Shown here piece by piece: positions 1 to 64,000 of a DNA stretch of 64,000 nucleotides. Position numbers and translations under genes: made by a program. The stretch is from Microbacterium sp. GTDB taxonomy: Bacteria > Actinomycetota > Actinomycetes > Actinomycetales > Microbacteriaceae. The DNA is taken from NCBI GenBank assembly GCA_031277945.1, contig JAITLK010000003.1, forward strand, positions 643,104 to 707,103, in the 5' to 3' direction. Every line of letters begins with the position of its first letter. The stretch's first letter is position 1. Below the pieces are notes generated by a model. It had not been told where the DNA came from, did not search any database, and saw only the letters and a list, made by a program, of their open reading frames with translations.

Positions 1-639
1 GGCGAGCGCCCCGGCGCCCACCAGCGATCCGCAGGCGATGGCGATCCCGCGCGCGGCCAGCGCCGGCAGCTCGCTCCACTGCTCCGGGCTCTCGTCGACC
101 ATGTCATGCACCCAGTCGACGAGCCCACGATCCCCGTCACGCCAGGCGACGACGAGCGCGCCGAGGGCTGCGGGCACGGTGTAGAGCAGGGCCGGATGGA
201 GGATGGCCTGCCACGTGATGGTGTGAGCGAGCGGTGCCGCAGAAGTGAGCTGCACGATGACCGCGACCGCGGTGTACACCGCCGCACCGGAGAGCACACC
301 GGCCAGGCCCGCGCCCGCCCGCATCGCGCGCACTCCCGAACGGGCGGCGAAGATCGCCACGAACGCGGTCAGGGCCAGGGGAGCCAGGGAGATGATGAAA
401 CCACCGGCGTCCGGTGCGACACCGAGCGCGGTGAGGAGCGGCTCCGGCAGCGTGAGTGTCACCGGCACCAGCCCGCCGAGCTGCCAGATCTTCGCGATCA
501 GCGGCCAGAGCCCCGCCCAGGACGCATCCGCTGCGGTTGCCCAGAACAGCGCCAGCGGCGCTCCGACGACCACCAGCCCCACGGCGGCGGCGACGATCGC
601 GTCGAAGGCGGCGAGGAGGGCGACAGTGAGGCGGTGCAT
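1..639 (-). CDS. PerM-like / DUF6350 multi-pass membrane protein, truncated at the left edge
   Basis: A minus-strand frame stays open for 213 codons from an ATG at 637-639 to the window edge, so the C-terminus is missing. The translation begins MHRLTVALLAAFDAIVAAA and is strongly hydrophobic, with about five predicted membrane segments broken by short charged loops (for example VAWRDGDRGLVDWVHDMVDE near residue 165). This matches the DUF6350/PerM family, described in mycobacteria as a divisome-stabilising membrane protein and usually found beside sucD and purN in actinobacteria. sucCD lies about 10 kb away on the same strand. A GTG eight codons upstream is an alternative start. The family call rests on composition and context, not on a catalytic motif. 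Confidence 0.7.
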   Translation of the reverse strand, partial: MHRLTVALLAAFDAIVAAAVGLVVVGAPLALFWATAADASWAGLWPLIAKIWQLGGLVPVTLTLPEPLLTALGVAPDAGGFIISLAPLALTAFVAIFAARSGVRAMRAGAGLAGVLSGAAVYTAVAVIVQLTSAAPLAHTITWQAILHPALLYTVPAALGALVVAWRDGDRGLVDWVHDMVDESPEQWSELPALAARGIAIACGSLVGAGALA

Positions 640-727
640 GGCCTTCCGACCATACCCGCGCACGCGGGGAGCGCCGCTGCTCCCGCGCCGCCGTCCCGTC
701 AGTTCTCAGCGACCTCCAGTGGCGCCG

Positions 728-1171
728 TCACTCCGCGGCGACGGGCTCCAGCACGAACAACGGGATGAGACGGTCCGTCTTGGTCTGGTACTCGGCATAG
801 GGAGGCCACGCCTCGCATGCCCGCGCCCACCATTCCTCGCGCTCCGCTCCGTCCAGCTCGCGCGCCGTGTAGTCACGCTTGTCCGAACCGTCCTGCAGCT
901 CGACATGCGGGTTCTTGCGGATGTTCCAGTACCACGCGGGGTTGTCCGGCGCCCCGCCCTTGGAGGCGACCACGACGTAGCGGCCGTCATGTTCGACACG
1001 CATGAGCGCGGTCTTGCGCAGCGCTCCCGAGCGAGCCCCGAGGGTTGTCAGCACGATGATCGGCTTGCCCTGCATGTCCGCGGCATCGGCGCCGTTCGAC
1101 GCTTCGTACTCCTCGGCCTGCTTGCGCGACCATTCGTATCGTCCTGGCTGGTAAATTCCTGAGAGTGGCAT
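728..1171 (-). CDS. Nitroreductase family deazaflavin-dependent oxidoreductase (Ddn-like)
   Basis: The 147-residue product has the size and core of the F420-dependent Ddn/FDOR-A family: [23 protein letters not shown] near residues 36-58, then [19 protein letters not shown] and NPHVELQDG. In this family the split beta-barrel binds coenzyme F420 and reduces quinones or xenobiotics. The residues TLGARSG and ASKGGA are the typical cofactor-facing segments. The ATG at 1169-1171 follows a clear GGAGG-type site. It is divergent from the NCS2 permease with only 62 bases between them, so the two promoters must overlap. The substrate cannot be told from sequence. Confidence 0.88.
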
Positions 1172-1233
1172 ATCGTACCTCCACTCCGGAGGATACGCGC
1201 CTCACCCCCACCCTGACACGTATGAGGAGCCCC

Positions 1234-2631
1234 ATGGCCACGGCGCCAGCCCAGCCCACCACCGCACTCGATCGCTTCTTCCACGTCACCGAACGCGGAT
1301 CCACCGTCGGAGCAGAGCTCCGCGGTGGTCTCGTCACCTTCGTGACGATGGCGTACATCGTGATCCTGAACCCGATCATCCTGTCGACCCCCGACGTCGA
1401 CGGCAACACGCTGGCCGGCCCGGCGGTCGCTGCGGCCACCGCGCTCACCGCCGGTGTGATGACCCTTCTGTTCGGCATCGTCACCCGCCTCCCGTTCGCC
1501 TTCGCCGCCGGTCTCGGCATCAACGCCTTCCTCGCGTTCTCCGTCGTCGGGCAGGTCTCCTGGCCCGAAGCGATGGCGCTGGTGATCATCAACGGTGTGG
1601 TGATCGTGCTGCTCGCCGCCACGGGGCTGCGGAAGATGATCTTCGACGCGGTGCCGGTGCAGCTGAAGCTCGCCATCACGGTCGGCATCGGCCTGTTCAT
1701 CGCGTTCATCGGCTTCGTCAACGCCGGCTTCGTCACGGCGACCGGGAACCCCTCTCCGCCGGTGGACCTCGGCGTGAGCGGTTCCGTCGCCTCCGTCGCC
1801 ACCCTGCTGTTCGTCCTCACGGTCCTCATCGGCGGCGTCCTCATCGCACTGAAGATCAAGGGCGCGATCCTCATCGCGCTGGTCGGCGGCACGGTCGTCG
1901 CCGCCATCGTCAACCTCATCTGGCCGCAGGATCTGTTCTCCTTCTCCGGCAGCATCGTGAGCCTTCCGGACCTGAGCCTCGTCGGCAAGGTCGACTTCGG
2001 CTTCGACCTCGGCAAAGTCAGCGTCGTGGCGCTCGTGATGACCGTCTTCACGCTGGTGCTCTCGAACTTCTTCGACGCGATGGGCACGATGACCGGTCTC
2101 GCCCGCGAGGCGAACCTGGCCGATGAGAAGGGTGACTTCCCGCGCATCAAGTCGGCGCTTGTCGTCGAGGGTGTCGGTGCGATCGTCGGTGGTGGCACCT
2201 CCTCCTCCTCCGCGACGGTGTTCGTCGAATCCAGCGCCGGCATCGGCGAGGGCGCCCGCACGGGTCTTGCCACGTCGTTCACGGGTGTGCTGTTCCTGCT
2301 GGCGATGTTCTTCACCCCGCTGACCTCCCTGGTTCCCGGCGCGGTCGCCTCGGCGGCGCTGGTGCTCGTCGGCGCGATGATGCTCTCGCAGATCAAGAAC
2401 ATCGACTTCGCCGACTTCCGCGTGCTGCTGCCGGTGTTCCTCACCGTCACCGTCATGCCGATGACCTACTCGATCGCCAACGGCATCGGTGCCGGCTTCG
2501 TCAGCTGGGTCGTCGTCAACGCGCTGTCGAAGAAGGCGAAGACCATCCACCCGCTGCTGTGGGTGGTGGCCATCGGCTTCGTGATCTACTTCGCCCGCGG
2601 TCCGATCGAGGCGGCGTTCGGCGTCGCCTGA
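1234..2631 (+). CDS. NCS2 (AzgA-type) purine permease
   Basis: A 465-residue polytopic protein, the normal length for AzgA/GhxP-type adenine, guanine or hypoxanthine proton symporters. Diagnostic stretches are FVTMAYIVILNPIIL near residue 33, NFFDAMGTMTGLAREANL near residue 280 and the SSSSATVFVESSAGIGEGAR box near residue 325. About 12-14 membrane segments are evident. The ATG at 1234 was chosen because TGAGGAGC lies just before it; an in-frame ATG 23 codons upstream lacks this site and overlaps the divergent gene's promoter. Purine import is the family role; which base is carried is not visible. Confidence 0.92.
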   Translation: MATAPAQPTTALDRFFHVTERGSTVGAELRGGLVTFVTMAYIVILNPIILSTPDVDGNTLAGPAVAAATALTAGVMTLLFGIVTRLPFAFAAGLGINAFLAFSVVGQVSWPEAMALVIINGVVIVLLAATGLRKMIFDAVPVQLKLAITVGIGLFIAFIGFVNAGFVTATGNPSPPVDLGVSGSVASVATLLFVLTVLIGGVLIALKIKGAILIALVGGTVVAAIVNLIWPQDLFSFSGSIVSLPDLSLVGKVDFGFDLGKVSVVALVMTVFTLVLSNFFDAMGTMTGLAREANLADEKGDFPRIKSALVVEGVGAIVGGGTSSSSATVFVESSAGIGEGARTGLATSFTGVLFLLAMFFTPLTSLVPGAVASAALVLVGAMMLSQIKNIDFADFRVLLPVFLTVTVMPMTYSIANGIGAGFVSWVVVNALSKKAKTIHPLLWVVAIGFVIYFARGPIEAAFGVA

Positions 2632-2645
2632 TCCGTTTCACAGCG

Positions 2646-2686
2646 CGCAAAAGGCTGCAATCCGCAGAGGATTGCAGCCTTTTGCG
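2646..2686. terminator. Perfect 18-bp hairpin between convergent genes
   Basis: CGCAAAAGGCTGCAATCC (2646-2663) pairs perfectly with 2669-2686 around a 5-base loop. The arms carry AAAA and TTTT, so it can act as a terminator in both directions, for the permease and for the Gfo/Idh gene ending at 2696. Confidence 0.88.
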
Positions 2687-2695
2687 TGCAACGGA

Positions 2696-3775
2696 TCAGA
2701 GCGACTGCAGCTCCACCCGCGCGGGCACCACGCAGGTCGATGCCACCGGGACCGCCGCGCGTGTGGCGGCAGCGCGCAGCACGGACTCCATGACATCGAG
2801 GGAGTGGTAGCCCACCTCCCCCGAGGCCCGTGCATCGTCGCCGGCGATCGCCCGGTCGTGGATGCCCACGCCGCGGCCGGCACCGATGTACCCGGCGGAG
2901 GGCTCCTGCACGATCCAGTCCGCGTCGGTGAGCGAACGCACCAGCACGTCGCCGCCGAAGGTGTTGGGATCGGGTACCACCATCGATCCGCTCTCGCCGT
3001 GCACCTCGACGTTGGCCGAGCGCGTGGCCACCGCATCGAACGACATGACGAGGGTCGACAGCACACCCGACGCGTGCTCCAGCACTCCCGTGATGTGCGT
3101 GTCGATCTCGACCGGGACACGCTCGCCCGCCCGCTCCCCCGAGCCGATCACCCGCTCGTGACGCATGCGACTGGCCGATCCGGTCACGCTCACCACCGGG
3201 CCCAGCAGATGGATGAGGGCGCTGACGTAGTAGGGGCCCATGTCCAGCAGCGGACCACCGCCGGGCAGGTAGTAGAAGTCAGGGTTCGGATGCCACCGCT
3301 CGTGTCCCGGCGTCACCATCGTCGCGGTCGCAGCGATGGGCCGCCCGATGCGTCCGTCCTCGATCACGCGCCGGGCAGTCTGGACCCCGGTCCCGAGCAC
3401 GGTGTCGGGCGCACAGCCCACCCATCGGCCGGCGTCCTCAGCCGCACGCAGCACCCCCGCACCGGCAGCGCCGTCGGCAGCGAGCGGTTTCTCGCTGTAG
3501 ACGTCCTTGCCCGCGGCGATGATCCGCTCCGACACTTCGGCATGCGCGAGCGGAATGGTGAGGTTGACCACGAGGGAGATCTCCGGATCGGCGAGGAGCT
3601 CGTCGATGCTGAGAGCACGCACGCCAGGAACTTCTGCGGCCACCGCCGTCGCACGCTCGATCATCAGATCGGCGACGGCGACCAATCGCACGGTCTCCAG
3701 GCGGGCGAACGTCGCCAGGTACTGGGCGACGATGCTCCCGCACCCGATGATGCCCACGTTCAGCGGCTGGCCCAC
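2696..3775 (-). CDS. Gfo/Idh/MocA family sugar oxidoreductase
   Basis: About 359 residues. It opens with the Rossmann motif NVGIIGCGSIVAQYL, has the family's EKPLAAD (EKP) motif around residue 100 and the DMGPYYVSALIHLLG segment near residue 180, where the Asp and His of the active site usually sit. These enzymes oxidise or reduce sugar or inositol hydroxyls with NAD(P). It is the last gene of a sugar ABC-importer operon and overlaps the end of the ThuA-like gene. The GTG at 3773-3775 follows a GGGGGA site; a GTG at 3755-3757 or a CTG at 3761-3763 are alternative starts. A role in degrading the imported sugar or glycoside is inferred from the operon. Confidence 0.87.
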   Translation of the reverse strand: MGQPLNVGIIGCGSIVAQYLATFARLETVRLVAVADLMIERATAVAAEVPGVRALSIDELLADPEISLVVNLTIPLAHAEVSERIIAAGKDVYSEKPLAADGAAGAGVLRAAEDAGRWVGCAPDTVLGTGVQTARRVIEDGRIGRPIAATATMVTPGHERWHPNPDFYYLPGGGPLLDMGPYYVSALIHLLGPVVSVTGSASRMRHERVIGSGERAGERVPVEIDTHITGVLEHASGVLSTLVMSFDAVATRSANVEVHGESGSMVVPDPNTFGGDVLVRSLTDADWIVQEPSAGYIGAGRGVGIHDRAIAGDDARASGEVGYHSLDVMESVLRAAATRAAVPVASTCVVPARVELQSL

Positions 3776-4461
3776 AGCATCCCCCGCTCGATGATGGTGC
3801 GCACGTTCGGGTCCTGCAGCACGTCGACGGAATGGCCCGGCGTTGCCACGAAGATCCGCCCCCGCCCCCAGTCCCGCGTCCACACCGCGGGCGAGGTGAT
3901 CGGCCGGTGCCAGGGGTGGTAGGGCTGAACGGGATGGGTCGTGGTGGCGAGCACGTCGATCAGGTCGTCGTGCAGCACCCAGTACTGCTCCGTGGCGAGA
4001 GGGAAGTCCTCGATCCCGGCGGTGATCTCATGCTGACGGCCGAGATCGGTGATCTCCACCGTGTACGGGAGATAGTTGTCCGACTGCTCGCCATGACGCT
4101 CATCCGGGTGCCTTCCGGGATGCGTGGCGAACTGCCCTCCGATCAGCTGGAGGTAGTCGGCGTCGTTGCGATAGGAATCGGCGATGCCGCCATGCCACCC
4201 GGCCATTCCGGCACCGGCCTCGATGGCCGCACGCAGGCCCTGCTGCTCCTCCCGCTGGATGGTGTTCATCGTGTTGCACTGCACGATGAGATCGAAACCG
4301 GCCATCGCCGCCGCATCGGCATAGATCGCGGGGCTCTCCTCGATCCGCACCGCGTACCCGTTGTCCCGCAGGAACGGGATGAAGAGCTCCGTCGCCGCTA
4401 CGGGCGCGTGTCCTTCCCATCCGCCCCGGACGATGAGCGCCGATTTTGCCGTGTCCGTCAT
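3760..4461 (-). CDS. ThuA-domain protein (trehalose-utilisation type)
   Basis: A 233-residue protein with the ThuA fold, related to class I glutamine amidotransferases. It begins MTDTAKSALIVRGGWEGHAP and contains the family signature GWHGGIADSYRNDADYLQLIGGQF near residues 90-115, followed by THPG and a late TWTRDWGRGRIF-like segment. The ATG at 4459-4461 has a GAAAGG site. ThuA proteins accompany sugar importers and Gfo/Idh oxidoreductases. The exact chemistry is poorly settled, but some work with 3-keto-sugar pathways. Its stop overlaps the start region of the dehydrogenase, implying translational coupling. Confidence 0.88.
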   Translation of the reverse strand: MTDTAKSALIVRGGWEGHAPVAATELFIPFLRDNGYAVRIEESPAIYADAAAMAGFDLIVQCNTMNTIQREEQQGLRAAIEAGAGMAGWHGGIADSYRNDADYLQLIGGQFATHPGRHPDERHGEQSDNYLPYTVEITDLGRQHEITAGIEDFPLATEQYWVLHDDLIDVLATTTHPVQPYHPWHRPITSPAVWTRDWGRGRIFVATPGHSVDVLQDPNVRTIIERGMLWASR

Positions 4462-4502
4462 GTTCTGCCTTTCTTCTGTCAGGTTGTCCGCGCGGGCGGC
4501 GC

Positions 4503-5384
4503 TCACTTGCTGAAGCCCGCGGTCAGGCCGCTCACCAGCTGGCGACGACCGAAGATGTACACCACCACCAGCGGCAGCGTGGTCAGCACGACGCACGCCA
4601 GCACGGCGGGGATGTTGACGCTGAACTCGCCCTGGAAGCTCCACAGCGCCAGCGGCAGCACGCGCAGATCGGGGCTCTGGGTGAGCACGAGCGGAAGGAG
4701 GAACCCGTTCCACACGCCCAGCGCGTTGTAGATGGCGACCGTCACGATCGCGGGCTTCGTCAGCGGCAGCGCCAGCCGCCACAGCGTCTGCCACTCGCTG
4801 CACCCGTCCAGCCGCATGGACTCGAACAGTTCGTTCGGTACGTCCCGGATGAAGTTCGACAGCAGCAGGACGCTCAGCGGGATCGCGAACGCCACCGATG
4901 GCAGCACGATCGCCAGCAGGCTGTCGTACAGGTTCAGCCGGATGATCATCAGGTACACCGGGATGATCGTCGCCTGCAGCGGAATCGCCAGCCCCATGAG
5001 GAACGTGCTGTTCGCCACGCGCAGGAAGCGGCTGCGGCCACGCACGATGGCGTACGCCGCCATGAACGACAGCACCAGGGTGGGCACCACCGCTCCGACC
5101 GTGATGAGCACGCTGTTGATGAAGTACCGCACGAAGTCCGCCTCGATCACGGCGGTGTAGTTGTCGAGGGTCGGATTCATCGGCAGCGCCAGCGGATTCT
5201 GTCCGAAGTAGTCCGCCTGGTGCTTCAGGCTCGTCACGACGACGTAGTACACCGGCACGATGATGATCGCGAGCCAGATCCAGCCGGCGAGACCGCCGAA
5301 CAGGTTCGGGCGTCCCGTGCTGGTGCGCCGCGCGCGGCGGCGGTCGGCTTCACGCGGAATGACCAGGGTGGTCGTGGTGGTCAT
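4503..5384 (-). CDS. Carbohydrate ABC transporter permease, MalG type
   Basis: A 293-residue inner-membrane permease with six membrane segments and the EAA-loop FESMRLDGCSEWQTLWRLALPL in the C-terminal half, which contacts the transport ATPase. It starts MTTTTTLVIPREAD; the ATG at 5382-5384 lies one base after the stop of the partner permease and has GGAG before it, which argues for tight coupling. It forms the channel with the MalF-type permease just upstream and receives substrate from the lipoprotein encoded first in the operon. No ATPase gene is present in the operon. Confidence 0.93.
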   Translation of the reverse strand: MTTTTTLVIPREADRRRARRTSTGRPNLFGGLAGWIWLAIIIVPVYYVVVTSLKHQADYFGQNPLALPMNPTLDNYTAVIEADFVRYFINSVLITVGAVVPTLVLSFMAAYAIVRGRSRFLRVANSTFLMGLAIPLQATIIPVYLMIIRLNLYDSLLAIVLPSVAFAIPLSVLLLSNFIRDVPNELFESMRLDGCSEWQTLWRLALPLTKPAIVTVAIYNALGVWNGFLLPLVLTQSPDLRVLPLALWSFQGEFSVNIPAVLACVVLTTLPLVVVYIFGRRQLVSGLTAGFSK

Positions 5385-5385
5385 C

Positions 5386-6303
5386 TCAGGCTCCGTCCAA
5401 CTGGCTGGCCGACTTGTCCGTACCGCCGAGGCGCTGCAGGAACAGCGCGAGACCAAGACCCAGCAGCACCAGGATCACGGCGATCACGCTCGCGAGCCCC
5501 ATCTGATTGGCCTTGAAACCGGTGAGATACATGTCCAGCGGCAGGATCCGCGTGGAGTTCGCCGGCCCTCCGCCGGTGAGCACGAAGATCAGATCGAAAT
5601 AGGTGAGCGATCCCACAGTCATCAGCGTCGAGGACGTGATGATGGTGTACTTCAGCTGCGGCAGCGTGATGTGGAAGAACTGCGCGATCCGTCCGGCGCC
5701 GTCCAGTTGAGCCGCCTCGTACATCGACTGCGGGATCTGCCGCACACCGCCCTGATAGATCAGGGTGTGGAACGGGACGAACTGCCAGGCGATCACGAAG
5801 ATCACCACCCCCATCGCGAGCGCGGGATCCCCCAGCCAGTCCTGCGCGAGGAACGGGAGCCCGAGCCCGGCGGCGAGACCGAAGTTCGGATCCAGCAGCG
5901 CCTTGTACGCCACGGCGATCGCAGCCGAGGAGAGCAGCAGCGGCAGGAAGTAGAGCACGGCGAGTACCGCACGATACCGTTGCGTCCCCGCCGTGAACAC
6001 GCCGAGCAGCAGGCTGATCGGCGTCTGCACCAGCCAGGACAGCACCATGACCACGATCGTCAGACCGAACGCCCGCCAGGTGCCGGGATCGGTGAAGACC
6101 ACGCCCCAGTTCGCGATGCCGGAGAAGCTGATCGCTCCGATGCCGTCCCAGTCCGTGAAGCTCAGGGCCAGCACCCCCACCAGGGGGACGATGGCGAAGA
6201 TCACGAAGTAGATCAGGGCGGGGGCGGCGAGCCAGCTCAGGCCTCCCGTCGCGCCCGCGCGACGGGAGGCGGGAACGAGCGCTCGCGCGGTGTTCGCGCT
6301 CAC
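5386..6303 (-). CDS. Carbohydrate ABC transporter permease, MalF type
   Basis: A 305-residue permease beginning (M)SANTARALVPASRR with about six membrane segments and the EAA loop YEAAQLDGAGRIAQFFHITLPQL. A GTG at 6301-6303 is preferred because GGGAAG sits at normal distance; the GTG at 6307-6309 would overlap the binding-protein stop as GTGA. It pairs with the MalG-type permease to form the channel of the first sugar importer. Confidence 0.92.
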   Translation of the reverse strand: MSANTARALVPASRRAGATGGLSWLAAPALIYFVIFAIVPLVGVLALSFTDWDGIGAISFSGIANWGVVFTDPGTWRAFGLTIVVMVLSWLVQTPISLLLGVFTAGTQRYRAVLAVLYFLPLLLSSAAIAVAYKALLDPNFGLAAGLGLPFLAQDWLGDPALAMGVVIFVIAWQFVPFHTLIYQGGVRQIPQSMYEAAQLDGAGRIAQFFHITLPQLKYTIITSSTLMTVGSLTYFDLIFVLTGGGPANSTRILPLDMYLTGFKANQMGLASVIAVILVLLGLGLALFLQRLGGTDKSASQLDGA

Positions 6304-6305
6304 GG

Positions 6306-7649
6306 TCACTTCCCGATCGTCTTGTTCATGTTCGCGGCGAACTCCTCCGGGGTGATGGAGCGCGAGAACAGCTGATCGATGTTGTTGAGCAGGGCCTCGG
6401 CCGCGGTGGGGCTGAGCGCCTGGTCCCAGGACTGCTGGAAGCTCGGGGCGTTGCCTGCGAGCTGGTAGACGAAGGTCAGATAGTCGGCGTCGTCGGTCGC
6501 CGCGAGCTTGTCGTCGACACCGTTGACCACGGGGACGGCGCCGTTCTCGATGAGACCGTCGATCTCGGCATCGGTGAACAGCCCGGTCTTCAGGTAGTCC
6601 TCCGCGATCTTCTTCTGCTCGTCGGATGCGGACGAGGAGATCGACAGATAGTTGGCGGGGTTGCCGACCACGTTCTCGGCATCGCCGACACCGCCCTCGA
6701 TGGTCGGGAACGACACGAAGCCGAGATCGCCGTCCTGCACGAAGTTCTGGCCGTCCGCCTTCATCGATCCGTACGTCCAGCCGCCGTGCAGCATCATCGC
6801 GGCCTTGCCGGTGTAGAGCAGCGCCTGATCCGCGTTGGAATCGGCCGTGATGCTGTTGAACCCCTTGATGAAACCGTCCGCCGCCACGAGGTCCTGCGCC
6901 TTCTGCAGCGCTTCGAGCGCCGCCGGGTTGGACCACGCGTCGGGCTTACCGAGGAAGATGTCGTTGAACACCTCGGGTCCGCCGATGCGGTCGAACAGGT
7001 ACTCCAGCCACATCATCGACGTCCACCGCGACTGACCGGCGAGCGAGATCGGGGCGATGCCTTTCTCGTTGAACGTGGCGACCAGGCTCATCAGGTCCTC
7101 CCACGTCTTCGGCGTCTCGACCCCGGCATCGGCGAAGACCTTCTTGTTGTAGAACAGCACGATCGGCTGCACGTCCTGGATCGGCATGGCGTAGATCTTG
7201 TCGTCGATCGTGGCAGCGCCGAACGAGCCGGGGAAGAGCCGGTCCTTCACGTCCGGGTTGTCGGCGAAGAACGACGTGAGGTCCTCCACCTGACCGGCGT
7301 CGGCGTAGGCCTTCAGCGTGCCGCCGCCCCAGCCGTAGATCAGCGTGGGGGCCTGGCCTGCGCCGATGGCCGTGCGGATCTTGGTCTTGTAGGCGTCATT
7401 CTGGAAGAAGGTCACCTCGAGCTTCTCGTCAGGATTGGCCTTGTTGAACGCATCGACCGTGTCCTGACGCAGTCCTTCCTTCGGCTGGCCGGACAGCGCC
7501 CACATGGTGGCGGCGCCCGCGGCGGATCCGCCCCCGGAGCCGGTGGGGCCCGAGGTGCCGCACGCGGCGAGGGACAGTGCCATCGCCCCGGCCGCGATCG
7601 CGGCAACCAGACGGATTCGACGTGACAGACGGTGACTGCTGTGTGCCAT
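6306..7649 (-). CDS. Sugar ABC transporter substrate-binding lipoprotein
   Basis: A 447-residue extracellular binding protein of the family 1 (MalE/UgpB) type. A lipoprotein signal peptide (MAHSSHRLSRRIRLVAAIAA) ends in LAAC with the lipidated Cys at residue 30. The mature part has WALSGQPKEGLRQDTVDAFN and the KKVFADAGVETPKTWEDL segment common to this family. The ATG at 7647-7649 is preceded by GGAGAACTGAG; an upstream ATG at 7697 lacks a site and would add residues before the signal peptide. It is the first gene of the operon, so its promoter and operator lie between it and the divergent LacI gene. Confidence 0.94.
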   Translation of the reverse strand: MAHSSHRLSRRIRLVAAIAAGAMALSLAACGTSGPTGSGGGSAAGAATMWALSGQPKEGLRQDTVDAFNKANPDEKLEVTFFQNDAYKTKIRTAIGAGQAPTLIYGWGGGTLKAYADAGQVEDLTSFFADNPDVKDRLFPGSFGAATIDDKIYAMPIQDVQPIVLFYNKKVFADAGVETPKTWEDLMSLVATFNEKGIAPISLAGQSRWTSMMWLEYLFDRIGGPEVFNDIFLGKPDAWSNPAALEALQKAQDLVAADGFIKGFNSITADSNADQALLYTGKAAMMLHGGWTYGSMKADGQNFVQDGDLGFVSFPTIEGGVGDAENVVGNPANYLSISSSASDEQKKIAEDYLKTGLFTDAEIDGLIENGAVPVVNGVDDKLAATDDADYLTFVYQLAGNAPSFQQSWDQALSPTAAEALLNNIDQLFSRSITPEEFAANMNKTIGK

Positions 7650-7681
7650 CTCAGTTCTCCATTGAAACGAGGGATTGTGAT

Positions 7682-7704
7682 GCGAAAGTTTGCGCAAGTT
7701 TCGC
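7682..7704. promoter_or_regulatory. Probable LacI operator of the first sugar operon
   Basis: A near-palindrome, GCGAAAGTT-n5-AAGTTTCGC, lies 33-55 bases before the binding-protein start. The related word CGAAAGT recurs as its complement at 7710-7716, and GAAAACTTTC lies at 7825-7834 just before the LacI start. The three related sites in a 200-base divergent region suggest control of both promoters by the neighbouring regulator. Confidence 0.6.
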
Positions 7705-7847
7705 TGCCACTTTCGTGATCATGACCGTAGTCCGGAACTCGGCCGGTGTCAATGCTTCCTTCTCCTCCCCCAGTTGCGCTGTTTTGTTGCCTCCGCGGCC
7801 CGGGCGCGACAGGATGTATCTAACGAAAACTTTCCTCGGAGGAAAAC

Positions 7848-8882
7848 ATGACCCGAGAGCTGCCGGGGGCGAATCTGGCCAGCATCGCCGAGGCCGCAGG
7901 AGTCTCCGTGCCAACGGTGTCCAAGGTGGTCAACGGCCGCGGCGGGGTCTCCGACGAGACCCGCGAGCGCATTCAGTCACTGATCGCCGAGGCCGGATAC
8001 CGCTCGCCGCGTACCCGGCGACTACGCACCGGGAATCGCACGATGGTGGACCTGGTCATCGGCGAGGTGCGCAACGGCTACTCGGTGGGCGTGCTCAACG
8101 GCATTCTCGAGCACGCACGGGAGGTCGACACAGACGTGGTGATCTCCTCGGTCAACCCGGGGAGCATGCATCTGACAGACGCCGACGAGTGGGCGGACCG
8201 CATGGTCGACTCCGGCCGCCAGGGCCTCATCGCCGTGACGTCGGACCTGTCCTCCACTCAGCACGCCGCTTTCACCTCACGTGGACTGCCCGTAGTGGTG
8301 ATCGATCCGCTGAACACCCCCGCAGCAGACCTCCCGAGCGTGGGTTCGACCAACTGGGCGGGCGGGCGCGCGGCCACGGAGCACCTGCTCAGCCTCGGCC
8401 ATCGTCGCATCGCCTACCTGGGCGGCCCGGCGAGTGCCGAGTGCAACCAAGCTCGCATGCACGGCTACCTCGCGGCGCTGATGGCCGCGGGGATCCCGAT
8501 GCGCGCCGACTACCTCTACGACGCACCCGGCTTCAATCCCGCGGGCGGCCTGGCGAACGCGCGCGCGGTGCTTGACCTCGACGAGCCGCCGACGGCCATC
8601 TTCGCCGCGAGCGACACGATCGCTCTCGGCGTGCTGGATGAGGCGCGGCGCCGCGGTCTGGATGTCCCACGTGACCTGAGCATCGTCGGCTTCGACGGCA
8701 CGCCGCTGGCCGAGCAGACGCTCCCCCATCTCACCTCCGTCGCGCAGCCATTGCACGACATCGGACGCACCGCACTGCGCACGCTGCTGCAGCTGATCGC
8801 CGGGGGCAGTGCCGACGTCCCCCGCATGGAGCTCGCAACCGAGCTCGTCGTCCGCGATTCCACCGCCCCACCGCGGGCATGA
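7848..8882 (+). CDS. LacI family transcriptional regulator, first sugar operon
   Basis: A 344-residue LacI/GalR regulator. The N-terminal helix-turn-helix reads NLASIAEAAGVSVPTVSKVVNGRGGVS, with the hinge helix region around residues 45-60, then a periplasmic-binding-like effector domain ending FDGTPLAEQTLPHLTSVAQPL. GGAGG before the ATG supports the start. Divergent orientation from the importer operon and matching half-sites on both sides indicate a local, autoregulated repressor. The inducer should be the imported sugar; its identity is not visible. Confidence 0.93.
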   Translation: MTRELPGANLASIAEAAGVSVPTVSKVVNGRGGVSDETRERIQSLIAEAGYRSPRTRRLRTGNRTMVDLVIGEVRNGYSVGVLNGILEHAREVDTDVVISSVNPGSMHLTDADEWADRMVDSGRQGLIAVTSDLSSTQHAAFTSRGLPVVVIDPLNTPAADLPSVGSTNWAGGRAATEHLLSLGHRRIAYLGGPASAECNQARMHGYLAALMAAGIPMRADYLYDAPGFNPAGGLANARAVLDLDEPPTAIFAASDTIALGVLDEARRRGLDVPRDLSIVGFDGTPLAEQTLPHLTSVAQPLHDIGRTALRTLLQLIAGGSADVPRMELATELVVRDSTAPPRA

Positions 8883-8954
8883 GCCCCTTCATCGCGCACG
8901 TTTCGCGCCTATTCGACGACGGGAAGCGCACAGTGCGCGCCATGAAGCGCCGAG

Positions 8955-8997
8955 TTGACACAGTGCGCTCGAGCGAAGAAACTGAACGTGTTCAGTT
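8955..8997 (+). promoter_or_regulatory. Promoter with an embedded palindromic operator before the DUF4166 gene
   Basis: A perfect -35 hexamer TTGACA (8955-8960) is followed by AACTGAAC-GT-GTTCAGTT (8980-8997), an 8-bp-arm palindrome where the -10 region would fall. The -10 match itself is poor. The word CACAGTGCGC is repeated at 8929-8938 and 8959-8968. The palindrome has the shape of a TetR-type operator, but no TetR gene is adjacent. Confidence 0.55.
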
Positions 8998-9016
8998 CTA
9001 GATTCGGGGGCTCAGG

Positions 9017-9628
9017 ATGACACAGCCGGTTTCACCGTATGCGGCAGCACTCGGAGACCGGAGGAATCGGCTCGCCGCGCCGCTGCAGCGCTACTTCGAC
9101 ACGATTCCCGACGGGTACGTGGGGCGCGGCGAAGGCGTTTTCCACGTGGTGGGCACGCCCCGTAAGTGGCTCTGGCCGCTGCTGCGACCGCTACAGCGCA
9201 GCGCCGTCGTGCCGGCCGGCTTCTGGCTCGATGTCCCGTTCACCGTGGTGAACCGGACGATCGGCGAGCGCGGGATGGGAGTGCGCACCTTTCACCTGCC
9301 GACCGGGGACTTCACGATGACCGACATCGTCGCCCGAAGCGGCGTGGGGACCGCGGACGCCATCGGGACCCCGGCGCGGGTGAGCGCTCGATTCGATCTC
9401 GACGTCCGGGATGAGAAGCTGCTGATCACCAGTCGACGCATCGGCCTGCGCATCGGCCGGCTCCGCCTGGGGACTCCCCCATGGTTTCCCGCGCGCATCC
9501 GCATCGTCGAGTATGCCGAGGGCGACGGGCACGGCATGTCGTTCACCCTGGATCTCCCGCTGATCGGCCGCGTCTACGAGTACCGCGGTTCCTTTCGGTC
9601 GTACCGCATCGAGAAGGCGGAATCGTGA
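9017..9628 (+). CDS. DUF4166 domain protein
   Basis: A 203-residue soluble protein matching DUF4166 in length and in its features: YFDTIPDGYVGRGEGVFHVVGTPRKWLWPLLRPLQ, VPFTVVNRTI, and the terminal FTLDLPLIGRVYEYRGSFR. Its biochemical role is not known to me. The stop overlaps the GTG start of the next gene as GTGA, so the two are translationally coupled. A palindrome-bearing promoter lies just upstream. Confidence 0.85.
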   Translation: MTQPVSPYAAALGDRRNRLAAPLQRYFDTIPDGYVGRGEGVFHVVGTPRKWLWPLLRPLQRSAVVPAGFWLDVPFTVVNRTIGERGMGVRTFHLPTGDFTMTDIVARSGVGTADAIGTPARVSARFDLDVRDEKLLITSRRIGLRIGRLRLGTPPWFPARIRIVEYAEGDGHGMSFTLDLPLIGRVYEYRGSFRSYRIEKAES

Positions 9629-10581
9629 GGGACGGCCGTGTGGTCATCGGCGGGGCAACCGGCTTCGTCGGCACCCACCTGGTGGACCGCTATCGCCGCG
9701 CCGGACGCGAGGTCATCACGATCGGGCGGCGCGGGTGCGATGTCGCCTGGGACGACCCGGACGCCATCCGTGCCGCCGCCGACGGTGCGGCACTCGTGAT
9801 CGGCCTCGCCGGCAAGAGCGTGAACTGCCGCTACAACGCTCGTAACCGCGCCGAGATCTTCCGATCGCGCCTGGACACCACGGCAGCACTCTCGCGCGCG
9901 ATCGCCGCGTCCGACGCCCCCGCACCGGTGTGGATCAACTCGTCCACCGCGACCATCTACCGGCACGCGATGGATCGCCCGCAGACCGAGTCGGCGGGCG
10001 AGATCGGCACCGGATTTTCTGTTTCGGTCGCACAGGCGTGGGAGCAGGCCCTGATGGCAGACCCGCTCCCCACCACGCGGCGCGTGGCGCTGCGCACCGC
10101 GATCGTTCTCGGTGACGGCGGCGTGTTCGCCACGCTGCACCGGCTCGCCCGGCTGGGGCTCGGCGGCACGAACGCAGACGGCTGGTGGCCGGTGAGCCGG
10201 GCGCGACTGCGGGCCGGTACCGCTCACCTGCCGGGTTCGCGAGGCGGCGAACAGCACTTCAGCTGGATTCACCTCGACGATCTGGCCCGCGCGATCGATC
10301 TGATCGAGGAGCGCGAGGAGTTGTCCGGGGCCATCAACGCCTCTTCTCCGCACCCCGTGACCAACCGGGAACTGATGCGTGAGGTGCGACGAGTGGCGCA
10401 TGCGCCGATCGGGCCGTGCATGCCGCGGTGGATGAGTGAGATCGGAGCGCTGCTGATCAGGACGGAGACGGAGCTCATCCTGAAGTCGCGGTGGGTGGTG
10501 CCGGAGAAGCTCGTGAACGCCGGCTTCAGCTTCGAGCATCCCCACCTGCGCGGCGCGCTGGAGGCCTCGTTGCCCCGCTGA
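9625..10581 (+). CDS. SDR family NAD(P)-dependent epimerase-like protein (TIGR01777 type)
   Basis: A 318-residue protein beginning (M)RDGRVVIGGATGFVGTHLVDRYRRAG, with the Rossmann GGATGFVG motif, the LAGKSVNCRYNARN segment and WINSSTATIYRH, features of the TIGR01777/YfcH-type SDRs. The C-terminal PHPVTNRELMREV and the last 50 residues fit the DUF1731 tail. The GTG at 9625 overlaps the preceding stop. The reaction is unknown; the pairing with DUF4166 suggests that the two proteins act together. Confidence 0.87.
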   Translation: MRDGRVVIGGATGFVGTHLVDRYRRAGREVITIGRRGCDVAWDDPDAIRAAADGAALVIGLAGKSVNCRYNARNRAEIFRSRLDTTAALSRAIAASDAPAPVWINSSTATIYRHAMDRPQTESAGEIGTGFSVSVAQAWEQALMADPLPTTRRVALRTAIVLGDGGVFATLHRLARLGLGGTNADGWWPVSRARLRAGTAHLPGSRGGEQHFSWIHLDDLARAIDLIEEREELSGAINASSPHPVTNRELMREVRRVAHAPIGPCMPRWMSEIGALLIRTETELILKSRWVVPEKLVNAGFSFEHPHLRGALEASLPR

Positions 10582-10593
10582 TCCGCACCGGTG

Positions 10594-10635
10594 AACGACG
10601 AAGGCCCCCGGATCGGTCCGGGGGCCTTCGTCGTT
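10594..10635. terminator. Perfect 19-bp terminator hairpin shared with sucD
   Basis: AACGACGAAGGCCCCCGGA (10594-10612) pairs fully with 10617-10635 across the loop TCGG. It lies between two converging genes and can end transcription of both. There is no long T tract. Confidence 0.88.
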
Positions 10636-10640
10636 GCTGC

Positions 10641-11576
<936 letters not shown>

Positions 11577-12746
11577 TCAGGCGTTGGCCAGCTCGGCGGC
11601 CTTGTCGGCGCCCTCGTCCATGGTGGCGGCGAGGGTGACGAGCGGGTGGGCGTACTCGGCGAGGATCGCACGGCCCTCTTCGACCTTGTTGCCGTCCAGG
11701 CGGACGACCAGCGGCTTGGTGGCGGCGGAGCCCAGCTTCTCGAGGGCGCCCTTGATGCCGTTGGCGACCGCGTCGCATGCGGTGATGCCGCCGAACACGT
11801 TCACGAAGACGCTCTTGACCTGCTCGTCACCGAGGATGACGTCCAGGCCCGCGGCCATGACGTCCGCGGATGCGCCACCGCCGATGTCGAGGAAGTTGGC
11901 GGGCTTGACGTCACCGTGGTTCTCGCCGGCGTAGGCGACCACGTCGAGGGTGGACATGACCAGACCCGCGCCGTTGCCGATGATGCCGACCTGACCGTCC
12001 AGCTTGACGTAGTTGAGGCCCGCGGCCTTCGCCTTCGCCTCGAGCGGGTTCTCGGTGGCCTCGTCGACCAGTTCCTCGTGCTCGGGGTGACGGATCTCGG
12101 ACGCGTTGTCGTCCAGGGAGACCTTGCCGTCGAGGGCGACGACCTCACCCGAGCCGGTCAGCACCAGCGGGTTCACCTCGACGAGCGTGGCGTCCTCGCC
12201 CTTGTACACGTCGAACAGCTTGACGAACACGTCGGAGACGGCGTCGATCAGCTCCTCGGGGAAGTTCGCCTGCTTGGCGATCTCCAGGGCCTTGTCCTTG
12301 TCGATGCCCGTCAGCGGGTTCACCTCGACGCGGGCGAGCGCCTCGGGCTTCTCGACCGCGAGGACCTCGATCTCCATGCCGCCCTCGACCGAGCACAGGC
12401 TCAGGTAGGAGCGGTTGGCGCGGTCCAGCAGCACGGAGAAGTAGAACTCCTGCTTGATGTCCGCGCCTGCGGCGACCATGACCTTGTGGACCGTGTGGCC
12501 CTTGATGTCCATTCCGAGAATCGCCTCGGCGGCTTCGTAGGCCTCCTGCGGCGACTTCGCGACCTTGACGCCGCCGGCCTTGCCGCGGCCGCCGGTCTTC
12601 ACCTGAGCCTTGACGACGACGACACCGGTTCCGATCTTCTCGGCGGCCGCCTTCGCCTCCTCAGGAGTCTCGGCGACGATACCGGCGAGAACCGGCACCC
12701 CGTACTTCTCGAAAAGGTCACGTGCCTGGTACTCGTACAGATCCAC
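11577..12746 (-). CDS. sucC: Succinyl-CoA synthetase (ADP-forming), beta subunit
   Basis: A 389-residue ATP-grasp subunit starting [19 protein letters not shown]. Recognisable segments are [21 protein letters not shown] (nucleotide binding), [27 protein letters not shown] (metal and nucleotide contacts) and [14 protein letters not shown] / FLDIGGGAS, where the CoA and alpha-subunit contacts lie. GGAGGAACAAC precedes the ATG. It is first in the sucCD operon, whose upstream region holds a perfect 14-bp palindrome. Confidence 0.97.
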
Positions 12747-12783
12747 TGTTGTTCCTCCGGTGGGCTGCGATCTGGAAAAAGTC

Positions 12784-12797
12784 TCTCGATATCGAGA
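12784..12797. promoter_or_regulatory. 14-bp perfect palindrome upstream of sucCD
   Basis: TCTCGATATCGAGA lies 38-51 bases before the sucC start, in the 147-base gap to the divergent SseB-like gene. Its place in the probable leader or core promoter suggests a repressor site controlling TCA-cycle expression. The cognate regulator is not identified. Confidence 0.55.
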
Positions 12798-12893
12798 TAA
12801 CGACCGGTATCACAGCCTACTACCTCCGCCTGAGCGCCCGCGGCCGGTGTGCACGGCGCCGGAACCGGCCGTGCATCTGGGAGAATCGGAGCG

Positions 12894-13337
12894 ATGAACG
12901 ACAGCGCCACGCCCTCGCCCGACTCCGCCTCCGCCTTCGGGCCCGCCGCCGACGCGGCCCCGGGGTCTGCAGATCCGTCCGACCTGCTCGCAGAGCTGGC
13001 ATCGCGCGCGGAGGCGGGAGAGGCCACACACGTCGAGCTGGTGGACGCCTTCCTGGAAGCGACGGTGTATGTGCCCTCCGTCACCGATCCCGAGGGCGGC
13101 ACCATCGACCCCGTGATCACGCGCGTGGACGAGGTCGACTACATGGTGGTCGCCAGCACCACCGGCGCACTGGAGCACACCGGTGACGTGGCCAGATTCG
13201 GCGTTCCGATGAACGGGCGCAGCGTGATCACCGGCATGAACCCCGAGCTGGCCCTGATGATCAACCTGTCCTTCGGAGCATTCGCGATGCCGAAGGCGAT
13301 GCTCGACGACATCAGGTCGCGGAACCCGCTCGGTTGA
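12894..13337 (+). CDS. SseB-like N-terminal-domain protein
   Basis: A 147-residue protein. After an acidic, alanine-rich leader of about 35 residues comes a domain with LVDAFLEATVYVPSV, DYMVVASTTGALEHT, and GRSVITGMNPELALMINLSFG. This pattern (short alpha/beta domain, then a G-x(6)-NPxLxLxxN run) resembles the SseB protein N-terminal family, whose role in actinobacteria is unclear. The ATG has GGAG upstream. It diverges from sucC and is followed by a TetR gene on the same strand. The larger SseB-like protein encoded at 45246-46331 is a possible distant paralogue. Confidence 0.6.
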   Translation: MNDSATPSPDSASAFGPAADAAPGSADPSDLLAELASRAEAGEATHVELVDAFLEATVYVPSVTDPEGGTIDPVITRVDEVDYMVVASTTGALEHTGDVARFGVPMNGRSVITGMNPELALMINLSFGAFAMPKAMLDDIRSRNPLG

Positions 13338-13355
13338 TACTCAGTTTCACCTTTC

Positions 13356-13372
13356 GCGACACCGCGTATCGC
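13356..13372. promoter_or_regulatory. Near-palindromic candidate operator before the TetR gene
   Basis: The 17-base stretch 13356-13372 has arms GCGA-C-AC and GT-A-TCGC, symmetric except for single positions. It sits 15-31 bases before the TetR start, a usual place for an autoregulatory TetR site. There is no further support. Confidence 0.35.
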
Positions 13373-13386
13373 AGTACTCTCGTCCA

Positions 13387-14055
13387 ATGAGCACTCCTCG
13401 TCAGAGCACTGCAGACGTCTCGTCCGTGGTCGCCGCCGCCCTCACCCTGTTCGAGGAGCAGGGCTTCGAGCAGACGTCGGTCGATCAGATCGCCAAGGCC
13501 GCCGGCGTGTCCCGGTCCACGTTCTTCCGCCAGTTCGGCGGCAAGGACGACGTGGTGTTCGCCGATCACGAGTACGTGCTCGCCGAGGCGCGCGCCTTCC
13601 TGGATGACCGGCATGAGAATCCGTGGGTCGCGGTGACGGACGGAGCCATGCTGGTCTTCAAGCACTTCACGTCCGACATCGACGTGGCACGCAAGCGCTA
13701 CGAGCTCGTACGGCGCATCCCCGCCCTCCGCGAGCGCGAGATCGTCACCGTGTTCCGCTACGAGCGCCTGTTCGACGAGTACCTGCGCATCGCTCTGCCC
13801 GGGCTCGACCCGGTGGACGCGGTGGGATTCGCCGCCGTGGTCGCTGCCGTTCACAACCATGTGCTGCGACAGATGCTGCGCGGTCGCAAGGTGCCCGCGG
13901 CCACCCTGCGGGCAGCGCTGGATGATGCGCTGCACCGTTTCGGCGTGCACCCGGACGGTGCCCGCGCCGCCGAGGACGACGTGGTGGTGGCCGTCTTCCC
14001 CCGCTCGATGCCGATGGCAGAAGTCACCCGTCGCGTGCAGGCGCAGATCGGCTGA
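13387..14055 (+). CDS. TetR/AcrR family transcriptional regulator
   Basis: A 222-residue regulator. Its N-terminal helix-turn-helix is TSVDQIAKAAGVSRSTFFRQFGGKDDVVF at about residues 33-61, a textbook TetR recognition helix; the rest is an all-helical ligand-binding domain. The target genes are not obvious. It could act on itself, on the SseB-like gene before it, or on the type VII-associated cluster 90 bases after it on the same strand. Confidence 0.9.
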   Translation: MSTPRQSTADVSSVVAAALTLFEEQGFEQTSVDQIAKAAGVSRSTFFRQFGGKDDVVFADHEYVLAEARAFLDDRHENPWVAVTDGAMLVFKHFTSDIDVARKRYELVRRIPALREREIVTVFRYERLFDEYLRIALPGLDPVDAVGFAAVVAAVHNHVLRQMLRGRKVPAATLRAALDDALHRFGVHPDGARAAEDDVVVAVFPRSMPMAEVTRRVQAQIG

Positions 14056-14082
14056 CGCCGCCTCGTCGATGCTCCGGGCTAC

Positions 14083-14110
14083 TTGCCCATCCGATCAGCG
14101 TGTGTACCCT
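14083..14110 (+). promoter_or_regulatory. Possible promoter of the type VII-associated cluster
   Basis: TTGCCC (14083-14088) and TACCCT (14105-14110) are separated by 16 bases, ahead of a strong AAAAAGGGGG ribosome site at about 14130-14139. The spacing and partial consensus fit a housekeeping sigma factor, but each hexamer has mismatches. Confidence 0.35.
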
Positions 14111-14144
14111 GGCAGAGGAAGCAGACGCAAAAAAGGGGGCGTTG

Positions 14145-14891
14145 ATGACCGACGATGCTGAGCGATTCTTCGAACTGCGAGATGAATTCGACCGAGAAGC
14201 GCAGATGTACACCGAAGCGGCGGAGGGCGAGCAGCCCGCGTCGCACACCGATGAGACCGGTGCTCTCACCGTGAACATCGACTCCGACGGGCTGATCTCG
14301 TTCGCGATATCGAACGACTGGCAGAACCACATCGAGGCCTCCGCTCTCGCGGGCCGGCTGGTCGAGACCTTCCAGCAGCTCAGCACGGCTCGTCTGGAGG
14401 CGTGGGGAACACACCTCGGCGAGGCTCAGGAGCACGAGCACCGTGCCACGCCGCTGCCGCCCACAAGCGATTCCGTGGCGGAGAAGCTGCGCACCGCGTT
14501 GACCGAGAGTCCCGACGCGGCCTCCCAGGTGGAGCGGATGCTGGAGAACGTCCTGGAGATGCTCGAGGACATGACCGCTGGCTTCGATGAGACGTTCGCC
14601 ACCGCGATGAGCCGCGGCGGACGCGTGGACACCGTCGCTCCGCTGTCCGGTCACCTCACGGTGAACCTGACGACGGGCGGCCAGTTGCAGGGCATCACGC
14701 TGGATTCCCGCTGGGCTGCCCGCACGGCGGCGACGCAGATCGCACGTGAACTGAACGAGGCGCTGCGCGAAGCACACGAGGCGACCGCGGAGGAGCGCAC
14801 GTCCACGGCTCTCGCCGGAACGCCGCTGGAGAAGTACCAGCGCCTCATCGACGACCCCGACGGCTTCGTGTCGTTCATGACAGGACGGTAG
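14145..14891 (+). CDS. Protein with two tandem YbaB/EbfC-like domains, first gene of a type VII-associated cluster
   Basis: A 248-residue protein. Two stretches align with each other: residues 39-79 (GALTVNIDSDGLISFAISNDW...) and 169-210 (GHLTVNLTTGGQLQGITLDSRW...), each followed by an amphipathic helix (ALAGRLVETFQQL / QIARELNEALREA). This beta-beta-helix pattern is that of YbaB/EbfC proteins found beside mycobacterial ESX loci (EspL type). An acidic helical linker of about 90 residues separates them. A purine-rich site precedes the ATG; TTG one codon earlier is possible. It lies two bases before the EspC-like gene. A chaperone or adaptor role for the neighbouring secreted-type proteins is inferred. 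Confidence 0.72.
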   Translation: MTDDAERFFELRDEFDREAQMYTEAAEGEQPASHTDETGALTVNIDSDGLISFAISNDWQNHIEASALAGRLVETFQQLSTARLEAWGTHLGEAQEHEHRATPLPPTSDSVAEKLRTALTESPDAASQVERMLENVLEMLEDMTAGFDETFATAMSRGGRVDTVAPLSGHLTVNLTTGGQLQGITLDSRWAARTAATQIARELNEALREAHEATAEERTSTALAGTPLEKYQRLIDDPDGFVSFMTGR

Positions 14892-14893
14892 AA

Positions 14894-15211
14894 ATGGCTC
14901 CCGATCTCCGCACCAACTTCGAGGCGCTCACCAAGGACGCGTCCATCTGGGACGAGGCATCCAACACGCTCCGCACCAGCGGAAATTCGATCGCCGCCAT
15001 TCAGGTGACTCACGGCGCGTTCTCCTTCGCAGCCATGGATGTCGCCGATCAGTACGCAGAACTGCACCAGCGTGTCACGCAGCTCCTCGCGGACGGCGCT
15101 CAGGCGGCGAGCGACGGCGCCACGGCACTGCGCGAAGTGCGCGACATGTATCAGCAGATGGAAGAGGGAACCGTATCCGAGTTGTCGCGCATGTGGCAGC
15201 CGGTGGTCTGA
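14894..15211 (+). CDS. EspC/WXG100-like small type VII secretion-associated protein
   Basis: A 105-residue, signal-peptide-free, mostly helical protein. It has the features of the EspC (ESX-1 secretion-associated) family: an N-terminal helix with LRTNFEALTKDASIWDEASNTL, a central turn, and a C-terminal helix ending with the YxxxE motif YQQME at residues 86-90, the general export signal of type VII substrates. It is translated two bases after the YbaB-like gene. Homology is inferred from size, motif and context, as sequence conservation in this family is low. Confidence 0.65.
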   Translation: MAPDLRTNFEALTKDASIWDEASNTLRTSGNSIAAIQVTHGAFSFAAMDVADQYAELHQRVTQLLADGAQAASDGATALREVRDMYQQMEEGTVSELSRMWQPVV

Positions 15212-15224
15212 GGGGGACGACGAC

Positions 15225-15920
15225 ATGAATCCGATCATCGAGCGCGCACTGGCACTCCTGGAGAAGATCCGCCAGAAGATCGAAGAGATCGTGCGGCTGG
15301 TCAATGCCGCGCTTCGGCTCCTGCCCGCCGCGCTGTCCTGGGTGGCAGACCGGCTGCGTGAGGCCTGGGACGGCATGCTGCAGAAGATCGGCGAGATGTG
15401 GAACGCGATCGCCGAGTTCTTCAGTCACGTCGGCGACCCCTTCATGCTCAACGGCGCCGCCCAGGGATGGAAGACCGCCGCGGCCCAGGTGTCACGGATC
15501 AACGACACGATCATGGACGCCAACCTCTCCGTCGACGACAAGTGGACGGGCAGCGGCGCCGACCAGTACAAGCAGCGCATCGAGACGCAACGCCGCGCCA
15601 ACACGTCGATCATGGCGGACTACGCCGAGAACATCAGCGGTGCCATGACCGGCCTCGCCGTGGCGATCGGCGTGTTCTGGGGCGCGGTCGTCGTGGCGAT
15701 CCTCACTCTACTGGGCGCCCTCGCGGGAGCAGCCGTGGCGACGGGAACGATCGTCGGACTGCCCGCGGTGCCCGTGCTGGTGACGATCGGCGTCGTCGCG
15801 TTCCTGGCCGCTGTGGGCGCTGGTGTCGCCGTGCTGTATCTGACGGCCGGGCAGTCGCGTGCGACCATGATGTCCACCGCGGCGGGCATCGCGTCCTGGC
15901 CGCCGCTCGCGAACGCATGA
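15225..15920 (+). CDS. WXG-motif protein with a C-terminal double-membrane-spanning tail
   Basis: A 231-residue protein. Residues 1-70 are amphipathic helices. From residue 78 comes a WXG100-like hairpin, with the WTG turn at 107-109 (DKWTGSGADQYKQR) between two long helices. Two hydrophobic segments follow at about 143-168 and 180-206. WXG100 proteins are normally 100 residues and soluble; here the hairpin is extended at both ends and anchored, as in some polymorphic toxin or channel-like type VII effectors. A strong canonical C-terminal YxxxD/E signal is not evident. The next gene starts inside its stop (ATGA). Confidence 0.7.
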   Translation: MNPIIERALALLEKIRQKIEEIVRLVNAALRLLPAALSWVADRLREAWDGMLQKIGEMWNAIAEFFSHVGDPFMLNGAAQGWKTAAAQVSRINDTIMDANLSVDDKWTGSGADQYKQRIETQRRANTSIMADYAENISGAMTGLAVAIGVFWGAVVVAILTLLGALAGAAVATGTIVGLPAVPVLVTIGVVAFLAAVGAGVAVLYLTAGQSRATMMSTAAGIASWPPLANA

Positions 15921-16378
15921 CCGTTCCCCCCGCGCCTGTGCCGCAGCATGACCCAAGGACCGCGCGCATCATCGCGCGGTCCTCGGGTGTGCTCGCGCTG
16001 GCCGCCGCCGTGGCCACAACCGCCTTCGCTCTCGCCGCCTCCGAACCCCGCCTGATCGCCGCAGCCGTGACCGCACTCGTTCTGGGCCTCCTCAGCCTGT
16101 GCATCGCGGGATTCCGCTCGGCGCGGCCCGCGAATGCGAGCGCCGACGCGCCATCGCTCGCTCCGCTCGGGTGGCTGTGCGCGGCGACGTACGTCGTCGG
16201 CATCGCCGTACCCCTCGTGGGCTTCTTCGTGAGCATCGCGGTCGGGCTGAGCGGTGCGACTCCGCTCGCCGTGATCCTCTTCATCCTCGGAATCCTGTCC
16301 GCTTTCAGCGGGCTGCGCATTCTGCGCGCAGCGATGCTCCGGCGCCAGCAGCTGCCTCCGACGGCTCCCGCCCGATGA
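15917..16378 (+). CDS. Small four-helix membrane protein, cluster gene 4
   Basis: A 153-residue protein of unknown family. A short proline-rich N-terminus (MTVPPAPVPQHDPRTAR) is followed by about four membrane helices (SGVLALAAAVATTAFALAA; LIAAAVTALVLGLLSLCIA; WLCAATYVVGIAVPLVGFFVSIAV; LAVILFILGILSAFSGLRIL) and a basic tail. Overlap with both neighbours (ATGA at each end) shows that it belongs to the same operon. Its paralogue-like successor suggests that they form a membrane complex with the WXG protein. Confidence 0.7.
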   Translation: MTVPPAPVPQHDPRTARIIARSSGVLALAAAVATTAFALAASEPRLIAAAVTALVLGLLSLCIAGFRSARPANASADAPSLAPLGWLCAATYVVGIAVPLVGFFVSIAVGLSGATPLAVILFILGILSAFSGLRILRAAMLRRQQLPPTAPAR

Positions 16379-16821
16379 CGACTGCGCGCGGGGCGATGGC
16401 GGCGCGCGCCGCGGCCTGGGTGGCAGCGGCCGCCACGATCGCCTCCGCCACGACGGCTCTTCTGACCTGGCTGAACGTCGGCGCGGAAGCGGTTCTCGTT
16501 CCCCCCGCCGTGGTGGCAACGCTGCTCACCGCGGTCGGACTGATGACCACGGGCTACGGCTTCTCGCTGGCCCGCTCAGCCCCAGGCGCTGCCGTGTCGG
16601 TCGGCCCGCTCGTCCTCCTGACCGTGGTGGCGGCCGTCGACGGGGTCATCGCGAGCATGGGCATCTTCGTCCTCGCATCGTCTGTCGGCGCCCAGAACGC
16701 GTCAACGGTATCGATCATCGTGGTGCTCCTGGGTCTGACGATCACGATCTGCGGCCTGCGCATGATCCGCATCATTCGAACCCGCGCCGGCCTGCCGTCT
16801 CCGCCGACCGGCTCTGACTGA
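16375..16821 (+). CDS. Small four-helix membrane protein, cluster gene 5
   Basis: A 148-residue hydrophobic protein beginning MTTARGAMAARAAAWVAAAA with four predicted membrane helices, ending ITICGLRMIRIIRTRAGLPS. The end (GLRMIRIIRTRAG) resembles the SGLRILRAAMLRR end of the preceding product, so the two may be diverged duplicates. It overlaps the previous stop as ATGA, and a hairpin terminator closes the operon 57 bases later. No known family is recognised. Confidence 0.68.
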   Translation: MTTARGAMAARAAAWVAAAATIASATTALLTWLNVGAEAVLVPPAVVATLLTAVGLMTTGYGFSLARSAPGAAVSVGPLVLLTVVAAVDGVIASMGIFVLASSVGAQNASTVSIIVVLLGLTITICGLRMIRIIRTRAGLPSPPTGSD

Positions 16822-16877
16822 GACGTAGCGTCAGCGCGCGTTCTGCGCGGCACGGTACTTCCCGCATCCGACATGCG

Positions 16878-16911
16878 ACAGACGGGCACCCGCCAGCGGG
16901 TGCCCGTCTGT
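16878..16911. terminator. 16-bp hairpin between the type VII cluster and the second sugar operon
   Basis: ACAGACGGGCACCCGC (16878-16893) pairs perfectly with 16896-16911. It lies between converging transcripts and directly abuts the stop of the MalG-type permease at 16914. Confidence 0.85.
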
Positions 16912-16913
16912 TC

Positions 16914-17807
16914 TCACTTGATTCCGGTCATCGTGATGCCCTGGATGAAATGCTTCTGCATGGCGATGAAGAGCACCAGCACCGGGATCACGATCAGGAA
17001 CGATCCGGCCATCTGCAGGCCGTAGTCCGCCCCGTGACCACCCGCCTCGGCCGAGAACAGGGCCAGGGAGACGGGGAGGGTGTACATCGAGTCGTCCTGG
17101 GAGATGATCAGCGGCCACAGGAAGCTGTTCCATGACCCCATGAAGGTGAAGATCGCGAGAGTGGCGAGTGGCGCCTTGCACAATGGCAGCACGATCTGGA
17201 AGAACGTGCGGAACTCGCCTGCTCCGTCGATGCGCGCGGCATCCAGCAGCGAGTCGGGGATCTCCAGCATGAACTGCCGCATGAGGAACACGCCGAACGC
17301 GCCCACCATGCCCGGCAGGATCAGGCCCCAGTACGTGTTCACCATCCCGAGGTTGGCCACCAGCACGAACTGCGGGATGAGAGTGACGATGCCGGGGACG
17401 AACATCGTCGCCAGCACCACCACGATGATCGCGTTCTTGCCGGGAAAGCGCATCTTGGCCAGTGCCCATCCGACCATCGAGGAGAACAGCAGCGTGGTGG
17501 CGACCGTGGCCGCAGCCAGCAGCACCGAGTTCAGGAACGGGCGCAGGATGTCGAACTGGAAGAACCAGGCGGCGAAGTTGTCCAGCGTCGGGCTCTTCGG
17601 CCACCAGGTCACCGGACGGGACATGATCTCGGCCTTGGTCTTGAAGGCGCCGAGCACCATCCAGACGAACGGCAGGATCGTGGCCGCCAGCCCGATGGAC
17701 AGCACCACCATCACCACCAGGTTTCCCCAGCGGAAGGGCTTGCGTCGAGAACGGTCTTCCGCGGGCGCGGCCATCGCCACGCGCGCGGATCCATCGATAG
17801 CGGTCAT
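16914..17807 (-). CDS. Carbohydrate ABC transporter permease, MalG type (second operon)
   Basis: A 297-residue six-helix permease with EAA loop DAARIDGAGEFRTFFQIVLPLCKAPL and the usual C-terminal KHFIQGITMTG ending (FIQG...GIK). The ATG lies one base after the partner permease stop. Together with that permease and the lipoprotein it makes a second CUT1-type sugar importer. No ATPase is encoded nearby, as in the first importer. Confidence 0.93.
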   Translation of the reverse strand: MTAIDGSARVAMAAPAEDRSRRKPFRWGNLVVMVVLSIGLAATILPFVWMVLGAFKTKAEIMSRPVTWWPKSPTLDNFAAWFFQFDILRPFLNSVLLAAATVATTLLFSSMVGWALAKMRFPGKNAIIVVVLATMFVPGIVTLIPQFVLVANLGMVNTYWGLILPGMVGAFGVFLMRQFMLEIPDSLLDAARIDGAGEFRTFFQIVLPLCKAPLATLAIFTFMGSWNSFLWPLIISQDDSMYTLPVSLALFSAEAGGHGADYGLQMAGSFLIVIPVLVLFIAMQKHFIQGITMTGIK

Positions 17808-17808
17808 G

Positions 17809-18732
17809 TCAGGTCCTCTGCCGGAAGAAGCGGAACTGGATCAGGGCAAGGATTCCGACGAGCACGAAGAGGATGTACGCTCCCGCAGCTCCCACGGAGT
17901 AGTTGCCGTACTTGAACTGGTTGTAGACCTGCAGCGCGATGGAGGTGGTCGACTCCAGCGGACCGCCGTTGGTCATCACGAACGGTTCATCGAAGAACTG
18001 CATGTAGCCCGTGGTCACCAGGATGGTGTTGAGCAGGATGGTCGGCATCATCATCGGAATGGTGACGCGGAAGAACTTCTGCACCGCGTTCGCGCCGTCG
18101 ATCGCGGCCGCCTCATTGACCTCGGCCGGAATGCTCTGCAGGCCGGCCAGGAAGATCACCATGGATGAGCCGATGTTGCGCCACACCGCCATGATCGTGA
18201 TCGCCATCAGGGCCGTGTTCGGATCGCTCAGCCAGTTGGGTCCGTCGATTCCGATCCAGCCCAGCATGGTGTTGATCACACCGGTGTCCTGATACATGAT
18301 CCGCCAGACCACCGCCACGGCGACGATGGTGGTGATGACCGGGGTGTAGTACCCCACGCGGAAGAAGGTGGCGACCCGCCGGCTCAGCGAGTTCAGGAGC
18401 ACGGCCAGCACCAGCGCGATGAACAGCGTGGACGGAACACCGACGACGACGAACACCAGCGTGTTGCGCAGCGCCCGCAGAAACGACTCGTTGGTCAGCA
18501 CGGAGACGAAATTCTCCAGACCGACGAAGTTCACGTTGAACGGGTTGCGGATGTCGCGTGCACGCAGATCCGTGAACGACATCGCGAGCGAGCTCACCAG
18601 CGGAATGAGGCTGAAAACACCGAACGTGAGCACGAACGGCGATACGAACACCCAGGCGATGAGCGCGGAGCGGCGGCGCTGGGCGGCCAGGGAAGAGGTC
18701 TTCCCCGGCCGCCGCGCAGTGGATGTCACCAT
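17809..18732 (-). CDS. Carbohydrate ABC transporter permease, MalF type (second operon)
   Basis: A 307-residue permease, MVTSTARRPGKTSSLAAQRR, then six or so membrane helices, with EAA loop NEAAAIDGANAVQKFFRVTIPM. The ATG at 18730-18732 overlaps the end of the binding-protein gene by seven bases; a GTG one codon later would overlap as GTGA. Either start keeps it coupled to the upstream gene. Confidence 0.92.
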   Translation of the reverse strand: MVTSTARRPGKTSSLAAQRRRSALIAWVFVSPFVLTFGVFSLIPLVSSLAMSFTDLRARDIRNPFNVNFVGLENFVSVLTNESFLRALRNTLVFVVVGVPSTLFIALVLAVLLNSLSRRVATFFRVGYYTPVITTIVAVAVVWRIMYQDTGVINTMLGWIGIDGPNWLSDPNTALMAITIMAVWRNIGSSMVIFLAGLQSIPAEVNEAAAIDGANAVQKFFRVTIPMMMPTILLNTILVTTGYMQFFDEPFVMTNGGPLESTTSIALQVYNQFKYGNYSVGAAGAYILFVLVGILALIQFRFFRQRT

Positions 18733-20015
18733 CCGAAGCCGATCGAGTCGGCCTGGGCCTGGATCTCCTTCGCCGCATCGGCGCTGGAGAGCTCGCCGCG
18801 GGCGACCTGCTCGGAGTACTTGCTGATCAGATCCGAGATCTGCGACCATGCCGGGTAGTTCGGCGGGGCCACGGTGTCCTTCATCTGCTCCATCAGCGTC
18901 TTGGTGACGGGGTTCTCCTGGATGGCCGAGTCCTCACCCGCGGCAATGTTCGCGGGCAGCTCCTTCTGCAGTCCGTACCAGGCCTGCTGCTGCTCGGCCT
19001 CGCCCATCCACGACAGCAGCGACCACGCTGCTTCCTTGTTCTTCGCCGCGGAGAAGACACCGAGGTTTCCCCCACCGATGTACTGGTCGTTGTTGCCGCC
19101 GGGACCGGCCGGCGATACGGCGTACCCCACGGAGTCCATCGTGAAGTCCACGGGAGCGGTGCCCTTGTCGATCAGCTCCTGGTACACGTCGAGCATCCAC
19201 GGACCCGAGATGAACATCGGCGTGCCGCCGTTCTCGAACGTGGCATCGGTCGTCTCGGCCGGTGCCTCGCCCCGGGTGAAGAAGCCCGCGTAGAAGTCCA
19301 GCGCCTGGATGAACTCCGGGGTGTCGATCGTCCACTTCTCGCCGTCGGTCATGCTGCCGCCCGCCTGGGCGACGAACGGCACGATCACCTGCGCCGGCGA
19401 CTCCGTGGGCTTGGGCAGGCTGAGGCCGTAGGTGCCGCCCGGCCGGGCCTTGAAGGCGGTGGCCATCGCCTTCATGTCCTCCCAGGTGGTCGGTGCCGAC
19501 AGACCGAGCTGCTCGGCGAGGTCCTTGCGGTAGAAGAGGAACCGCGTCTCCACATACCACGGCATGGCATAGGTGCCATCCGGGCCGGTCACCGAATCAA
19601 TCGCGGCCGAATAGAAGTCGTCGGCTTTGTACACCCCATCGGGGACCTTGTCGAAGCCGCCCATGCCGATGACCGTCGCGGTCTGGTCCGATCCGGTCAT
19701 GATGATGTCCGGTCCGGTGCCCGCGGCCGTTGCGGTCTGGATCTTCGTGATCACCTGGTCCCACGGGATGTCGGTGACCTTCAGCGAGGCATCCGGGTTG
19801 TCGGCGAGCCAGGGCCCCGCGAGCTCCTGCAGATTGTCGGCATGCCCTCCCGCGGTCCAGATCTCGATGACGCCCTCGGCCTTGCCCTCCGCAGCGGCGC
19901 CCGCTCCGCTGTCCGTGCCCCCGGTCGCGCCGTCGGCGCCGCGGCCGCAGCCGCTCAGCACCAGGGCGGCACCGAGGACCACGGCAGCCGTAGCGGTGAC
20001 TCGTGTCCTGCGCAT
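18726..20015 (-). CDS. Sugar ABC transporter substrate-binding lipoprotein (second operon)
   Basis: A 429-residue binding protein with an N-terminal lipoprotein signal (MRRTRVTATAAVVLGAALVL, then SGC with the lipidated Cys at residue 23), an acidic and glycine-rich linker, then the CUT1 binding domain (EGVIEIWTAGGHADNLQELAGPW). The ATG at 20013-20015 has AAGGAG at ideal distance, whereas a GTG two codons upstream is too close to it. First gene of the operon; the operator palindromes lie just upstream. Confidence 0.93.
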   Translation of the reverse strand: MRRTRVTATAAVVLGAALVLSGCGRGADGATGGTDSGAGAAAEGKAEGVIEIWTAGGHADNLQELAGPWLADNPDASLKVTDIPWDQVITKIQTATAAGTGPDIIMTGSDQTATVIGMGGFDKVPDGVYKADDFYSAAIDSVTGPDGTYAMPWYVETRFLFYRKDLAEQLGLSAPTTWEDMKAMATAFKARPGGTYGLSLPKPTESPAQVIVPFVAQAGGSMTDGEKWTIDTPEFIQALDFYAGFFTRGEAPAETTDATFENGGTPMFISGPWMLDVYQELIDKGTAPVDFTMDSVGYAVSPAGPGGNNDQYIGGGNLGVFSAAKNKEAAWSLLSWMGEAEQQQAWYGLQKELPANIAAGEDSAIQENPVTKTLMEQMKDTVAPPNYPAWSQISDLISKYSEQVARGELSSADAAKEIQAQADSIGFGW

Positions 20016-20031
20016 GCTCACTCCTTCGTGA

Positions 20032-20058
20032 TTTCGAAACAGGGTCTCGAAATTTCGA
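20032..20058. promoter_or_regulatory. Operator palindromes of the second sugar operon
   Basis: Two perfect palindromes lie before the binding-protein start: TTTCGAAA (20032-20039) and TCGAAATTTCGA (20047-20058), 15-19 bases apart centre to centre. Their CG-containing, A/T-flanked form fits LacI-family sites, and the divergent LacI gene starts 120 bases away. Confidence 0.62.
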
Positions 20059-20178
20059 TCCCTCTCCGGGAACTATAGAGCGACGAATACGGATTGGTCC
20101 AGAGATTTCCTCAGAAATTGCCTGCGCATGCGGGGGTGATCACGGTATGGTTTTTCGGAAAGTCTGTGAAAGGGAACC

Positions 20179-21171
20179 ATGACAGTCCAGCTCGCCCGGA
20201 TCGCCGAAGAGGCGGGCGTCTCCGTACCCACGGTCTCGAAAGTGCTCAACTCCCGACCAGACGTGGCCAGCTCCACGCGGGAACGGGTGACGGAGGTGCT
20301 CTCCCGGCACGGGTACGAGATCCGCTCCCGTGCACGTGTCAACACCGGCTTCCTCGACGTCCGCATCGTCGATCTGGATCGAGCCTGGTCCGAGGCGGTG
20401 GTCCGAGGAGCAGCGGAGGCCTCGAAACGGCACGACAAGGATCTGGTGCTCACGGTGGATCCGGACCCGGACAACTGCGACGACTGGGTGCGCCACGCGG
20501 TCGAACGCGGCTCGGACGGACTGCTGAGCGTGGTGGGCGTCCCCAGCGACGACGCTCGTCAGCTCCTCGCAGAGGCGGGGATTCCGCTCGTGATCGTCGA
20601 CCCGCTGCGCCGGGTTCCCGAGGGGACCTATTCCGTCGCCGCGACCAACTTCCAGGGCGCGTTCGACGCCGCCCAGCACCTCATCTCGCTGGGTCACCGC
20701 CGCATCGCCACCATCACCGGACCCCTGGACCAGGCGAACGGCATCGCCCGGCTCGCCGGTTTCCAGGCCGCGATGCTGCAGTCCGGGGTTCCTGTGGACG
20801 ATGAGCTGGTGATCCGCACCCAGTACGGCGTCGATCAGGGATACGCCGCCACGCGACTCCTGCTCTCGCGCGCCGAGCGCCCCACCGCCATCTTCGCCGC
20901 GAGTGACGACAGTGCGCTGGGGTCCATCCGGGCGCTGCGCGAGCAGGGACTGCGCATTCCCGACGACATCTCGGTCGTCGGCTTCGATGACATCCCCCAC
21001 TCCCAGTGGACCGATCCGCCGCTCACCACCATCCGCCAGCCGCTGGCACAGATGGGAAGCGCCGCGGTCGACGCTCTGATCCGGTCCCGCGCGGGGCACC
21101 GTCTGGCCGCGCACACCGAGCTGTCGACCACCCTCGTCGTGCGATCGTCCTCGACGGCGCCCGCCCACTGA
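20179..21171 (+). CDS. LacI family transcriptional regulator, second sugar operon
   Basis: A 330-residue LacI/GalR regulator: helix-turn-helix LARIAEEAGVSVPTVSKVLNSRPDVA at residues 5-30, then a ligand-binding domain with PTAIFAASDDSALG and ISVVGFDDIPHSQWTDPPLTTIRQP, the usual C-terminal signature. AAAGGGAACC precedes the ATG. It is divergent from the importer and is the obvious local repressor. It resembles the first LacI protein of the window, but the operators differ. Confidence 0.93.
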   Translation: MTVQLARIAEEAGVSVPTVSKVLNSRPDVASSTRERVTEVLSRHGYEIRSRARVNTGFLDVRIVDLDRAWSEAVVRGAAEASKRHDKDLVLTVDPDPDNCDDWVRHAVERGSDGLLSVVGVPSDDARQLLAEAGIPLVIVDPLRRVPEGTYSVAATNFQGAFDAAQHLISLGHRRIATITGPLDQANGIARLAGFQAAMLQSGVPVDDELVIRTQYGVDQGYAATRLLLSRAERPTAIFAASDDSALGSIRALREQGLRIPDDISVVGFDDIPHSQWTDPPLTTIRQPLAQMGSAAVDALIRSRAGHRLAAHTELSTTLVVRSSSTAPAH

Positions 21172-21219
21172 CCTTCGGCGGGAGCCGCCCGGATTCACGT
21201 GCGCGTGGGAGCATGGAGT

Positions 21220-22281
21220 GTGACCGACGCCCTGTCCCCCGCTGCCCGTCTCGCTCTGGACGAGGCGCTCGAACGCGACATGGCGCGCGGGGGCTTCGCG
21301 CGGAACGGCACCGTGGCCGTCATCGGTGACGGCGCGCTGGCAGCGGCCGTGCACGGGCGCTTCGCCGCCTCGGTCCGCGTATTCGACGAACACACCCCGG
21401 TTCACACCATCGCACCGGACGGCTGCGCGCGCCATGGCCTGGATGCAGAGCTCGTCAGCGGCGTGACCCTGGTCGTGGGCGAGCTTCCCCGGACGCTCGC
21501 CGGCGTCGACGAGATCGCCGGCCTCGTCGCCCGGTTCGCCGATCCGGATGTGCTCGTCGTCCTCGCGGCCCGCGAGAAGGACCTGGAGCGAGGGATGAAC
21601 GACCGCCTCCGCGACTCCTTCGCCGAGGTGTCCGCCAGCCGGGGCCGCGACAAGACGCGCGCGCTGATAGCGTCGAACCCGCGGCCCTCCCCGTCTCCCG
21701 CGTATCCGCGCTCGGAGCTGGTGAGCGGTCTGGAGTTTCCGATCGCGGCTCACGGCGCCGTGTTCGCCGGCACGCGCCTGGACATCGGAACACGCGCACT
21801 GCTGGACGTCCTGCCGACACAGCTGGATGCCGCTGCGCTTCCGGCACACCCCACGGTCGTGGACCTCGGGTGCGGCACGGGAGTGCTGGGGGTGTGGACG
21901 GCGCGGCACCTGCCCGGCGCCCAGGTGATCGCGACGGATCGCTCCTGGTCGGCGGTGTCCTCGGCTTCCCGCACCGCGGAGCTCGCCGCCGTCGCGGACA
22001 GGGTCGAGACCGTGCATGCCGATGCCGGCGAGGGGATCCCGGACGGGAGCGTCGATGTAGTGCTGCTCAATCCGCCGTTTCACGATGGGCGTGCCGTGAT
22101 CGACGACATGGCACATCCGCTGTTCCGCGCCGCGGCTCGGATGCTCCGCCCCGGCGGCACGCTGCTCACGGTGTACAACTCGCATCTGAGGCACCGTGGC
22201 GCACTGGAGCGCATCGTGGGCCCCACGTCCCAGGTGTCTCGGACACCGAAGTTCACGGTCACGCGCTCCGTCACCCGCTAG
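21220..22281 (+). CDS. Class I SAM-dependent methyltransferase, RlmG/RsmC-like
   Basis: About 353 residues in two halves. The C-terminal half has the SAM motif VVDLGCGTGVLG near residue 215 and the NPPFH motif, which is characteristic of guanine-N2 methyltransferases acting on ribosomal RNA (RsmC, RlmG). The N-terminal half looks like a decayed methyltransferase domain (NGTVAVIGDGALAAAV), also typical of that family. The GTG at 21220 was chosen for its GGGAG site; GTGs at 21199 and 21205 are also open. Substrate base is inferred from family only. Confidence 0.82.
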   Translation: MTDALSPAARLALDEALERDMARGGFARNGTVAVIGDGALAAAVHGRFAASVRVFDEHTPVHTIAPDGCARHGLDAELVSGVTLVVGELPRTLAGVDEIAGLVARFADPDVLVVLAAREKDLERGMNDRLRDSFAEVSASRGRDKTRALIASNPRPSPSPAYPRSELVSGLEFPIAAHGAVFAGTRLDIGTRALLDVLPTQLDAAALPAHPTVVDLGCGTGVLGVWTARHLPGAQVIATDRSWSAVSSASRTAELAAVADRVETVHADAGEGIPDGSVDVVLLNPPFHDGRAVIDDMAHPLFRAAARMLRPGGTLLTVYNSHLRHRGALERIVGPTSQVSRTPKFTVTRSVTR

Positions 22282-22365
22282 TGCGGCGTTGCGCCGTGGC
22301 GCGGGCGCGCGTCGGCGACGGCGCGTCGACGCGCACTCCACGATAGTCACGAAACGAGCGCGCTC

Positions 22366-22404
22366 GATCAGATCAGATCAGATCAGATCAGATCAGATCA
22401 GATC
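22366..22404. repeat. GATCA pentanucleotide tandem repeat
   Basis: Seven uninterrupted copies of GATCA plus a partial GATC lie between two converging genes. The first units read on the minus strand form the end (DDLI-stop) of the hypothetical gene at 22393-22890. Because TGATC recurs with period five, any reading frame that enters the array meets a TGA within 15 bases. Confidence 0.97.
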
Positions 22405-22890
22405 GTCCTTCGCCTGCTCGATAGCCCCGCTCCACCAGGAGGCGGGGCTCTTCGCAGCCTGCGGATCGATCCGGCGCAGCGTACGCAGCAAATTCCTGAG
22501 ACGCACGGAGTGCGATAGAGCGGCAGACGTCGGGGGCGGGCTGATCTTGCCGGCCCGGAAGGCGGCGAGGCGTTCGGCGGCCTGATCCGCGGTCAGCACC
22601 CGGGGGCCCGACGACGGCCCTGCCGAACGCAGGTAGTCGGCAAATGCCTGCAGGAAGCCAGCGGTCGCCGCCCGATCCCGATTCAGCGCGACGGTGTGGC
22701 CGTTGGCGACATCGACGACCGCTGTCGTCGCATCCGTCATGAACTCCACGACGAGGAACTCCCCGTCGTGGACGTGGCCGATCACGACGGCATCTCGATC
22801 GAGACCGGGAGCGGGCCGGTTCTCGCCGTACTCGACCAGAACCATGCCGAGCGGTGAATCGATGCTGGTCACGCGCACAACGATAGTCAC
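22393..22890 (-). CDS. Hypothetical protein, possibly SUKH-4-like
   Basis: About 165 residues if the GTG at 22888-22890 (overlapping the preceding monooxygenase stop as GTGA) is used; GTGs at 22878 and 22872 are alternatives. It has an alpha/beta region (MVLVEYGENRPAPG, AVVIGHVHDGEFLVVEFM) followed by AVVDVANGHTVALN and FLQAFADYLRSAG, a pattern that recalls SUKH-4 immunity-type proteins, and a Trp-rich end (ASWWSGAIEQAKDDLI). I do not recognise it with confidence. Its stop codon lies inside the GATCA array. Confidence 0.6.
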   Translation of the reverse strand: MTIVVRVTSIDSPLGMVLVEYGENRPAPGLDRDAVVIGHVHDGEFLVVEFMTDATTAVVDVANGHTVALNRDRAATAGFLQAFADYLRSAGPSSGPRVLTADQAAERLAAFRAGKISPPPTSAALSHSVRLRNLLRTLRRIDPQAAKSPASWWSGAIEQAKDDLI

Positions 22891-23984
22891 CCCACCAGGG
22901 CGCCGGCCTCCTCTCGCATGATTGCGCGCACCGCGTCGCGTCCGGCACGGTTGGCGCCGATGGTCGACTGGCTGGGTCCGTAGCCGATGAGGAAGAGACG
23001 CGGCTCGTCGATGGAGCGCCCGTTCGCTACGCGGATCCCGCCTTCGGGGGTGCGCAGTCCGAGTGGTGCCAGGTGAGCGATGGCGGGTCGGAAGCCCGTC
23101 GCCCAGAGGATCACATCGGCGTGTTCCACTGTGCCGTCCGGCATACGCACGCCGTCCGCCTCGACCCGCGTGAACATCGGGTGCCGCACCAGCACGCCCT
23201 TGTCGTGGGCGCGCTGCACCCACGGCGTCCAGATGTCGCCCGTAACCGAGATCACGCTGCCCGGCGGCAGCCCGGCGCGCACGCGCTGCTCGACCCCGTC
23301 CAGCGCCTCGATCCGTGATGCGGTGGTCCACTCACCGCGTTTCCAGTCCGGACTGCGACGCGTCACCCAGAAGGTCTCGGCGACGTCGGAGATCTCGTCG
23401 AGCAGCTGAAGCGCCGAGACGCCGCCTCCGACAATCACCACGCGCTTGCCGGCGAGCTCCTCACGCGACACATAGTTCGCGGTGTGAAGCTGACGGCCGC
23501 GGAACGTCTCCCGTCCGGCGACGTACGGCCAGTACGGCTGGGTCCAGGTGCCGGTCGCGTTGATGACGTATCGCGTCGCCCACGATCCCCGGTCCGTGTC
23601 GACGATCAGCCGGCCATGGGGATCGGTGTCCGCCCGGCTCACCGCGCGCACGCGCACGGGCCGCCTCACCTGGAGGTCGAAGCGCTCCTCGTAAGCGGCG
23701 AAGTAGGGCGGCAGCGCGTCCCGCGCGGGAACAGCGGTGTCTGCGGGCGGCACGGGAAAGCCCGGCAGCTCGTAAATGCCGTTCACGGTTCCCATCCGCA
23801 GCGATTGCCAGCGATGCTGCCACGCGCCACCCGGCCGCTTGTCGGCGTCCAGCACCACGAAGCTGCGCTCGCCCGCCTCACCCGCCGGCACGAACCCGCG
23901 CCGGCGAAGATGGTGCGCGGCGGACAGACCCGCCTGCCCGGCACCGATCACGACCACATCGACGGCGTCCGGGCTGATGCTCAT
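22887..23984 (-). CDS. FAD/NAD(P)-binding flavin monooxygenase-like protein
   Basis: A 365-residue protein with two dinucleotide-binding motifs: VVVIGAGQAGLSAAHHL near residue 10 for FAD, and VVIVGGGVSALQLLDE near residue 165 for NADPH, plus the late ATGFRP motif. This is the CzcO/YhiN-like family of soluble flavin oxidoreductases. The ATG at 23982-23984 follows GGGGGTGGC. It is divergent from the TetR-DHA2 pair, with two palindromes in the shared 88-base promoter region, so it is probably in the same regulon. The substrate is unknown. Confidence 0.88.
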   Translation of the reverse strand: MSISPDAVDVVVIGAGQAGLSAAHHLRRRGFVPAGEAGERSFVVLDADKRPGGAWQHRWQSLRMGTVNGIYELPGFPVPPADTAVPARDALPPYFAAYEERFDLQVRRPVRVRAVSRADTDPHGRLIVDTDRGSWATRYVINATGTWTQPYWPYVAGRETFRGRQLHTANYVSREELAGKRVVIVGGGVSALQLLDEISDVAETFWVTRRSPDWKRGEWTTASRIEALDGVEQRVRAGLPPGSVISVTGDIWTPWVQRAHDKGVLVRHPMFTRVEADGVRMPDGTVEHADVILWATGFRPAIAHLAPLGLRTPEGGIRVANGRSIDEPRLFLIGYGPSQSTIGANRAGRDAVRAIMREEAGALVG

Positions 23985-24032
23985 GCCACCCCCAACGCGC
24001 CGGATCCGGATCGCATTCCCTCGTCCCCACTC

Positions 24033-24060
24033 AAAGTGCACTTTCAGCTTTGCAGTGCAA
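24033..24060. promoter_or_regulatory. Two palindromes in the monooxygenase/TetR divergent promoter
   Basis: AAAGTGCACTTT (24033-24044, perfect) and TTGCAGTGCAA (24050-24060, perfect around a central G) lie in the 88-base gap. Both have GTGCA-like cores. They are candidate sites for the adjacent TetR protein, which would repress both directions. Confidence 0.6.
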
Positions 24061-24072
24061 GAATTGCATCTC

Positions 24073-24681
24073 ATGGAGACAAGTGCAGAATCACTGCGAG
24101 AGCGCCGCCGTCGCGAGACGGCCAGTGCGCTCACGGCGGCGGCGCGACGGCTCACCACGGAGCGGGGGTTCACGGGCTTCACCGTCGACGAGCTGTGCAC
24201 CGAGGTCGGGGTGTCCCGCCGCACGTTCTTCAACTATTTCGCCAGCAAGGAGCACGCGGTGTTCGGCTTCACCGCGAACGACCCGCGAACGGAGGCGCTC
24301 GATGCCGAGTTCCTCGCCCGCGACGGCGATCTGCTCGACGACTTCGTCGAGCTCAGCGTGCGCCGCTTCGAGGTGTTCAACCCCATCGATGACGCCCGCC
24401 CCCTGTTCGCGCTCATCGATCAGGAACCGCGCCTGCTGAAGAGTCTGTTCGACCAGCTCGGCGAGAACGAGCGGCGCGATCGCGAGCTGGTCGCTCGGCG
24501 GCTCGGCACCGAGGACGTCGATATCCGTGCCGAGGTCCTCGTCCACTCCGTCGGTGCGCTGGTGCGCATTTGCATGGACCGCATCCTCCATCAGGACTCA
24601 CCCGAGAGTTTCCGCGACCTGATTGCCCAGCGTCTCCAGGTCGCGCGCTCCCTCCTCGTGCCCACACAGAAAGTCGATTGA
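24073..24681 (+). CDS. TetR/AcrR family regulator of the DHA2 exporter
   Basis: A 202-residue TetR protein: METSAESLRERRRRETASAL, then helix-turn-helix FTVDELCTEVGVSRRTFFNYFASKEHAVF at about residues 36-64. Its stop codon immediately abuts the ATG of the MFS exporter, so they are co-transcribed. It is most likely an autorepressor responding to a toxic ligand exported by the MFS protein. No strong ribosome site is seen before the ATG. Confidence 0.9.
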   Translation: METSAESLRERRRRETASALTAAARRLTTERGFTGFTVDELCTEVGVSRRTFFNYFASKEHAVFGFTANDPRTEALDAEFLARDGDLLDDFVELSVRRFEVFNPIDDARPLFALIDQEPRLLKSLFDQLGENERRDRELVARRLGTEDVDIRAEVLVHSVGALVRICMDRILHQDSPESFRDLIAQRLQVARSLLVPTQKVD

Positions 24682-26322
<1,641 letters not shown>

Positions 26323-26337
26323 CGCAGCCTCGCGAGC

Positions 26338-26397
26338 GACGCCCATGCCCGGGCGAGGAACCCCGCATTGCGGGCTTCTCGTCCGGGCATGGGCGTC
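26338..26397. terminator. Long hairpin after the DHA2 gene
   Basis: GACGCCCATGCCCGG (26338-26352) pairs with 26383-26397; the intervening bases form a further small stem (CCCGCATTGCGGG). It lies between converging genes and probably ends both transcripts. Confidence 0.82.
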
Positions 26398-26409
26398 TCG
26401 GCATCCGGC

Positions 26410-26844
26410 CTAGAGGTCGGCGAGAGGGAGGTCGGGGTTGTTCTCGAGCACCGCGGTCAGATCGGACTCGAACAGCTCGATGTGCACCGCGTCATCTCCC
26501 GAGAACCGCAGCACGGTCACGAGCACGTCGGCCAGCAGCTCAGCGGCCTCGCGGGCCGCATCCTCGGGGAAGACGCGCGCGTGATTGGGCGAGACGTCAT
26601 CGCTTCCCGCGCTGAAACCCCACCCGCGCAGAGCCGCAACCTGCAGGCCTGACAGCTGCGGGTTGTTGATCTCATTGGATGAAACCTCGATGACGATCGA
26701 TCCGTCATCGTTGCGCGTCCCCTGCACATACGGGCGCTGTACCGCCTCGCGCACCACCTCGACCACCCACGGATCGTCCTCGCGGATCAGGTGCTCGAAC
26801 AGATTGGCCAGCGCCTCGCGCACGGCTGAGGTCTCATCGGTCAT
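26410..26844 (-). CDS. YbjN/TY-Chap-like small protein
   Basis: A 144-residue protein, MTDETSAVREALANLFEHLI, with an alpha/beta core: SIVIEVSSNEINNPQLSGLQVAALRGWGFS, then PEDAAREAAELLADVLVTVLRF. This layout resembles the YbjN/TY-Chap peptide-binding chaperone-like fold (type III chaperone class), but the match is by pattern only. It starts four bases after the trhO stop and is the last gene of the murQ-kinase-trhO run. Role unknown. Confidence 0.65.
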   Translation of the reverse strand: MTDETSAVREALANLFEHLIREDDPWVVEVVREAVQRPYVQGTRNDDGSIVIEVSSNEINNPQLSGLQVAALRGWGFSAGSDDVSPNHARVFPEDAAREAAELLADVLVTVLRFSGDDAVHIELFESDLTAVLENNPDLPLADL

Positions 26845-26848
26845 GCGC

Positions 26849-27760
26849 TCATCCTGTCACGGCGGCGGGGGCATCGGCGTGCCGAGCGCAGGCGACGGCC
26901 CCTCCGCAGCCCGCGCACAGCACAACGCGGTTACGGCAGGTGTCCTCGGCGCAGTTCACCATGCGCGTGGTGGGCGTCTGACACACCGCGCACCGTCCGA
27001 TCACCTTCGGGTCGCGCCCCACCGGCACCGACTCCCGGCCGTCGAACACATAGAGCGAGCCCTCCCACAGTCCGGTGCTGCCGAAGCTCTCGCCGTAGCG
27101 GACGATACCGCCGTCCAGCTGGTACACCTCACCGAACCCGCGCGCGGTCATCAGACTCGACAGCACCTCGCATCGGATGCCACCCGTGCAGTAGGTGACC
27201 ACGGGCCGCCCTTTGAGGTGGTCGTACTTGCCGGAGTCGAGTTCGGCGATGAAGTCGTGCGTCGTCTCCACGTCGGGAACGATCGCGTCACGGAACCGGC
27301 CGATCTCGGCTTCGAAGGCGTTGCGCCCGTCGAAGAAGACGACGTCCTCACCGCGCTCGGCCACCAGATCGTGGAGAGCCCCGGGGCTCAGGTGCACCCC
27401 GCCTCCGACCACGCCACCCTGGTCCACCCGCAGCTCGCCGGGTGCGCCGAAGGAGACGATCTCATCGCGCACGCGCACGCTGAGCCGTGGGAAATCGAGC
27501 GTGAGCCCGTCCTCGTCCAGCCCCGTGCCGCTGGACCACTTCACGTCCACTCCCGCGAAAGCCGGGTACTCCTTCGTCTTGCGGACGTACTTCTTGAGGG
27601 CGGCCATGTCGCCACCGAGCGTGCCGTTGATCCCGTCTTTCGAGATGAGGATGCGACCGCGAAGGCCCAGCCCCTCGCAGAGATCGCGCTGCCACAGCCG
27701 CACCGCATCGGGATCGGTGATGGGCGCGAACACGTAGTACAGGATGATCTTGGCGGGCAC
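26849..27760 (-). CDS. trhO: tRNA uridine(34) hydroxylase / rhodanese-like protein TrhO
   Basis: A 303-residue UPF0176/TrhO protein. It has the N-terminal acylphosphatase-like part ([34 protein letters not shown]), a rhodanese domain with the active-site loop YCTGGIRCE (Cys191), and a C-terminal Cys-rich region (CAVCQTPT...CAEDTC...CAGCGG). In E. coli this protein hydroxylates U34 of tRNAs for 5-hydroxyuridine/cmo5U formation. GTG start at 27758-27760, 18 bases after the kinase stop. Confidence 0.93.
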
Positions 27761-27778
27761 GATTCCAGGGTACGCGGG

Positions 27779-28702
27779 TCAGGCCCAGAGGAAGCCTGCG
27801 GCAGGGGCCGGCGGTGCCGAGGCGACGAGTCGCGCCAGGTGGACGGAACCCTCCAGCGGGCCGCCCGCGGGCACCACGAGCTCGGCGTCGGGCCGCAGCT
27901 CGCGGACCACGATGCCGAAGGTCGCCGCATACTCCTCCGAGCGCAGCAGGCCGCCGGTGGCCGAGATGCGCGGGGGCAGTCCCGGCAGCGCCGCGACGGC
28001 GGATTGCGCCGCCTCGGTCGCCGCTTCCCGGATGATCTCCCGGGCGAGAGGGTCGTCCAGCCCGGCAATGTCGGCCGCGAACGAGGCGAGCACCCCGGCA
28101 CGATCATCCCGCGTGTACAGCTGGGCGGGCCAGGTCATCGGGTCGCCGAAGCGCTCCCGCGCCGCGTCGAGGATGGCACCCGCATCGGTGGACACGCCGT
28201 CTCGCTGGCGCATCGCCACCTGCAGCGCCCGCTCCCCGATCCAGGATCCGGACCCGCGGTCACCGAGCAGGTGACCCCAGCCGTCCACGCGATTCCAGAC
28301 GCCGCGGAAGTCGGCGCCCAGGGCGATGGCACCGGTGCCGACGGCGATGACGGCACCGGCCGCACCGCTCAGCGCACCCAGGTGACCGGTGACGGCATCG
28401 ATGCTGACGGCCACGGCCGCACGCGGTACCAGCGCACGCGCGCGATGCACGAGGTCGTCAGGGTCGGCCACGAGGGTGGCGATCCCGGTGGCGCCGATAC
28501 CGATACCGACGATCTCCACGGCATCCGCCTCAGCCAGCACGCGCTCGATCAACGCGAGCGCGAGATCGGGCCCCGCACTCCCACCCGCGGTCACCGCTCC
28601 GCGCGGGCCGTGGCCCTCCGCGAGCACGACCCCGTCAGCGGACACCAGGCGCGAGCGCGACCCGGTACCGCCGATGTCGATGCCGAGGAATGCCGTGGTC
28701 AC
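27779..28702 (-). CDS. BadF/BadG-family sugar kinase (GlcNAc/MurNAc kinase type)
   Basis: A 307-residue ASKHA-fold kinase: DIGGTGSRSRL (phosphate 1 motif) at residues 9-19, AVIAVGTGAIALG (phosphate 2) and LLGDRGSGSWIG, typical of N-acetylglucosamine kinase-like BadF proteins. GTG start at 28700-28702, 13 bases after the murQ stop. In the murQ operon it probably phosphorylates GlcNAc, MurNAc or glucosamine released during wall turnover. Which of these cannot be told from sequence. Confidence 0.88.
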   Translation of the reverse strand: MTTAFLGIDIGGTGSRSRLVSADGVVLAEGHGPRGAVTAGGSAGPDLALALIERVLAEADAVEIVGIGIGATGIATLVADPDDLVHRARALVPRAAVAVSIDAVTGHLGALSGAAGAVIAVGTGAIALGADFRGVWNRVDGWGHLLGDRGSGSWIGERALQVAMRQRDGVSTDAGAILDAARERFGDPMTWPAQLYTRDDRAGVLASFAADIAGLDDPLAREIIREAATEAAQSAVAALPGLPPRISATGGLLRSEEYAATFGIVVRELRPDAELVVPAGGPLEGSVHLARLVASAPPAPAAGFLWA

Positions 28703-28715
28703 CGTGACGGACCCG

Positions 28716-29636
28716 TCAGACCGCGAGGTGGGCGAGGGCCGCCCGAACCGATCCGCTCCCGGCCGCGAGAGCCGCAGATGCCTCGGCGGCGGTGACCGAT
28801 GCCACCGTCATCACGATGGCCGTCTTCAGGTCGCCGCCGGCCTCCTCGAGACGCTCACGGGCCTCGGCGTCCTCGATTCCGGTGGCCTCACGCAGAATGC
28901 GCACGGTGCGCTCGCGCAGCTTGGCGTTGGTCGCGACAACGGAGACCATGAGGTTGCCCCAGGTGCGGCCGACGGCCACCATGAGGGCGGTGGAGAAGCC
29001 GTTGAGCACGAGCTTCTCGGCGGTGGCGGCCTTCAGGCGCGTGGAGCCGGTGAGCACCTCGGCCCCGGTCTCCAGCACGATGTCGATGTCGGCGAGCGGG
29101 GCGAGGGAGGCGTGCGGGTTCGAGGAGATGAGCACGGTGTGCGCTCCCGCAGCCCGCGCGGCACGCAGCGCGCCGCCGACGTAGGGGGTGTTGCCGCTGG
29201 CCGCGAGGCCGACCGCGACATCGCCGGGACGAAGGCCGGCTGCGGCGGCAGCGCCCTCCTCCTCCGAGTCCTCCGCGTTCTCGACGGCGTCCAGCAGCGC
29301 GGTCTCGCCACCGGCGATGTGCGCCACGACGCGGCCACGCTCGAGGTTGAAGGTCGGGCGCAGCTCCGCGGCGTCCAGCACACCGAGTCGTCCCGATGTT
29401 CCCGCTCCGAAGTAGTGCACGTTGCCGCCGGCACGGAACGACTCCGCGGCGAGGTCCACCAGCTCCGCCAGTTGCGGGATGATCCGCTGAACGGCATCGA
29501 CGGCGACACGGTCCTGCTCGTTGAGAAGCCGGAGCACCTCCGCGGCGGGCAGGGCGTCCAGATCGGCCGATGCCTCGAGGCGCTGCTCGGTGGGCGGGAG
29601 CGGCCGCGCTGCTGCGGCGTCGGGGGTTGCGTTCAT
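28716..29636 (-). CDS. murQ: N-acetylmuramic acid 6-phosphate etherase
   Basis: A 306-residue SIS-domain lyase with the MurQ signatures: VHYFGAGTSGRLGVLDAAELRPTF at about residues 73-96, HIAGGETALLDAVENAEDS, and the RLKAATAEKLVLNGFST helix (residues 200-215) with the catalytic Glu region. It cleaves the lactyl ether of MurNAc-6-phosphate to give GlcNAc-6-phosphate. The ATG at 29634-29636 is preferred over the GTG five codons earlier. It opens an operon with a sugar kinase, divergent from a MurR-type regulator. Confidence 0.96.
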   Translation of the reverse strand: MNATPDAAAARPLPPTEQRLEASADLDALPAAEVLRLLNEQDRVAVDAVQRIIPQLAELVDLAAESFRAGGNVHYFGAGTSGRLGVLDAAELRPTFNLERGRVVAHIAGGETALLDAVENAEDSEEEGAAAAAGLRPGDVAVGLAASGNTPYVGGALRAARAAGAHTVLISSNPHASLAPLADIDIVLETGAEVLTGSTRLKAATAEKLVLNGFSTALMVAVGRTWGNLMVSVVATNAKLRERTVRILREATGIEDAEARERLEEAGGDLKTAIVMTVASVTAAEASAALAAGSGSVRAALAHLAV

Positions 29637-29679
29637 GCTTTCGTGCCTCACTCGTGAGAATGTACTCAGTCCAGTATGG

Positions 29680-29692
29680 TGAAAAATATTCA
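29680..29692. promoter_or_regulatory. Candidate MurR-type operator
   Basis: TGAAAAATATTCA is a near-palindrome (TGAA-x-A-x-T-x-TTCA) in the AT-rich gap between murQ and the RpiR gene. Similar GAA/TTC half-sites recur nearby (GAATGTACTC at 29658, TTGAACATTTTTG at 29708). The gap is the most AT-rich stretch of this region. Confidence 0.55.
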
Positions 29693-29793
29693 GAGTTCAA
29701 TCGCGTCTTGAACATTTTTGCCACACTGACCGGTATTCTCAGGATGCACCGGTGCGCCGGCCCGGTGATGCCAGACAGCACGAAGGAGCGGCC

Positions 29794-30663
29794 ATGAGCG
29801 ATGTGCTCACGAGCCTGCGGCAGAAGCTCGGATCGATGAGCCGCACCGAGCGCCTCGTCACCGACGCCGTTCTGAACGACCCCGGCCTCGTGCTGCACTC
29901 CACCATCACCGAGCTCGCCGAGTCCGTCGGCGTCTCGACCGCGTCGGTCACCCGCATGTGCCGTGCCGCCGGCTTCGCCGGCTACAAGGACTTCCGTCTC
30001 GCGTTCGCCTCCGCACACAGCCGCGAGGAGGCCTCGCGGGAGCACTTCCAGGTGGCTGATGCGGACATCTCCACCGAGGACTCCGTCGCCGACCTGGTCT
30101 CCAAGGTGGCCTACCAGGAGGTGCGAGCGATCGAGGACACTGCCCGCGCGCTGGATCTCGCCGCTCTCGACGCCGCGGCCGCCGCGCTGGGTGCGACCAC
30201 CCGGGTGGAGGTGTTCGGCGTCGGGTCCTCCAGCCTCACCGCGCAGGATCTCCAGCTGAAACTGCATCGCATCGGCACCCCCACCTTCTGCTGGAGCGAC
30301 ACCCACCTGGCACTCACCTCGGTCGCGAGCACGGACGAGCGCAGCGTCGTGCTCGGGATCTCGCACTCCGGCTACACCCTGGAGACGCAGCAGCTTCTGG
30401 CACTCGCACGTGAGCGCGGTGCCACGACCATCGCTATCACCAACGATCCGTCCTCCCCTGTCGCGCTTGCGGCCGATATCGTGCTCACCACCGTGGCCCG
30501 CGAGGCCGCCTTCCGGACCGCGGCGATGTCGAGCAGACTCGCCCAGATGGTGATCGTCGATTTCCTCGTGGTCCGGGTGGTGCAGCGAAACTTCGCCACA
30601 GCGGAGAGACTGCTGGTGGCCAGCCACGACGCCGTGCGCGAGCACAAACTGCCCCGGCGCTGA
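29794..30663 (+). CDS. MurR/RpiR family transcriptional regulator
   Basis: A 289-residue regulator: N-terminal RpiR helix-turn-helix (STITELAESVGVSTASVTRMCRAAGFAGYKDFRLA, residues 37-71) and a C-terminal SIS sugar-phosphate-binding domain (RVEVFGVGSSSLTAQDLQLKL; GISHSGYTLETQQLLALA). SIS domains of this family sense MurNAc-6-P or GlcNAc-6-P. GAAGGAG precedes the ATG. Divergent from murQ, it is the probable regulator of the recycling operon. Its stop lies in the arm of a short hairpin shared with the converging ABC gene. Confidence 0.93.
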   Translation: MSDVLTSLRQKLGSMSRTERLVTDAVLNDPGLVLHSTITELAESVGVSTASVTRMCRAAGFAGYKDFRLAFASAHSREEASREHFQVADADISTEDSVADLVSKVAYQEVRAIEDTARALDLAALDAAAAALGATTRVEVFGVGSSSLTAQDLQLKLHRIGTPTFCWSDTHLALTSVASTDERSVVLGISHSGYTLETQQLLALARERGATTIAITNDPSSPVALAADIVLTTVAREAAFRTAAMSSRLAQMVIVDFLVVRVVQRNFATAERLLVASHDAVREHKLPRR

Positions 30664-30673
30664 TCGGCGACGA

Positions 30674-31351
30674 TCAGCCCTCGACGAGTGCCCCGTCGTG
30701 CAGCTCGAGCACCCGATCAGCACGTTCTGCCATGGCCGCGTCGTGCGTCGCCACCACCGCCGCTGTCCCCTCGGCGTGCACGAGACGCGCGATGAGGGCC
30801 ATGATCTGCGCGCCCGTCTCGCTATCGAGCTGGGCCGTGGGCTCGTCCGCCAGCAGAATGCCCGGTGACATCACGAGGGCGCGCGCGATCCCGACGCGCT
30901 GCTGCTGACCGCCGGACAGCTCGCTCGGGCGCTGGCGGCTGTGCTCGGCCAGCCCCACGGCTTCCAGAGCGGCGGTCACGCGTGCATCGCGCTCGGCGAC
31001 CGGGGTGCGACGGATGCGCAATGGCACCTCGATGTTCTCTGCGGCGCTCAGCTGCGGGATGAGTCCGCCGGTCTGCAGGATGGAGGCGACGCGGTCGCCC
31101 AGCAGAGCGGACAGATCCGTCGTGGGAGCGGTGAGGTCCTGCCCATCCACGAACACCGTGCCGGAGGTGGGATGATCCAGTCCCCCCAACAGGCTCAGCA
31201 GCGTGGTCTTTCCGGCACCGGATCGTCCGCGCACGACCACCAGCTCGCCCGCGGCCACCGACATCGTGACGCCGCGCACGGCGTGCACGTCCCCGGCCGG
31301 GGTCCGGAAGGTGCGGGTGAGCTCCACCGCGCTGAGCACGTTCGGCATCAT
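30674..31351 (-). CDS. ABC transporter ATP-binding protein (LolD/MacB type)
   Basis: A 225-residue ATPase with Walker A GRSGAGKTT (42-50), signature LSGGQQQR (145-152), Walker B ILLADEPT and the H-loop ATHD (201-204). The length and the LTRTFRTPAGDVHAVRGV opening fit the LolD/MacB/FtsE class, which drives FtsX-like permeases. The start overlaps the stop of the preceding ATPase as ATGA. It is the last gene of a four-gene operon. Confidence 0.93.
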   Translation of the reverse strand: MMPNVLSAVELTRTFRTPAGDVHAVRGVTMSVAAGELVVVRGRSGAGKTTLLSLLGGLDHPTSGTVFVDGQDLTAPTTDLSALLGDRVASILQTGGLIPQLSAAENIEVPLRIRRTPVAERDARVTAALEAVGLAEHSRQRPSELSGGQQQRVGIARALVMSPGILLADEPTAQLDSETGAQIMALIARLVHAEGTAAVVATHDAAMAERADRVLELHDGALVEG

Positions 31352-32370
31352 CGTCCTTCCTCGGAGTTTGCGGCGGCGCGTGCCGCCCGCGCTTCGGCTC
31401 GGGTCAAGGGCCGCGCCGGGGAGGCGTCTCCGCCCGGAGCATCAGCCGGCGCCGAGGTCGCGGCACCGGGAGCGGGGATGGACGGCCTCACCTGCACGTG
31501 GTCGGGCTCCAGCGACACCTTCACACGGTCACGCAGCCGCAGGGCGGAGACGAACTCCTGCGGCAGCTGCAGCCGTCCGGCGCGGTCCATCACGGCATAC
31601 TCCTCCGCCACGCGCATCGTCTCCCCGTCAGCGCCGGTCAGCGTACTGCGCAGTGTCTCCGTGGAGGTGCGCCCATCGCGGATACGGACGGTGCGGCCCA
31701 CGTGCTGAGTGATGGCGGCATCGTGGGTGACGATCAACGTGGTCACCCTCCTCTCGGCGTTCACGGTCTCCATAGCGGCCAGCACCTCGGCACCGGTGGC
31801 CTCGTCGAGCTCGCCCGTGGGCTCGTCCGCCAGCAGCACCCGCGGCTCGTTGGCCAGCGCGACGGCGATCGCCACCCGCTGCTGCTGACCGCCGGACAGC
31901 TGCGCCGGCCGCCGATCGGCGATGTCTCCGATATCGAGCAGCTCGAACAGTTCGTCGCTGAGCGCGCCTCGACGGGGCCTCGGCACGACCCGGGCCACGG
32001 CGTGCGCCATCGCGACGTTCTCCCGCGCGGTGAGGTACGGGAGGAGGTTGCGGGAGGACTGCTGCCAGACGAATCCGACGCTGCGACGGCGATAGGCCAG
32101 CCGCTCAGGGCGCCGCATCGTGGTGAGGTCGTGCCCTGCGACCTGAGCCACCCCCGCGGTGGGGGCATCGAGACCGGCGAGGATGCCGAGCAGCGTGGAC
32201 TTCCCCGAGCCGGACGCGCCCACCAACGCCACCATCTCTCCCGTGGCCACGGAGAGGTTGAGTCCCTGCAGCGCCTGCACCTCGATGCCCTGGGCGGTGA
32301 AGATGCGCACGACGCCCTCGCACAGGATCCCTCCGGTGCCGATATCGCCCGCGAGCTGGGTCGTGTTCAC
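31348..32370 (-). CDS. ABC transporter ATP-binding protein with a C-terminal AbrB-like domain
   Basis: A 340-residue protein: a LolD-type ATPase (Walker A GASGSGKST 51-59, signature LSGGQQQR 158-165, Walker B VLLADEP 178-184, His216), then at residues 257-296 a segment, EYAVMDRAGRLQLPQ, EFVSALRLRDRV and VSLEPDHVQVRP, that follows the swapped-hairpin AbrB/MazE pattern (hydrophobic strand, D-x-x-GRLQLP, then L-R-L-x-D-x-V). A low-complexity Ala/Pro tail with a basic end follows. AbrB domains usually bind DNA or dimerise; in an ATPase it may serve dimerisation or regulation. Walker motifs are intact, so it should be active. Confidence 0.9.
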   Translation of the reverse strand: MNTTQLAGDIGTGGILCEGVVRIFTAQGIEVQALQGLNLSVATGEMVALVGASGSGKSTLLGILAGLDAPTAGVAQVAGHDLTTMRRPERLAYRRRSVGFVWQQSSRNLLPYLTARENVAMAHAVARVVPRPRRGALSDELFELLDIGDIADRRPAQLSGGQQQRVAIAVALANEPRVLLADEPTGELDEATGAEVLAAMETVNAERRVTTLIVTHDAAITQHVGRTVRIRDGRTSTETLRSTLTGADGETMRVAEEYAVMDRAGRLQLPQEFVSALRLRDRVKVSLEPDHVQVRPSIPAPGAATSAPADAPGGDASPARPLTRAEARAARAAANSEEGR

Positions 32371-32374
32371 GGCA

Positions 32375-35032
32375 TCATCCTTCCTCTCTCATCCGTTGAT
32401 CCGGCAATCGGGACGCGCGCGTCGCCGCCACCGCGGCCGCGACGAGCCCGATGAGCACCACGACGAGGGTGTACGCCACGATCACCACCACCTGCCAGAG
32501 ACCGCCCCAGTGGATCGCCGGGCGCACCGAACCGCCGACGAAACCGGTGAGATCCAGTGCCGCGATCACCACCGCCGACATCACGAACCCGGCTGCCGCG
32601 CCGAACGGGATGGTGACGATGAGCGTTGGCAGCACGTCCCATGCAACGAGGGCGAATCCACGGCTGCGCGACCCGAGTGCGCGCAGCACCTGAAGGGCTC
32701 GCGCACGGGCGGGGGCGCCGAGCACCAGCATCATCACGATGCACACGCCGAGCAGAGCAGCCACCAGGGTGAGCGAGATCGCGATCGCCGAGCGCACCGC
32801 CTGCAGCGCCGGATCGGCGCTGCGCTCGGCGATCACGCCGCCGGGCGTCGTGAACTGCGGCGCGGCGAGTGCGCCGTTCAGCCCCGCCTCCACATCGTCC
32901 AGCTCGGCGGACGGATCCAGCCGGATGAAGAGGACGTCGGGAGCGTCCTGGCGAACGCCGAGGTCGCGCATCGCGGCATGATCCACCAGGATCCACACGT
33001 CGTACCCGCCGTACGGGTTGTCATCGGGGGCCACCGACTGCACGCTCAGCACGTGGCCGTTGGCCGTCAGCTGTTCCTGTCCGAGGCGCGCCCGAGCGGA
33101 TTCGGACACGACGATGGGAATGCCGTCGGCCGCGGGAGGTCCGGGCAACGGCGTGCCGGCCGCCCCCTCTCGCACCGCGGCGAGCTCGTTGCTGTCCACG
33201 ACGAACATCCGCACCGCGACCTTCTGACCTCCGGTGCTGATGCTGAGCTTCGACGACGAGTACACCGGCGCGAGCGCGGCGATCCCCGGCACGGTGCGGG
33301 CGGCAGCGAGTCGCTCGGGCCCGATGTAGGCAGTCTGGACCCGGAGCTGAGCGCCGGTCTGCGCGCGGGCGGTGTCTTCGATGCCGCCGTCGACCGTCGT
33401 CGCGAAACTCACGGCGAAGACCGCCACGGCCAGGCCCACGATGGAGGCGAGCGCGGAGGCGGAGCGCACAGCCGGAACCCGCGCCGAGCGGGCGGGACCG
33501 AGCAGCGGCATGAGCCGACGTGAACGCACCCCGGCACGTTCCGCTGCGGTCAGCAGCAGCGGTACCATCCGCAGCGCGATGATCCCGGCGATCACCGTGA
33601 GCGCCAGCGGGATGATCGTGAGGAGCGGGTCCCAGGTAGCCACCGGCGTGCTCCGGCTCGCGACGAGGACGACCAGGGCCGAACAGCACACCACGACGAA
33701 CGCCTCGATGATGAGTCGACGCGCCCGTCCCGCCGCGGGCGCCCCACCGGCCGCGGCCCGCAGTTCCGCCCGCGCGGACACCGTTGCCGCGAGCGGAAGG
33801 ACGGCGACCGGCACGAGAGCGAACACGACGGGGGCGATCAGCGAGGCCGGGCTCTGCCAGAGCCCCAGCAGCACCGTGCACGCTGCGCCGATCCCCGCTC
33901 CCACGGCGCCGAGGACGAGCCCTTCCTCCCCGAGAACCACCGACACTCCCGCTGCCGAGGCACCGCGAGCACTGACCAGTCGCACGGTGCCGGCGCGGCG
34001 CTGCGCGAGCATGCGTCCAGCGAGAGCGAGGGCGACCAGCGCGACCGCGAGCGGCCCCACCTCGATGACCGCGAACACCGCCAGCAGTGCCCCGCCACGA
34101 GCAGCAGCAGCGGTCAGCACCGGCGGCGCGGCCGAAGCCAGAACGTAGCCGCGATCCGTGAGGTCGGAGAAGGTCATCGCCACCCGGAAGCGGGACGTGG
34201 ATGCTCCGCGCAATTCCGCCGCCACCGCCTCGGCGGAGTCTGCCGTGATGCGTTCGCCCTGCACGGGGATCCAACTGACGGTGGTCGCCGTCGCCTCGAA
34301 GTCGGGGGCGAACTCGTCGAGCGAATCCGCGTTCGCGTAGGCCGCGGCGACGGTGACGATACCGCCCTCGCTGGTGGGCGCACGTCCGCTGACCACGGAG
34401 GACGGCGAGTAGGCCCAGTCCGGATCGTCCGGGTCGTGCACCTCGTAGGTTCCGCTCAGCACCAGCACCCGGCCTGCGAAGTCCCGGCGTTCGCCGATCG
34501 GCCATTCCAGCCGGGCGGACGCGTCGACGGAGATCGCCACCGGGATGTCGCCCCCCGGCACCGGGGTGGTCGGTGCCGTGCCCTCGACGATGTCGACGCG
34601 ATCCGCCCACCGGGGATCCAGCGTCAGCATCACGTCATTGGCGATCTGGTGCTCCGGTGGATCCCCCACGGGTGTGCTCCAGCCGCTCGTCACCTGGACG
34701 ATCATGCGTGCGGCTCCGAGGACGTCCTCGGTCTCCGGCATGCGCGCGGCGACCTGGTCCCGGAGATCCTGGGTGGGCCCGCTCCAGGTGGCGCGATCGT
34801 CCGCCCCCAGCCGGGGCAGGCCCGCACCGCTGCCGGAGAGGTCCCGGCTGGACGGGGGCAGCTGCGCCAGTGCGACCCGGACGGTCTCGGTTCGGGCGGA
34901 TTCGAGGAATGCGGGTGCCCCGGCGCCGATCGCCGAGAGCACCGCGACGACGAGGACGACGAACGCCGACATGACGGGCGCGGTGAGGGCTGCGCGGGCG
35001 AGGAGCAGGCCGGTGATGGGACGACGGCTCAC
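32375..35032 (-). CDS. FtsX-like permease family protein 1
   Basis: An 885-residue membrane protein with an N-terminal helix, a large extracytoplasmic domain (about residues 45-290), a central cluster of membrane helices around residues 310-540, a second extracytoplasmic domain and a terminal set of three helices (ALLGVCIVMMLVLGAPARARALQVLRALGSRSRGFALVAWDVL carries the FtsX-like loop). The long duplicated ABC3/MacB layout fits a permease that pulls molecules from or across the outer leaflet. It overlaps the preceding permease by four bases and is followed by the ATPase after four. Confidence 0.88.
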   Translation of the reverse strand: MSRRPITGLLLARAALTAPVMSAFVVLVVAVLSAIGAGAPAFLESARTETVRVALAQLPPSSRDLSGSGAGLPRLGADDRATWSGPTQDLRDQVAARMPETEDVLGAARMIVQVTSGWSTPVGDPPEHQIANDVMLTLDPRWADRVDIVEGTAPTTPVPGGDIPVAISVDASARLEWPIGERRDFAGRVLVLSGTYEVHDPDDPDWAYSPSSVVSGRAPTSEGGIVTVAAAYANADSLDEFAPDFEATATTVSWIPVQGERITADSAEAVAAELRGASTSRFRVAMTFSDLTDRGYVLASAAPPVLTAAAARGGALLAVFAVIEVGPLAVALVALALAGRMLAQRRAGTVRLVSARGASAAGVSVVLGEEGLVLGAVGAGIGAACTVLLGLWQSPASLIAPVVFALVPVAVLPLAATVSARAELRAAAGGAPAAGRARRLIIEAFVVVCCSALVVLVASRSTPVATWDPLLTIIPLALTVIAGIIALRMVPLLLTAAERAGVRSRRLMPLLGPARSARVPAVRSASALASIVGLAVAVFAVSFATTVDGGIEDTARAQTGAQLRVQTAYIGPERLAAARTVPGIAALAPVYSSSKLSISTGGQKVAVRMFVVDSNELAAVREGAAGTPLPGPPAADGIPIVVSESARARLGQEQLTANGHVLSVQSVAPDDNPYGGYDVWILVDHAAMRDLGVRQDAPDVLFIRLDPSAELDDVEAGLNGALAAPQFTTPGGVIAERSADPALQAVRSAIAISLTLVAALLGVCIVMMLVLGAPARARALQVLRALGSRSRGFALVAWDVLPTLIVTIPFGAAAGFVMSAVVIAALDLTGFVGGSVRPAIHWGGLWQVVVIVAYTLVVVLIGLVAAAVAATRASRLPDQRMREEG

Positions 35033-37398
35033 AGCGCGCCTCCCATCAGCGGCACGATGGCGACGGCGACCGCGACACCGGCGATCGCACCGGTCAGCAC
35101 CGCGAAACCTGCCACAGCCGCGATCTCGGTCCGTACCGCTGCGCGTGCGGAGCGCAGCGACATGCCCAGGGACCGCAGGACGGGTTCGTCGGTGCGCCGC
35201 TCGCGGGACACCGCCGCCATGACCGCCGCGAAGCCCGCGGCCGCGATGGCAGCCGCCAGGCCGATCCCGCCGAGGAGCGCGAGCATGACCGGTGCTCGCA
35301 CGGGAGCATCGGAATCCGTCAGCGCCGTGTGGATCTGCACGGGCTCGGCGCTCAGCGCGCGCAGCCGGGACGCTGCAGCAGCCGGATCATCCGTTCGCAC
35401 CCACACGCTCGTGGGCTGCGGTACCACTCCGGTGCGCGAGACTCCGAGCTTCTGGAGCACCGCGAGATCCATCAGCACCCCGCGGTCCCCGGCCCCCGCG
35501 ACGGCCGGAACCACGGCGATCACGGTGACGGGAAGGGTCTTGGACAGTGCCGTCAGGCGAACATCCATCTGATCGCCCACACGGGCTCCGAGCCGTTCGG
35601 CGAGAACGACGCCGAAGACGACGGGGATGCGTCGCTGTGATGCGTCCTCCAGACCCGCCAGTGCGGCGGGCTCGACCAGAGCGTCCGCTTCGGAGCGGGG
35701 AACGGCGAGCGCAGTAGCGGCTTCCGATCCCACCGTGGCGGGCCCGCTCAGGGCCACCGAAGCCCCGTCTCCGAATGCCGTGGCGACGAGCTGCGCCGAG
35801 CTCGCATCAGCGCCCGGCTGAACCGGGAACGTCGCCCGCACGTCTGTGCCGAGACTGCGGTGCTGTGCCGTGGCCTGCGCCTCGCGCATCGCGGGGATGA
35901 GGATCGCGCCGATCGTCGCGATGCCTGCCGCGAGTGAGAGGCACAGCAAGCCGGCGGTCAGCGTCCGGCTGCTGCGCGAGATGCGGCGCAGCACCAGCGG
36001 GGCGGTGAGCCCGCGCCGATCCCGCGCAGCGCGCGCTCCCAGCGACGCAAGGGGGCCGGCGATCGCAACGATGACCAGGGTCGCGGTGATGAGCAGCAGC
36101 ACGGGCGCGAGAAGCGCGAACAGGTCAGCGCTGCCGTCGGGGGCCACGACGCCTCCCCGCGCCTGAAGCTGCAGATACGACACGACCGCCACCACGCCGA
36201 CGATCAGCAGCGGCGTGGTGAGGGCGATGGCGGTGGCGCGATCGGAATCGGTGCGCTCGCGAGCGAACGGACGGCGGATCGCGGCGAATCCGCTGGCGGC
36301 TACGGCTACCACGACGAGGAGCGTCGCCACGAATGCAGCCGGCACGATCGCGTCCAGCGGAGCTGCCTGCCACACCGCTGCGGTCAGCGCGACCAGCCCG
36401 GCTCCGCTCCCGGCGGCTACGCCGGTGACGATCACGATCTCCGCCATCGCGTCCCGCGCCGTGACGGAGGCCGAGGCCCCTCGGGCACGAAGCAGATCCG
36501 TCTCGCCACGGCGGGTTTCCGCGAGGGAGAACACGAGGAATCCGAGCACGACGGCCGCGATCACCAGCACCACGGCGAGGGGAAGGAGCGCGATCGCGCG
36601 TGTTCCCATCGCCGCTCGGTCGATGCGCTCCAGGGTGGCGGCCAGCTCGCCGCTCACCGAAAGCCCGATGGAGCTCTCCGGGTCCACGTTCTTGGGCACA
36701 CGTTCCAGCAGCGCGGTCCCGGCGCGATACGGGCCGATTCCGGTGGCAGACAGGGCCGTCGGTGAGATGATCCACTCCACCCGCCCCGCAGTGGACGCGC
36801 CGCGCAGCGCTTCCTCGGTCACGAGCAGCGGCCCGGCAGAGTTTCCCGTGCGACCGGATGACACCGCCGGATCGCCTGCCCATGCCGGATCTGCGTCGTC
36901 GAGGGGCAGCCAGGTACCCGTGATCCGCAGCTCCCCCGTCGCGGTGCGGACCGTGTCCCCGATCGACACCGCGGTCGCCCCTGCGGCGGTTTCCAGGACA
37001 ACGGCCTCGCCGTCGTCCGCGGGCCACGACCCTGCGGTGAGCTCAGCGCGATCCTGCGCCCCGGCATCAGCGAGCAGCTCCCAGCCACGCCCACGATCAT
37101 CGGTTACAAGGGCGCTCTCCCGCCGTTCGATGCGCACGGGAGCGAGGCCATAGGCGTCGTTCACGGCCTCACGTACTCGCCGGTCGACGTCGTCGAGATC
37201 AGCGACCCCGTTCGCGGCGATCCTCATGGTGCGGGCGTCCGGAGCCGCATCTCGCAGCATCTGCTCGGATCCGGCCGTAACACCGGCCGCGGTGATGGTC
37301 TGGAGAACGCCGACCCCGGTGGTGGCGACGAGCACGAGCACGGCGATGGAGATCAGTCGGCCCATGCCGACACGGGCTCGGCGCCAGGCGAATGCCAT
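35029..37398 (-). CDS. FtsX-like permease family protein 2
   Basis: A 789-residue protein of the same type as its neighbour: MAFAWRRARVGMGRLISIAVLVLVATTGVGVL at the N-terminus, a large external domain, a central helix cluster (near residues 265-460) and a C-terminal helix set with FAAVMAAVSRERRTDEPVLRSLGMSLRSARAAV, the FtsX-like cytoplasmic loop. It is the first gene of the four-gene operon. The two permeases presumably form a heterodimer energised by the two ATPases. Substrate (lipoprotein, lipid, peptide or drug) is not indicated. Confidence 0.88.
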   Translation of the reverse strand: MAFAWRRARVGMGRLISIAVLVLVATTGVGVLQTITAAGVTAGSEQMLRDAAPDARTMRIAANGVADLDDVDRRVREAVNDAYGLAPVRIERRESALVTDDRGRGWELLADAGAQDRAELTAGSWPADDGEAVVLETAAGATAVSIGDTVRTATGELRITGTWLPLDDADPAWAGDPAVSSGRTGNSAGPLLVTEEALRGASTAGRVEWIISPTALSATGIGPYRAGTALLERVPKNVDPESSIGLSVSGELAATLERIDRAAMGTRAIALLPLAVVLVIAAVVLGFLVFSLAETRRGETDLLRARGASASVTARDAMAEIVIVTGVAAGSGAGLVALTAAVWQAAPLDAIVPAAFVATLLVVVAVAASGFAAIRRPFARERTDSDRATAIALTTPLLIVGVVAVVSYLQLQARGGVVAPDGSADLFALLAPVLLLITATLVIVAIAGPLASLGARAARDRRGLTAPLVLRRISRSSRTLTAGLLCLSLAAGIATIGAILIPAMREAQATAQHRSLGTDVRATFPVQPGADASSAQLVATAFGDGASVALSGPATVGSEAATALAVPRSEADALVEPAALAGLEDASQRRIPVVFGVVLAERLGARVGDQMDVRLTALSKTLPVTVIAVVPAVAGAGDRGVLMDLAVLQKLGVSRTGVVPQPTSVWVRTDDPAAAASRLRALSAEPVQIHTALTDSDAPVRAPVMLALLGGIGLAAAIAAAGFAAVMAAVSRERRTDEPVLRSLGMSLRSARAAVRTEIAAVAGFAVLTGAIAGVAVAVAIVPLMGGAL

Positions 37399-37513
37399 CG
37401 TCTCCCCCTACCGACCCGTCGGCGGGTCGTATCCGTGCCACCGCGGCGGCGCGGGGACTCCGACAGACTAACCGGATTCCGGTCGCTTCCGCGTCGCCCG
37501 ACGCGGCCGGGGT

Positions 37514-37975
37514 TCAGCGCCTCCGCAGGCCCGCATCCGCGTTCACGATCACATCTCCGAACAGGCGGTGCAGCGCGCGGCGGTCCGCGGGCGAGAACCA
37601 GCTGAGCTCCACCGCCGCCGTGCTCCCGGAGCGGGTGCGAAATCTCCAGCCCGCCAGCGCCGGCATCCGCGGTCGCGACGGGATGTTCTCCACCACGTGG
37701 GTGAAATCGGTGAGCGGTGCCCGCCAGGTCGGTCGGAGGCGCCGGGTGAGGACCACCTCGCGGTCATCCACAGCGATCGAAGTTCCCGTCGCGATCAGCG
37801 ACATCACACCGAAGGCGGAGAGCATGACCACCACCGCCACGACCGAGGCGATCGGATTGCTTCGCGAGACGCCCCACACGATCACCAGCCCGCCGGCCCA
37901 GAGCAGGGCGTATGAGGTGAGCGGTCCCCAGAATCCGCCACGGATCACGACGGGAGCGGGCGGCGGAGTGAACAC
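37514..37975 (-). CDS. Small membrane protein with a PH-like soluble part, unknown function
   Basis: About 153 residues from the GTG at 37973-37975 (MFTPPPAPVVIRGG). Two membrane helices (PLTSYALLWAGGLVIVWGV; ASVVAVVVMLSAFGVMSLIA) are followed by a beta-rich region (SIAVDDREVVLTRRLRPTWRAPL; VELSWFSPADRRALHRLFGDVI), reminiscent of bacterial PH-like membrane proteins. A GTG at 38021-38023 would overlap the YchJ gene and is less likely. No family is identified. Confidence 0.62.
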   Translation of the reverse strand: MFTPPPAPVVIRGGFWGPLTSYALLWAGGLVIVWGVSRSNPIASVVAVVVMLSAFGVMSLIATGTSIAVDDREVVLTRRLRPTWRAPLTDFTHVVENIPSRPRMPALAGWRFRTRSGSTAAVELSWFSPADRRALHRLFGDVIVNADAGLRRR

Positions 37976-37995
37976 GTCTCGATCGTATCGTCGGT

Positions 37996-38376
37996 TCAGG
38001 AATGAACGCCGTCGAGGTACCACCAGCGACCGCTCTGTCGCACGAAACGGCTGCGCTCATGGACGCGCCCCGAGGCTCCTGAAGCCTCGCGGTAGCGCGC
38101 CACGAACTCCACCACACCGCGCTTGGCGCCGTCGGGGACCGGCGGCGCATCGAGGATCTCTAGCCCGAGCCACTGCGTGCCGGCGTCCAGCGCAAGCTCG
38201 GAGGGCGCGGTGCCAGGGTGCCAGGTATTCGTCAGGTACTGCACGTCGCCCCGCGCGAAGGCCGTGTACCGCGATCGCATCAGTTCCTCCGGCGAGGTGG
38301 GCACGGCGGCGCCGTCCAGGAAGCGCGCACAGCACGAGGCCGCCTCAACGCCGGATCCGCAAGAGCACATCGCCAT
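37996..38376 (-). CDS. YchJ/UPF0225 family protein with SEC-C motif
   Basis: A 126-residue protein, the usual length for YchJ. The N-terminal MCSCGSGVEAASCC is a SEC-C type zinc-binding motif, and SPEELMRSRYTAFARGDVQYL plus FVARYRE and HERSRFVRQSGRWWYLDG are the conserved SnoaL/NTF2-like core of the family. Function is unknown in general; zinc binding and a chaperone-related role have been suggested. Confidence 0.93.
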   Translation of the reverse strand: MAMCSCGSGVEAASCCARFLDGAAVPTSPEELMRSRYTAFARGDVQYLTNTWHPGTAPSELALDAGTQWLGLEILDAPPVPDGAKRGVVEFVARYREASGASGRVHERSRFVRQSGRWWYLDGVHS

Positions 38377-38447
38377 CCCCCTATTCTCCCCGCCGCTGAC
38401 AGCGAACGCCGTACGTTCTGCGTCCGGGTGATGGCTAGCCTCAGGTC

Positions 38448-39746
38448 ATGGATCAGATCCCGCAGACCGTCGGCGCCGCGCTGCACCGGATCCGCACGGT
38501 CGAGCCGGCAGCGGATGACGATTTCGCCGATCTGGAGCCGTTGGATGACCTGATTAGCAGCGCCCGCGTCGTCGCCCTGGGCGAGAGCATGCACCGCGTT
38601 CACGAGTTCCTCGCGCTGAGGCACCGCCTGTTCCGATATCTGGTCGAACGTCACGGCTTCACAGCCCTCGCAATCGAGTCCGGCTTCGCGGAGGGGTTGG
38701 GCGTGCAGCGCTGGATCGCGGGCGAGCGAGGCGATGCCGCGGAGGTCGCGCGCACCGGCATGACATACCATTTCGGATCCTGTGCGGAGTCGGTCGCCCT
38801 GATCGAGGACCTGCGATCGCGCGGGCGAGTCCGCTTCGCCGGTCTCGACGTGAGCGCGTCCGGAGCGGGCGGACCACGGCCCCTGGAGGAGGCCGCACGA
38901 TTGCTGGATATCGTCGATCCGGGATACGCGGATGTGGTGCGCCGCGAAATCCTGCCACTGTTCGGATACCTCCCCGCCGACGACGGCGGCATTGCGTGGG
39001 CGGCACCGGCGTTGCACGCCTACCTCGCACTTCCCCCGGCGGAACGCGATGCCCTCACCGCCGCGGTCGCGCGGCTGAGCACGCGGATCGACGCTCTCTG
39101 GCCCCAGTACGCCGCCGAGGCCGGCCGCGAAATCGCCTGGACGCTGCGTCGGCTGGCTGACAGCGCACGGCTCGGGACGGGCTTTCTCACCGCGATGATC
39201 GAGCGTCGTGCGGGCGGCATCACGCCGTCCAGCACACGAGACGCGCTCATGGCGCGCACGGTGCAGTCCCTTCTCGAGAGAGAAGAGCGCGTGCTCGTGA
39301 TCGCGGCGAACGGCCACATCCAGCGTTCGCCCATGCTGGCCCCTCCGCTGGTGACCGAGCCGTTTCCCACCATGGGGACCCACCTCGCCGCGTCCCTCGG
39401 GGAGGACTACGTGCCGATCGCCACCACCTTCGGCAGCGGCGAGGTGTGGCTGCACCGCCCGGCACCGGGCAGCCGACCCGGACACTCCGTGCCCTTCACC
39501 GACTCGTTGGATGCGGCGGCACCAGGCAGCCTGGACGCGCTGCTCGCGACGCCTGCGGTGGCGCTCGGTCTTCTCACCTGGCGCGACCGGCGAGCCGACG
39601 ACCCCATCGTGCGACTCATCGACGCTACCCGCTCGACCATGAACGGCGACGGCGAGATCCTCTGCAGTCCGCGGACGGCATTCGACGCCGCCATCCACGT
39701 CGACGCCATCACCCCGTGGCGCACCACGCTCGCCGACTCCGGGTGA
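38448..39746 (+). CDS. Erythromycin esterase family hydrolase
   Basis: A 432-residue protein with the family's key motif VVALGESMHRVHEFL near residues 41-55 (Gly-Glu-Ser-x-His), FTALAIESGFAEG near residue 75, and a C-terminal VLVIAANGHIQRSPM with a conserved histidine, all expected in the EreA/EreB-like fold. Members hydrolyse lactone or ester bonds; macrolide hydrolysis is only one possibility. The ATG at 38448 lies 71 bases after the YchJ start, on the opposite strand. A link to antibiotic resistance should not be assumed. Confidence 0.9.
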   Translation: MDQIPQTVGAALHRIRTVEPAADDDFADLEPLDDLISSARVVALGESMHRVHEFLALRHRLFRYLVERHGFTALAIESGFAEGLGVQRWIAGERGDAAEVARTGMTYHFGSCAESVALIEDLRSRGRVRFAGLDVSASGAGGPRPLEEAARLLDIVDPGYADVVRREILPLFGYLPADDGGIAWAAPALHAYLALPPAERDALTAAVARLSTRIDALWPQYAAEAGREIAWTLRRLADSARLGTGFLTAMIERRAGGITPSSTRDALMARTVQSLLEREERVLVIAANGHIQRSPMLAPPLVTEPFPTMGTHLAASLGEDYVPIATTFGSGEVWLHRPAPGSRPGHSVPFTDSLDAAAPGSLDALLATPAVALGLLTWRDRRADDPIVRLIDATRSTMNGDGEILCSPRTAFDAAIHVDAITPWRTTLADSG

Positions 39747-39791
39747 CAGGCGGGGCTCGACACAGCGCGAGCCACGCGCGAGCATGAAGGC

Positions 39792-40838
39792 ATGCTCTTC
39801 GATCTGCCTGCGCCCATGCTCGCCAAGGCGGTCGGCACCATTCCCGACCCCGCCCGCTACCCGGACGGTCTGCTGTTCGAGCCCAAGTGGGACGGATTCC
39901 GCGTGCTCGCCGCCTGGGACGGCTCCGAGGTCGAGCTGGGTTCGCGCGGTGCCAAACCGCTCACCCGGTACTTTCCCGAGCTCGTCCAGGCACTGCCCCG
40001 CCTGTTGCCCCGCCCTGCCGTCATCGACGGCGAGATCGTGGTGGCCACCGGCGCTTCGGGGTCGCGCCGGCTGAACTGGGAGGCGCTGTCGCAGCGGATC
40101 CACCCCGCAGCCTCACGTGTGAACCTGCTGGCAGAACAGACGCCGGCGATGATCGTGGCCTTCGATCTGCTCCGTGATGGTGAGGAGGACCTCACCGCGC
40201 TCCCCTTCCGCCAGCGCCGGGAGCGTCTGCTCGCGCTGCTCGCTGATGCCCCCGATCCGCTGCATGTCACCCGTGCCACCGCCGATCCCGCCGCGGCGGC
40301 GGACTGGCTCAGCCGGTTCGAGGGTGCGGGACTCGACGGCGTGGTGGCCAAGCCTCTCGCTGACGGCTATCAGCCGGGGAAGCGCGCGATGCTGAAGATC
40401 AAGCACGCGCGCACAGCCGATGTGGTCGCCCTCGGGTATCGCGTCCACGTGTCGGGCTCCGGCGTGGGATCGATCCTCGTGGGCCTGTACGACGGCGACG
40501 GGCTGCTGCGTCAGGTCGGCGGCGTCTCCGCGTTCACCAACGCCCGGCGCCAGGAACTCGTCGAGGAACTCGAGCCTCTCGTGGAGCGCGACGCGGAGGG
40601 CTTGCTCGTGCGTGCCGAGGGTGAGCGAAGCCGGTTCAGCGGGGGCAAGGACGTCAGCTTCGTTCCGCTGCGCCCCGAACGCGTGCTCGAAGTGCGCTAT
40701 GACCAGCTGGAGGGGCTGCGCTTCCGGCACACCGTCCAGTTCGAGCGCTGGCGACCCGACCGCGACCCGCGCTCGTGCACCTACGAGCAGCTGGAGCAGG
40801 TGCCCCGCTTCGATCTGGACGACGTGCTGGAAGGCTAG
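39792..40838 (+). CDS. ligC: ATP-dependent DNA ligase, LigC-like
   Basis: A 348-residue minimal ATP-dependent ligase. Motif I is EPKWDGFR with the adenylated Lys32; motif III/IIIa includes VIDGEIVV and AFDLLRDG; motif IV is LDGVVAKPL; motif V is MLKIKHARTADVVALGYR; the C-terminal OB-fold ends with RHTVQFERWRPDRDP. There is no polymerase or nuclease domain, as in mycobacterial LigC. In mycobacteria this type acts in end joining and excision repair with a separate primase-polymerase; such a gene lies about 3 kb away. Confidence 0.93.
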   Translation: MLFDLPAPMLAKAVGTIPDPARYPDGLLFEPKWDGFRVLAAWDGSEVELGSRGAKPLTRYFPELVQALPRLLPRPAVIDGEIVVATGASGSRRLNWEALSQRIHPAASRVNLLAEQTPAMIVAFDLLRDGEEDLTALPFRQRRERLLALLADAPDPLHVTRATADPAAAADWLSRFEGAGLDGVVAKPLADGYQPGKRAMLKIKHARTADVVALGYRVHVSGSGVGSILVGLYDGDGLLRQVGGVSAFTNARRQELVEELEPLVERDAEGLLVRAEGERSRFSGGKDVSFVPLRPERVLEVRYDQLEGLRFRHTVQFERWRPDRDPRSCTYEQLEQVPRFDLDDVLEG

Positions 40839-40841
40839 ACG

Positions 40842-42053
40842 TCACATCTCGACCATGCCCCAGGGCGAGTCGTAGGCGTCGGGGTCGGCCAGCAGGTCGA
40901 GGAAGGGGCTGGCGGGAAACGCCTCCGGGCCCAGCACTCCGGTTCCGCTCCACGCACCCCTGGCAAGCAGCTCCAGCGCCACGACAGGATTGATCGCCGT
41001 CTGCCAGACGACCGCCTGTGACCCATCGCGCGCCATCGAATCGGCGTTGTCGACCACGTGGTAGAGGTAGGTGGAGCGGGGCTGTCCGTCGCGTCCGACA
41101 CCGGTCACGTGGATGCCGGCGCAGGTCTTTCCCCGCATCCGATCGCCCAGCGTAGCCGGATCTGGCAGACTCGCCGCCACCACATCGCGTGGCGACACCT
41201 CGCCGCCGGGCACCGTCACCCGCTCGGTACGGTCCAGGCCCAGTTTGTGCAGCGTGCGCAGTACCCCGATGAACTCGGAGCCCAGGCCGTACTTGAACGT
41301 GACCTTGCGAGCACGCGTCCACCGTGGCATGAGGAGGACTTCCTCGTGCTCCACGTTGACGCACTCCACCGGCCCGATGCCCTCCGGGAAGTCGAACACC
41401 TCCGGCTCGCTGAATGGCTCGGTCGTGTACCAGCGCCCGTCCTCGTAGACGACCGGCGGGTTGAGGCACTCCTCGATGGTGGTCCAGATCGAGAACGAGG
41501 GTGCGAAGTCGTAGCCGTCCACGGTGAGATTCGCCCCGTCGCGCACTCCGATCTCATCGATGCTCTGGAACAGCTCGTCCTCCGCGTAGCGGGCGAACAC
41601 GTCCGCCAGCCCCGGCTCGACGCCGATTCCCACGAGAGCGAGACGGCCCGCGGCCTCCCACTCCTCGGCGAGGGCGAACTGTTCATCACCGAGCTTCACC
41701 CCGGGCAGGGTGAACGGCTGCTCGGGGTGTGGGTGGGACAGGCTCATCGCCATGTCCAGGTAGGTGGCCCCGGCCGCGAACGCTCCGCGGAAGATCGGCA
41801 TGACGAACCGCGGATCCACCGCGTTCAGCACGTGCGTGACATCGTGCTCGCGGATGAGGTCAGCCACCGAGGCTTCGTCCGATGCATCCACGCGCGCCGC
41901 GCTGAAACGTTCGTCGGCGAGCTCGGCGACCAGCTGTGCGGGTCGCGCGGGATCGTAATCGGCGATGATGATCGCCTCGTAGAAGTTACGCCTCTTCGCG
42001 ATGCGGGCTGCGGCAGAGCCCACGCCCCCTGCCCCCAGAATCAGAATGCGCAT
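40842..42053 (-). CDS. Saccharopine dehydrogenase family protein
   Basis: A 403-residue protein: N-terminal Rossmann domain MRILILGAGGVGSAAARIAKRR, then ELADERFSAARVDASDEASV and VTHVLNAVDPRFVMPIFRGAF, which match the saccharopine dehydrogenase NAD-binding part; the C-terminal catalytic-type domain includes GIGVEPGLADVFARYA and GIHVTGVGRDGQPRS. It lies 39 bases after the amino-acid permease on the same strand, so the two are probably an operon acting on a basic amino acid or related compound. The exact reaction is not given by the sequence. Confidence 0.87.
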   Translation of the reverse strand: MRILILGAGGVGSAAARIAKRRNFYEAIIIADYDPARPAQLVAELADERFSAARVDASDEASVADLIREHDVTHVLNAVDPRFVMPIFRGAFAAGATYLDMAMSLSHPHPEQPFTLPGVKLGDEQFALAEEWEAAGRLALVGIGVEPGLADVFARYAEDELFQSIDEIGVRDGANLTVDGYDFAPSFSIWTTIEECLNPPVVYEDGRWYTTEPFSEPEVFDFPEGIGPVECVNVEHEEVLLMPRWTRARKVTFKYGLGSEFIGVLRTLHKLGLDRTERVTVPGGEVSPRDVVAASLPDPATLGDRMRGKTCAGIHVTGVGRDGQPRSTYLYHVVDNADSMARDGSQAVVWQTAINPVVALELLARGAWSGTGVLGPEAFPASPFLDLLADPDAYDSPWGMVEM

Positions 42054-42092
42054 GTGTCGTCCCCTCTCGCACGCAGTCGTGCGTTGTTCGTC

Positions 42093-43697
42093 TTACCAGG
42101 CCCCACCGGAGGTGAGACCGCCGTCAACGGATCGTTCCAGTCCGTACTCGTCCTCAGGAACGAGCACGTCGGTGGCCTCGTTCAGCGCCTCGCCGCGGAA
42201 GAACGGGCGGGATTCGCCGAAGCGCGACCACACCAGCATGAGCACAACTCCCAGCAGGAGCGAGCCGACACCGATCACGAACGCGCCGCCCACGCCGAGC
42301 AGCGTCGTGTAGCCGTAGTCGACGTCCCACATGTCGATGAGGGACTGCACGAACGCGTAGGTGAGCATCAGCGCCCCGAGCAGAGGGAAGATCCCCTTGA
42401 ACCACAGATCCCGCGCCGAGTGGGTGAGTTCCCGACGGAAGAACCACACGCACGCGAAGCCCGTGATCGCGTAGTAGAAGGCGATCGCGAGACCGAGGGA
42501 GAGGATCGAGTCCTGCAGGATGTTGTCGCTGATGAGGGTCATGCCCACGTAGTAGGCCGTGGCGGCGATCCCCATCATCAGCGTGGAGAAGGAGGGCGTC
42601 TTGAACTTCGGATGCACGTTCTCGAAGGACTGCGGAAGCGCTTTGTACACCGCCATCGCGAGGGTTCCGCGAGCCGTCGGCAGGATGGTGGTCTGCGTCG
42701 ACGACACCGCGGAGACCAGCACCGCGATCACCAGCACGAACCCGAGCGGGCCCAGCAGCGGGTCGCGCAGAACGAGGAAGATGTCGTCCTGGTTGTCGGG
42801 GTTTCCGAGGCCGATGCCGCTCTCCCCGAGCCCCGCATACGCCATAGCGGCGACGGTCACCGCGACGTAGGTGCCCACCAGCACGATGCAGGTGAGGACC
42901 GCGGCGCGGCCAGGGATGCGCTTCGGGTCCTTCGTCTCCTCGTTCAGCGCGAGACAGGTATCCCAGCCCCAGTAGATGAACAGGCACAGCAGCACGGCCT
43001 CGATGAAGCCCGAGTACGACTCGAAGGCGAAGGGGTTGAACCAGTCGAGCTCCGGGGTCGCCCCGGTCTCGGCCTGTCCCGTGGAGATCCTCCAGATCGC
43101 CGCGACGACGAACAGCGCCAGAGCGGCGTACTGGATGATCAGGAGGATGTTCTGAATGCGCTCGCCCAGTTCGACACCGCGATAGCTCACATACGTCATG
43201 GCCGCGATGAAGACGACGCCGGTCGTCGTGACCACCCAGGGATTCGCGGCCAGGGATCCGTCCCCGATCAGCAACCAGAGATAGGTGCCCGCGACCTGTG
43301 ACAGGTTGGCCAGCACGATGATCCCCGCGATCGCCACGCCCCAGCCGCCCATCCAGCCGAGGATCGGCCCGAACGCCTTGGTGGCCCAGGTGAACGTGGT
43401 GCCGCAGTCGGGGACGCGGTTGTTCAGTTCGCGGTATGCGAACGCGATGAACAGCATCGGCACGAAGGCGATGATGAAGGCGATGGGAGCCTGCGCGCCG
43501 ACGGCAGCAACCACGAAACCGAGTGTGGCCACGAGGGAGTACACCGGAGCCGTCGAAGCGAGACCGATCACGGTGGAACCCCACAGCCCCAGTTTCGCGA
43601 TCGCAAGGCCCTTGCCCGTGGGTGGACCGGAAACCGCGCCGTTCTGCGAGCTCACAGGACCGGCAGCATCGCCGGTCGCATCGGGTTGCGATGTCAT
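42093..43697 (-). CDS. APC superfamily amino acid permease
   Basis: A 534-residue permease with about 12-14 membrane helices. Its core has GLWGSTVIGLASTAPVYSLVATLG in helix 1 (APC substrate-binding G-rich motif), ELNNRVPDCGTTFTWATKAFGPILGWMGGW at helices 2-3, and YWGWDTCLALNEETKDPKRIPGRAAVL near residue 240, the amino acid transporter signature. It is upstream of the saccharopine-dehydrogenase-like gene and probably supplies its substrate. Confidence 0.92.
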   Translation of the reverse strand: MTSQPDATGDAAGPVSSQNGAVSGPPTGKGLAIAKLGLWGSTVIGLASTAPVYSLVATLGFVVAAVGAQAPIAFIIAFVPMLFIAFAYRELNNRVPDCGTTFTWATKAFGPILGWMGGWGVAIAGIIVLANLSQVAGTYLWLLIGDGSLAANPWVVTTTGVVFIAAMTYVSYRGVELGERIQNILLIIQYAALALFVVAAIWRISTGQAETGATPELDWFNPFAFESYSGFIEAVLLCLFIYWGWDTCLALNEETKDPKRIPGRAAVLTCIVLVGTYVAVTVAAMAYAGLGESGIGLGNPDNQDDIFLVLRDPLLGPLGFVLVIAVLVSAVSSTQTTILPTARGTLAMAVYKALPQSFENVHPKFKTPSFSTLMMGIAATAYYVGMTLISDNILQDSILSLGLAIAFYYAITGFACVWFFRRELTHSARDLWFKGIFPLLGALMLTYAFVQSLIDMWDVDYGYTTLLGVGGAFVIGVGSLLLGVVLMLVWSRFGESRPFFRGEALNEATDVLVPEDEYGLERSVDGGLTSGGAW

Positions 43698-43776
43698 GGC
43701 GCGACGCTAGCGGTAATCCCGCGGGCTCGTCAACGTTTCCCACAGCCCGCGCCAGGCGAGCCGAAGGACGCGTCTC

Positions 43777-44799
43777 TCAGTCCTGCTTGCGCGCCCGAGA
43801 GGGCTGCACTCGCGGCGGCTCTCCCGGCATCTTGGGAAATTCCGGAGGGAACGGCATCTCGCCCAGCCCCGCGTCCAGATCACGCTGCCACCACTCCAGC
43901 AGGGTCTCGATGCGGCCCTGGTTCTGAGCGAACCCCGACCACGCGTCGCCGACGTCTGCAAGCCGCGCGGGAACGGTCCGCACTGTGAACGCGGTGGGAT
44001 CGACCTCGTCGAGCTCGTCCCAGGTGATCGGCGTCGATACGGTGGCGGTCGGCAGCGCGCGCGGGCTGTAGGCACCGGCCATCGTCCGATCGCGATTGGC
44101 CTGGTTGAAGTCGATGAAGATGCGCTCGCCGCGCTCCTCCTTCCACCACGCCGTCGTCACACGATCTGGCATACGACGCTCCAGCTCCCGCCCGGCCGCG
44201 ATCACAGCGTGGCGGACATCGAGGAACTCATGGCTGGGCTCGATCGGGCAGAACAGGTGGATGCCGCGATTTCCGCTGGTCTTGATCCAGGACTCCAGGC
44301 CCGCCTCCATCAGCACCTCTCGCATGCCGTGAGCGGCATGCGCCGCATCGGCGAACGTTGTGCCGGGCTGCGGGTCCAGATCGATGCGCAGTTCGACCGG
44401 GTTGTCGGTGTCACCCGCTCGTGATGCCCAGGGATGGAAGACCACGGTGTTCATCTGGACCGCCCACACGATCGCGGCGGGCTCCGTGAGCACCAGCTGG
44501 GGGTGCACCCGACCAGAGTTGTACCGCACCGACACCGCTCCCACGAAGTCGGGTGTGCCCTTCGGCGGGTTCTTGGAGAAGAAGCTCTCTCCGTCGATCG
44601 CCCCCGGGAACCGCTCCAGCGACACCGGGCGATCCCCGTTCGCGGCGAGGAACGGGCCCGAGACCGCGATCACGTACTCCGCGAGCTCGTGCTTCGTGAT
44701 CCCGACCGCGGGGAACACCTCACGGTTCGGGCTCGACAGCGATACCTCCCGGTCGCCGTCGGGTCCGGGAACGGTCAGCGTGATGCGCTCTGAGGCCAT
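43777..44799 (-). CDS. LigD-type polymerase domain protein (non-homologous end joining primase-polymerase)
   Basis: A 340-residue stand-alone PolDom: SSPNREVFPAVGITKHELAEYV at the N-terminus, RPVSLERFPGAIDGESFFSKNPPKGTPDFV, the DxD metal motif in LRIDLDPQPGTTFADA, TSGNRGIHLFCPIEP, and ITWDELDEVDPTAFTVRTVPARL. These are the archaeo-eukaryotic primase motifs of LigD N-terminal polymerases. It has neither the ligase nor the phosphoesterase domain. It may act with the LigC-like ligase encoded at 39792-40838. No Ku gene is seen in the window. Confidence 0.93.
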   Translation of the reverse strand: MASERITLTVPGPDGDREVSLSSPNREVFPAVGITKHELAEYVIAVSGPFLAANGDRPVSLERFPGAIDGESFFSKNPPKGTPDFVGAVSVRYNSGRVHPQLVLTEPAAIVWAVQMNTVVFHPWASRAGDTDNPVELRIDLDPQPGTTFADAAHAAHGMREVLMEAGLESWIKTSGNRGIHLFCPIEPSHEFLDVRHAVIAAGRELERRMPDRVTTAWWKEERGERIFIDFNQANRDRTMAGAYSPRALPTATVSTPITWDELDEVDPTAFTVRTVPARLADVGDAWSGFAQNQGRIETLLEWWQRDLDAGLGEMPFPPEFPKMPGEPPRVQPSRARKQD

Positions 44800-44939
44800 A
44801 CCGGCACCCTATGCGTCGCCCCGCGCGGGCGAAACACCTCCCATCCACGACGTCAGCGGCCGGGCGAACGGCGGACAGCCCCGGGTGGCGGCGCAGGACA
44901 ACCCCCGTGGCGGGGGCAGGACAGCGGCACCCGACTTGC

Positions 44940-45055
44940 CTGTGGTCTCAGTTTCTGCGAATCCTCGGCGGCACCGCCGCAGTTTGTGAGACCCCCGACG
45001 CCACGGGTCTTACAAACTGCGGAGTTCTGCCGCGGCATCAACCGGTTTTGAGACC
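44940..45055. repeat. Alternating inverted repeats built on GGTCTCA
   Basis: CCGCAGTTTGTGAGACC (44977-44993) and GGTCTTACAAACTGCGG (45006-45022) form a 17-bp inverted pair with one mismatch. GGTCTCAGTTTCTGCG (44944-44959) is a third, partly matching arm and GGTTTTGAGACC (45044-45055) a fourth. CTGTGGTCTCAG (44940-44951) is the exact complement of a 12-base word found twice after the lipoprotein gene at 60101-60130. Confidence 0.85.
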
Positions 45056-45057
45056 AC

Positions 45058-45230
45058 CGACACGGCGGTGATCACGACACGGCGGTGATCACGACACTGC
45101 GCCAACCACGGACACCACGGCAATCACCAAAACGGGGGCGATCACCGATATCCCGGCGGCCACCGACACCGCGCCAACCACCGACACGGCGGCAATCATG
45201 ACACTGCGGCGATCACCGACATCCCGGCGA
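45058..45230. repeat. Degenerate 17-18-bp tandem array, nearly ten units
   Basis: Units begin at 45058, 45076, 45093, 45110, 45128, 45146, 45164, 45182, 45200 and 45217. The consensus is CGACACsGCGGCGATCAC, with the first two units nearly identical and the later ones diverged. No unique spacers separate the units, so this is not a CRISPR array. Confidence 0.9.
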
Positions 45231-45245
45231 AGAAGAGCCCGTATG

Positions 45246-46331
45246 TCAGGGCGCGGGAGTCAGCAGCGGGGCCAACTGCTCACGCGTGAGTCGCAGGTTG
45301 GGGCCAGCGGGGTCGAGGATCACACCCGAGACACCGGAGTTGTCCGCGAGCGCCTTGATGAGGGCATCGGGGGCGAAGGGCGCAGCCTGCTCGCCACGAC
45401 CGAGCGCCACCACCTCGAGCGGGTGGGTGAACAGCTGCAGCAGTCGGCGTCCGTCCGACGTGTGCGCTTCGGCCACCCCGAAGCGCGGGGTGCCGTCTTC
45501 GTTGTCACCGGCACGACCGACGGCAACCCAGACCCGGCCTTCGCGCAGCGCTTCGACGACGGCTGCAGGGGTCTCATCCGTGCGCTCGCCCGCGATCAGC
45601 GACTTCACCGAGAACGTGGGATCGCACTCGCCCATGACCCGCTCGATGAGATCGCGCGGGATCACGGCGCGGGCGGTCCCGGAGAAGTTGTCGATCACGA
45701 GGCCGGCGAACTCGTTGGCGAGCACATGGCGCAACACGAGCGCGGCGGGCTGACCGATGGCGCTGGTGCCGGTGTCGCCGTCGGCTTCCACGGCCTGCTG
45801 GAGGGCGCGCCCCGAGCTGAAGGCGAGCATGTAGTTCTCGTCACCGTTGCGGATCACGCCCAGCTGGAGATCCTCGCCGGCTTCGACCTGCTGGCGGGCG
45901 TCACCCTTGACGCGGAGGAAGAGGTGGCCCTGCAGAGCCTGACGGAAGACGCCGAGCAACTCGGCGCCGGAGGGCGTCTCGCCGAGTCGGGCGAGGGCAT
46001 CTCGCAGCACAGCGTTGTCGCGGAGGCCGGGGACCGTCTCCAGCTCCGTGGGTGGCTCGTCCGCCGCGAACGGCAGCGACACGGTGCCGTCGGCGTTGTG
46101 GCCCGGCGCGACGACCGGGACCGCGGCGGGCTGCGCCGGCTGGGCGGCAGGCTTCGGCTGCGGGGAAGCCGCGCCGAGGCCACCGAAGGAGGACACGCTG
46201 ATGTTGACGTGCGGAACGGGCTCAGCCGGAACCTCTACGGCCTCCGCCTCTGCGGGCGCCGGGGACTCCTCAGGCGCGACCGGTGCGTCGGGCGTGGACG
46301 GGGTGTTCTTTCGGCGCGAGAAGAGAGCCAT
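45246..46331 (-). CDS. SseB-like protein with two related halves
   Basis: A 361-residue protein. After a Pro/Ala-rich acidic N-terminal region of about 75 residues come two alpha/beta halves: about 97-220 (NAVLRDALARLGETPSGAELLGVFRQALQG, NYMLAFSSGRALQQAVEA, AGLVIDNFSGTARAVIPRDLIERVM) and 240-355 (AAVVEALREGRVWVAVGRAGDNEDGT, RLLQLFTHPLEVVALG, GVILDPAGPNLRLTREQL). Each has the SseB N-terminal pattern ending in a hydrophobic-DPAGP-type strand. Function unknown. It lies next to pcrA, separated by a terminator-like hairpin. Confidence 0.75.
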   Translation of the reverse strand: MALFSRRKNTPSTPDAPVAPEESPAPAEAEAVEVPAEPVPHVNISVSSFGGLGAASPQPKPAAQPAQPAAVPVVAPGHNADGTVSLPFAADEPPTELETVPGLRDNAVLRDALARLGETPSGAELLGVFRQALQGHLFLRVKGDARQQVEAGEDLQLGVIRNGDENYMLAFSSGRALQQAVEADGDTGTSAIGQPAALVLRHVLANEFAGLVIDNFSGTARAVIPRDLIERVMGECDPTFSVKSLIAGERTDETPAAVVEALREGRVWVAVGRAGDNEDGTPRFGVAEAHTSDGRRLLQLFTHPLEVVALGRGEQAAPFAPDALIKALADNSGVSGVILDPAGPNLRLTREQLAPLLTPAP

Positions 46332-46397
46332 GCGCCCAGCCTAACGGGCTGGCACAGGGCAGGAGTTCGCGCGCGTCCTCACGCGACGTTGAGATGG

Positions 46398-46435
46398 CGA
46401 GATCCCCGGCGTACAGGAGAGCGCCGGGGATCTCG
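46398..46435 (-). terminator. 14-bp perfect hairpin downstream of pcrA
   Basis: CGAGATCCCCGGCG (46398-46411) pairs with 46422-46435 around a 10-base loop. It lies 67 bases upstream of the SseB-like start and 330 bases after the pcrA stop, so it would separate these two minus-strand genes. Confidence 0.75.
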
Positions 46436-46763
46436 GCTACGGCCGGACTCGGCTCGTGACCGATGACGAGGCACCCCTGCCCGCGCGATCACGAAGGTCC
46501 GCCACCGCGGCACCGCTCCCGCACTCCGCCCGCTGACGCGGACGATACCGAGGGCCGGATCGGGAGCGACCGAGGAAGAGGGTCGGTTGCACGGGTACGA
46601 CAGCAGAGCGCACGAATCCCCCGATGCGTGCACTGCTGTGTTTGCTGACCATCCCCCGACGCCTTCCCCCGTTCGAGGATAGCGCTAACAGTGGAATTTA
46701 TCCCTGATCATGACGAAGATCGAGTATGCATGATGCACACCATGTCGAACGGCGTCTTCGGCA
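46436..46763. other. Gap between pcrA stop and the hairpin
   Basis: Together with 46332-46397, this is a 430-base gap with no convincing gene. The stretch at about 46675-46745 is relatively AT-rich, and TGCATGATGCA (46727-46737) is a perfect palindrome around a central G. It could hold a promoter for an antisense or small RNA, but no clear -35/-10 pair is visible. Confidence 0.5.
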
Positions 46764-49178
46764 TCAGAGCTTCTCGATCGGGGCGATCTTGATCAGCAGC
46801 TTCTTGGCGCCCGCCGAGTCGAAGCGAACGTGAGCGATGCGCTTGGCACCCTCGCCGGTGACCGCGTCGACGCGACCCTCGCCGAAATCGTCATGGCGGA
46901 TGCGATCCCCGGGCGCCAGCTCCAGGTCGCCGTTGTCCCGTACCCGAGCCGTGACGCGGTTCGTGAACTTGTCGAGGCTCGTGGACTTCGGCCCGAAGCC
47001 CGCGCTCTCACTGCGTCCGAGCGGCTTCGGACCGAATCCGTTCGAGCCGCGTCGAGCGTTCAGCGCGCGCGACTGCGTGCCACCTCGGGAGTTGACATCC
47101 CCCGGCGACTGCCGCCAGTGCAGCAGCTCGGCGGGGATCTCCTGAAGGAAGCGGCTGGGCATCGCCACCGTCACCTCGCCGAACTGCGCGCGCGTCATCG
47201 CGAGGGTGATGAACAGCCGCTTACGGGCCCGCGTGATGCCGACGTAGAACAGCCGGCGCTCCTCCTGCGGACCGCCAGGCTCCCCCGCCGAGATGCGGTG
47301 AGGAATGAGGTCCTCCTCCACCCCCGTGAGGAACACCGCGTCGTATTCCAGGCCCTTGGCCGTATGCAGCGTCATGAGCGACACCATGCCCGACTCGTCG
47401 TCGAGGTCGTCGGCATCCGAGACCAGCGCCACGTCGGCGAGGAAATCGCTGATTGCGCCGTCGGGGTTGTTGCGTGCGAACTCACGCGCAACGGCGACGA
47501 ACTCGTCGAGGTTCTCCAGCCGGGCCTCGTCCTGCGGATCCTTGCTGAGGCGCAGCATGTCGAAGTAGCCGGACTTCTCCAGCAGCAACGTCAGCCCCTC
47601 GGCCACGGACGTGGGGGGCGGAACCTCGCCGTCTGCGGGCATCAGGATCTCCGAGGCCTCCAACAGCACGGCGTCGAGGTGCGTGATGGCGGACTGGATC
47701 TTGGGCCCGACGCCCAGCTGCGAGGCGTTGGCGAGCGCATCACGGAAGGTGATGTTGTGCTCTGCGGCGAAGCGGGCGATGGTCGTCTCGGTGACATCGC
47801 CGATGCCACGACGGGGTCGGTTCAAGATGCGTCGCAACGCCATCTCGTCGGCCGGGTTCGCGACCGCGATGAGATACGCCAGCGCGTCCTTGATCTCGGC
47901 GCGCTCGTAGAACTTGGTGCCGCCCATGATCTTGTAGGGCACTGCCGAGCGGATGAAGATCTCCTCCAGCGCGCGCGACTGCGAGTTCGTCCGGTAGAAC
48001 ACCGCCATCTCGCCGTAGGGCATGCCGTCTCGGCGCAGCCGTTCGATCTCGTCGGCGACGAACTGCGCCTCGTCGTGCTGCGAGTATCCGGTGAAGCCGA
48101 GGATCTGCTCCCCCGCCCCCACATCGGTCCAGAGCTTCTTGTCCCGGCGGTCGAAGTTGTTGCTGATGACCGCGTTGGCCGCGGAGAGGATGGTCTGCGT
48201 GGAGCGGTAGTTCTGCTCCAGCAGGACGACCTTCGCTCCCGGGTAATCGCGCTCGAACTCCGTGATGTTGCGGATGTCCGCACCGCGGAATGCATAGATC
48301 GACTGGTCGGAATCACCCACGACCGTGAGCGACGACGGCGCGGTGTCCGCGGAGTCCCCGGGCGCGTCGAAGATCATCATGCCGCCCGAGGAGAACGGCT
48401 CGGGCGCACCCACGGGCTTGGTGAGTTCACGGATCAGCGAGTACTGAGCGTGGTTGGTGTCCTGGTACTCGTCGACCAGGATGTGGCGGAAGCGACGACG
48501 GTACTGGTCGGCGATGTGCGGGAAGGCACGGAACAGGTACACGGTCTGGCCGATGAGATCATCGAAGTCGAACGCGTTGGCCTTCTGCAGGGATCGTTGA
48601 TAGTCGGTGAAGACCTCGACGAAGACCCGCTCCGCGGGGTCGTTCATATTGGCGTCGCGAGCGTAGGACTCCGCGTCCTGCAGTTCGTTCTTGAGCTTGG
48701 AGATGCGCGACTGCACGGACGAGGGCGTGTGGCCGAACGCGTCCGCCTCGCGCTCTTTGACCAGCCGCTTGATGAGCGCGCGGGAGTCACCGGAGTCGTA
48801 GATGGTGAAGGACGAGGTGAACCCGAACTGCGAGGCCTCACGACGCAGGATCCGCACGCAGGCCGAGTGGAACGTGGAGATCCACATGCCGCGGGAGGCG
48901 TCGCCAAGGATGGCAGCCACGCGCTCGCGCATCTCTGCGGCCGCCTTGTTGGTGAAGGTGATGGCGAGGATCTGGCTGGGATAGGCGTCGCGTGTGCGCA
49001 GCAGATGGGCGACCCGGTGCGTGAGGACGCGGGTTTTTCCGGAGCCGGCGCCGGCGATGATGAGAAGCGCAGGACCGCGGTACTCCACGGCAGCGCGCTG
49101 CGGCGGGTTCAGCCCATCGAGGAGCGGATCTGCGTGGCCGGAATCCCGGCCGAGGACAACGGGCTGCTGTTCGGTCAT
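46764..49178 (-). CDS. pcrA: ATP-dependent DNA helicase PcrA/UvrD
   Basis: An 804-residue superfamily 1A helicase. Motif I is AGAGSGKT (42-49), motif Ia ITFTNKAAAEM, motif II VDEYQDTN, motif III VVGDSDQSIYAFRGAD, motif IV LEQNYRS, motif V SLMTLHTAKGLEYDAVFLTG and motif VI EERRLFYVGITRARKRL. The C-terminal part (GDRIRHDDFGEGRV, HVRFDSAGAKKLLI) is the Tudor-like RNA polymerase-interacting domain of actinobacterial PcrA. It acts in nucleotide excision repair, replication-fork maintenance and displacement of RecA. All motifs are intact. Confidence 0.97.
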   Translation of the reverse strand: MTEQQPVVLGRDSGHADPLLDGLNPPQRAAVEYRGPALLIIAGAGSGKTRVLTHRVAHLLRTRDAYPSQILAITFTNKAAAEMRERVAAILGDASRGMWISTFHSACVRILRREASQFGFTSSFTIYDSGDSRALIKRLVKEREADAFGHTPSSVQSRISKLKNELQDAESYARDANMNDPAERVFVEVFTDYQRSLQKANAFDFDDLIGQTVYLFRAFPHIADQYRRRFRHILVDEYQDTNHAQYSLIRELTKPVGAPEPFSSGGMMIFDAPGDSADTAPSSLTVVGDSDQSIYAFRGADIRNITEFERDYPGAKVVLLEQNYRSTQTILSAANAVISNNFDRRDKKLWTDVGAGEQILGFTGYSQHDEAQFVADEIERLRRDGMPYGEMAVFYRTNSQSRALEEIFIRSAVPYKIMGGTKFYERAEIKDALAYLIAVANPADEMALRRILNRPRRGIGDVTETTIARFAAEHNITFRDALANASQLGVGPKIQSAITHLDAVLLEASEILMPADGEVPPPTSVAEGLTLLLEKSGYFDMLRLSKDPQDEARLENLDEFVAVAREFARNNPDGAISDFLADVALVSDADDLDDESGMVSLMTLHTAKGLEYDAVFLTGVEEDLIPHRISAGEPGGPQEERRLFYVGITRARKRLFITLAMTRAQFGEVTVAMPSRFLQEIPAELLHWRQSPGDVNSRGGTQSRALNARRGSNGFGPKPLGRSESAGFGPKSTSLDKFTNRVTARVRDNGDLELAPGDRIRHDDFGEGRVDAVTGEGAKRIAHVRFDSAGAKKLLIKIAPIEKL

Positions 49179-49268
49179 GACCTCACAAGTCTAGGCGGGG
49201 CCTCGGACATCGGCGCGGCGGTGGATGGCTCAGCATCCGACGTCCGAGCCCGCCGCTAACCTGGTGCG

Positions 49269-50498
49269 ATGTCCCTGACCGCCATGCGTGCTCCGGCCTT
49301 CCGCTGGTTCTTCCTGGCGCGCGCCCTGCAGATGATCACGGCGGCGATGTCCTCGGTGGCATTCGCATTCGCCGTGCTGTCGGTGGACAACGCCCCGCTC
49401 GCGCTGTCGGTGGTGATGACCTGCCTCACCGCCAGCACCGTGGTCTTCCTGCTCGTGGGCGGCGTCGTGGCCGATCGGCTGCCGCGAGCGCTGGTCATCC
49501 AGAGCTGTTACGTGGTCAACGCCAGCACCGTGGGCGTCACGGCCGCCATGCTCTTCACGGGCACAGCCAGCGTCGTGTCCCTCGCTGTCACAGCCGTCAT
49601 CGCGGGCGCCACGAGCGCGTTCGTCATGCCGTCCATGCAGGGCATCATCCCGCAGCTCGTCCCGCATGAGGCTCTGCAGCAGGCGAACGCCATGCTGTCG
49701 TTCGTGCGCTCCCTGGTCACCATCGGCGGACCCGTGATCGCGGGACTGGTGGTGGCCCTGTCCAGCCCTGCGTGGGCGTTCGTGATCGAGGGCATCGGCC
49801 TCGTGGCAGCGATCCCACTGCTCGCGATGGTGCGGCTGCCGCCGCCCGCCCGTTCGAGCACCAATCTCTTCACCGATCTGCGCGTCGGCTGGGGTGAGTT
49901 CCGCAGCCGCACCTGGCTCTGGGTGGTCGTCGTGGCCTTCGGGCTGCTGAACGCGCTGGAGATCGGCGCGTGGTCGGTGGGCGGTCCCTTCATCGCCAAG
50001 AACGACCCGCTGCTCGGCGTCCAGGGCTGGGGATGGGTGCTGGGGGCGCTGGGCGCGGGCACCCTCGTCACCACGCTCGTGCTGATGTGGCTGCCGCTGT
50101 CACGACCGTTGCGCTTCGGCATGATCGGCATGGTGGCGGTGGCTCTTCCGATGCTGCTCCTCGGCATCCATCCCGCCGTCCTCCCCCTCATGATCGCCGC
50201 GTTCGTCGCCGGAGCGGGGCTGGAGGTCTTCAGTACCGGGTGGAGCGTGGCGATGATGGAGAACGTTCCCGGCGAGGTGCTCTCCCGGGTGTCGAGTTAC
50301 GACATGCTCGGCAGCTACCTCGCGATGCCGCTGGGAACCATGCTGTTCGGGTGGTTGCTGACCGCCGGCGATCCGGCCACGGTGATCACGGTGTCGGCGG
50401 TCATCTACGCGGTGATCGCGGTGCTGACTCTGTGCGTTCCGAGTGTGTGGCGCATGGGACGAACCGGCGGCAACACAGAAGCACTGCCGACGAGCTGA
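49269..50498 (+). CDS. MFS transporter (12-helix)
   Basis: A 409-residue permease with 12 membrane helices in two halves, MSLTAMRAPAFRWFFLARALQMI at the start and a central basic loop near residues 190-205. VVADRLPRALVI after helix 2 is a motif A-like loop (normally G-x-x-x-D-R-x-G-R-R). The fold resembles the enterobactin-exporter/MFS_3 group. Divergent from pcrA. Substrate unknown. Its stop is back-to-back with the converging membrane protein gene within the palindrome CTGATCAG. Confidence 0.87.
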   Translation: MSLTAMRAPAFRWFFLARALQMITAAMSSVAFAFAVLSVDNAPLALSVVMTCLTASTVVFLLVGGVVADRLPRALVIQSCYVVNASTVGVTAAMLFTGTASVVSLAVTAVIAGATSAFVMPSMQGIIPQLVPHEALQQANAMLSFVRSLVTIGGPVIAGLVVALSSPAWAFVIEGIGLVAAIPLLAMVRLPPPARSSTNLFTDLRVGWGEFRSRTWLWVVVVAFGLLNALEIGAWSVGGPFIAKNDPLLGVQGWGWVLGALGAGTLVTTLVLMWLPLSRPLRFGMIGMVAVALPMLLLGIHPAVLPLMIAAFVAGAGLEVFSTGWSVAMMENVPGEVLSRVSSYDMLGSYLAMPLGTMLFGWLLTAGDPATVITVSAVIYAVIAVLTLCVPSVWRMGRTGGNTEALPTS

Positions 50499-51422
50499 TC
50501 AGGCGGCGACCTCGGTCCGCGCCGGAGTGCGGCGGAGCACCAGACCGGCCACCAGTAGAGCGACGCCGACGATGGCAGGTATCCAGACGAGCAGCGCCGG
50601 TGCGTGCAGTTCGACGATGCTGTCCTCCCAGGGTGCGCCGATCCGCTCCGGCCCGAAGGCGAAGGTGAGGGCGGCGAACGACAGCACCGCAGCGCCGGCA
50701 GCCGCCAGCACCACACCCGTGGCGCGTCGCGCCCCGTGCTGTTGCGCCGCGGCACCGCCCACGGCCACGAGCATCCAGCCGATGAGCCCGAAGCTGACGG
50801 TGAACACCACGACCCGCAGCGGGAAGGACGCCCAGGCCGCCACCCAGGCCGCCCCGGGTCCCGCCACCGACATGACGAGGAGGTCCACCGCGCACTGGAA
50901 GACCACCACGCCGCCGATGGCGGCGATCACGGCCCACGGCGATCGGGGCAGCACCAGCACAGCCGTCACCGCCGCAAAGAGGAACCACAACAACGTCAGG
51001 ATGAGAGCAGGTGACGCCGGCAGGAACGCGGCCTCGACGGCGCGCGTGGCGATGAGCAATCCGCCCGGCACGATGATCATCAGGGCGCGGTCGAACGGCA
51101 GCAGCCCCAGCAGCGACTCGCGCGCACGCCACGGCCGGGTGGATGCCAACCACGTGGAGCGCGCCGCTGCCGCACCGGGGCGTCGTACCAGGGCGGTGCG
51201 GGTGGCGAGGATGCCGATCAGGAGCCAGGTCACGGTGGGGACCAGCAGCACGCGTGCCGCCCACGCCATCGACGCGTCGCGTTCGGAGCGCTCAGGATCC
51301 AGCGCGGCGTCGCTGTGCACGGTGACGATCCCATCGATCAGGGCCGCCGCCACCGCGCACCCCAGGGCCAGAACAGCGACGATCACGAGCGCCCTGATGC
51401 CTCGTGTCCTCGCCGTCGTCAT
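50499..51422 (-). CDS. Multi-pass membrane protein of unknown function
   Basis: A 307-residue protein with about eight predicted membrane helices, MTTARTRGIRALVIVAVLALGCAVAAALI at the start, an external charged loop (VHSDAALDPERSERDASMAW) after helix 1, and a short basic C-terminus (LRRTPARTEVAA). No family is recognised. It lies 58 bases downstream of the LuxR response regulator gene on the same strand, so it may belong to that transcript. Confidence 0.7.
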   Translation of the reverse strand: MTTARTRGIRALVIVAVLALGCAVAAALIDGIVTVHSDAALDPERSERDASMAWAARVLLVPTVTWLLIGILATRTALVRRPGAAAARSTWLASTRPWRARESLLGLLPFDRALMIIVPGGLLIATRAVEAAFLPASPALILTLLWFLFAAVTAVLVLPRSPWAVIAAIGGVVVFQCAVDLLVMSVAGPGAAWVAAWASFPLRVVVFTVSFGLIGWMLVAVGGAAAQQHGARRATGVVLAAAGAAVLSFAALTFAFGPERIGAPWEDSIVELHAPALLVWIPAIVGVALLVAGLVLRRTPARTEVAA

Positions 51423-51480
51423 GTCGAGATGCTACTCCGGTTCCTTCTCAGCGCTGGCTGTGAGCGGCGTGCGACCGCGC

Positions 51481-52143
51481 TCAGAGGAGACGTCGTGCGC
51501 TCGCCCAGGCCGTCAGCTCGTGCCGGGAAGACAGCTGCAGCTTGCGCAGTACCGCCGAGACGTGCGTCTCCACGGTCTTGATCGAGATGAACAGTTCGGC
51601 GGCGACTTCCTTGTAGGCGTATCCGCGGGCGATCAGGCGCATGACCTCCTGCTCGCGCCCGGAAAGGCGGTCTAGCTCGTCGTCGGCCCGAGCGGTCTCC
51701 CCGCTCATTGCGCCGAAAGCATCGAGGACGAACCCGGCGAGCCGCGGCGAGAACACCGCATCGCCGGAGGCGACGGCGCGTGCACCCGCACTCACGTCGC
51801 CCCCGCTGGATCCCTTGGTGATGTAGCCGCGCGCCCCCGCGCGGATGACACGGACGACGTCCTCCGCCGCATCCGAGACACTGAGTGCGAGATATCGGGT
51901 CTCCGGGGATAGGGGCAGTGCCTGCTGGAGGACGGCTTCACCGCCCGTGATGTCTCCAGTAGCCCCGGGCAGATGCACATCCAGCAGCACCACGTCCGGA
52001 CGGGTCGTGGCGATCACGGCGACGGCGCCGGCGACATCCCCGGCTTCACCGACCACTTCCACGCCGGGATCGAGATCGGCGCGCAGCCCGGAGCGGAATA
52101 TGGAATGGTCATCGACGATCACGACGCGAAGGACGTCGGTCAT
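51481..52143 (-). CDS. NarL/LuxR-family response regulator
   Basis: A 220-residue two-component regulator: receiver domain with VVIVDDHSIFRSGL (acidic pocket Asp11-Asp12), phospho-acceptor Asp55 in VVLLDVHLPG, Lys in YITKGSSGGDV, and a C-terminal LuxR helix-turn-helix (LSGREQEVMRLIARGYAYKEVAAELFISIKTVETHVSAVLRKL). The start overlaps the kinase stop by four bases as ATGA. It is the partner of the PspC-type kinase and probably controls the divergent PspC membrane gene. Confidence 0.94.
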   Translation of the reverse strand: MTDVLRVVIVDDHSIFRSGLRADLDPGVEVVGEAGDVAGAVAVIATTRPDVVLLDVHLPGATGDITGGEAVLQQALPLSPETRYLALSVSDAAEDVVRVIRAGARGYITKGSSGGDVSAGARAVASGDAVFSPRLAGFVLDAFGAMSGETARADDELDRLSGREQEVMRLIARGYAYKEVAAELFISIKTVETHVSAVLRKLQLSSRHELTAWASARRLL

Positions 52144-53504
52144 GGGATCCTCCCCTCCGACATGCCGTTTGCGGCATGCGAGCTATCGCGTCTCAGCGCC
52201 AAGCGGATCTGCGTCCCGCTGCCGCCCGCTCCGGGCAGCACCTGAGCCGATCCCCCGGCGCGCCTCATGCGGCCGATGATGGACTGGCGGACGCCAAGCC
52301 GATCCGCCGGGACGCCGTCGAGGGAGAATCCCGGGCCGCGATCGCGCACGTAGACCTCCACCGCGTCCCCCCGGCCCTCGATGTACACCGAGACCTCGCC
52401 GCCGGCATGGCGTGCGGCGTTGAGCATGGCCTCGCGCGCGGCTGCGGCCAGGTCACCGCTCGCGCGTTCGGTACTGGTGCCGGCGGCGACCACTTCGATG
52501 CGGACCGGGTAGTCCAGTTCCAGCGCCGCGGCGTAGTCGCGCAGGTCGGTGGGAAGGTCGCTGTCCGCCGGCTCGTCCCCGTCGTACAGCCAGCTGCGCA
52601 GTTCCCGCTCCTGTGCACGTGCCAGCCGCGCTGCCTCGCTGGAGGCGCCCGCGCGGTTCTGGATGAGGGCGAGCGTCTGCAGCACGGAGTCGTGCAGGTG
52701 GGCGGCCATCTCACTTCGCTGTTCCTCGCGGATGCGCGTGATCCGCTCATGGGACGCGGCACGCAGCCGAGTGACCAGGATGGGCGCGTAGATGGCACCG
52801 AGCGCGATCACGGCGAGCATCGCACACACGAGCGCCGAGACGCTGCGCTGCCCGATGGTCACCCAGCCATCGGTGACGAGCACCGCCAGGAGGATGAGGG
52901 CCGCCGTGCCGCGAACCAGCGTCACGTGCCGGGCTCCGCGATCGGGGTCGTTGGCATCGAGGAAGCCCGCCCACAGGGCACCCCCGACGGTGACGGTCAT
53001 CGCCAGGATCGAACACCAGAACCACTCGCTCTGGTACGGCCCGGTGGTTCCGACCATCCAGGCCGCGAGCACCGCAAGCACGCCTCCGGTACCGACGAGC
53101 GCCCATGCAGCGGGCATGCTGCGTGTGACCCTGTTGTCCGGTGATGCCTCTCCCGTGACGGTGCGAGCGGCGTCGGCGAGGGGTACGAGCGCCCAGAGCC
53201 AGGCGTAGAGCATGAGACCGGCCCCGCTGATGAAGCTGAACAGGACGAACAGCACGCGGACGGTTCCCACCTGCCAGCCGAGATGCGCGGCGAGGCCGTC
53301 GGCCACACCCGCAAGCTGCTGGCGACGGCTGCGACGAAGGGGCGCTCGCCCAGCGGCGCTCCGGGCGGGTACGGGTACCGGTCCCACAGGCGCTGGTCGT
53401 GTCGGTGCAGATGGAGGCGGTGCCGGGGCCTGCCGCGGCAGCGGTGGTGTGGGCGGCAGCGCCGCGTTCCCGGGGCGCACCGGCCCCGGAGGAACAGCGG
53501 TCAT
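52140..53504 (-). CDS. PspC-domain sensor histidine kinase
   Basis: A 454-residue kinase: a Pro/Ala-rich tail of about 55 residues, a PspC domain (RRSRRQQLAGVADGLAAHLGWQ with following membrane helix, residues 58-110), further membrane helices to about residue 245, then a HisKA_3 region with H-box EMAAHLHDSVLQTLALIQ and a HATPase domain (N-box AAREAMLNAARHA, G1 DRGPGFSLDG). It is the membrane sensor of the two-component pair. PspC domains monitor envelope stress in many actinobacteria. The ATG is at 53502-53504. Confidence 0.93.
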   Translation of the reverse strand: MTAVPPGPVRPGNAALPPTPPLPRQAPAPPPSAPTRPAPVGPVPVPARSAAGRAPLRRSRRQQLAGVADGLAAHLGWQVGTVRVLFVLFSFISGAGLMLYAWLWALVPLADAARTVTGEASPDNRVTRSMPAAWALVGTGGVLAVLAAWMVGTTGPYQSEWFWCSILAMTVTVGGALWAGFLDANDPDRGARHVTLVRGTAALILLAVLVTDGWVTIGQRSVSALVCAMLAVIALGAIYAPILVTRLRAASHERITRIREEQRSEMAAHLHDSVLQTLALIQNRAGASSEAARLARAQERELRSWLYDGDEPADSDLPTDLRDYAAALELDYPVRIEVVAAGTSTERASGDLAAAAREAMLNAARHAGGEVSVYIEGRGDAVEVYVRDRGPGFSLDGVPADRLGVRQSIIGRMRRAGGSAQVLPGAGGSGTQIRLALRRDSSHAANGMSEGRIP

Positions 53505-53619
53505 GTGCCCATCCCATCACAATGCATCGCACCCCGGAGTGCCCGGCCAGGGGAATCAGGGATGCGTCAGGGGCATCCCCCATGGCGCGCGCAACGTGGC
53601 CGGCGGCACAGTGGAGGGT

Positions 53620-55872
53620 ATGACCGACAATCCTGCTTCGTCGCCGACCCCACCTCCGCCGTATCCGGGTGCGCCCGGCGCGAAGGGCGAGGGATCCACG
53701 CCTCGTGGCACGGGCAGCGGCTTCTTCGGCTGGCTCCGCACACTGGGCCTCGCTCGCGGCGACGCCTGGGTCGGTGGCGTGTGCGGTGGGATCGCGGCAC
53801 GACTGGGCATCGATCCGCTCATCGTCCGCGGCATCTTCGTCGTCGCGGCGGTCCTCGGCCTGCCGATGCTGCTGGTGTACGCGATTCTGTGGGTGGTCCT
53901 TCCCGATCGGGCCGGTGTCATCCACCTGGAGAGCCTCTTTCACGGCCGGCTGGAGCCACCGTCCATCGCCGCGCTCGTGATCGTCGTGCTCAGCTTCGTT
54001 CCAGTCATCCCCTGGGTGAGCAACCTGCTGCTGTGGTCGGGAGGTTCGTGGGGCGGCATCTACGACATCGGCGGCGCGCTGAGCGTGCTGTGGCGCGGGC
54101 TTCTGGTGCTGGCGCTGATCGGTCTCGTGATCGTGGCGATCGTGGCCATCTCCCGCCGTCCGCGCCACCGTGGGCGCGGCGGCGCGCAGGCGGGCTTCGA
54201 TCCGTACGCCACTGGCGCAGCTGCACCCGACCCGCGCGGCTTCGGCGCCGCACCATACGGTGGGCAGGAGCCCTTTGCGGGCACCGCACCGTATGGCGGA
54301 CCGCAGTACGGTACGAACGTTCCGACCAACGGCGCCTGGCCCGTGCCGCGACTGGACACGTCCGCGCCCGCGCCCTCCGCCTTCTCGGCCGGGCCGAACG
54401 GCGCGGTCTCCGAGCCCCACCCGGTCTTCCCCGCCGCTGCGAGCACCTCGCTCGCCGCGGACGGAATCAGCTCGGGGGACGCCCCTTCCCCGAGCACCGT
54501 CGCCGGTGATTCGGCAGATCGCGACACCGCTCGCGACACCGGTGGCGACAGTGTCACCGCCGAAGAGGGCACCGCGGATTCCGACGACACGGTTCGCGCC
54601 GAGGCAGCCCGCACCACGGACGAGCCGGCTGGCTCGGTCAACCACCCCGCTGCGCCCGCGTGGCACGAGGGCGCCCTGCCGACGCACGCTGCCGCACCCG
54701 GATCGGCCGCCTCCGCACCGGCCGCCTCCGGATCGTCCGCCTCGGGCGCGATGTCCGCGGCCGGTGCCTCGACGTCGGCACCCAGCGCCGCGCCGCTGGC
54801 GAACGCCCCGTACGACACGTGGCGTCAGCAGCAGGATCAGTGGCGTGCCGAACACGATACGTGGCGTCAGCAGCAGCGCGACGCCGAGCGGATCGCCCGC
54901 GAACTGGCGCGTTCGGAGGCGGCCGAGGCAACCGCACGGGCCAACCGTGAATACGAGGAGGCGCGGGCACGGCGCCGTGCTTCCCGCCCGCGCACAGCCC
55001 TCTGGTATGTCGCGCTCACGCTGGGCGTCATGGCCGTCGGCGGTGCCGCAGTCGCTCTCACGGCGGCGCCACGCGGCACGATGATGGCGGCGACACTCGC
55101 CTTCCTCGCGGCGACCGCCGTCGGAGCGGTCGCGATGATCATCGCGGGCATCGCGCGTCGTCGTAGCGGGTTCATCACGTTCCTCACGATCAGCAGCCTG
55201 GTCATCGCCGCCGGCACCCTGGTGCCTGCGCTCTCGGTGGGACGTCCCTGGAACGGATCCGAGGTGGCACGGGTGGATGGGCAGGTGCTCCTGCCCCTCG
55301 GGAGCGCCTCGATCAGCGGGCCCGATCCCGCAGACCGCACCTACCTGCAATCGTTCGGATTCACCAACCTGTACCTGAACCCCTGGATGGCAGCGGACCC
55401 CGGTTTCACGATGGTGGAACCGGACCCCGTCCCGACGGCAACCGCCGTGCCGGCACCGTCGTCCTCGCCTGAGCCGTCCACGAGTACGGCTTCGCCGTCC
55501 CTCATCCCGCCGATGCCGGCCGGGTCGATCACGCTCGAGAAGGGCGGCGAAGGAAGCACGCAGATCGACGTGGAGGCGGGCATGATCGTGACGTTCACGA
55601 TCACCGCTTCATCGCTCAGCCTCGGCACCTACCACGTGGAAGACACCGGAGACACCTACACGGACACCGGAGCCATCGACCTTCCCGCACCCCAGAGCAA
55701 CGGCGACGGAACCTACACCTGGAGGTTCACCGTGGACACCATGGCCGAGTCGCCCCTGATCGCCGGTGAGCCCACCTCCCACGCCCGCAGCTCCGTCACG
55801 ACCGATGTGACCATCACTCAGCAGGACGACGTCTGGATCAACGCCGGACTCGCGCCGGAGAGGAAGCGATGA
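53620..55872 (+). CDS. PspC-domain membrane protein with long linker and extracytoplasmic domain
   Basis: A 750-residue protein. A PspC domain is at about residues 36-99 (GLARGDAWVGGVCGGIAARLGIDPLIVRGIFVVAAVLG). Two further membrane helices follow, then a very long Ala/Ser/Pro/Gly-rich, acidic linker (about 190-400), a coiled-coil segment with WRQQQDQWRAEHDTWRQQQ, more membrane helices, and a C-terminal beta-rich extracytoplasmic domain. It is divergent from the PspC kinase with 115 bases between. The ATG at 53620 has GTGGAGGGT. Envelope-stress role inferred. Confidence 0.87.
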   Translation: MTDNPASSPTPPPPYPGAPGAKGEGSTPRGTGSGFFGWLRTLGLARGDAWVGGVCGGIAARLGIDPLIVRGIFVVAAVLGLPMLLVYAILWVVLPDRAGVIHLESLFHGRLEPPSIAALVIVVLSFVPVIPWVSNLLLWSGGSWGGIYDIGGALSVLWRGLLVLALIGLVIVAIVAISRRPRHRGRGGAQAGFDPYATGAAAPDPRGFGAAPYGGQEPFAGTAPYGGPQYGTNVPTNGAWPVPRLDTSAPAPSAFSAGPNGAVSEPHPVFPAAASTSLAADGISSGDAPSPSTVAGDSADRDTARDTGGDSVTAEEGTADSDDTVRAEAARTTDEPAGSVNHPAAPAWHEGALPTHAAAPGSAASAPAASGSSASGAMSAAGASTSAPSAAPLANAPYDTWRQQQDQWRAEHDTWRQQQRDAERIARELARSEAAEATARANREYEEARARRRASRPRTALWYVALTLGVMAVGGAAVALTAAPRGTMMAATLAFLAATAVGAVAMIIAGIARRRSGFITFLTISSLVIAAGTLVPALSVGRPWNGSEVARVDGQVLLPLGSASISGPDPADRTYLQSFGFTNLYLNPWMAADPGFTMVEPDPVPTATAVPAPSSSPEPSTSTASPSLIPPMPAGSITLEKGGEGSTQIDVEAGMIVTFTITASSLSLGTYHVEDTGDTYTDTGAIDLPAPQSNGDGTYTWRFTVDTMAESPLIAGEPTSHARSSVTTDVTITQQDDVWINAGLAPERKR

Positions 55873-56573
55873 ACGCCCACGACACGCCTGACGCACCAGC
55901 ACCGGACGGTGAGGGCCCGGAGATCACCGCGATCACGGACGAAGATTCTGTGCAGCGCGCGGACGTTGCGGATTCACCCGAACCCGCTGCGACGCATGAG
56001 GCAGACGCCGTCGAGCTGCTGCCCGGCGATCGTGACGACTCGGACGCCACGTCTGACCCGGGCCTCGGCGACGGCCACGACAACCCGGGTCGGGATGAGG
56101 ATCCGCTGCTGATCACGCCCGCTCCCCCGGGCGACCCCTCGATGGCGGACGCGGTTCTTCCGCCGCCAGCGGCTCCGGCACCGTCCCCGCATCCCCTTCC
56201 CTCCGGAGCTCCGCTGTCCGCAGCGGTGCCCTCCACAGCGGCCCCGTCCGCAGCGGAGCCCTCTGCAACGGCGCCCTCCACGCACGCTGCCAGCTCGCCG
56301 GCGCGCGCGGTTGCGGCGGCTGCCGAGGCTCCTCGCACACGCTGGGGCGGCATCATCTGGGGTCTGGTCTTCCTGGCCCTCGCGGGAATCGGCTACTGGT
56401 CGACCACCGCCCTCTCCGCCGACTTCCTGGCGGACATCTGGTTGCGCATCACCCCTCTCGCCGTCGGCGCGGGGATGGTGTTCATCGTCGGAGCGATCGC
56501 GGTGCTGTGTGCACTCGTCGCGCTCGCCCGGCACCTCCAGCGGCGATCTGCCGCGCAGCGGTCGCTCCTCTGA
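55869..56573 (+). CDS. Low-complexity membrane protein, partner of the PspC protein
   Basis: A 234-residue protein of unknown family whose start overlaps the preceding stop as ATGA. Residues 1-155 are disordered and acidic or Ala/Pro/Ser-rich, with a short direct repeat (PSTAAPSAAEPSATAPST near residues 120-138). Two membrane helices follow (GGIIWGLVFLALAGIGYWS; ITPLAVGAGMVFIVGAIAVLCALVAL) and a basic end (RHLQRRSAAQRSLL). The same operon context suggests a role in the PspC stress system. Confidence 0.75.
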   Translation: MNAHDTPDAPAPDGEGPEITAITDEDSVQRADVADSPEPAATHEADAVELLPGDRDDSDATSDPGLGDGHDNPGRDEDPLLITPAPPGDPSMADAVLPPPAAPAPSPHPLPSGAPLSAAVPSTAAPSAAEPSATAPSTHAASSPARAVAAAAEAPRTRWGGIIWGLVFLALAGIGYWSTTALSADFLADIWLRITPLAVGAGMVFIVGAIAVLCALVALARHLQRRSAAQRSLL

Positions 56574-56581
56574 TGCGGCCC

Positions 56582-56613
56582 GGGCGGATGCGGTTCAGGG
56601 CCCGCATCCGCCC
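56582..56613 (+). terminator. 12-bp perfect hairpin after the PspC operon
   Basis: GGGCGGATGCGG (56582-56593) pairs with 56602-56613 around an 8-base loop, nine bases after the stop of the preceding gene. No T tract follows. Confidence 0.82.
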
Positions 56614-56708
56614 CACTCCCCCGTGGGATCTCGTCACGTGCCGTCACGGTCGGTGATCCTTCGTCACTCACGCTCCACCGCGGCCGCCGCGGGTTAGCGT
56701 GGGGACAT

Positions 56709-56781
56709 CGCGGCGGTCCGGGCGGTTCCGGGCACCGGTTCATACCCGGTTGTGCAGCGGGTTCGACTCCCGCCGTCGCGT
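56709..56781 (+). tRNA. Atypical tRNA-like sequence with a CAT anticodon
   Basis: Acceptor 56709-56715 pairs with 56774-56780 in seven of seven positions (one G-T). The T arm is perfect: stem 56757-56761/56769-56773 with loop TTCGACT. An anticodon stem 56734-56738/56746-56750 encloses loop TTCATAC, giving anticodon CAT (56741-56743). The D stem 56718-56721/56728-56731 can pair. The fold is odd: positions 8-9 are GT instead of TA, the D loop is only six bases and lacks A14, two bases instead of one precede the anticodon stem, and no CCA is encoded. Total 73 bases. It may be a divergent tRNA-Met/Ile or a tRNA pseudogene. Confidence 0.5.
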
Positions 56782-56916
56782 CGATGGCCACCACGCGGCG
56801 CCTCGTCGCCGCAGTACGGGCGACGACTCGCCGCAGGACACGTCAACCCACCGGTGCAGCATGCACAGTGCCGGTATGGTGGCGCCCATGTGGTTTTCCC
56901 CGGCGATCGGTCGATC

Positions 56917-57870
56917 ATGACCTCGGGTGTCATGCCTTCATTCGGCATCACCCTCGCCGCGGCGCGAGGATCGCGCACCGTGTACACGCTGACGGGACGG
57001 CGCGGGATGGACTCGCTGGCCGCGGACGGCGACCTCACTAGCACCGACCATGACGGCTTCCGTGGGCGGCTGGTCTCGGTGCCCCTCGGCGAGTCGGCGT
57101 TCGAGGATCTGCGCTGCTCCGCGTTCCGCTTCGAGCGCACCGCCAGTGCCGCTTCGGCCATGGCGGATGTGGCACGGATGATCTTCGTGGTCCACGGCAG
57201 CATCACCGTGCATGAGGGGACGGAGCGGGTCGCCGTGGACGCGGGCCGGTGGGTGCTCGCGCCTGCCCGGCGATCGTTTGTGATGAGCAGCGACGGCTCG
57301 TCTCGGCTGCTGAGCGTTCTGATCCCCACACGAAAACTCCGCACCCCCCGCGAGCGCCTCGACGCTCTCGCGCTTCGCCCACTGGCCCACACGGCGATCG
57401 GCTCCGCCTTCGAGAGCATGCTGCGCTCGCTCTCCCAGTCAGCCCCCGACGACAACACGGTGGAAGCGGACCTCACCGCGCATGCCCTGCTCGATCTCAC
57501 GCGCGCGCTGCTCGCGGCGCAGCCTGCGGGAGAACCGGACGATCCGGACGATGCGGTGCGCGCGCGTGTGCACGACTTCATCGAGCACAATTACGCCGAC
57601 CCAAACCTCCACGTCTCGGTGATCTCCGCCGCTCTCGGGGTGAGCGTGCGCCGTCTGCACCGGCTCTTCGAGTCTGAGCCGCTCTCGATCTCACAGTGCA
57701 TCCGTCGCTGGCGGGTCACGGCGGCCGGTCGCGAGTTGCTTCTCACCCAGGAACCGTTCGAGTCGATCGCGCGCCGCGTGGGATTCGGATCATCCGACAC
57801 CGGCTACCGCAGCTTCCGCGACGAGTACGGGATGACGCCGGCGGAGTACCGCCGCCGCGGGCGGGTCTGA
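56917..57870 (+). CDS. AraC/XylS family transcriptional regulator
   Basis: About 317 residues from the ATG at 56917 (an ATG at 56932 or GTG at 56890 are alternatives; none has a strong site). The C-terminal 100 residues are a standard AraC double helix-turn-helix: HVSVISAALGVSVRRLHRLFES, then FESIARRVGFGSSDTGYRSFRDEYGMTPAEYRRR. The N-terminal part (about 1-190) is a cupin-like ligand or dimer domain of the AraC-binding-like type (RMIFVVHGSITVHEGTERV). Target genes are not evident; the following gene is convergent. Confidence 0.88.
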   Translation: MTSGVMPSFGITLAAARGSRTVYTLTGRRGMDSLAADGDLTSTDHDGFRGRLVSVPLGESAFEDLRCSAFRFERTASAASAMADVARMIFVVHGSITVHEGTERVAVDAGRWVLAPARRSFVMSSDGSSRLLSVLIPTRKLRTPRERLDALALRPLAHTAIGSAFESMLRSLSQSAPDDNTVEADLTAHALLDLTRALLAAQPAGEPDDPDDAVRARVHDFIEHNYADPNLHVSVISAALGVSVRRLHRLFESEPLSISQCIRRWRVTAAGRELLLTQEPFESIARRVGFGSSDTGYRSFRDEYGMTPAEYRRRGRV

Positions 57871-57876
57871 TCCGCT

Positions 57877-58107
57877 TCAGCCGCCGAAAACGGGTTCGGA
57901 CCGCTGCGTCGTCTGCGCGAGCGCTTCTTCGCGAACGTTCATGTACACGGCGATACGCCGATCCAGCTCCGCGGGGCCGGCCGAATCGCGCTCGCGCGCA
58001 TCTTGGATGTCCTCGGCGAGCTTCACGAGGCGCGCGTGCGCGTCAGCGGGGATCCGCGCCTGGAGCATCACGAGGTCTTTGCGATAGGTGTCGCTCACCG
58101 GACCCAT
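57877..58107 (-). CDS. Small hypothetical protein
   Basis: A 76-residue soluble protein, MGPVSDTYRKDLVMLQARIPADAHARLVKLAEDIQDARERDSAGPAELDRRIAVYMNVREEALAQ in part, predicted mostly helical, with no recognised family. The ATG at 58105-58107 has a very strong AGGAGGAG site, which is the main reason to trust the gene. It ends six bases from the converging AraC stop. Confidence 0.65.
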   Translation of the reverse strand: MGPVSDTYRKDLVMLQARIPADAHARLVKLAEDIQDARERDSAGPAELDRRIAVYMNVREEALAQTTQRSEPVFGG

Positions 58108-58282
58108 GCTGCTCCTCCTCCGCGGCCGCCTCGGATCGCGATCGGTTCCGTGATCGAAGGACTCCACCACCCATGATGCCGCAGTTCGAGTCCGCGGGAG
58201 GAGCAGTATGCGCCCCGGCAATGTCGGGCGAAGTTAGCTCAGAAGAATCTGAATCACCTGAACGCGGTGCAGGTGCTGCTCT

Positions 58283-59149
58283 TCAGAGCGCGAGCAGCGC
58301 GATCCCCGCCACCACCACGATCGATGCTCCCACCCGGAGACCCGGTCTTCCCTCCCGCAGCACGAACGCGCCGAAGAGGCTCACCAGCACGACGCTCACC
58401 TCGCGCGTCGGCGCCACGAGGGATACCGGTGCGATGGTCGTCGCAGCGAGCACGAGGATGTAGCTCAGCGGCGACAGCACACCGAAGGCCAGGAGGCGCC
58501 GCCACTGCAGCTTCGCGAGCGGCACGACCTGACGCCACCGGCGCCCGAGAATCGCTCCGAACAGCACCACCTCGATCAGGGTGCAGCCCACCATGAACGC
58601 GACGGGTGAGATGTGCCAGATGCGCAGCGACTGGCTGTCCCACAGCGTGTATGCAGCGATGGCGAGTCCGGTGAGGAGGCCGAAGATGATGGCGGGATCC
58701 ATCCCGCGGCGACCGGACGCTCCGGTACCGCGATCCAGCAGGCCGATCCAGACGACACCGGCGATCACGGCGATCACGCCGACCAGCGCGATCGGCGACG
58801 GTCGCTCGCCCAGCGCGAGCACCGCCACGAGCACGGTGACCAGGGGTCCTGACCCGCGAGCCGTTGCGTACACCGTGGAGAGGTTCCCGGCCGCGTACCC
58901 CCGCTGCAGCACCAGCATGTAGACCACGTGCAGCACCGCCGACACGGCGACGCCCAGGAGGAACCCGGACCAGTCATCCGTCCCGATCCCGCCCGTGAGC
59001 GGTACGACGGGGAGCCACACGATGCCGCTGGCGAGCGCACCGAGCCACAGGAACGGCAGCCCGGCCCGGCTCGCCCCGTGGGCGATGACGTTCCAGGCGG
59101 CGTGCGCGCACGCGGCGGCGAGAACGAGGACGAGAGCAAGAAGCGACAT
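58283..59149 (-). CDS. EamA/DMT superfamily permease
   Basis: A 288-residue protein with about ten short membrane helices in two EamA repeats (LLALVLVLAAACAHAAWNVIAH... and MDPAIIFGLLTGLAIAAYTLWDSQS...), and the family's RGSGPLVTVLVAVLALGERPS and SLVAPTREVSVVLVSLFGAFVLREG segments ending each half. Drug/metabolite transporters of this size export or import small metabolites; substrate is unknown. The gene ends 175 bases from the 76-residue gene's start. Confidence 0.9.
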   Translation of the reverse strand: MSLLALVLVLAAACAHAAWNVIAHGASRAGLPFLWLGALASGIVWLPVVPLTGGIGTDDWSGFLLGVAVSAVLHVVYMLVLQRGYAAGNLSTVYATARGSGPLVTVLVAVLALGERPSPIALVGVIAVIAGVVWIGLLDRGTGASGRRGMDPAIIFGLLTGLAIAAYTLWDSQSLRIWHISPVAFMVGCTLIEVVLFGAILGRRWRQVVPLAKLQWRRLLAFGVLSPLSYILVLAATTIAPVSLVAPTREVSVVLVSLFGAFVLREGRPGLRVGASIVVVAGIALLAL

Positions 59150-59264
59150 GAGAACCTTCCGCTCACCGATTCATGGATCGACGAGCACCGGTCCTCCGGG
59201 CTTTTGTCCTGTCAGATGACGTGCGACGGTGTCGCGCGTGGCGCCGCTCGGACCTGTCGAACGT

Positions 59265-59302
59265 GGTTCCGGAACCCTAGGCGCTGTCGGGTCCAGCCTA
59301 GG
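59265..59302. promoter_or_regulatory. Palindrome and paired CCTAGG sites before the lipoprotein gene
   Basis: GGTTCCGGAACC (59265-59276) is a perfect 12-bp palindrome that runs into CCTAGG (59276-59281); a second CCTAGG lies at 59297-59302, 21 bases (two helical turns) later. CTAG is rare in such GC-rich DNA. The region is between two divergent genes and may be an operator. Confidence 0.4.
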
Positions 59303-59372
59303 TCATAACGATCTCGTCCCCAGACCGTCACCAGTGCTTCATCGGGTCCGGCCGCACCGCTACGATCAGCGC

Positions 59373-60104
59373 ATGACGGCCTCAGCGCACATCTCCCGGC
59401 GGACTCGCGCCATCCACCGACGTCTGCCCGGGCTCCTCGGAGCCGGTGTTCTCGTCAGTACGCTCATGCTCGCGGGCTGCGCGCCCGAACCGAGCGGAGG
59501 AAACACCGCGGCGCCGAGCATCTCGACGAGCACCAGCGCGCCGTCACCGTCCGCCTCCTCCGTCACAACGCCCACGCCCACGCCAGAGCACTCCGCCACC
59601 GTACCCGTCAGCCTCGAGCTCCGCCTGGACCAGCTGATCGTCACGGACTCGGAGGGTGGTGAGAAGATGCTCGACATCCGGACAGACGCGGCCGGCGTGC
59701 GGGACGCCCTGTTCGGCATGTTCGGCGAGGTCGAGCCGACGCGGCCTGATGACCGCTACCCCATCGACCTCTACACCTGGGCGGGCCTGACACTCGTGTG
59801 GATCGAGGGCACTCCGGCGTCCGCATCCGTAACCTTCCGCGCGGCATCGGAAAACGATGTGGCACTCACCTCCGCGGGGCTGAGCGTGGGCGCGACCGTG
59901 GCCCAGGTGGAGGCCGCAGGAGCGGAAGTGACCGCCTACGGCACGTACGACGACGTCACCGCCTACCGTCTGAACGTCGAGAAGGTTCCGGGTACATCCT
60001 CCCTCGCGAACCCGGGCGAAGAAGGAGAGCGCTACCTCAGCTTCATCGTCGAGGGTGGCGTCGTGACCATGCTCAGCGTCGGCGACGACTTCAGCGACCT
60101 CTGA
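59373..60104 (+). CDS. Secreted lipoprotein of unknown function
   Basis: A 243-residue protein: basic N-terminus (SRRTRAIHRRLPG), hydrophobic stretch LLGAGVLVSTLMLAGC with the lipidated Cys at residue 36, a Ser/Thr/Pro-rich linker (36-75), then a beta-rich domain (LELRLDQLIVTDSEGGEKMLDI, AYRLNVEKVPGTS, RYLSFIVEGGVVTMLSVG). No family is recognised. Its last codons (FSDL-stop) are part of an 18-bp tandem repeat that continues past the stop. Confidence 0.82.
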   Translation: MTASAHISRRTRAIHRRLPGLLGAGVLVSTLMLAGCAPEPSGGNTAAPSISTSTSAPSPSASSVTTPTPTPEHSATVPVSLELRLDQLIVTDSEGGEKMLDIRTDAAGVRDALFGMFGEVEPTRPDDRYPIDLYTWAGLTLVWIEGTPASASVTFRAASENDVALTSAGLSVGATVAQVEAAGAEVTAYGTYDDVTAYRLNVEKVPGTSSLANPGEEGERYLSFIVEGGVVTMLSVGDDFSDL

Positions 60105-60150
60105 GACCACAGCGACCTCTGAGACCACAGCAAGCGTCTGAGGCCACAGC
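60093..60150. repeat. 18-bp tandem repeat spanning the lipoprotein stop codon
   Basis: The unit AGCGACCTCTGAGACCAC occurs at 60093-60110 and, identically, at 60111-60128; a diverged third copy (19 bases) runs to 60147. The first copy contains the gene's TGA stop. The word CTGAGACCACAG in it also occurs inverted at 44940-44951. Confidence 0.92.
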
Positions 60151-60174
60151 GATCCCAGATCGCCAGCCGGTGCG

Positions 60175-62541
60175 TCAGCGCTGCGCGTTGACGTACTGGC
60201 GGAGGTGCTTGCCGGTGAGAGTGGTGCCGTCGGCGATCAGCTGCGCCGGAGTACCTTCGAACACCACCTTGCCACCGTCGATACCCGCGCCCGGACCCAG
60301 GTCGATGATCCAGTCGGCATGAGCCATGACCGCCTGGTGGTGCTCCACCACGATGACGGACTTGCCGGAGTCCACCAGCCGATCCAGCAGCGCCAACAGG
60401 TTCTCGACGTCCGCGAGGTGGAGGCCCGTCGTGGGCTCGTCGAGGATGTAGACATCGCCTCCCTCACCCATCTGAGCGGCGAGCTTCAGCCGCTGTCGTT
60501 CTCCGCCCGAGAGGGTGGTGAGCGGCTGGCCGAGGCTGATGTAGCCGAGACCCACATCGGCGAGGCGATCGAGGATCTTGTGGGCGGCGGGAAGCTTGGA
60601 CTCGCCCTCGGCGAAGAAGGTGAGCGCTTCCGCGACCGGCAACGCCAGCACTTCACTGATGTCCTTGCCCCCGAAGTGGTACTGCAGCACCTGGTGGTCG
60701 AATCGCTTGCCCTCACACACCTCGCAGGTGGTCTCCATCGTGGCCATGACACCGAGATCGGTGTAGATCACGCCCGCACCGTTGCAGTTGGGGCAGGCGC
60801 CTTCGGAGTTGGCCGAGAACAGCGCGGGCTTCACGCCGTTCGCCTTGGCGAATGCTTTGCGCACGTGCTCCAGCAGCCCGGTGTAGGTGGCGGGGTTGCT
60901 GCGCCGTGAGCCGCGGATGGGCGCCTGATCGATCGACACCACCGACGCGTCCTTCGGCATCGAGCCGTGAACGAGAGAGCTCTTGCCCGAGCCGGCGACG
61001 CCGGTGAACACGACGAGCACACCCAGCGGGATGTCGACGTCCACGTCCTGCAGGTTGTGCAGGTCGGCGCCACGCACCTCGATGGCGCCGCGTGGCTCGC
61101 GCACCGCCGGCTTCACGCTGACCCGCAGATCAAGGTGCCGACCGGTGAGGGTGTCGCTCGCGCGCAGGCCCTGCACCGTTCCTTCGTACGTGATCTCGCC
61201 GCCGGCAGAGCCGGCCCCCGGCCCCAGATCGACCACGTGATCGGCGATGGCGATGGTCTCCGGCTTGTGCTCCACGACGAGCACGGTGTTGCCCTTGTCG
61301 CGCAGCGCGAGCAGCAGGCGGTTCATGCGCTCGATGTCGTGGGGGTGCAGGCCGGTCGTGGGCTCGTCGAACACGTACGTCACATCGGTGAGGGAGGAGC
61401 CGAGATGACGGATCATCTTGGTGCGCTGCGCCTCGCCACCGGAGAGGGTTCCCGCCGGACGATCGAGTGAGAGGTAGCCGAGACCGATGTCGACGAAGCT
61501 GTCCAGGGTTTCCTGAAGCCCGGTGAGTAGCGGCGCGACGGACGGCTCGTCGAGCGAGCGCACCCACTGAGCGAGGTCGCTGATCTGCATCGCGCAGGCA
61601 TCGGCGATCGAGATGCCGCCGATCTTCGACGATCGCGCCGGAGCGCTGAGGCGCGTGCCCTCGCATTCCGGACACACGATGAAGGTGACGGCGCGGTCGA
61701 CGAAGGCGCGGATGTGCGGCTGCATCGCATCGCGGTCCTTCGACAGCATCGACTTCTGAATGCGCGGGATGAGCCCCTCGTATGTGAGGTTGATCTTGTC
61801 GATCTTCACCTTGACCGGGGACTTGTAGAGGAAGTCCTCCAGCTGCCGCTTGGTGAAGTCGCGGATCTTGGTGCTGCCATCGAAGAATCCGGCCTCGGCG
61901 TACATCCGCGTGGCCCAGCCGTCGGGCGTGTAGCCCGGCACCTTGATGGCGCCCTCCAGCAGAGACAGGTTCTCGTCGTAGACCTCGGCGAGGTCGATAT
62001 CGTTCACCGTGCCCATGCCCTCGCACCGTGGGCACTGCCCGCCCAGGATGGAGAACTCCGCGCGCTCCTTGACCGTGCGCCCGCCCTTCTCCACGGTGAC
62101 GGCGCCGGCACCCGAAGCCGAGGCCACGTTGAAGGAGAACGCCTGCGGAGAGCCGATGTGCGGCACGCCGATGCGGGAGAACAGGATGCGCAGCATTGCA
62201 TTGACGTCGGTGGCGGTACCCACCGTGGAGCGAGCGTTGGCGCCCATGCGCTCCTGGTCGACGATGATCGCCGTGGTGAGACCTTCGAGCACGTCGACAT
62301 CAGGACGAGCAAGCGAGGGCATGAAGTTCTGCACGAACGACGAGTAGGTCTCGTTGATCATGCGCTGCGATTCCGCCGCGATCGTCGCGAACACGAGCGA
62401 GCTCTTGCCCGAGCCGGAGACACCGGTGAAAACGGTGAGGCGGCGCTTGGGCAGCTCGACGTTGACGTCGCGCAGGTTGTTCTCTCGTGCCCCCACCACA
62501 CGAATGAGGTCGTGGGTGTCGGCGATGTGTGCGTCGGTCAT
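60175..62541 (-). CDS. UvrA-like ABC-ATPase (DrrC type)
   Basis: A 788-residue UvrA paralogue, shorter than the about 950 residues of true UvrA. Both ATP sites are present: Walker A GVSGSGKSS and GVAGSGKSS, signatures LSGGEAQR and LSGGERQR, and Walker B YVFDEPTTGLHPHD / YILDEPTTGLHLAD. Cys pairs CPRCEG, CPECEG, CPNCNG and CEVCEG are kept. The reduced length fits the DrrC/UvrA2 group, linked to drug resistance rather than UvrB-dependent repair. The ATG at 62539-62541 was chosen because the homologous core starts just after it. Confidence 0.9.
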   Translation of the reverse strand: MTDAHIADTHDLIRVVGARENNLRDVNVELPKRRLTVFTGVSGSGKSSLVFATIAAESQRMINETYSSFVQNFMPSLARPDVDVLEGLTTAIIVDQERMGANARSTVGTATDVNAMLRILFSRIGVPHIGSPQAFSFNVASASGAGAVTVEKGGRTVKERAEFSILGGQCPRCEGMGTVNDIDLAEVYDENLSLLEGAIKVPGYTPDGWATRMYAEAGFFDGSTKIRDFTKRQLEDFLYKSPVKVKIDKINLTYEGLIPRIQKSMLSKDRDAMQPHIRAFVDRAVTFIVCPECEGTRLSAPARSSKIGGISIADACAMQISDLAQWVRSLDEPSVAPLLTGLQETLDSFVDIGLGYLSLDRPAGTLSGGEAQRTKMIRHLGSSLTDVTYVFDEPTTGLHPHDIERMNRLLLALRDKGNTVLVVEHKPETIAIADHVVDLGPGAGSAGGEITYEGTVQGLRASDTLTGRHLDLRVSVKPAVREPRGAIEVRGADLHNLQDVDVDIPLGVLVVFTGVAGSGKSSLVHGSMPKDASVVSIDQAPIRGSRRSNPATYTGLLEHVRKAFAKANGVKPALFSANSEGACPNCNGAGVIYTDLGVMATMETTCEVCEGKRFDHQVLQYHFGGKDISEVLALPVAEALTFFAEGESKLPAAHKILDRLADVGLGYISLGQPLTTLSGGERQRLKLAAQMGEGGDVYILDEPTTGLHLADVENLLALLDRLVDSGKSVIVVEHHQAVMAHADWIIDLGPGAGIDGGKVVFEGTPAQLIADGTTLTGKHLRQYVNAQR

Positions 62542-62650
62542 AGTGCTCCCCAGTGTGCGGATCGACGGATGCGGCGGATAACAGCATGGCGCATGCCCCC
62601 GACATTGCGCATCCGAAGACCACAAGCGGGCAGGAACGAAGAAGTCCCGA

Positions 62651-63673
62651 TCAGTCGCGGACGGCCGGCGTGCGGAAGAAGTCGACGCCGAGGTCCGGGT
62701 GATCGACGAACACGCCGTCGACCTGCGCATCACGAAGGATCTGCCATTCCGCTTCGTAGTCGCCGAACTCCGCCTTCGCACCCGTACGGAACTGCTTCAG
62801 GAGAAACGCGTTCTCCGGCCTCGCCGTCCAGGTGAACACCTGCAGTCCGCGCTGGTGGGCTTCCGCGACCACCGGAGCCGGCCCGCGCGAGCGCCCCATG
62901 CGATCCGGACGGAGGATGCTCTTCTTGTCCAGGCTGATCCCGTCCACTTGCGATGCGAGCACATCGAGTCCGCGCGGACTGAGCTGATCGGCGTACGAGG
63001 GGACGCCCGCCTGACGGGACGCGCGCAGGTCGTAGGCGGTGCCCGCGGCCTCCAGCAGATAGACATAGGTCGCGGGGAGGCCCTCCCGCTGGAGCCGGGT
63101 GATCACGGACTGCTCGAAGGACTCGATCACGAGAGGGTGCGCGCCACCACCCCAGCCGCACGCTTCCAGCTCCGCCAGCAGCAGCGGCACATGATCCAGC
63201 CCGATACCGGCGAAGTACGTGGCGTGCTTGATCTCCACCACCGCGCCGATCTCGCGCCCCTGTTCCAGGGAGGCGCGACGGACGAGGTCCAGGACGTCGC
63301 GCAGGCGCAGCATCGGCTGCCGGTCGTCGTACGTGGCACTGGTGGCACGCAGCGCGGGGATGCGTTCACGCACCCGCAGCGTGGACAGCTCCTCCCAGGT
63401 GAAGTCCTCGGTGAACCACCCGGTCTGCTCGGCGCCGTCCACACGCTTGGTGGTGCGGCGGTCGGCGAACTCCGGCCGCTCCGACACGTCGGTCGTGCCG
63501 GAGATCTCGTTCTCGTGCCGGACGACGAGGACGCCGTCGCGCGACACCACCACATCCGGCTCGACGGCGTCGGCTCCCATCGCGAGGGCGAGGTCGTACG
63601 CGGACGGAGAATGCTCCGGACGGTATCCGGGCGCTCCACGATGGCCGATGACGAGAGGGCGACGACGAGGCAC
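62651..63673 (-). CDS. Glycerophosphodiester phosphodiesterase
   Basis: A 340-residue GDPD-family enzyme with a TIM-barrel: VIGHRGAPGYRPEHS (catalytic H11, R12), GADAVEPDVVVSRDGVLVVRHE with E38, D40 and H53, the metal and acid-base residues. Its later segment FTEDFTWEELSTLRVRERIPALR matches secreted and cytosolic glpQ-like proteins. It hydrolyses glycerophosphodiesters to glycerol-3-phosphate and an alcohol. There is no signal peptide. Its promoter region lies inside a minisatellite that starts about five bases before the ATG. Confidence 0.94.
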   Translation of the reverse strand: MPRRRPLVIGHRGAPGYRPEHSPSAYDLALAMGADAVEPDVVVSRDGVLVVRHENEISGTTDVSERPEFADRRTTKRVDGAEQTGWFTEDFTWEELSTLRVRERIPALRATSATYDDRQPMLRLRDVLDLVRRASLEQGREIGAVVEIKHATYFAGIGLDHVPLLLAELEACGWGGGAHPLVIESFEQSVITRLQREGLPATYVYLLEAAGTAYDLRASRQAGVPSYADQLSPRGLDVLASQVDGISLDKKSILRPDRMGRSRGPAPVVAEAHQRGLQVFTWTARPENAFLLKQFRTGAKAEFGDYEAEWQILRDAQVDGVFVDHPDLGVDFFRTPAVRD

Positions 63674-63677
63674 CGGC

Positions 63678-64000
63678 CCATCGTAGTCGGCGACGGTGAT
63701 CGATCGCCGGGCACCACCCCATCGTCACCGGCGACGGTGATCGATCGCCGGGCACCACCCCATCATCGTCGGCGACGGTGATCGATCGCCGGGCACCACC
63801 CCATCATCGTCGGCAACGGTGATCAATCGCCGGGCACCCCCCCATCATCGTCGGCAACGGTGATCAATCGCCGGGCACCACCCCATCATCGTCGGCAACG
63901 GTGACCAATCGCCGGGCACCACCCCATCATCGACGCCCACAGTGATCGAACGCCGGCCACCACCCCATCATCGCCAGCAACAGAGATCAATCGCCGGGCA
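63678..64000. repeat. 41-bp minisatellite, continuing past the window
   Basis: The anchor GTGATC recurs at 63696, 63737, 63778, 63819, 63860, then as GTGACC at 63901, GTGATC at 63942 and GAGATC at 63983: an exact period of 41. Each unit also contains ATCGCCGGGCACCACCCCATC. Units nearest the gene are most alike (GACGGTGATCGATCG); outer ones are changed (AACGGTGATCAATCG). Period 41 is not a multiple of three, so it is not coding. Confidence 0.96.

Follow-up and report, generated by a model that had tools for sequence, protein, structure and literature searches.

We found that three adjacent genes of a Microbacterium sp., which encode a tandem YbaB-fold protein, an EspC-like protein and a WXG protein with a hydrophobic hairpin, probably form a substrate module of an ESX (type VII) secretion system akin to espACD and espEFH, in which a chaperoned pair of proteins would be exported together by an unlinked machine. 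These genes open a cluster of five ORFs on the forward strand at 14145-16821 of the window, that is, of the whole 64,000-nucleotide stretch of contig JAITLK010000003.1 that was analysed. Gene 1 (14145..14891, 248 aa) is separated by 2 bases from gene 2 (14894..15211, 105 aa), which is followed after 13 bases by gene 3 (15225..15920, 231 aa); genes 4 (15917..16378, 153 aa) and 5 (16375..16821, 148 aa), both encoding four-helix membrane proteins (TM4), are then joined on by two successive ATGA overlaps. The tight coupling of five genes described in the initial annotation is thus confirmed in its coordinates, gaps and overlaps. Its assignment of genes 1-3 to YbaB, EspC and WXG types is supported by family profiles, by the predicted fold of gene 1 and by context, although the expected profile matches appear only with the families of these proteins. 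Since all Pfam matches of the single window proteins 1-5 fall below the curated cut-offs, the proteins were named from the profiles of their families, from fold and from context, and the comparison with Esp proteins was made through Pfam models, standing in for the M. tuberculosis Esp sequences.

Gene 1, the proposed substrate chaperone, belongs to the YbaB/EbfC fold family according to its family profile and a two-repeat predicted model. Of 15 family members, 11 matched the YbaB profile (PF02575) with an E-value of 0.05 or less, the lowest being 2.9e-14, and the window protein alone scored 15.6 bits (cut-off 25.5). The model (mean pLDDT 84.8) consists of two helix-three strands-helix repeats; a Foldseek search with it gave weak E-values, the top chains being single YbaB-type proteins, including YbaB (1j8b) and Rv3716c (5yrx), at E 0.02-0.04, with no match at E <= 0.001. 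We suggest that gene 1 resembles the EspD, EspH and EspL chaperones.

Gene 2 has the character of an EspC-like helical partner. The EspC profile (T7SS_ESX_EspC, PF10824) scored 19.0 bits against the window protein, below its curated cut-off of 23.5, and matched 3 of 15 family members at E <= 0.05. The tail motif YQQME reported at the outset is present in gene 2, but the literal YxxxE form does not hold for its relatives at large: among 27 compact EspC-like proteins, [YF]xxx[DE] occurs within the last 45 residues of 25, beginning with F in 15, with Y in 10 and with neither in 2. The motif falls at the same alignment column in 14 of 15 gene 2 sequences (counted by eye).

In gene 3, the W-T-G motif occupies residues 107-109, and W-x-G is present in 14 of 15 close relatives. 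A structure prediction from 11 sequences places helices 75-98 and 110-171 on either side of this motif, as expected of a WXG protein, but does so with low confidence (mean pLDDT 56.2). Because this model is poor, we assign the WXG helix pair from the sequence. The profile WXG100_2 (PF25547) reached at best 24.7 bits with the gene 3 family (cut-off 27), and EspA_EspE (PF18879), found at E <= 0.05 in 8 of 15 family members, reached 16.1 bits with the window protein, 17.6 being the best among the scores shown and the cut-off of 27 not being attained. Sequence searches of solved structures with gene 2 and gene 3 profiles hit designed barrels and influenza haemagglutinin, besides matching PPE41 weakly (residues 72-117, E 0.19), and were not used. 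Two further features mark the protein: a hydrophobic stretch at residues 144-209 (Kyte-Doolittle windows), and the dipeptide Trp-Pro within the last 30 residues, which is present at 46 of 48 loci. The hairpin is not universal, since four relatives have no hydrophobic segment (L125, L128, L130, L131) and two have a single one (L012, L127).

The order of the three genes is conserved well beyond the window. With gene 3 alone as the starting point, we found a YbaB-type, an EspC-like and a WXG gene in this order on one strand at 22 of 27 loci (L002-L028), the remaining five (L008-L011, L014) having the WXG gene only. Since the order recurs in loci that were found from gene 3 alone, the arrangement is more than chance. 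The same order was seen in all five of the wider diverged loci (L125, L127, L128, L130, L131), in all four wider loci of the large EspC type (L057-L059, L063) and in four loci of two other families (L133-L136), so that it is kept in Microbacteriaceae and two further families of the same order. Thus, as in an espACD-like module, a chaperone is encoded together with YxxxD/E and WXG partners.

Genes 4 and 5 are less firmly attached. Each has four hydrophobic segments (Kyte-Doolittle windows) and the two are 26% identical, in line with their description as two similar four-helix proteins; a Pfam search of gene 4 gave no family. In a tree of TM4 proteins, gene 4 has an orthologue only in the nearest relative, whose M. 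nymphoidis sequence is also the closest to gene 5, L045 with its single TM4 coming next. The idea of a five-gene module stands for genes 1-3, but genes 4 and 5 are separable: the TM4 family adjoins MycP in ESX loci (L124, L126-L129), including beside MycP in ESX loci that have no trio, and, of 18 genomes that match TM4 strongly, three (G384, G469, G491) have it but not the trio. In G384, which has neither EccB nor the trio, a lone TM4 occupies the position at which G530 carries both the trio and TM4, with flanking products 92% and 96% identical and the TM4 pair supported at 99/98 in the tree.

We considered that gene 3 might instead be an exported, membrane-depolarising antibacterial toxin that inserts its hairpin into competitor membranes, with genes 4 and 5 as membrane immunity proteins, as in EsxX/ExiCD and TspA/TsaI, a reading that we regard as possible but unlikely. 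Several properties of TM4 are consistent with it. TM4 overlaps gene 3, is doubled in the window, and is the least conserved component (mean pairwise identity in 10 matched genomes 31.8%, compared to 65.7% for gene 3, 57.2% for gene 2 and 44.8% for gene 1) with the highest dN/dS of the cluster (0.27 and 0.34). Moreover, its persistence without the trio, including at the G384 site, recalls EsxX and TspA, for which immunity genes that occur as orphans and immunity proteins of the membrane have been described (PMC12744356). A loose glycine-zipper pattern also lies in the hairpin in 13 of 15 rows, a count without a chance control; L052 has no such pattern, and the matches of L053 fall outside the hairpin. 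However, the extended zipper was not found in the gene 3 rows, in which mostly single loose matches occur, and with no LXG or DUF5085 among the Pfam hits either, gene 3 does not fit the glycine-zipper type VII toxins (TelE/EsxX). The hairpin itself is missing in some relatives. Nor does it have a variable C-terminal toxin part: identity is even across its four regions (47, 55, 52 and 47%), and on this basis we rejected a polymorphic toxin. Furthermore, TM4 is itself under purifying selection and has a place of its own beside MycP in ESX loci, where it may be an accessory of the machine.

If genes 1-3 are an ESX substrate module, a machine should be encoded elsewhere, and the distribution of EccB supports this part of the initial annotation. 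Searches of the window's frames with the EccB, EccD, MycP and EccC proteins of relatives (phmmer) gave no match, in agreement with the reported lack of an EccC-type ATPase or mycosin in the window. Outside it, carriers devoid of any Ecc homologue would have refuted the initial annotation, but we found EccB in 37 of the 38 Microbacterium genomes that match gene 3 (the window's genome excluded), compared to 51 of 327 without a match (Fisher p 4e-25, relatedness not corrected). EccB was likewise present in 12 of 13 genus carriers that lack it within 10 kb of gene 3 (p 7e-9, again not corrected for relatedness), in 12 of 12 carriers sampled from the Microbacteriaceae family, and in all four genomes of other families with an off-locus trio. 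Within 49 EccB-bearing carriers, the gene 3 match lies at most 10 kb from EccB in 32 (25 of 37 in the genus, 7 of 12 in the family). Carrier status in these counts was taken from a single-sequence gene 3 search that misses diverged trios: G296 and G477 were counted as non-carriers yet hold the trio (L125, L127), and G325 and G585 were counted as carriers on weak matches, with no YbaB-profile match. G526, with a weak gene 3 match (E 5.8e-4), has no EccB.

The closest relative, M. nymphoidis W2R (G411), has an ESX (type VIIa) machine, with EccC, MycP, EccB, EccD and two WXG100 (Esx) genes on a contig other than that of the cluster, and its EccC exceeds both NCBIfam cut-offs (864 vs 509 and 791 vs 347 bits). 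In the window's own assembly (G000), EccB was not found, and the only EccC-like match is an orphan EccCa-like ATPase next to the genes of the atp operon (G000:C1:331102-334008). We do not conclude from this that the genome lacks a machine, since the assembly is 44.5% complete; the sequence to the right of the ESX locus of M. nymphoidis gives only short or diverged matches in it (best 67% over ~590 bases), and the region of the ESX locus therefore seems to be missing.

Two further readings fare poorly against these distributions. The five genes could encode a non-secreted membrane or nucleoid complex unrelated to ESX, with the YbaB protein acting on DNA and genes 3-5 forming an envelope complex. 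YbaB is classically a DNA-binding family and genes 3-5 encode membrane proteins, but the tight co-occurrence with EccB, and the presence of the trio inside ESX loci in most carriers, make this very improbable; in addition, two reports describe a phenotype for EspH and EspL that no transcriptional effect explains (PMC6107294, PMC6319747). That the module uses the orphan ATPase in place of a full ESX machine is likewise very improbable and was rejected on its distribution across 35 genomes, since the ATPase, although the sole EccC-like match in the incomplete genome (TIGR03924, 228.7 bits, cut-off 509), gives long matches (E < 1e-80) in 30 of the 35, including 12 of 12 genus non-carriers, and is missing from the carriers G304, G427 and G609, whereas the trio tracks EccB.

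The ESX substrate module that we favour has close counterparts in ESX-1, where espA-espC-espD and the paralogous espE-espF-espH likewise combine a stabiliser of YbaB-like kind with YxxxD/E and WXG partners (PMC6107294). For EspE/EspF and EspA/EspC, EspH and EspD are described as partners that are YbaB-like or stabilising, and espACD is unlinked from its machine, > 260 kb from ESX-1 (PMC6107294, PMC6319747). Purifying selection on genes 1, 2 and 3 against the nearest relative (dN/dS 0.17, 0.05 and 0.09) is in line with this reading. By analogy, the tandem YbaB protein would bind and stabilise its cognate substrates in the cytosol, and the EspC-like and WXG proteins would pair as a helical bundle, creating a bipartite WXG plus YxxxD/E signal. 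The pair would then go to an EccC/EccB/EccD/MycP machine whose genes lie at another chromosomal site and be exported jointly, after which the hairpin of the WXG protein may lie in or insert into the membrane of its own envelope or that of a neighbour. Genes 4 and 5 could be ESX-associated four-helix proteins that assist where the WXG protein meets the membrane, acting either as its partner or in self-protection.

The Microbacterium cluster differs from espACD and espEFH in that one chain contains two copies of the YbaB unit and the genes run in the opposite order (YbaB, EspC-like, WXG). Its WXG protein is short, has a hydrophobic hairpin and ends in Trp-Pro, and small membrane proteins follow the trio. 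In addition, the bacterium is a monoderm, and the scores stay below the Pfam cut-offs for EspC and EspA_EspE. In type VIIb systems of S. aureus and S. gallolyticus, EsxX/ExiCD, TelE/TipE and TspA/TsaI similarly place membrane-active cargo beside small protective proteins, some of them membrane proteins that are also found as orphans (PMC12744356, PMC10434224). In contrast, Pfam matches of the cluster proteins and their families include no LXG or DUF5085, the cluster has neither the extended glycine zipper nor a variable C-terminus, and the machine associated with the trio is of the EccB/EccD/MycP type. We infer that the Microbacterium loci are of the ESX-4 (ancestral actinobacterial) kind from their EccB, EccC, EccD, MycP and WXG100 pair, although they additionally carry DUF58, transglutaminase-like, FHA and PP2C genes; ESX-4 has been reported in non-mycomembrane actinobacteria (PMC4791881).

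Both espACD and espEFH are known from pathogenic mycobacteria, where the substrate is hard to separate from its machine. If our reading is true, environmental monoderms share this combination of chaperone, partner and WXG protein, unlinked from the machine as in espACD; it would then predate mycobacterial virulence and extend beyond it, and environmental Microbacterium would be a harmless model in which to study it. New handles are offered by the Trp-Pro conserved at the C-terminus and by a chaperone that joins two YbaB units in a single chain, and the retention of TM4 where machine and trio are absent makes an immunity role directly testable. A bolder proposal, which we consider quite doubtful, is that the trio represents a new class of actinobacterial ESX cargo, in which a Trp-Pro hairpin protein with a pseudo-dimeric YbaB escort would be exported with its EspC-like partner and depolarise competitor membranes, the separable TM4 would be an immunity protein orphaned after loss of machine and toxin, and espACD and espEFH would have arisen by specialisation from a more widespread module with an antibacterial or envelope role.

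Of the flanking genes, the upstream TetR gene is where the initial annotation placed it, on the same strand and ending at 14055, 89 bases before gene 1, but it does not belong to the module: of 20 neighbourhoods compared, a single one, from the nearest relative, contains it, and we rejected it as the regulator. An SseB-like gene was rejected as part of the module in the same way, being found only in the nearest relative. After gene 5, a terminator-like inverted repeat with two 16-base arms (16878..16911, read by eye) separates the module from a convergent permease gene.

The five open reading frames of the cluster lie on the plus strand at 14145-14891, 14894-15211, 15225-15920, 15917-16378 and 16375-16821 (genes 1-5), and their gaps, overlaps and motifs in the window sequence match the initial annotation, which had described a tightly coupled tandem YbaB-like protein, EspC-like protein, WXG protein fused to two membrane helices (together, the trio) and two four-helix membrane proteins (the TM4 family). 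The window occupies positions 643104-707103 of contig C1 in its source assembly (G000; 1.68 Mb, 44.5% complete), and the closest relative found is Microbacterium nymphoidis W2R (G411; contig C1, NZ_JAJNOD010000001.1), with a gene-3 product 95% identical to that of the window. Ahead of the cluster, on the same strand, is an SseB-like gene (12849-13337; likely start 12894) that scores weakly against PF07179 (20 bits; cut-off 21) and against NF033532, an NCBIfam model associated with type VII secretion (17.2 bits; cut-off 85). It precedes a TetR-family regulator gene (13387-14055), which among NCBIfam models scores best against MftR, a mycofactocin regulator (84.6 bits; cut-off 224.9), and whose product is 99.5% identical in M. 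nymphoidis.

As modelled (mean pLDDT 84.8, pTM 0.70), the gene 1 product consists of two YbaB units within one chain, with the order helix, three strands, helix occurring twice over. Foldseek gave no match at E 0.001; its top matches were mainly single YbaB-type chains (3f42 and 1ybx, which we take to be YbaB relatives, and 1j8b, with 5yrx and 1pug further down), and mitoribosomal chains were interspersed among them (E 0.02-0.04). PF02575 was found in 11 of 15 gene-1 relatives. Gene 2 is EspC-like at 19.0 bits, below the cut-off of 23.5. Scanning any position within the final 45 residues of 27 compact gene-2 relatives, we found Fxxx[DE] in 15, Yxxx[DE] in 10 and neither in 2, frequencies that carry no chance control; the same scan found the motif in 1 of 11 larger EspC-like proteins of diverged loci (L030-L038, L040, L042), whose longer C-terminus may not be comparable. 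W-x-G is present in 14 of 15 close gene-3 relatives. Across 48 gene-3 loci (among them L002, which is the window's own, and L057, which duplicates L029), a C-terminal Trp-Pro falls within the final 30 residues in 46 (exceptions L009 and L013), and there are at least two hydrophobic segments in 42, one in L012 and L127, and none in L125, L128, L130 and L131. The predicted model of gene 3 was of poor quality.

All 14 of the closest neighbourhoods retrieved (L044-L054, L060-L062) keep genes 1, 2 and 3 side by side in this sequence. By profile, the trio order was found in 22 of the 27 loci L002-L028, with gene 3 alone in the short flanks of L008-L011 and L014, and in none of L029-L043 within 1.5 kb flanks; with wider flanks, it was present in 4/4 loci of this latter type (L057-L059, L063), in three of which gene 2 lies within a protein of ~550 aa. 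Three of these loci (L058, L059, L063) are diverged trios in ESX loci of other Microbacterium, where FHA-type genes, among others, come after the ~550-aa protein that contains the EspC-like part. Loci L127, L128 and L131, which are more diverged, have a WXG100-like gene immediately preceding the trio. Among 159 genomes drawn from the order, 9 matched the gene-3 profile, the window's genome counted. Four loci from two other families (L133-L136) have the complete trio and the Trp-Pro end and L138 has this end with a weak EspC-like match, while neither trio nor Trp-Pro was found at the weak gene-3 matches L139-L141.

These components parallel those of the mycobacterial espACD and espEFH sets. EspH, YbaB-like by structure prediction, binds EspE; its homologue EspD stabilises EspA and EspC, and such proteins were proposed by the authors to be dedicated chaperones, with espACD >260 kb from ESX-1 (PMC6107294). 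A YbaB-type domain is also found in EspL, an interaction partner of EspD, and ESX substrates carry a bipartite signal of WXG and YxxxD/E (PMC6319747); helices are predicted in EspC and N-terminally in EspA, the protein with the WXG (PMC3227618). Unlike in the mycobacterial set, the YbaB unit of the window trio is doubled and its WXG protein is short, with a hairpin. Because the trio repeats the Esp set, we read it as probably an ESX substrate module, which would be exported via an unlinked machine.

The distribution of EccB (PF05108), found in 88 of 366 genus genomes (87 above cut-off), bears on such a machine. Gene 3 was matched in 39 genomes, and with the incomplete G000 excluded, EccB was found in 37 of 38 carriers compared to 51 of 327 other genomes (Fisher P = 4e-25, not corrected for relatedness), some of these 51 having diverged trios although counted as non-carriers. 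The sole carrier lacking EccB (G526) has a weak gene-3 match (E 5.8e-4) in an 81% complete genome. In a family sample, EccB was present in 12/12 further carriers and 0/10 hand-picked non-carriers. Among carriers with EccB, 25 of 37 in the genus and 7 of 12 in the family have EccB and the gene-3 match no more than 10 kb apart; 7 and 4, respectively, have them farther apart on one contig, and 5 and 1 on separate contigs. Where gene 3 is not within 10 kb of EccB, EccB was still found in 12 of 13 carriers (P = 7e-9). Likewise, EccB is present in 4/4 other-family trio genomes, with no matched ESX gene within ~10 kb of the trio. The M. nymphoidis ESX locus encodes EccC (above the EccCa and EccCb cut-offs), MycP, EccB, EccD and a WXG100 pair, one member of which is marginally below the cut-off (26.8 bits; 27.3). 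A Microbacterium ESX locus of this type (L045:1881-8842) has DUF58, transglutaminase-like, FHA and PP2C genes alongside the core. In G000, no EccB match was found, and this absence is not informative because the right flank of the M. nymphoidis ESX locus was likewise not found there beyond short or diverged matches.

A toxin-immunity system would share the export steps of the substrate module and differ in the roles of the hairpin and TM4; we consider it rather unlikely, and the two readings are not mutually exclusive. No hypervariable end was seen in gene 3, and mean pairwise identity over ten matched genomes is 65.7% for gene 3, 57.2% for gene 2, 44.8% for gene 1 and 31.8% for TM4. Between the window and M. 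nymphoidis (one pair, NG86), dN/dS is 0.17, 0.05, 0.09, 0.27 and 0.34 for genes 1-5. The corresponding values are 0.10 for the SseB-like gene, 0.01 for the TetR gene and 0.00-0.06 for the four neighbouring genes that encode SucC, SucD, a LacI-type protein and a binding protein.

Genes 4 and 5 each encode four hydrophobic segments. The TM4 profile matched in 25 of 366 genomes, 18 of them at E < 1e-10; the trio is present in 15 of these 18 and was not found in G384, G469 and G491. TM4 adjoins MycP within ESX loci L124-L129 (slightly more distant in L125), and many trio loci (e.g. L052, L054, L056) have different small membrane proteins behind gene 3, unmatched by the TM4 profile. In G384, where no EccB was found, a solitary TM4 lies 40 bases behind a presumably DhaM-like gene; the same site in G530 holds the DhaM-like gene, trio and TM4. 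Between these two genomes, identity is 96% for the gene that follows and 92% for a product we take to be DhaK-like, and their TM4 genes are sisters in the tree (99/98). Since genes 3 and 4 overlap, we infer for this one case that G384 would have lost the trio, rather than never having had it.

Within openly licensed literature, the module appears to be an undescribed variation on a known type of system. No description of it was found in PMC articles on type VII secretion with Microbacterium, Microbacteriaceae or, since 2019, YbaB (the article matched for Microbacterium is on Micromonospora, the one for YbaB on Granulicatella), and YbaB was absent among the matches listed for Actinobacteria, WXG100 and YbaB. 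By term search, Microbacterium and YbaB go unmentioned in a survey that covered the ESX clusters of 60 species of actinobacteria (PMC4791881), and one of the papers matched for Microbacteriaceae reports no type VII system in Pontimonas salivibrio.

In G000, the only EccC-like match falls on an orphan ATPase in the vicinity of the atp operon (G000:C1:331102-334008; L101:6097-9060, minus strand), which is EccCa-like (TIGR03924, 228.7 bits, below cut-off), with an N-terminal hydrophobic stretch and an adjacent PP2C phosphatase gene. Of 35 family genomes tested, 30 have long matches to it (E < 1e-80), and we rejected it as the module's machine because its distribution does not follow that of the module. 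Open frames of ~1500-1700 aa (G326:C11:103215, G302:C5:44583, G299:C1:439136 and others) encode an additional EccC-like ATPase that is 42-47% identical to the orphan ATPase across ~230 residues, occurs also in genomes without EccB, and perhaps represents a second type of type VII-like system among these bacteria of the family.
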